Shown here: positions 1-20,296 of the stretch, piece by piece
Numbering within the stretch: the first letter of the stretch is position 1
How the letters are laid out: every line of letters begins with the position of its first letter
Source of the DNA: a virus
Length of the DNA stretch: 20,296 bases
IMG/VR virus record: IMGVR_UViG_3300021964_000726
Span: 1 to 20,296 of that record
Reading direction: 5' to 3' (one strand)
Notes under the pieces: model-generated
Told to the model about the DNA's origin: nothing
The model's database searches: none
The model's input: only the letters and a program-made list of their open reading frames with translations
Made by a program: the position numbers and the translations under genes

Positions 1-8
1 CAAATTAA

Positions 9-1295
9 ATGAAAGCCATTCTTAATTATAATCAGTCAATCATATTCAATGCCATATTTAACTCTGATATGACAATGAAAAAAGATTGTCCAAAAGAGAT
101 CGCTTTCTGGGGTGGTTATGGTTCAGGTAAGAGCTGGGTTAGTATATTATTGGCGTATTATTTATGCCATTATCACGAAGGCGTACAGTTATTAATGACA
201 CGTTACAGTTATCGACAGCTTAAGGATACATGCATTGTTCAATTTCTTGAGGCGTTCCCCCCGGATGAATACGGTTATACCCACATGAAAGCCGATCATG
301 AGTTTCATTTTGGGAATGGTAGTAAAATTATTTTCAGATCATTTGATGACCCAAGAAAGATTCTGTCTAGTAGTTACGATGCGGTTATTATGTGTCAGGC
401 AGAGGAACTTAAAGAAGAACACTTTTTAGGTGCGTTAGGCCGTATGAGGGGTACAGCATTACCAGTTAAGTTAATATTCACAGAAGGTAACCCTCGCTAT
501 GGATGGTGTAAGAAACGTTATCATGACAATGACCCACCAGAGGATTGTTTATATATTCGAGCTACTACCTACAGCAACAGAAAAAACCTACCTAAAGACT
601 ATATTAAAAACATGGAAGAAAACTTCCCACCTAGCTATATACAACAGTTTTTGGAAGGGAATTGGGATTCAACACAAAATGCGGTCTATGACCAATTAAT
701 GAGCCATCACATCATACCTAGACAGAAAATTCACGATCACTGGTATAAATGTATAGGTTTAGATCATGGTACACGTGTTGATACCAGTATCATTTTTGGA
801 GCAAAAGACGAATTAGGTAATATATATACTTACGATGAATGGCACAAGCCACATCCCACAGTTGATGAAATTGTCCAAGCGTGTAATCGATACGGTCCAC
901 AGCCAATCATTGCCGATTACAGCATGAAAGTACAAGATCGAGACTATGGCTCATGGTGGAACGATTTAAAATCACATGGACTAAATCTTATCGAAGCTGT
1001 CAAAGAGAAGTCTGGGAATATCTTATTGGTCAATCAATTACTATTTAAAAACAAACTATTCTTTTTTGATAATATTCCATACGTCATAGACCAACACAAA
1101 AACTATATGTATGTAGATAAGTTACACGCGAATGATGACCAGTTCAAAGTTGTTAAAAAGAATGATCACTCATGCGATGCTGTTCAATATATGGTAAGGC
1201 ATTTAAAGAATGTTGAAGTCAAAAATCCAAGTGCTAAATGGGCAATGATTAATGATGGGTTAACACTGGATGACTACGTTAAAGGGAGAGCTTAG
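9..1295 (+). CDS. Terminase large subunit (DNA-packaging ATPase/nuclease)
   Basis: This is the motor that cuts concatemeric phage DNA and pumps it through the portal into the prohead. The 428 residues show the two expected domains. The N-terminal ATPase has a Walker A loop GGYGSGKS (residues 35-42), a hydrophobic Walker B-like strand ending in acidic residues (AVIMCQAEE, about 125-133), and a coupling motif FTEGNPR (157-163). The C-terminal RNase H-like nuclease has spaced acidic residues in IGLDHG (D252), IADYS (D303) and DHSCDAVQY (D387, D390). Length is usual for the family. The ATG at position 9 directly follows a TAA at 6-8 that may end an upstream gene lying outside the window. No small terminase subunit is recognisable nearby; it may be upstream of the window or be one of the unidentified genes. 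Confidence 0.95.
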   Translation: MKAILNYNQSIIFNAIFNSDMTMKKDCPKEIAFWGGYGSGKSWVSILLAYYLCHYHEGVQLLMTRYSYRQLKDTCIVQFLEAFPPDEYGYTHMKADHEFHFGNGSKIIFRSFDDPRKILSSSYDAVIMCQAEELKEEHFLGALGRMRGTALPVKLIFTEGNPRYGWCKKRYHDNDPPEDCLYIRATTYSNRKNLPKDYIKNMEENFPPSYIQQFLEGNWDSTQNAVYDQLMSHHIIPRQKIHDHWYKCIGLDHGTRVDTSIIFGAKDELGNIYTYDEWHKPHPTVDEIVQACNRYGPQPIIADYSMKVQDRDYGSWWNDLKSHGLNLIEAVKEKSGNILLVNQLLFKNKLFFFDNIPYVIDQHKNYMYVDKLHANDDQFKVVKKNDHSCDAVQYMVRHLKNVEVKNPSAKWAMINDGLTLDDYVKGRA

Positions 1296-1297
1296 AA

Positions 1298-1975
1298 ATG
1301 GATAATGATTTGTTAAAAAAACTACAAGGAATTTCTAATTCATTAAGTACAGAAAAAATACTTGTTGAATTAAGAGATATTGCACATTTTTATGAATGTG
1401 AGATAGAAAGCAAATTAGAAGAAATTATGAAAAATCATTATGAGAATAAAGATATCGTCATCAAATGTGTTTTAATAGATGGCAGCCTAATCGATAAAGC
1501 GTCAAAAAGATTACTAAACGATATTGATGTTGCTAAGGCAGCGGTTTTATTATCCATGGATATTGAATGTGAGTATAGTAATGATAGATACGCATTTAAG
1601 CAGCTTTCTAATGAATTAAAAGATAATAAAGATTTTGTTTTACAAGCAATAAAAACTAATAATTCTATTATAGAACTTGCCTCTCAAAGGTTAAAAAATG
1701 ATAAAGATGTTGTTATTGCAGCAGGAAGTCACGGCTTAAAAGTGACTGAAACTTTAAAAAATGATCGTGAAGTTTTAATAGCGATTGCAAAGAATGACCC
1801 GTGGTTTTTGAGGGATGCCACACCTAGCGTGAGAAAAGATATTGAAATAGTTTGTATATGTTGTAGATTGCATCCTATGTTAATTCAATATGCACACCCA
1901 GACTTAATTTCAGAATTAATCAGCATACTTTACGAACAAACCAAAAAAAGAAAAAAAGGAGTATTAAATGGATAA
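1298..1975 (+). CDS. DUF4116-like helical-repeat protein
   Basis: The 225-residue protein carries about six imperfect repeats between residues 50 and 205. Each has a polar turn of the type N-D-x-[DE]-V, a helix with V-x-x-A/C, and a second helix. Clear units start at NKDIVIKC (50), NDIDVAKAA (74), NKDFVLQAI (110), NDKDVVIAA (134), NDREVLIAI (155) and KDIEIVCIC (180). This matches my recollection of the DUF4116 repeat known mainly from amoeba-associated bacteria and large protist viruses; no molecular function is established for it. The start is supported by a good Shine-Dalgarno (AAGGGAGAG) just inside the terminase end, and the gene overlaps the next one by 8 bases, so it is in the late operon. 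A role in packaging or in host interaction is possible but unproven. No transmembrane segment or signal peptide is seen. Confidence 0.75.
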   Translation: MDNDLLKKLQGISNSLSTEKILVELRDIAHFYECEIESKLEEIMKNHYENKDIVIKCVLIDGSLIDKASKRLLNDIDVAKAAVLLSMDIECEYSNDRYAFKQLSNELKDNKDFVLQAIKTNNSIIELASQRLKNDKDVVIAAGSHGLKVTETLKNDREVLIAIAKNDPWFLRDATPSVRKDIEIVCICCRLHPMLIQYAHPDLISELISILYEQTKKRKKGVLNG

Positions 1976-2552
1976 TATAGAAATAGCAATAGCGACTTTG
2001 GAATCGAGGATGGCTAAATCTTTAAAAGGAATAAATGATTCTATTGACGCACGAATTGCAACGTCCGTAAAAGCTCAAATAGCTAACAGCATTGAGTTTC
2101 AAGTCAACAATCACTTAAAAGCAATTCAAAATATATCAGTTGATAAGGCACTAAGTGTAGAACAGCTAACTCGATTATATCAAGATGTGTATCAAGCACT
2201 GCAAGATTTAAAGTTAAATACTAATGGTTATGGGTTGTATGAACAAATGCAACAGCTAAACAATGCTTTTCAATCAACACGTAGCGAATTACAAACAGTA
2301 TCAAATAATGTTGAAAAATTAATTAATAATAAATACATTGAAGCCGAAATAACAAAAGAACAGTTAAAAGGATTATATGACCAAACCAATACGAGCGGTG
2401 ACGAATTAGCACGTCAATTTAAGATGAGTGTCACGGAAGCCTACAACGTTTTGAATTGTAAGCGTAAGGATATAAAAATGAGAAATGAATTTAAATTGTA
2501 TTTGGAAAAGAAATTACAAAAACAAAAGGATTTATTAAATGCCACTGTATAG
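1968..2552 (+). CDS. Hypothetical helical protein with HTH-like C-terminal region
   Basis: I do not recognise a family for this 194-residue protein. It is rich in Q, N, A, L and K and predicted helical throughout, with a coiled-coil-like stretch near residues 85-120. Residues about 128-165 (TKEQLKGLYDQTNTSGDELA and onward) read like a helix-turn-helix: a polar helix, a short turn and then ELARQFKMSVTEAYNVL. The tail is strongly basic. A DNA-binding or small-terminase-like role could be imagined because it lies two genes after the large terminase, but no diagnostic motif supports it. The start at 1968 has a strong Shine-Dalgarno (AAAAAAGGAG) and overlaps the preceding stop by 8 bases. Its own end overlaps the next gene by 14 bases. 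Confidence 0.7.
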   Translation: MDNIEIAIATLESRMAKSLKGINDSIDARIATSVKAQIANSIEFQVNNHLKAIQNISVDKALSVEQLTRLYQDVYQALQDLKLNTNGYGLYEQMQQLNNAFQSTRSELQTVSNNVEKLINNKYIEAEITKEQLKGLYDQTNTSGDELARQFKMSVTEAYNVLNCKRKDIKMRNEFKLYLEKKLQKQKDLLNATV

Positions 2553-2907
2553 CTTTAAGTGTCAATCATGTGAACATATACAAGACAATTATTTTTCAAT
2601 TTACGATAAAAAAATAGTTAATTGTGAATCTTGTAGAAGTACGAACATAAATCAATATTTTGGCAATGCAAACGTATCAATTCATGGATTTACAGAGTTT
2701 GACGACCCACGCGGTACAGGTGGAACATTAACAATGAAAGAAATTAAAGAAATAGAGAAGAAGCAAAAACTTGTATATGGTGGGCATGACGAACTACAAA
2801 AAGAAGCACAAAAAAATCGTCATTACAACCAAAACAAAACCAAACAAAAACTGGAAGGCATTATTGATAAAAGCGTAAATACACTGCACGCAAAATATAA
2901 TAGTTAG
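2539..2907 (+). CDS. FmdB-type CxxC zinc-ribbon protein
   Basis: The first 42 residues form a zinc ribbon with paired cysteines C8-x2-C11 and C29-x2-C32 in the arrangement MPLYSFKCQSC...VNCESC, typical of the small FmdB/CxxC zinc-ribbon family also found in many phages. The rest of the 122 residues is charged and helical: a conserved-looking FDDPRGTGGTLTMKEIKE segment (about 55-72), then a Lys/Gln/Asn-rich tail. The function in phages is not known; zinc ribbons of this kind are usually nucleic-acid or protein binding. AAAAGGA before the ATG supports the start, which lies inside the 3' end of the upstream gene, so the two are probably translationally coupled. Confidence 0.8.
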   Translation: MPLYSFKCQSCEHIQDNYFSIYDKKIVNCESCRSTNINQYFGNANVSIHGFTEFDDPRGTGGTLTMKEIKEIEKKQKLVYGGHDELQKEAQKNRHYNQNKTKQKLEGIIDKSVNTLHAKYNS

Positions 2908-2916
2908 AAGGTGATT

Positions 2917-3045
2917 ATGCCATTAGAATATAATAAAACTAAAAAAGCATTTAAAAAAAATGTAAGTACAGAAATAAAATCGGGTAAACCAATAAAACAA
3001 GCGTTAGCGATAGCATATAGTATTAAAAAAAAGAAAAAAAAATGA
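2917..3045 (+). CDS. Tiny lysine-rich phage protein (42 aa)
   Basis: A 42-codon gene encodes a basic peptide that begins MPLEYNKTKKAFKKNVSTEI, continues with KSGKPIKQALAIAYSIK and ends in a run of lysines. This pattern (a K-A-F-x-x-N-V-S-T-E-I/M start, then G-K-P-x-K-Q-A-x-A-I-A-Y-S) recurs in many phages as a very short protein of unknown function, which is why I consider the gene real despite its size. AGAAGGTG seven bases before the ATG is a strong ribosome site. Its stop TGA overlaps the ATG of the next gene (ATGA). The basic C-terminus could bind DNA or RNA, but that is only inference. Confidence 0.75.
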   Translation: MPLEYNKTKKAFKKNVSTEIKSGKPIKQALAIAYSIKKKKKK

Positions 3046-3203
3046 TTAAAGATTTAGAAATTGTGAAATTTGATTTTTGTTTTTACACCATAGAAAATTA
3101 TAATGTTTATATTTTTCAAGACGGACGTATACCGGAATGTGATATAGATAATTGGTTAGAATCATACAACGAATTTGATACTTTCTGGATTAACATTAAC
3201 TAA
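3042..3203 (+). CDS. Small acidic hypothetical protein (53 aa)
   Basis: This 53-residue open frame is coupled to the previous gene by an ATGA overlap and is preceded by an A-rich stretch rather than a clear Shine-Dalgarno. The product (MIKDLEIVKFDFCFYTIENY...) is acidic and rich in aromatic residues (F, Y, W), suggesting a small folded beta-containing protein. No family is recognised. Support comes from the tight packing between neighbours and the lack of any other plausible coding frame here. Confidence 0.55.
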   Translation: MIKDLEIVKFDFCFYTIENYNVYIFQDGRIPECDIDNWLESYNEFDTFWININ

Positions 3204-3218
3204 AAAAAGGAATTTAAA

Positions 3219-3383
3219 ATGCAAATAACTGAATTTAATAAAATGGTATGTGAACGAGAAGGTGGAAAAGAGGAATTAAGCATTGCACAGATTGCAGAAG
3301 TAATAAAAATAGCGGATGAATTAACTAATGGTATTTTATATAAAATCATAGATTTAATGGCAACACCACAAAAAGATGTTTAA
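3219..3383 (+). CDS. Small helical hypothetical protein (54 aa)
   Basis: A 54-residue frame begins 15 bases after the previous stop with a good ribosome site (AAAAAGG). The product (MQITEFNKMVCEREGGKEEL...) looks entirely helical, with a hydrophobic face IAQIAEVIKIADELTNGILYKIIDLM, so it may be a small dimer or a partner protein. It overlaps the holin-like gene by 8 bases, so the two are likely translated together. No homolog is recognised. A role as a small lysis regulator is suggested only by position. Confidence 0.55.
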   Translation: MQITEFNKMVCEREGGKEELSIAQIAEVIKIADELTNGILYKIIDLMATPQKDV

Positions 3384-3828
3384 TATACTTGGTAATCTTG
3401 TCGGCTCGGTTGTTGGAACAGTTGGGGATGTTGTTAAACGTGATCAACAGATAAAAAAAATCAAAGAAAAAGGTAAGCTTGATATAGAACAAGCTAAAAT
3501 TGATCTTGATGTGGCTAAATTAAAGGCACAAATTAAACAACAAGAAACACAAGCTGCCAACGATATGACGTATGATATGCAAGTACTTAAAAATAGGCGT
3601 GAATCGTTCATTGATGAGTTTATTATTCTAGGTTTTTTTATTATTATGATATTAACATTTATTCCAGCTACACAGACAACAATGGCAGCAGGATGGAAAG
3701 CCCTTAATGACACTGCCTGGTGGTTTGAGTTTGGCATTGTTGGAATACTTGTCTCAACACTTGGCCTAAAAGATGTATTAAGAATATTTATTGGGGGATC
3801 AATAGATAAGCTTAAAAAAAAACGGTAA
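3376..3828 (+). CDS. Holin-like membrane protein (3TM holin type)
   Basis: The 150-residue protein has a hydrophobic glycine/valine N-terminus (1-20), a charged amphipathic helix (21-75), and two convincing membrane segments (about 81-97, FIILGFFIIMILTFIP, and 115-133, WWFEFGIVGILVSTLGL). It closes with a lysine/arginine tail. This layout is like the holin family described as three-transmembrane holins of gene transfer agents and phages (GTA_holin_3TM). It would sit in the inner membrane and open it at the end of infection. It is followed at once by an L,D-transpeptidase-like enzyme, which supports the lysis assignment. The gene ends in an A9 run (3814-3822) where a -1 slip would fuse it to the downstream enzyme frame. 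There is no clear Shine-Dalgarno, and the start overlaps the upstream gene. Confidence 0.7.
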   Translation: MFNILGNLVGSVVGTVGDVVKRDQQIKKIKEKGKLDIEQAKIDLDVAKLKAQIKQQETQAANDMTYDMQVLKNRRESFIDEFIILGFFIIMILTFIPATQTTMAAGWKALNDTAWWFEFGIVGILVSTLGLKDVLRIFIGGSIDKLKKKR

Positions 3829-3843
3829 ATGACAATAAAAAAA
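3814..3843 (+). promoter_or_regulatory. Two slippery A-runs: candidate -1 frameshift sites into the lysis-enzyme frame
   Basis: A run of nine A (3814-3822) ends the holin-like gene, and a run of seven A (3837-3843) lies in the mini-frame that starts at the ATG at 3829, directly after the holin stop (TAAATG). In each frame the run reads A-AAA-AAA, a classic bacterial -1 slip heptamer. Both -1 shifts enter the same frame, which stays open from 3816 to 4292 but has no ATG, GTG or TTG before 4014. ACGTT-TTCCC-AACGT (3843-3857) could form a small hairpin abutting the second run, and GTCGAATTCGAC (3881-3892) is a perfect palindrome further on. Without a shift, the mini-frame stops after 15 codons at 3874-3876. 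No stimulatory upstream Shine-Dalgarno is obvious. Confidence 0.5.
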
Positions 3844-4292
3844 CGTTTTCCCAACGTCAGCAAAATGATAATTTAAACCAGTCGAATTCGACCCCTTTAA
3901 AATACGATCTTATTTTTGATGTTGTTGATACATTTAATAAAACCAAACTTGGTAACTTATGCATCGGTGACCAGCAATGGGAATGCATAAGCGGTAAATA
4001 TGGGAATGGAGCATTGCCGAAGGGTATGTACAAAATTAAAGATTGCTACAAATTGAAGCCCATTAAAGGTAAAACAGAATCTTATACAGGCATAGAATTT
4101 CCTTGGATAGCTAAACTTACACCTTCGTTCAAGACAGATCGCAAAAGCTTATTAATACATCCCGATGGGAACTTAGAGGGAACTAGAGGATGTATAGGGA
4201 TATGTAAAAAAGAAAATGATGTGGAAATTTATAATTTTATTATCAATGAACTTAAAAATAAAAAAGAATTGAATTTATTTGTAAATAAATAG
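3829..4292 (+). CDS. L,D-transpeptidase-like peptidoglycan enzyme, probably made by -1 frameshift
   Basis: The frame encodes a protein with the H...GC signature of L,D-transpeptidase-like folds: KSLLIHPDGNLEGTRGCIGI. In the 154-residue frameshifted product the presumed catalytic histidine and cysteine are H111 and C122. An upstream beta-rich segment, LGNLCIGDQQWECISGKYGN followed by GALPKGMYKI, matches the usual start of this fold (also seen in DUF5675 and DUF2778/Tlde1-like proteins). That segment lies before the only standard in-frame start, a TTG at 4014 with a poorly spaced GGAG, so starting there would remove half the fold. I therefore place the start at the ATG at 3829 with a -1 slip at 3837-3843. 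A holin-enzyme fusion (about 305 residues) by slipping at 3814-3822 is the alternative, as is an indel in the assembled sequence. The serine or threonine usual before GC is arginine here. The role is probably wall degradation at lysis. Confidence 0.6.
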
Positions 4293-4320
4293 TATACTGC
4301 AATAGTAATCTCATCGCACA

Positions 4321-4376
4321 TATTGGTCTACTTCCTTTGTTTTTTTTGTATTCATATCCAAAACAGTAGGCCAATA
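4321..4376 (+). terminator. Hairpin between convergent genes, candidate terminator
   Basis: TATTGGTCTACT (4321-4332) pairs with AGTAGGCCAATA (4365-4376) over 12 positions with one G-T wobble, leaving a 32-base loop that contains eight consecutive T. On the plus strand it is followed by CTTAATCTTTTTT, a loose U-tract, so it could end transcription from the lysis genes. The minus-strand operon ends only two bases away, so it could act in both directions, although no U-tract follows on that side. The large loop is unusual for an intrinsic terminator. The rest of the 4293-4377 gap shows no gene. Confidence 0.45.
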
Positions 4377-4377
4377 C

Positions 4378-4710
4378 TTAATCTTTTTTATAGCGTTTTA
4401 CGATGTTTTGCCCGATTTGTTTTAAACGTCGAACAGAATCGTAATTGCTAGGTATAGGGGCATCCCATCGTTTAAATTGCATCGCTGCCGGTGTTGGCCG
4501 TCCTTGCTTGTCTTTTAATGGTTGACTTTGTTTTAGAATTTGTGTTGCTTTACGTAGTAGAAATTTACCACGTGTCAGTTTACGTGACGGACTAGCCTTA
4601 CTAACATCCCTAACAGGCTTAGCAACATTACCACCGGAGCGATTATATTCAGCCATTTTCTTATTTGTACGCTTGTCATAGCGTTTATACTTTTCTTTCG
4701 CACTTAACAT
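4378..4710 (-). CDS. Small basic hypothetical protein downstream of portal
   Basis: A 110-residue, strongly basic protein (many K and R) lies directly after the portal gene on the minus strand. I choose the ATG at 4710, which overlaps the portal stop as TGATG; a GTG one codon upstream (4713) is possible. It has a disordered-looking N-terminal half (AKEKYKRYDKRTNKKMAEYN), then SPSRKLTRGKFLLRKATQIL and a tail PIPSNYDSVRRLKQIGQNIV. No family is recognised. The charge suggests nucleic-acid binding, and its coupling to the portal suggests a head or packaging-related role, but both are inference. Confidence 0.65.
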   Translation of the reverse strand: MLSAKEKYKRYDKRTNKKMAEYNRSGGNVAKPVRDVSKASPSRKLTRGKFLLRKATQILKQSQPLKDKQGRPTPAAMQFKRWDAPIPSNYDSVRRLKQIGQNIVKRYKKD

Positions 4711-6758
4711 CACCCGATACTATTTATAAAATTAGGTACTTGTGACATTTCATAGTTATTAATTGAATCTGTAGCCATATCATCAGCCATTTCAGGTTGT
4801 GGCATTTCAGGCATTGGCATTGTTAAGCCTAAGCTATCCGTTATCGTACTAATTGCCGATACTTGTTGTTCAACAGGTAATACTCCAATTAATTCAATGA
4901 TATCTTTTAAGCTCATGTTTACGTTTTTGATGTAAGCGTTAAAGTCTGGTTCTGGCAATGGCACTTGCGCCTGTTCGTCTTGTTCTTCTTTTATCTTATT
5001 GATGATTGCTCGGTAATTTGGATAATCTAGTGTTTTTAGTATTAATTCTTTAACGTCGGGATTATTAATATCCCCGAATATACCTTGTTGAGCTAATTGC
5101 ATGGTGGTGGAAGCGATTGCCGATTGTGATTGTGGCAATGAACTACCGGCCGTTATTTCTACTTCATACTCACCAAGCGTTAAATCAGATTTAATGGTAT
5201 CAATGGCCATTAATTCGTCTGTTTGCATGTCACGATCATAAATATTGATTTGCATTTCACCCATCTCGTTAGGCTCCATTGAAGCAAATTGTGTGCCACT
5301 AGCCATACGGATGATTCGGGGTTGGTTATAATATAACTGAATTAATACAACAGCTTTATTGCTAATATCACTTAAAAAGTTTTTAAAGTTTCGTTGCATC
5401 TCACGAATGGATGACATTGGCGATTCAATTAAATCACGTACCATTTGACCACTGTTTACACCCGTCGGACGTTCACCTGATATCATAATCTCATTGATAC
5501 GAGCTATTTTATAGGCGTCTTGTTTCAAATCTTGTATGTGTTGTCTAATAATTTGTATATCTTGTGTTAGTTTGTTGGTGACTAGCATCGGTTGTGTCAT
5601 TGGGTCACCGGGTTTGCTTCCAATAATATCGAAATTACCTTGAAAGTGACGTCTATAATTTTCAGGTACGATTAACATTGATTTATATTTTATAATTAAC
5701 TCTTGAAGTTTTGCGTATGCATTGGTTAGACGTGCTTGTATCTGCATTAAATCTTCAACGTCACCTTGCCCCATAAGAGTATCAGATTGTGTTGGTGAAT
5801 AAATTGCAAACGGAAAACCAAAAGGATAATCGATTGGCCGATCTTCCAATATTTCCTCACCACTAAAAATGATCAAACGTCCATTAGGATATTTAAAACG
5901 TTCTTTTGTTTTCATTTCCTTGTCTTGCTCTGATTCATCATCTAAAGGAACTAAAACAGTATCATCTTTTAAGTAACATTCCCATAATTCAATATTATGT
6001 TCAGTTCCACTCGGTTTCAAACTGCCTTTGTTTAGATACATTTCACTGCCAGTGGTAACACCGTTAGCGGTTACTTTACCAGCAACGACTTTGCTTGTAG
6101 GTTCCCCCATATCAATGGTTGCTGATGGTGAACTTAATTCATCAATCTTTTTTAGAATGTCAGGTTTATTTTTGTATTGGTTTATCAAATCAAAACGACT
6201 AATAACACGTTTAACAAATATATAATTACAGTTTTCAATACTCGTTGCTGTTGGCTCAGGGTAGAAATCCAATGGACTTACACGTTCCACCCTAATATCA
6301 CCTAATCCATTATTAATTGATTGATTCCATATAACTTTGGCAATCCCTACGCCATAAATTGACCCATCACGCATAATTTTTTGTGAGATGTTCGGTAATT
6401 CCGAACTTCTTTTAATGTTTTCCCAACAATCATTTAAGATGTCAGCAATCGATTCTAATTGCTTTAAGTTATCAAAAGTTTGGTGTGATAGATTGGCAGG
6501 TTTAACGTTAGTGGTTATCATTGCATCCAAAGCCGTTGTGGCTTTAGTTTCAACGATTGGCTTTATAACGTTATAATATGCATTACCTTCTTTTGCACTA
6601 CCTAACGTAGGATTTCCATCTCGGTCAACGCCAGTAATAGGTTCAAAGGAGCCTTCATAATAACGTTTATATTTTTTTAATTGTTTGGTTTTATGCCCTA
6701 CCTTAGCCTGAGACAATAAATTATTCAGGTATTTAATAAAAGGGTTGTCCATGTACAT
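4710..6758 (-). CDS. Portal protein, P22 type
   Basis: The portal forms the twelve-subunit ring at the head vertex through which DNA is packaged and ejected. The 682-residue length is close to that of the P22 portal (about 725). An N-terminal helical region (RYYEGSF..., GNAYYNVIKPIVETKATTAL) precedes segments typical of this family, such as SVSPLDFYPEPTAT-like RVERVSPLDFYPEPT, YPFGFPFAIYSPTQSDTLMG and the helical stem INEIMISGERPTGVNSGQMV. A C-terminal tail rich in M, P, Q and E (PMPEMPQPEM) follows. It lies on the strand opposite to the terminase, scaffold and capsid genes, which is unusual. The ATG at 6758 lacks a Shine-Dalgarno; a second ATG two codons later is an alternative. A TATAAA box lies 17 bases upstream of the start. 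Confidence 0.9.
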   Translation of the reverse strand: MYMDNPFIKYLNNLLSQAKVGHKTKQLKKYKRYYEGSFEPITGVDRDGNPTLGSAKEGNAYYNVIKPIVETKATTALDAMITTNVKPANLSHQTFDNLKQLESIADILNDCWENIKRSSELPNISQKIMRDGSIYGVGIAKVIWNQSINNGLGDIRVERVSPLDFYPEPTATSIENCNYIFVKRVISRFDLINQYKNKPDILKKIDELSSPSATIDMGEPTSKVVAGKVTANGVTTGSEMYLNKGSLKPSGTEHNIELWECYLKDDTVLVPLDDESEQDKEMKTKERFKYPNGRLIIFSGEEILEDRPIDYPFGFPFAIYSPTQSDTLMGQGDVEDLMQIQARLTNAYAKLQELIIKYKSMLIVPENYRRHFQGNFDIIGSKPGDPMTQPMLVTNKLTQDIQIIRQHIQDLKQDAYKIARINEIMISGERPTGVNSGQMVRDLIESPMSSIREMQRNFKNFLSDISNKAVVLIQLYYNQPRIIRMASGTQFASMEPNEMGEMQINIYDRDMQTDELMAIDTIKSDLTLGEYEVEITAGSSLPQSQSAIASTTMQLAQQGIFGDINNPDVKELILKTLDYPNYRAIINKIKEEQDEQAQVPLPEPDFNAYIKNVNMSLKDIIELIGVLPVEQQVSAISTITDSLGLTMPMPEMPQPEMADDMATDSINNYEMSQVPNFINSIG

Positions 6759-6878
6759 ATATTACAATCAGAATTTTATATGTTCATTATCTTTTTTTTT
6801 ACATTTTGTTTATTTCATTTAACATTTTATTAAAAAAAAGTAAATGCATTTTATAAATTCGGACTATATGATTTCATT
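6759..6878. promoter_or_regulatory. Divergent promoter region between portal and head operon
   Basis: This 120-base gap is extremely AT-rich and contains T9 and A8 tracts. It separates the divergently read portal and head operons, so it should hold promoters for both. On the minus strand TATAAA (plus 6775-6780) lies 17 bases before the portal ATG. On the plus strand TATAAA (6852-6857) lies 21 bases before the ATG at 6879. Each is followed by ATTC and a G within a few bases (TATAAAATTCTG and TATAAATTCGG). No convincing -35 box is found at 17 bases, and neither gene has a Shine-Dalgarno, so leaders may be short. Assigning these boxes as real -10 elements is tentative. Confidence 0.4.
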
Positions 6879-7277
6879 ATGGAATTAAAATACGGACAAT
6901 TCATACAGCTTAAAAAAGATATTGATTTAAGTTTTATTTGTGATGGCATATTACCAGCTGGTCAGATGGGATATCAAGAAACCCATTACAAAATTAAATT
7001 CGATCAGGCAACAATTATTTTACCACAAAGTTTAGTTTCTGAACTTTTTGAAGAATATAAAATTGAAATTAAAAATATTGAAACAGTTACAGAAAAAGAA
7101 TTAGAAGTAAAAGTAGAAGTTGAAGAAATACAAGAAGATGAAGCTATTCTTGATTTCAGTACTTTAAAAAAGGATGAGTTGATTGAATTGGTTAAAACTG
7201 CATTTCCAGATCGTGATTATAGCGGATTAAAAAAAGATGAATTAATTAAAATTCTTGAAGGTCCAACAAATGCATAA
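6879..7277 (+). CDS. Small acidic head-region protein with C-terminal SAP/HeH-like motif
   Basis: This is the first gene of the plus-strand head operon, 132 residues. The N-terminal part (1-60) looks like a small beta domain (LKYGQFIQLKKDIDLSF...ATIILPQSLVSELFEEYKIE). Residues 62-92 are an acidic, E/V-rich linker. The C-terminus has two copies of LKKDELI (96-102 and 117-123), spaced as the two helices of a SAP/HeH/Rho-N-type motif, a fold that binds nucleic acid and is common at the ends of small phage head-operon proteins. No Shine-Dalgarno precedes the ATG. The function is unknown; being just before the scaffold suggests a head-assembly or minor virion role. Confidence 0.65.
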   Translation: MELKYGQFIQLKKDIDLSFICDGILPAGQMGYQETHYKIKFDQATIILPQSLVSELFEEYKIEIKNIETVTEKELEVKVEVEEIQEDEAILDFSTLKKDELIELVKTAFPDRDYSGLKKDELIKILEGPTNA

Positions 7278-7296
7278 AGATAAAAAAGAGGGGATT

Positions 7297-7608
7297 ATGA
7301 TTGTTTTCGGTGGTGCAAAACCTGAAAAAGACAATTACAAAGAAGATAAAAAAGAGTATAAAGACAAGTCTGATAAAGAATCAAAATTACAATATACTCT
7401 TGAAGATTTTGGCGGTTACACGCCTATGGAATTGGTTTCGAAATTAGAGGAAGCCAAGGACGCTATAGCTAAAGGTAGTACTAAAGAGGCGATTATGGCT
7501 CTTGATTCTTGTATTGTTCGTATCTCAGGTAAGCAATTACCAGAAAATGACCCGGATAGTGCTATGAAAACAGATCCGTTTTTTGAACTCGATAAAATAC
7601 TATCTTAA
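7297..7608 (+). CDS. Hypothetical protein upstream of scaffold
   Basis: I choose the ATG at 7297 because AGAGGGG lies just upstream. The longer frame beginning with TTG at 7255 would overlap the preceding gene and lacks such a site. The 103-residue product starts MIVFGGAKPEKDNY, continues with a charged disordered stretch rich in K, D and E, and then has a compact helical part (TPMELVSKLEEAKDAIAKGS...IMALDSCIVRISGKQ) ending in NDPDSAMKTDPFFELDKILS. No family is recognised. Its place between the head-operon start and the scaffold suggests a head-assembly helper. Confidence 0.65.
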   Translation: MIVFGGAKPEKDNYKEDKKEYKDKSDKESKLQYTLEDFGGYTPMELVSKLEEAKDAIAKGSTKEAIMALDSCIVRISGKQLPENDPDSAMKTDPFFELDKILS

Positions 7609-7629
7609 AAATATTTTAGGAGGAAACCG

Positions 7630-8427
7630 ATGGCAGAAGACATCCAAGCTGATGTTGCACCGGAGCAAGTCCAACCAGAAGCCACCCAAGTTACTTTTGG
7701 GCAAGGCGATAGCGTAGACACTTCGAGCAATGACAATGGACAAGTTGAAAGCGAGTCTATAAATTCATGGGAAGGGGATAAGCGTTTTGAATCGCACTGG
7801 GGCAAAGACCCAAACAAAATGTATGAATCATTACGGTATCATGAGAAAAGACAAGGTGACTTTGACAAGCAGATTAATGACTACAAATCTCAAGTTGAAG
7901 AACTCCAAAGATATAAAGACGACTATTCGCAAATTGAAGAATTGTTCAATCATGAACAAATCGGAAATGAGCTTTTAGGCGTTATTAACAAATACAGTAA
8001 CGGTGAACAAGAACAAGTACAGCCACAAACTAATTTTCACGATGATAGATTAAATGATTTGTTATCTTGGAAAGACAGCATTGAAAAACAAGCATTGTCA
8101 CACTACGAAACTCAACAACAAAACGAAGCTTTTAATAAAATTGATAAATTAGCTGAACAGTATGTCATTAATTATGACAAAGAACAATTTGCTAATTTTA
8201 TGAATGAAGCACAAATCCCTAAACATTTATGGTTTGATGCATTTAAAAGCCAAGCGTTTGAGCAAGTAATGACAAAGCATGGAACACAAGCAGCCGAACA
8301 AGCACTAAGCAAAGCACAAGCCACGCCGAGTGTGGTTACTGGTAGCAATAAAGTTCCAGTGGGGGCAAATCCTCCAAAAAGCATTGATGATTTTAAGGCG
8401 CAACTTGATTCTATTCTACCGGATTAA
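7630..8427 (+). CDS. Head scaffolding protein
   Basis: Scaffolds guide capsid assembly inside the prohead and then leave it. This 265-residue protein is assigned by position directly before the major capsid gene and by composition. It has an acidic, disordered N-terminus (1-50, rich in D, E, Q, S), then a segment EGDKRFESHWGKDPNKMYES that resembles one seen in scaffolds of related podophages. A long helical, Q/E/N-rich middle with coiled-coil character follows (about 70-180), and then a C-terminal part ending PKSIDDFKAQLDSILPD. The ATG at 7630 has a strong AGGAGG site. Sequence similarity alone would not prove the call because scaffolds diverge fast. Confidence 0.8.
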   Translation: MAEDIQADVAPEQVQPEATQVTFGQGDSVDTSSNDNGQVESESINSWEGDKRFESHWGKDPNKMYESLRYHEKRQGDFDKQINDYKSQVEELQRYKDDYSQIEELFNHEQIGNELLGVINKYSNGEQEQVQPQTNFHDDRLNDLLSWKDSIEKQALSHYETQQQNEAFNKIDKLAEQYVINYDKEQFANFMNEAQIPKHLWFDAFKSQAFEQVMTKHGTQAAEQALSKAQATPSVVTGSNKVPVGANPPKSIDDFKAQLDSILPD

Positions 8428-8443
8428 AAAAGGAGAATAAAAA

Positions 8444-9460
8444 ATGGCTTTAACAGCAGCACAGCTCGACGAAGTACAAGCGGTCGCACATAATGCTTTC
8501 GAGAAGATTATGCCTGATCAATTTTTGACATCTTCCGCTTTTGGTAGCATGATGTCTAAAAAACCAAATTTAGAATATGTTTCAGGTGGTTCAAAAATCC
8601 AGCAACCTGTTCAAATTGCAGAAAACCAAGCCGATGGATTTATCGACGGTAAGTATGATGTATTGGATTTATCAGCTTCACAGCAAATCAGTTTTGCAGA
8701 ATTTGATTTCAAATATCAAAACTACAATGTGTCTATCACTCTTGATGATATTACACGTACAGGCGATACCCCAAATGCAATTAAATCACTTCTAGTTGAA
8801 AAAGTTAATTTAGCAGCTGGAAAAGCAAAGCGTACCTATGCACAAGCATTGCATGGTAACGGTTCAGATTCTAACGGAAAAGCAATTAACGGACTAGGTG
8901 ACGTGACTGCTGCTTCTGGTACTGCCTATGGTGGAATTACTAATACTGATTTAGCCGATTCTACTACTTGGTTAACTGAAATTGATTCAAGCACTAACAC
9001 AATTAATTTTGCTAACTTGAATACTCTTGTTGGAACTTTGATTGCACGTGGCCAAGGTGCAGGTGATGCAGTTGGTTCATACGCTCCAGACGTAATGATT
9101 TCTAATTCATTCGTTCAAGATAAGTTCTTAGCTTCTCAACAGTCACAGCAACGTTTCGCACGTGAAGATGTTTTAAAAGCTGGTTTCGCAGGTTGCAAGT
9201 TTAGAAACATTGACTGGTATGTAGATGACTATTCACCTGGTTCAGCCGATGGTTCAACAGCTGACAATTTCTTATATGTATTGTCTAGCCCAACGTTTGC
9301 TTTGAAATATAAGTATGGTTTTGAAGGTAAGAAAGCTCCAGTTGATTTCAATGGACGTATTCCTAATCAAGCAATTATTACTTCACAGCATTTCATGGCT
9401 TACAACTTAGTTTGTAGAGCGCGACGATATAACGGCGTATTTAAAACTTTACAATCTTAA
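8444..9460 (+). CDS. Major capsid protein (HK97-fold expected)
   Basis: The 338-residue protein follows the scaffold and has a strong ribosome site (AAAGGAG). It begins MALTAAQLDEVQAVAHNAFE and contains SGGSKIQQPVQ, a long stretch ISFAEFDFKYQNYNVSITLD, a helix LLVEKVNLAAGKAKRTYAQAL resembling the spine-helix region, and a C-terminal part with a repeated bias for F, N and R (RIPNQAIITSQHFMAYNLVC). This order (flexible arm, E-loop-like strands, spine helix, then P and A domains) and the genome position fit a major capsid protein. It is shorter than P22 coat (430 residues), so no inserted domain is expected. Codon use looks tuned (many preferred GGT, GCT, GTT, CGT codons), as expected for the most abundant virion protein. 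Confidence 0.88.
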   Translation: MALTAAQLDEVQAVAHNAFEKIMPDQFLTSSAFGSMMSKKPNLEYVSGGSKIQQPVQIAENQADGFIDGKYDVLDLSASQQISFAEFDFKYQNYNVSITLDDITRTGDTPNAIKSLLVEKVNLAAGKAKRTYAQALHGNGSDSNGKAINGLGDVTAASGTAYGGITNTDLADSTTWLTEIDSSTNTINFANLNTLVGTLIARGQGAGDAVGSYAPDVMISNSFVQDKFLASQQSQQRFAREDVLKAGFAGCKFRNIDWYVDDYSPGSADGSTADNFLYVLSSPTFALKYKYGFEGKKAPVDFNGRIPNQAIITSQHFMAYNLVCRARRYNGVFKTLQS

Positions 9461-9484
9461 TATTTTTTGAAAGGAGAAAACTAA

Positions 9485-9991
9485 ATGTCTTACGTAAATT
9501 CAATCGATACTGATGACTTAACAAATCCATCTAGCACACGTAAATATGAGCTAGGCGCAAGATATGTTGATAATTCAGACACTAACGCAATTAAAAAAGA
9601 GTATGTGTACGTTAAAGCACACGGTGCATTGACTCAGTACCAGCCATACCAGTTATCAGCGGTTAATACTGCTGGTGCGGAAGTATCAACAAAAGCCCCT
9701 GCAACTACTGCTAGTGGTGCAACTGTTGTTGCTCCTCAAGTTGCTGTTACTTCTGGTTACTATGCATGGGTACCTTTTAGAGGGATTGTAACTGTATTAA
9801 CTACTGATACATTTGCAGCCGGTGACTATGCCGAAGTATTGAACGCAGGAACTGGTCTTAAATTAGACGGTGGTGTTTCTGGTTCAACTTCCGAAGGTGC
9901 AGGTTCTATTGGAATTGCAACTACTGCAACAAGCGGTGGTTCAGCATCTTTTGTATTGTCAGGAAACGTTGTAGCGGTAGCTGCTTCTTAA
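9485..9991 (+). CDS. Probable capsid decoration protein (DUF2190-like beta module)
   Basis: The 168-residue protein is beta-rich with many T, V, A and G and starts after a strong AAAGGAG site. From about residue 48 it has the pattern of small capsid-stabilising domains: LTQYQPYQLS, then GYYAWVPFRGIVTVLTTDTF, AAGDYAEVLNAGTGLKL, and a final strand with GSIGIATTATSGGSASFVL. The rhythm (polar start, V-x-G-I-V strand, A-G-D-Y, G-x-I-G-I-A) resembles the module seen in both fibre proteins of this window. Position right after the major capsid gene and good codon use support a virion surface protein that cements the shell. A minor tail protein cannot be excluded. Confidence 0.7.
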   Translation: MSYVNSIDTDDLTNPSSTRKYELGARYVDNSDTNAIKKEYVYVKAHGALTQYQPYQLSAVNTAGAEVSTKAPATTASGATVVAPQVAVTSGYYAWVPFRGIVTVLTTDTFAAGDYAEVLNAGTGLKLDGGVSGSTSEGAGSIGIATTATSGGSASFVLSGNVVAVAAS

Positions 9992-10001
9992 TAGTTTTTA
10001 G

Positions 10002-10024
10002 GGTGGTGGCCAAGTGCCACCCCC
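10002..10024 (+). promoter_or_regulatory. G+C-rich hairpin after the capsid/decoration genes
   Basis: GGTGGC (10005-10010) pairs with GCCACC (10016-10021) around a CAAGT loop. The stem extends past a T-C mismatch with two more G-C pairs (10002-10003 with 10023-10024). It stands out in this AT-rich genome. It is followed by AACACTAAAAAAATG, not by a U-tract, so it is unlikely to be a full intrinsic terminator. It could stabilise the 3' end of the capsid mRNA or reduce read-through. The next gene starts 13 bases later without a Shine-Dalgarno. Confidence 0.5.
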
Positions 10025-10036
10025 AACACTAAAAAA

Positions 10037-10423
10037 ATGGCAAATTACCAAGATATAATTGCAAACCAAGGGATAAAGTACTTTAAATCAACAGGAACAG
10101 GTACAGATGCAGACCCATACATTCCCTCAACGTCAACGGCTATTAGTGCCGATGAAGTATCTAGTATTACTAATTTTAATGTATCTATTGGCACAAGTAG
10201 CACTCAAGTTTTAGCTGCTAACAGTAACAGAAAATTACTAATATTGATTAATGATAGCGATGAGCCTATTTATGTATCTTTAGGCGCAACAGCGACACTT
10301 AATAACGGTATACGCTTAAATGCAAGCGGTGGAGCTTTGGCATTAGATAACCCAATATTTAAAGGTGTTGTAAATGCAATATCAGCTAACGGAAATAAAA
10401 CGCTAGTAGGTGCCGAAGGATGA
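10037..10423 (+). CDS. Small virion protein, hypothetical
   Basis: The 128-residue protein begins MANYQDIIANQGIKYFKSTG and has an acidic, threonine-rich linker (TGTDADPYIPSTSTAISADE). A beta-rich C-terminal part follows, with NRKLLILINDSDEPIYVSLG, then NNGIRLNASGGALALDNPIF and KGVVNAISANGNKTL. This C-terminal pattern recalls small phage proteins built of beta-sandwich repeats and found next to fibres and head genes. I cannot name a family. The start lacks a Shine-Dalgarno and sits just after a stable hairpin. The stop overlaps the following fibre gene by the ATGA arrangement, suggesting that both are made together and may contact each other in the virion. Confidence 0.65.
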   Translation: MANYQDIIANQGIKYFKSTGTGTDADPYIPSTSTAISADEVSSITNFNVSIGTSSTQVLAANSNRKLLILINDSDEPIYVSLGATATLNNGIRLNASGGALALDNPIFKGVVNAISANGNKTLVGAEG

Positions 10424-11997
10424 CTTACATCTACAACCCTACAGAGGGTGGTGGTAGCGGTACAGATAAGTTTTTATCGTCTTTAGGCTTTAATACTGGC
10501 ACTGGCATTCTAACAGCCACCATGAACGATAGCGCAACAAGAACAGTTGATTTAGATGGACGATACTTAGAAGAAGTATTTGAAGACCCAACACCTCAGC
10601 TTGGTGGTGATTTAGACTTAAATAGTAGTGATATCACAGGTACAGGTAATATAAATATAACAGGCTCAGGCACGCTATCAGGCGACTTAACTATAGATAC
10701 AAATACGCTATATGTCGATTCTACTAATAATCAAGTAGGGATTGGGACAACGACACTAGCGGAGGCACTCACTGTTAATGGCAACGTGGAAGCTGATATC
10801 TTTATTGGGGGATTACGTGGTGAGGTACAATTTAAGGCAAAGGCTAGCGAAGCAATAACAAAAGGTGACCCATTATATATTTCAGGGTTTGATGTAACCG
10901 GAAACACTCCTATTGTTGGCATTGCTGATGCAAATGACACAAATAAAATGCCGGCGTTTGGGTTGGCTGAAAGTACGGTATCTATAAATGCCTCAGTCAA
11001 AGTAGTGACCTTTGGCACTTTGTCAGGAATCGATACAAGTTCATTTTCTTTGGGTGATATTTTATACATTTCGGATACAGGCACACTGACAGCCACTAAA
11101 CCTTATGGCGAGTCGTCGAAAGTACAGAACATTGGGAAAGTCCAACGAGTTCATGCAAGTTCAGGCTCAATAAAAGTAGGCGGTGCTGGTCGTACTAATG
11201 ACGTGCCTAACCTCAACGATGGGAATGTGTTTATTGGTAATGCAAGCAATACATGGGAAGCTAGGGCTTTAACGCTCGATGATATCTCAGAAACTGCTAC
11301 AAATAAGCATTTTACAGCTAGTGATAATACTAAATTAGATGGTATCGAATCAGGGGCAGAGGTCAATGTTAATGCCGATTGGAACGCTGTTAGTGGTGAT
11401 GCCCAGATACTTAATAAACCTACAACAATAACAAGTGCAGAGCAAATTAAGCTTGGATATATATCAGTTACGCAGGCAGTGGACCTAGACACGATGGAAT
11501 CAGATGTAACGACTAACAACGCCAAAGTGAGCAATGCCACGCATACAGGTGATGTTACTGGTGCTACCGCCTTAACTATTGCTGACGAGGCCGTAACCAA
11601 CGCAAAAATTGCACACGTTGCGACAGGAACGGTTAAAGGCAGAACAACAGCAGGAACAGGCGATGTCGAAGATTTAACAATATCAACAACACTAAAAACA
11701 GCACTGAGTTTAGTTAAAGGGGATGTAGGTCTTGGGAATGTAGCAAATGTAGATACGACTAATGCAAGCAATATATCTAGTGGCACACTAGCAGAGGCAC
11801 GATTACCAAGTATAGATGCGGATAATATTATAATAAGTAATTTAACGGTTACAAATCTAAAAGCTGGGGTGCTAGACACAGACTTAAACAGTGTTAGTGC
11901 AAGTCACGATACACTTGCAAGTGCTAAAGCTATAAAAGATTATGTAGATGCAAGGGTGCAGTATGCATTGGATAATGCTACACAATATTTTGGATAA
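10420..11997 (+). CDS. Fibre-like virion protein with repeated trimeric-fibre motifs
   Basis: The 525-residue protein is rich in T, S, G, D and N. In order it shows an N-terminal head (1-60), a VGIGTTTLAEALTVNGN motif (106-122), and a DUF2190-like beta module (about 136-252: ITKGDPLYISG ... GDILYISDTGTLTATKP ... IGKVQRV). Fibre repeats then follow: KLDGIESGAEVNVNADW with ILNKPT (305-335), THTGDVTGATALTIADEAVT (375-394) and VGLGNVANVDTTNASNISSG (436-455). It ends with a helical AKAIKDYVDARVQYALDNAT tail (502-521) that could trimerise or receive a partner. Such motifs are typical of phage tail and capsid fibres. Its place directly after the decoration and small virion genes, ahead of the head-tail adaptor, hints at a head-associated fibre instead of a tail fibre; this is inference. 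Confidence 0.8.
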   Translation: MTYIYNPTEGGGSGTDKFLSSLGFNTGTGILTATMNDSATRTVDLDGRYLEEVFEDPTPQLGGDLDLNSSDITGTGNINITGSGTLSGDLTIDTNTLYVDSTNNQVGIGTTTLAEALTVNGNVEADIFIGGLRGEVQFKAKASEAITKGDPLYISGFDVTGNTPIVGIADANDTNKMPAFGLAESTVSINASVKVVTFGTLSGIDTSSFSLGDILYISDTGTLTATKPYGESSKVQNIGKVQRVHASSGSIKVGGAGRTNDVPNLNDGNVFIGNASNTWEARALTLDDISETATNKHFTASDNTKLDGIESGAEVNVNADWNAVSGDAQILNKPTTITSAEQIKLGYISVTQAVDLDTMESDVTTNNAKVSNATHTGDVTGATALTIADEAVTNAKIAHVATGTVKGRTTAGTGDVEDLTISTTLKTALSLVKGDVGLGNVANVDTTNASNISSGTLAEARLPSIDADNIIISNLTVTNLKAGVLDTDLNSVSASHDTLASAKAIKDYVDARVQYALDNATQYFG

Positions 11998-12000
11998 ATT

Positions 12001-12270
12001 ATGACAAGTATTTCAGATCAGTTAGATAAATATAGACGGCGACTTGAAGATAAATATATTCACGACGACATGACTGCTAAACAAAAAACTGATAGAAAAA
12101 TTGTCATAGATATGGGAATTGACGCTATGGGGTATGGGATACATGATTTTTCACAGAAAATTGAAAAAGACGTAAATAGACATAAATTAATATTAAAAGG
12201 CATAATAAGTGGAATAGCTATAGTATCAACTGCCATAATCGGAATTGTTATACAACATTTTTTAAGTTAA
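12001..12270 (+). CDS. Small membrane protein with C-terminal TM helix (holin-like)
   Basis: The 89-residue protein has a charged N-terminal helical part (DQLDKYRRRLEDKYIHDD...QKIEKDVNRHK) and one strong hydrophobic helix at residues 63-86 (LILKGIISGIAIVSTAIIGI) just before the end. This layout recalls small tail-anchored phage proteins such as the XhlA group, which work with holins. No Shine-Dalgarno is visible before the ATG at 12001, three bases after the fibre stop. It could instead be a virion membrane-interacting protein, since it is embedded in the structural operon. The membrane topology is well supported; the function is not. Confidence 0.6.
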   Translation: MTSISDQLDKYRRRLEDKYIHDDMTAKQKTDRKIVIDMGIDAMGYGIHDFSQKIEKDVNRHKLILKGIISGIAIVSTAIIGIVIQHFLS

Positions 12271-12279
12271 GGAGCAAAT

Positions 12280-13206
12280 ATGTTAGTTAGTGACGTAATA
12301 GACAGAATCAACACAGCAATAAGCGACGAAGACAGCACAAAGGCCACTAGCAGCCTGTTTAGCAATAAAAGAAAAGTTAGTCAGTTAAAAAACGCTTTGG
12401 ATGTATACGCAAGTACCACAAAAGGCATTGAGGATATATTTAGTACACCTGTTAATACGTCAAGCCGAGTAGTTACAGGTCCAACAGATGCCATAAGATC
12501 AGAAGCTTACCGATTAGCGTTTATATGGCGCGATGGTCGTAAAAATGCAATGAGCTTCAAAGATTTGAATTACGTAACAACTGAATTTCCTTACAATACC
12601 TATGCAGGGATCCCACGATTTTTTAATGTTTGGAATAATGAAATAACCATTTACCCAGATAGCAATAATTCAGCACAGACAACAACGCTAAACGGTGCAA
12701 TTAATGATAGTGCAACAACAATCACAGTGGCCTCAACCAATAGCTTCCCTGATTTAAATGGACGAATAACAATAAATAACGAAAAGATACGCTATACAGC
12801 CAAAACGGCAACAACATTTACCGGATGTACTAGAGGTATTGAGGGAACAACCGCAGCCAGTCATAGTAATGCCGATACAGTAACTCATAATAATTTTGAA
12901 TTATTTTATAGAAAAAAACATTTTGTGATTAGTGTTGATTCTAATGACACGATATCACCTACTGATTTAGCCAAAGAGATGGAAATACCAGACGAACATA
13001 TCGAGCCTATAATTGATTTAGTAGCTTATAGATTACTAATATTAATTGATGATTATAATAGAGCAGATAGATACAAAATTGATGCAGAATCATTTTATCG
13101 ACGAGCTAAAAATGATATTGAATCCGGATATGGCGATGTAATGAAAGCCGGTATGATTGGACAACCGTATGACTGGGAAGTTAACAATATAGGGAGTACA
13201 ATTTGA
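12280..13206 (+). CDS. Head-tail adaptor (P22 gp4-like) carrying an inserted beta domain
   Basis: The 308-residue protein sits between fibre and tail-hub genes and has a good AAGGAG site. The flanks are helical and typical of phage adaptor proteins: RINTAISDEDSTKATSSLFS at the N-terminus, GIPRFFNVWNNEITIYPDSN in the middle, and a C-terminal helical part with IPDEHIEPIIDLVAYRLLIL and DAESFYRRAKNDIESGYGD. Residues about 132-203 look like an inserted beta domain of a widespread phage type (TTLNGAINDSATTITVASTN, then INNEKIRYTAKTATTFTGCT and RGIEGTTAASHSNADTVTH). The gp4-like call rests on gene order (before the gp10-like gene) and architecture, not on a diagnostic catalytic motif. Confidence 0.65.
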   Translation: MLVSDVIDRINTAISDEDSTKATSSLFSNKRKVSQLKNALDVYASTTKGIEDIFSTPVNTSSRVVTGPTDAIRSEAYRLAFIWRDGRKNAMSFKDLNYVTTEFPYNTYAGIPRFFNVWNNEITIYPDSNNSAQTTTLNGAINDSATTITVASTNSFPDLNGRITINNEKIRYTAKTATTFTGCTRGIEGTTAASHSNADTVTHNNFELFYRKKHFVISVDSNDTISPTDLAKEMEIPDEHIEPIIDLVAYRLLILIDDYNRADRYKIDAESFYRRAKNDIESGYGDVMKAGMIGQPYDWEVNNIGSTI

Positions 13207-14972
13207 GTTTTGTAGTAGAATCGTATCAATCAAAGGGTTTAAGGGATGATAAAGGACGAAAGTTCGTATCACCTGATTATTTTTATAATATTGAGAATAT
13301 GAACTATGACAACATTATAGGGTGTCAAAGAATTAAGGCGCCTAGTGTTGAATACAACGTAGGAAGTAGCCAAATTGATGGGGGTTATGATTATAGATAC
13401 ATTGATTCAGTAGGGCAATTTCAAAGTGAAAAAATAATTGTACAAGGTGGAAGTATAATTAAAGACTTTTTGTCTAGTCCAAGCACTGTATACACAGGAT
13501 TACAGGCAGGTAAAAAATGCACGTTTGGAATACTAAACGACAAATTATTTATTTCAAATGGATTTGATTATCCATTAGTTTATGATGGAACGTATGTTAA
13601 GGAAATGGGCGCACCTACTGCCAAAGATTTGCTTGTAGCAGGTGGTTTAACTGGTGCTTATTATTACGCCATGACGTATGTTATTGATGGTGTCGAAGTT
13701 ATAATTGGAACTAAGTCAAATACAATTACCGTATCAAGCAAAAGCATTGATCTTGATTTACCGGTAGGCATAGCTACATGCACAGCACGTAAGATATACC
13801 GTACAGAGGCAGGGGGTAGTACACTCAAGCTACTAACAACTATTAGCGATAACACCACGACAACGTATCAAGACAATACGGCTGACGGCTCACTAGGTGT
13901 AAATATACCGAGTACAAATAGTTCATGCCCAACCCCACAGTATATAACCGTTAAAGACGAAAAAATGATTGGCGCAGTAAATGCCAATAGACCAAATTAC
14001 TTGTATGTAACAGAGTTTGAAGTCGAAGTTTTTTTTAATACGTCTGGAGTTTATGATGTGTCAGGCGTAGGTAACGACAATTCACCTTTAACCGGATTAA
14101 TTGAAGATTATAATCAAATCGTGGTTTTTTCAGAAAACCATATATATTTAGCGGATACGTCAGGCTTAACAACAAGTGTAAAACAAACCACGTCTAATGT
14201 AGGATGCATTGATGGATTTAGCATAGCTAGAATACCAGAGAATGACATATTGCAAGGTGGAATTATGTTTGTTTCTAATTTGTACGATGTTCGTATTTTT
14301 AGTGGAAATATTGCTACTAACCTTGCGACAAGCTTTGATAACTTAACAACAAATAATTTTTCTAGTGCAATTAATAAAGATAGTTTAAAAAATCAGTTAA
14401 AGGATAACCCACTAGAAGCAGCATTTTTTGATTACAAATATCATTTAATTGCTGAAACGTTTATGTATGTTTACGATATACGTATAAGTGGCTGGACAAA
14501 GTACTTTATTAAAACAACAAGCTACACACCTACTTATTGGCGGTTTTTTCAGATTGAGCAAACACTCTATATTACCCAAAAAAATGCAGGTATCGTTGAG
14601 CAAATGTACAATGCTTTAACTTATCGTGGGGAACAATTAACAGCATTTTTTGAAACACCTGAAATTATGGTCGGAACAGAGCAAAAATTTTATAAAAATT
14701 TATATGTGTATTATGATAAATCAGGTACAAATACGTTAACCGCAACAGCTACAATAGACAGCACAAAAATAGTAACAGCCACTATTACATACGATGGAGC
14801 GTATTATGATTTTGATTATTTTGATGAGGATTACTACGAAACAACTGAAGACGAAGAAGACTATAAAGTGGTATACATAAATAAATACGCTAACTGGATG
14901 AGGTTTAAAATATCTACACAGACACAAGCAATTATTAAGGGATGGAAGTTAGAAGGGCGTGTAATTCAATGA
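13203..14972 (+). CDS. Tail hub/stabilisation protein, P22 gp10-like beta-propeller
   Basis: The 589-residue protein is beta-rich with repeated blade-like strands, for example KKCTFGILNDKLFISNGFDY, PLVYDGTYVKEMGAP, NQIVVFSENHIYLADTSGL and GGIMFVSNLYDVRIFSGNI. This is the expected look of the P22 gp10-type DNA stabilisation/tail hub protein, which plugs the portal after packaging and carries fibres or spikes. It is longer than P22 gp10 (about 472 residues); extra residues include a region of fibronectin-like character (about 136-225) and an acidic tail segment rich in D, E and Y (YDGAYYDFDYFDEDYYETTE). The start is TTG at 13203, overlapping the previous stop (TTGA), with GGGAG six bases upstream. 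Confidence 0.7.
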   Translation: MSFVVESYQSKGLRDDKGRKFVSPDYFYNIENMNYDNIIGCQRIKAPSVEYNVGSSQIDGGYDYRYIDSVGQFQSEKIIVQGGSIIKDFLSSPSTVYTGLQAGKKCTFGILNDKLFISNGFDYPLVYDGTYVKEMGAPTAKDLLVAGGLTGAYYYAMTYVIDGVEVIIGTKSNTITVSSKSIDLDLPVGIATCTARKIYRTEAGGSTLKLLTTISDNTTTTYQDNTADGSLGVNIPSTNSSCPTPQYITVKDEKMIGAVNANRPNYLYVTEFEVEVFFNTSGVYDVSGVGNDNSPLTGLIEDYNQIVVFSENHIYLADTSGLTTSVKQTTSNVGCIDGFSIARIPENDILQGGIMFVSNLYDVRIFSGNIATNLATSFDNLTTNNFSSAINKDSLKNQLKDNPLEAAFFDYKYHLIAETFMYVYDIRISGWTKYFIKTTSYTPTYWRFFQIEQTLYITQKNAGIVEQMYNALTYRGEQLTAFFETPEIMVGTEQKFYKNLYVYYDKSGTNTLTATATIDSTKIVTATITYDGAYYDFDYFDEDYYETTEDEEDYKVVYINKYANWMRFKISTQTQAIIKGWKLEGRVIQ

Positions 14973-15430
14973 ATGTTGAGTATGTAACGAATAATGATAT
15001 TGATGAAATTGTTACTTTTGGTGAACAATGTTTTAAAAATATGAAATTAGATAAATTAGGATTAAATTATTGTAAAAAAAGCCATACTCAAAACATGAAA
15101 AGGTATATTAATACAGATACTTATGTCACTATTAAATGCATGAAAGATCAGTCTATTATTGGTTTTTTAGCAGCTTACGCATCCCCGCAGATATTTAATA
15201 ACGATCTTGGCATTATGAATGTTTTTACAATACAGGCCAAACCCGGTTTGCCAAGCATAACTAAAGGACGTGTTGTAAATGCATTTAGGGTATTTATTGA
15301 AGATATATGTAAAAAAGTAGGAATACAATTAATTAATTTTCAGGCAATGATTAGTAATGATTTATCGAAATATTTAGAAAAACATAACTATAAAAAAGGC
15401 GATATTTTGCTATATAAGGAGGTAATTTAG
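14969..15430 (+). CDS. GNAT-like N-acetyltransferase fold protein
   Basis: I place the start at the ATG at 14969 because it overlaps the previous stop (ATGA) and gives a GNAT-like beginning, MNVEYVTNNDIDEIVTFGEQ. A nine-codon longer version starting at 14942 lies inside the upstream gene. The 153-residue product has the family's strand order: a first strand and helix, then TYVTIKCMKDQSIIGFLAAY, IMNVFTIQAKP, a loop and helix ITKGRVVNAFRVFIEDICKK, and a final HNYKKGDILLYKEV. The acetyl-CoA loop (usually Q/R-x-x-G-x-G/A) is weak here, so catalysis is uncertain. Proteins of this fold occur in podophages near internal virion genes (T7 gp13 has been linked to the family), which agrees with the ejection-type genes that follow. 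Confidence 0.7.
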   Translation: MNVEYVTNNDIDEIVTFGEQCFKNMKLDKLGLNYCKKSHTQNMKRYINTDTYVTIKCMKDQSIIGFLAAYASPQIFNNDLGIMNVFTIQAKPGLPSITKGRVVNAFRVFIEDICKKVGIQLINFQAMISNDLSKYLEKHNYKKGDILLYKEVI

Positions 15431-15431
15431 T

Positions 15432-15692
15432 ATGGGAGCATTAGCACCAATAGGAATGGAGATGGGGAAACAGGCAGCGATTGCGGTCGGTTCGCAAATG
15501 TTAGCAAGTGAAGCAAACAAGGCACTTGGACAAACGCAAAAATCAGGTATACAAGCAAGTCAAATATCCCCGGCCATGAGCAGCTTTTTAGGGAAATCGT
15601 TAGCGCAACTTGAAGAAGAAAAAAAGCGTAAACAAATGTTGGATAGCAATAGTTTAAATTATAATCCTAATAAATTTGGAGGATATGCATAA
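15432..15692 (+). CDS. Small internal virion-type protein (86 aa)
   Basis: An 86-residue protein starts after a strong AGGAGG site, two bases after the previous stop. It begins with an alanine/glycine-rich hydrophobic segment (MGALAPIGMEMGKQAAIAVG), continues helically with SQMLASEANKALGQ and a charged LAQLEEEKKRKQMLDSN helix, and ends NYNPNKFGGYA. No family is named with confidence. Composition and position at the head of a run of ejection-like genes suggest a small internal head protein that may enter the host envelope. Its stop overlaps the next start (TAATG). Confidence 0.6.
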   Translation: MGALAPIGMEMGKQAAIAVGSQMLASEANKALGQTQKSGIQASQISPAMSSFLGKSLAQLEEEKKRKQMLDSNSLNYNPNKFGGYA

Positions 15693-16288
15693 TGAGTGGA
15701 ACAAGCGAAGAAAGAAAAATAAGTGAGGCTCAAATTAGAGAACAGGGAAGACAGTTTGATTTAAATTTACAATCGCAATTAGCACAACTAAGAGGTCAAG
15801 AGTTAGGCCAAGAAGAAGCACTACAAAGAGCGCAACAAGCACAATCAATGGGGGAAAGTGCATTTCAACAAATGACAAGCGGAACGCCAGAAGCCGTTAC
15901 ACGATTGCAAGGATTAATACGTGAAAGAGCTTTACCAGAGCAACAACAAGCATTAAGCAGAACTAAACTAGCACAACAACAGGCAGGTGTTAGAGGCCCG
16001 GAAGCAGCATTGATGGCACAACAACAATCCACCAAAATGGGAACTGATTTAGCTAGGGCAGCGGAAGAAGTAGCATTAAAACAAGCACTTGAAGATCGAT
16101 CACGTCAAGCTGGATATGCTGAAAGAAAAGCTTTAGCTGGATTAGGTCAGGCATTAACGCCAGTTCAAAAATTTGCGGAAAAAAAGCCAGATTTATTAAA
16201 AGTAAATGAAAATGCACCTGCCTCTATTAAAGCCAAGGTTCAAGCTGAAAACAAAAAAAGATTAAAAAGTGGTTTAAGCGGTTATTAA
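15692..16288 (+). CDS. Glutamine-rich helical internal/ejection protein
   Basis: The 198-residue protein is almost wholly helical and very rich in Q, A, E, L and R: SEERKISEAQIREQGRQFDL, QQMTSGTPEAVTRLQGLIRE, TKLAQQQAGVRGPEAALMAQ. Such proteins are typical of the podovirus set carried in the head and ejected with DNA (P22 gp7/gp20/gp16-like by role, not by clear homology). Residues 50-140 contain the densest coiled-coil-like stretch. A lysine-rich, less ordered tail follows (KKPDLLKVNENAPASIKAKV). The start uses the one-base overlap TAATG with the gene before it, indicating coupled translation. Confidence 0.65.
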   Translation: MSGTSEERKISEAQIREQGRQFDLNLQSQLAQLRGQELGQEEALQRAQQAQSMGESAFQQMTSGTPEAVTRLQGLIRERALPEQQQALSRTKLAQQQAGVRGPEAALMAQQQSTKMGTDLARAAEEVALKQALEDRSRQAGYAERKALAGLGQALTPVQKFAEKKPDLLKVNENAPASIKAKVQAENKKRLKSGLSGY

Positions 16289-16297
16289 GGATTTAAT

Positions 16298-17506
16298 ATG
16301 AATCAACAAATAAGAAACAAAGTTAATTTATTAAAAGTAGAGCCAAGACCAAGTAATGACAATATCCTTGCACAGTTTTTAGGTGGTATAGGTGGTGTTG
16401 GACAAGGCATTGGTAACGTTATAGGGCAAGTTGGCCAAGGTGCAGGTGAAGCCATAGGACAAGCCGGAACTGGAATTGCCGGGGGTATCGGTCAAGGTGT
16501 AAATCTTATAGGACAAGGCATAGGGGAAATGAATAAGACACCAGAGGGCAGACTTGCATTGCGTGAATTGGTTGGTGCAGCACTTAGAGGCGTAGGGCAA
16601 GAAGATCTAGGCGTTGGTGTTCAACAATTCGCACAGCGTGTATATACGCCAGAAGCACAAAGAGCATTATATGAGACACAACAAAAGGCAGAGACTGAAA
16701 AAGCAAAAAGAAAAGCAGAAGCAGACGCAGAGAAAGACAGACTAGCAAGTATTGCATCACTAGAAAAAGAAGAAAGACAATCACGTAGAGATTTTGCAAA
16801 GGCAGGATTTATCCCAAAATTGACTGATGACGCAAATTTACCCCCAGAACTATTAATAGAATTTACAAGCCCTGTAAGTGGCGACCCTATACAGTTAGTA
16901 AAACAAACAGAAGCAACAAAAAGACAAGTAGACGTTTTTCAAAATGGGCAAAAAACAAAAATGTATGCTAATAGTGTTGAAGACGCTAAAAAAATAAAAG
17001 ATATAAATGAAGCGTCTGAAAAAATTGATCGTTTAACTACAAGTTTAATTCAAAGTAGAAATAAATATACAGGTGGAGTTTTAGATCCAAGATTAAAAGC
17101 AAAAATGAATCAAGACATTACTGATTTAAGATTAGCTTATAAAAAAATGGCACAATTAGGAGTTATATCTGAATCCGACGTGAAAAATTTTATAGAAAAA
17201 GCACTCCCAGACCCAACACGTATAACATTAAGGAAAAAAATTATAGCATCAGAATTAACAAACTTTAGACAACGTGCATTAGAAGATCGAGACGCAGCTT
17301 ATGAAGGCAGAGTTTACAATTATCAACGATCTATCAAGCCTATTACAGACGATGAACAAAAAAATGTAAACGATTTTAAATACGATGCACAAGGGAATGT
17401 TATAGTCCCTGAAAATTTAAAAGGTTTTAGTACACCAAGCACATCAGAATTAAATACATTAAATGGTTATACATTAGACGGCTATACAGTGAGAGTTAAA
17501 AAATAA
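16298..17506 (+). CDS. Ejection protein with glycine-zipper N-terminal region
   Basis: The 402-residue protein has a striking glycine-rich segment at residues 29-77: 21 glycines in 49 positions, in units such as GQGIGN, GQVGQGAGEAIGQ and GQGIGE with no charges except glutamates. This is the glycine-zipper pattern of membrane-inserting helices. It is followed by a conserved-looking PEGRLALRELVGAALRGVGQ and a coiled coil (119-170, KAETEKAKRKAEADAEKDR). A mixed helical domain then runs to the end. Podovirus ejection proteins that build a channel across the envelope often have such regions, so I infer a DNA-transfer role. AAGGA precedes the ATG; the stop overlaps the next gene by TAATG. Confidence 0.65.
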   Translation: MNQQIRNKVNLLKVEPRPSNDNILAQFLGGIGGVGQGIGNVIGQVGQGAGEAIGQAGTGIAGGIGQGVNLIGQGIGEMNKTPEGRLALRELVGAALRGVGQEDLGVGVQQFAQRVYTPEAQRALYETQQKAETEKAKRKAEADAEKDRLASIASLEKEERQSRRDFAKAGFIPKLTDDANLPPELLIEFTSPVSGDPIQLVKQTEATKRQVDVFQNGQKTKMYANSVEDAKKIKDINEASEKIDRLTTSLIQSRNKYTGGVLDPRLKAKMNQDITDLRLAYKKMAQLGVISESDVKNFIEKALPDPTRITLRKKIIASELTNFRQRALEDRDAAYEGRVYNYQRSIKPITDDEQKNVNDFKYDAQGNVIVPENLKGFSTPSTSELNTLNGYTLDGYTVRVKK

Positions 17507-19092
17507 TGCCAGTATATGAAATAACAAGCCCAACTGGACGTATTATTGAACTAGAAGGCGATACGCCACCATCGCCAGAAACGATAAAAAAAGCATTTGA
17601 AGCGATTGAGCCAAAACAAGTTGACCCAATAAGAGCATCATTAGGTGAAGAACAAGTCCCTTTAGCACCGACACGATTAGATCGTGAATTAACAAAACAA
17701 GAAAAAAAGAATTTAAAAGTATTACGACAAATTGCAACACAAGCCCCAGCAGTAGCAGCAGGTTTCGCAACTGGTGGGATGTCAATTCCTGCACAAGTTG
17801 CAATTCAAGGTTTACTAACAGCAAGTGGAACTTTAGCAGAAAAAGCAATAACTCCACAAGAACAAAAAGTAATAGGTGAAAGCCCTTTAAAAGAGGCTGG
17901 GGTAACAGGATTAACAGCAGCAGGACTAGAAGCAGCATTGCCACCAGCGGGCAAAGTGCTAAGTAAAACGGCTAGACAGGGAGCTAAATTATTAAGAAAA
18001 GTGCCAGAACAAATTTTAAAACGTAGTACACAAATAGAAAAAGGCGCAATAAATAAAGTTATTGATAATCCTGAACTATTTACAACTCCAAAAAATGAAA
18101 ATTTAGCGGACGATATATTAACAGATTTAAAAGAAGTACAAAAGATAGCTAGTAATGAATATGAGGAATCACTAGATGCATTACCAGAATCATTTAAAAA
18201 AGCTAAATATAAAAATTTAAACAAAGGATTAAAAGAGGCCGTTGGAAGTAAGGATTTAAAAAAATTAGCTAAAAAATATCAATCAATACAACAAGATTTA
18301 GTAGAAGATATAGACGAAAATTTACTTGAAAACGTAATAGAAGGCGATAGATTAACACTGCAAGAATTTATAATTTTAAATCGTTCTTTAGGAAATATAG
18401 AAAGAATGACCCCAAGTTCAAGATTGCAGCCAGATGTAATTAATACATTTTCAAAAATTAAAGCCACAATAAAAAAGAACATGGCAGCAACAGAAAAAAT
18501 AAAAGGCATTAATGAAAAATATGCAAAAAAAATTAAGCCAGTAAAAAACGTAGAAAAAAAATTAAGATCATTTGATGCACAAGGGAATCCATATATAGAA
18601 GATAGTAAAATTAATACACTTGTAAGCGATGCAAAAAAAATATTGAAAGATAAGCGAACTGTAAAACAAAAGCAGTTTAAGGATTTAAATAAGATAGGTA
18701 AAATTTTAGGTCAGAAAAATAAATACACAAGCATATTAGAAGATGAAGCAGTAAAAGATTTAGTGCAGGAGGGAATGGAAAAAAATAAATTATCACTTAG
18801 TGAAATTGGGGTATTAGGAACGTTAGGGTTTGGGGTAAGCCCTATATTATCTGCTTCCATTGCTCCCACATTATATGGATTAAGACAAAGTGGAACAACA
18901 CAAAAGCTTATAGAAACCGCTGCAAAACTAAGAAAGCCAGTGCAAGAGCAAATAAAGCCAAGTGTTACAAGTCCAATTAGGGAAGCTATGTCAGCTGGAC
19001 GTAAAGTAGCAACCCCATTAATCAGTAGACAAATAGGGGGGTATTTAACCCCACAAACAAATGAACAAATTAAAAAGGAGCGTGGTTTATAA
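17506..19092 (+). CDS. Large ejection/internal virion protein
   Basis: The 528-residue protein starts with a short motif YEITSPTGRIIELEGDTPPS (4-23) followed by PETIKKAF, a small N-terminal module seen in many large internal proteins of podophages. Two hydrophobic alanine/glycine-rich stretches follow (about 75-112, APAVAAGFATGGMSIPAQVA; and 131-148). Next is a long lysine-rich helical middle (about 165-430). A third hydrophobic segment (434-459, IGVLGTLGFGVSPILSASIA) precedes a basic C-terminus ending in ERGL. The alternation of membrane-like and charged helices fits a protein ejected with DNA into the envelope. No lytic transglycosylase motif is seen, so it would not itself digest the wall. 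Length is moderate for the class. Confidence 0.65.
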   Translation: MPVYEITSPTGRIIELEGDTPPSPETIKKAFEAIEPKQVDPIRASLGEEQVPLAPTRLDRELTKQEKKNLKVLRQIATQAPAVAAGFATGGMSIPAQVAIQGLLTASGTLAEKAITPQEQKVIGESPLKEAGVTGLTAAGLEAALPPAGKVLSKTARQGAKLLRKVPEQILKRSTQIEKGAINKVIDNPELFTTPKNENLADDILTDLKEVQKIASNEYEESLDALPESFKKAKYKNLNKGLKEAVGSKDLKKLAKKYQSIQQDLVEDIDENLLENVIEGDRLTLQEFIILNRSLGNIERMTPSSRLQPDVINTFSKIKATIKKNMAATEKIKGINEKYAKKIKPVKNVEKKLRSFDAQGNPYIEDSKINTLVSDAKKILKDKRTVKQKQFKDLNKIGKILGQKNKYTSILEDEAVKDLVQEGMEKNKLSLSEIGVLGTLGFGVSPILSASIAPTLYGLRQSGTTQKLIETAAKLRKPVQEQIKPSVTSPIREAMSAGRKVATPLISRQIGGYLTPQTNEQIKKERGL

Positions 19093-20048
19093 TGGCAGTA
19101 CCAAGTGCAAGTGATTTCAATAAATGGAGTGGAACCAAGTTTACAAATACGGATTGGGATCAAAACGTAGACAAAACAGTAGAAATATTAGCAAACGGAA
19201 ATTATGACCTTAACGTGGCACAGGTAACCGCTACAAGTTACGTAGGTATACCCTCAGATCAGTTTTCAACAATAACAGCTGGTGAAAATCTTACAGCAGG
19301 TGATGTTGTAAGAATTAGTGGCGGACAAGCATTTAAGGCAGATAATTCAACCAGTGGCGGGATTACAGCCGTAGTGGGGGTTTGTAACACTACTGTATCC
19401 AGCGGGCAAACAGTTAAGATTGACTATGGCTTTTATAATGGGTTTAGCTCATTAACCGCCGGTACCATATATTACATAGGAACAAGCGGGGCGATAACAA
19501 CAACCAAACCAAGTTTATATCCAGTAGAAATTGGACGAGCGGTTAGTGCAACAAGAATTAATTTAAATTTTAGAGAAGATGACAAGCCTACTGGAACAAT
19601 TATAACCACAGCATTAACGTCAGCCCCTAAAGGGTATATTGAATGTGACGGGTCAGCGGTTAGCAGAACAACACACGCACGTTTGTTTGGGGAGTTAGGC
19701 GTTATATATGGTAATGGCGATGGAAGCACAACGTTTAATTTACCTGATTACAGAGGCCGTTTTTTACGTGGTTTTGATAATTCAGCAGGAACGGACCCAG
19801 ACGCAGCATCGCGTACTGACCGAGGCGATGGAACTACTGGTGATGCCGTTGGGACAAAGCAAGCAGATGAATTAAAAAGCCATAAACATGACATGAACCG
19901 CCATACTGGATCATCATCTTATTATCGGCTTTCTTGGATACAACGTTATAGTTCATCCCCAGTTTCTACCGCACAACACACAGAATTAACAGGTGGAAAT
20001 GAAACACGTCCAAAAAATATTAACGTCATGTATTGCATAAAGTTATAA
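19092..20048 (+). CDS. Short tail fibre with tail-collar domain (receptor-binding candidate)
   Basis: The 318-residue protein has three parts. An N-terminal attachment region (1-55; FNKWSGTKFTNTDWDQNVDK) comes first. The middle is a DUF2190-like beta module (about 62-160; GENLTAGDVVRISGG ... VVGVCNTTVSSGQTVKIDYG ... IYYIGTSGAITTTKP ... EIGRAVSA). A tail-collar domain follows (166-230; PTGTIITTALTSAPKGYIEC, then DGSAV, LFGELG, GDGSTTFNLPDYRGRFLRGF). The C-terminal part has SHKHD (263-267), as in fibre tips with metal-binding HxH, and ends GGNETRPKNINVMYCIKL. This is a classic receptor-recognition fibre layout. AAGGAG lies 14 bases before the ATG, which overlaps the previous stop (TAATG). The central module is similar to one in the 10420-11997 fibre. 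Confidence 0.85.
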   Translation: MAVPSASDFNKWSGTKFTNTDWDQNVDKTVEILANGNYDLNVAQVTATSYVGIPSDQFSTITAGENLTAGDVVRISGGQAFKADNSTSGGITAVVGVCNTTVSSGQTVKIDYGFYNGFSSLTAGTIYYIGTSGAITTTKPSLYPVEIGRAVSATRINLNFREDDKPTGTIITTALTSAPKGYIECDGSAVSRTTHARLFGELGVIYGNGDGSTTFNLPDYRGRFLRGFDNSAGTDPDAASRTDRGDGTTGDAVGTKQADELKSHKHDMNRHTGSSSYYRLSWIQRYSSSPVSTAQHTELTGGNETRPKNINVMYCIKL

Positions 20049-20049
20049 A

Positions 20050-20296
20050 ATGGAACTAATAGAACTCATCCCAGCATTGCTTGACATTATGAAAAGCCCT
20101 AACGGACAAGCGTACGTTTTCGTTATTCTATATGCAGGTATGGGTTTCTACGTTTACAAAATGACCACGCAATTAAACAACTTTAAAAAAACAATGGCAG
20201 AATATAGAGATCACACAGACGAACAATTTAAAGAGATTACAAACGAGTTAAACGACATGAAAAAACTCTTATATAAAATGGCCGGTAAAATGGAAG
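20050..20296 (+). CDS. Partial small membrane protein with N-terminal TM and coiled coil (holin-like)
   Basis: The gene begins one base after the fibre stop and runs off the window edge, so only 82 codons are visible. The product starts MELIELIPALLDIMKSPNGQ and has one hydrophobic helix (about 20-38, AYVFVILYAGMGFYVYKM), then a charged amphipathic helix (TTQLNNFKKTMAEYRDHTDE, continuing QFKEITNELNDMKKLLYKM). A single N-terminal membrane helix with a coiled-coil tail is the form of BhlA/UviB-like holins and some i-spanins. No Shine-Dalgarno is evident. Assignment as a lysis gene is inference from topology alone; the 3' end lies outside the window. Confidence 0.55.
   Translation, partial: MELIELIPALLDIMKSPNGQAYVFVILYAGMGFYVYKMTTQLNNFKKTMAEYRDHTDEQFKEITNELNDMKKLLYKMAGKME

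Follow-up and report, generated by a model that had tools for sequence, protein, structure and literature searches.

A conserved run of adenines at the end of a phage holin-like gene as the predicted entry into a lysis enzyme frame without a start codon

Introduction

Lysis timing is usually treated as a matter of holin kinetics. The locus described here raises the question of how a lysis enzyme is produced when its reading frame offers no start codon. The window, i.e., the whole analysed stretch of 20,296 nucleotides from the viral record IMGVR_UViG_3300021964_000726, carries a holin-like gene that terminates in a run of adenines, and the enzyme frame opens inside this run. An earlier note had proposed that two A-runs feed the enzyme by –1 shifts, resulting in three products: free holin, free enzyme and a holin-enzyme fusion.

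Organization of the locus

The features of the locus, all on the + strand, are the following:

3376..3828, +: holin-like gene, 150 aa, ending in LKKKR* (ORF call)
3814..3822, +: putative A9 slip site, formed by the last three lysine codons of the holin-like gene and kept in relatives
3816..4292, +: enzyme frame without a start codon, predicted to be entered by a –1 frameshift or through one extra A
3376..4292, +: predicted transframe product, a holin-enzyme fusion of 305 aa
3823..3899, +: linker, disordered in the AlphaFold model
3872..3901, +: conserved dyad TTTAAACCAGTCGAATTCGACCCCTTTAAA within the linker, with low synonymous difference and a weak predicted hairpin
3844..3867, +: candidate weak hairpin of type-1 linkers, CGTTTTCC with GCAAAATG, modestly supported
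3829..3876, +: 15-codon mini-frame with an A7 (3837-3843), judged accidental

The holin-like ORF finishes with AAA AAA AAA CGG TAA, and the enzyme frame lies at –1 relative to it. When the coordinates were re-read, the earlier description proved correct: the frame is open from 3816 to 4292 without any ATG or GTG, including the part upstream of the enzyme fold, its first TTG is at 4014 (residue 67), and the A9, the ATG at 3829, the A7 and the 15-codon frame are all found where they had been placed. A –1 shift on the A9 would join 149 and 156 residues, which gives exactly 305 for a fusion that had been estimated at about that length.

The enzyme and the holin-like protein

By family match and motif, the enzyme is of the Tlde1/L,D-transpeptidase fold type. 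Tlde1_dom (PF10908) was matched in all 18 aligned family members (E up to 0.01), YkuD in 12 and DUF5675 in 10 of them, while the window enzyme taken alone reached 27 bits against PF10908, under the curated cut-off of 30.1. H115, G125 and C126, which compose the H...GC motif, are invariant in the family alignment. Murein is the target that this family membership would predict. In the AlphaFold model of the enzyme (pLDDT 82), residues 1-26 are disordered and the fold begins near residue 30; therefore, the TTG at residue 67 is not the start of an intact domain, and strands 1-3 would be lost if it were used, in agreement with the previous suggestion that this codon comes too late. The best fold match in the PDB was DpaA (8ikr), a weak one (E 0.0098, TM 0.41), and the matches among viral models included the annotated endolysin of Nodularia phage kac68v162 and a crAss-like L,D-carboxypeptidase. 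A structural model of the whole fusion reached a pLDDT of 40 and was discarded.

The enzyme domain presents pN/pS values of 0.22-0.38, and those of the part preceding the first TTG are 0.26-0.38, indicating purifying selection. Searches of named phages with the enzyme, at both DNA and protein levels, returned no match. The distant Tlde1-like enzymes carry ATG or GTG near the frame start, and the single distant relative recovered in a scan of genome contigs has its own ATG. None of six common endolysin families was found in seven records of the clade, three of them of 30-31.6 kb and some of them fragments. Since these families are absent, the fusion may be the only endolysin of the clade, a claim limited by the fragments and by families as yet unknown.

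The holin identity of the 3376-3828 product is indirect. It has strong hydrophobic segments near residues 82-98 and 119-135 and a C-terminal tail with a charge of +5, and it shares 41% identity across 77% of its length with a protein of phage ACA1 that was annotated as holin through an HHpred match to PF11351. No direct Pfam match, including GTA_holin_3TM (PF11351), was obtained at E up to 0.001, and the protein falls into PHROG 2524, annotated as of unknown function. The holin of the most distant relative (L116) also fits a small hydrophobic protein with a charged C-terminus located beside a lysis enzyme, while in a second holin type (L105) the measure applied to the window protein detected no strong later hydrophobic segment. 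From its charge pattern, the holin would have its C-terminus, and hence the beginning of the enzyme, on the cytoplasmic face.

A related phage genome of 31.4 kb (G002) encodes a diaminopimelate epimerase (PF01678; L124 12797-13516), possibly linked to host cell-wall metabolism. It also has a nuclease of the staphylococcal nuclease family (L124 559-993) immediately before the holin gene, at a place that is occupied by other small ORFs in the window. Additionally, a small protein with an FCSE motif and no Pfam match is located behind a one-segment membrane protein (L124 14667-15137). By eye it resembles permuted NlpC/P60 enzymes, and it may be a second lysis candidate.

Conservation of the run and of its phase

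Enzyme, holin and junction DNA were used as queries against IMG/VR, and the scans returned 45 contig places besides the window, comprising 40 loci with pre-run context, run and phase as well as deduplicated contigs and distant ones. These places correspond to 28 distinct holin genes plus one distant relative. The run consists of A9 in 19 places and in the window, A10 in 21 and A11 in five, and the enzyme is entered at –1 in 38 of the 45. The bases preceding it vary, being CTT with A9 and CTA, GTA, CGA or AGA with A10, and the run ends at the same codon boundary whatever the pre-run base; therefore, the enzyme frame stays at –1. In L105 and L106, A11 is followed by GG and the –1 relation is kept, as it is, with A10, in L116, whose holin and enzyme are 65% and 42% identical and whose linker is unrelated to the others. 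The layout is common to two holin sequence types that are about 40% identical to each other.

The exceptions to the –1 relation are four contigs with A9 after CTA, one A short (the L010 group), and three places with A11 after CTA, in which holin and enzyme form one open frame (G005, G006 and one end of G002); in G005 and G006 this frame runs for 317 codons, counted from the ATG to where the enzyme match ends. Apart from these, the downstream frame lacks its own start and lies in a fixed phase. In close relatives, ordinary start codons are not found at any conserved position of the enzyme frame, the only such codon being a private linker ATG in L010/L011. Thus, the alignment of relatives that had been called for sustains the central proposal of the earlier note, namely that the A-rich 3' end of the holin gene leads into the enzyme frame and gives a fusion: the run near the holin end and the missing enzyme start are both kept. 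Because this layout recurs in related loci from many metagenome projects, the combination of A-run, absent start and –1 relation is confirmed as more than a chance product of the sequence. Prophage holins used as outgroup (29-43% identical) have no run, end normally and are followed by no enzyme frame. As the distant enzymes have ordinary starts, the run and the fusion belong to this clade of uncultured phages. In the ORF list no gene of lysis type lies near L025, which shares AAAAAAAAACAGTAAATGAC by pattern; this locus was set aside.

The run appears to be conserved beyond what codon usage would give. In the run columns all 54 lysine codons are AAA (AAG 0/54), versus 53 AAG among the 234 lysine codons of nine other conserved holin columns (Fisher p ~7e-6); this statistic ignores kinship, and since the sequences are related by descent it is supportive rather than a clean test. 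The overall AAA share of lysine codons in long ORFs is 0.70-0.79.

The linker between holin and enzyme

Two interchangeable DNA types of linker were found in the relatives, with lengths that differ by multiples of three, and the enzyme frame is open through the linker everywhere. Its predicted translation is based on this open frame and on the three-base length steps. A codon-position signature is absent from the type-1 linker (pS 0.13, pN 0.16), which counts against the reading, and type 2 is weakly constrained; what is conserved in the linker is the DNA and not the protein. The dyad TTTAAACCAGTCGAATTCGACCCCTTTAAA has a synonymous difference of 0.11, against about 0.5-0.8 on either side; it is kept before different enzyme subtypes and missing in L116. 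Since the same linker precedes different enzyme subtypes and follows two holin types, one possible reason for its conservation at the DNA level would be the exchange of modules at a shared joint.

How the enzyme frame may be entered

The reading that we consider likely is that slippage on the A-run, most likely by RNA polymerase adding one A, produces a minority of holin-enzyme fusion beside plain holin. The murein enzyme would then be made solely as a C-terminal extension of the holin-like protein. In a minority of decoding events, slippage would occur on the 9-11 adenines that precede the holin stop, most likely at the level of transcription, and the extra A would carry translation past the holin stop, through the disordered linker and into the Tlde1/L,D-transpeptidase-type domain. 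The outcome would be much plain holin and less fusion, with the tethered enzyme held inside and reaching the murein when the holin triggers.

Slippage of RNA polymerase on A-runs is a well-known phenomenon (PMC5009743, PMC4256274). Such insertions usually add one A, and their frequency grows exponentially as the run lengthens (PMC5574713), and an A11 in tssM of Citrobacter rodentium slips at about 20% (PMC4256274), both of which favour the RNA polymerase. The same conclusion is favoured by the length of the run, which is always at least 9, while ribosomal slippage on A_AAA_AAA needs 7; by the phase of the L010 group, for which a –1 shift of the ribosome would not suffice on its own; and by the lack of a stimulator common to the loci.

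Ribosomal –1 frameshifting on A_AAA_AAA would make the same fusion, and we regard it as unlikely, though it may contribute a share of the product. The heptamer is in phase before CGG in the –1 loci, and the A11 plus GG of L105 and L106 contains A_AAA_AAG. A hairpin of type-1 linkers, CGTTTTCC/GCAAAATG, has 86% of its cells paired and three pairs changed on both sides, i.e., some covariation; however, it was not chosen by RNAalifold and is absent from the other linker types. No conserved structure or pseudoknot was found at the usual spacing of 5-9 bases downstream, where RNAalifold gave –5.5 and –5.3 kcal/mol with little covariation. A downstream RNA stimulator was thus rejected, given that these structures are weak and that the two unrelated linker types and L116 have only the run in common. 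A run that always exceeds the seven bases needed, and the other phase of the L010 group, also speak against the ribosome.

The second run had been assigned a similar role, a shift in the mini-frame being expected to release a soluble enzyme of 154 residues. Only the run at the holin end proved to be conserved: L003, L004, L005 and L006 are among the loci that lack the A7, and L056, L094 and L116 have lost the ATG at the holin stop. This route was therefore rejected, and of the three products foreseen, holin and fusion stand as predictions while the free enzyme does not.

Variation in run length

Run length may vary between genomes, or the differences may stem from errors of assembly or PCR. 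The 961-base sequences of L045 (A11, in frame) and L031 (A10, out of frame) match completely but for one gap. The two ends of the 31,391-base contig of G002 have about 139 bases in common, a stretch that includes the A-run, and differ there only by A10/A11; this genome is probably complete and was left unclosed owing to the run. In the L010 group an A9 stands where A10 is usual, and an ATG in the enzyme frame occurs in the linker 47 bases past the run. This private ATG is perhaps a compensation for the wrong phase, a possible escape from dependence on slippage, and expression in this group may differ from that of the other loci.

These three cases would also fit phase variation at the genome level, in which replication slippage leaves some virions encoding the fusion and others the holin only, with no slippage in expression. 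We give this explanation a low probability, about one chance in five being our estimate. Homopolymer counts in assemblies can be wrong, and an out-of-frame arrangement in 38 of 45 places would be odd if the in-frame genome were the sole source of a needed enzyme. Moreover, such variation is compatible with slippage during expression rather than exclusive of it.

Translation of the enzyme alone, whether it began at a non-canonical codon or followed re-initiation at the stop of the holin gene (TAAATG), is improbable. An ATG overlaps the stop in most loci, and the L010 group has its in-frame linker ATG. However, the overlapping ATG is in the holin phase and not in the enzyme phase, it is missing in the three loci named above, and the frames that it opens stop after 4 to 15 codons. 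Inspection of the alignment revealed no codon of the ATA, ATT or CTG type kept at one position of the enzyme frame, and the all-AAA run would be left unexplained. Finally, a sequencing or assembly error concealing an in-frame fusion or a normal start is very improbable, since, although the run is a homopolymer whose length differs among contigs, the same –1 phase is kept in independent projects with differing pre-run bases, and errors would not track codon context.

Implications and comparison with known systems

If the slippage reading is true, enzyme output would by construction be tied to holin output as a fixed fraction, with both in one molecule, and slippage could set how much lysis enzyme is made. 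More tentatively, and with slightly less than even confidence, we propose that the only endolysin of the clade is a slippage product and that the share of extra-A transcripts sets the ratio of plain holin to tethered enzyme; the homopolymer would then act as a lysis timer, and its length could also drift between genomes. The absence of a start in the enzyme frame also explains why the endolysin of these genomes is missed or cut short by gene-calling programs.

A literature search on frameshifted lysis genes, subscription papers lying outside its scope, retrieved no such case, and the accessible part of a 2016 recoding review mentions neither holin nor endolysin. The earlier note knew of no lysis timer of this kind, but the fusion as such has a precedent: a natural in-frame holin-endolysin fusion has been described in Clostridium sporogenes (TpeE family), for which tethering and C-terminal flipping were proposed (PMC9527704). 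That fusion and the one predicted here share an N-terminal holin and a C-terminal endolysin; however, the former is one uninterrupted frame, made of other holin and enzyme families in a Gram-positive background (PMC9527704), while in most of the present genomes holin and enzyme lie in different frames at the junction, plain holin being predicted alongside the fusion. As a variant, a lysis enzyme that is accessible solely by way of a conserved slip site appears to be new.

The phage enzymes with Tlde1, DUF5675 or YkuD domains, such as the kac68v162 endolysin and the crAss-like L,D-carboxypeptidase, have the fold and the H...GC motif in common with the window enzyme, but they are annotated as stand-alone proteins or as parts of long ones, whereas here the domain has no start of its own. 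The layout resembles that of tssM in C. rodentium, where an A-run near the stop results in a short and an extended product, both needed (PMC4256274), although tssM is a bacterial secretion gene in which slippage was shown experimentally, while here it is predicted from sequence. Conserved –1 access to a C-terminal extension is likewise known from the frameshifts of phage tail assembly chaperones (G/GT) and capsid genes, which, unlike the lysis locus described here, are structural genes with ribosomal slip sites; if the present reading is true, lysis genes would join this short list of conserved phage frameshifts.
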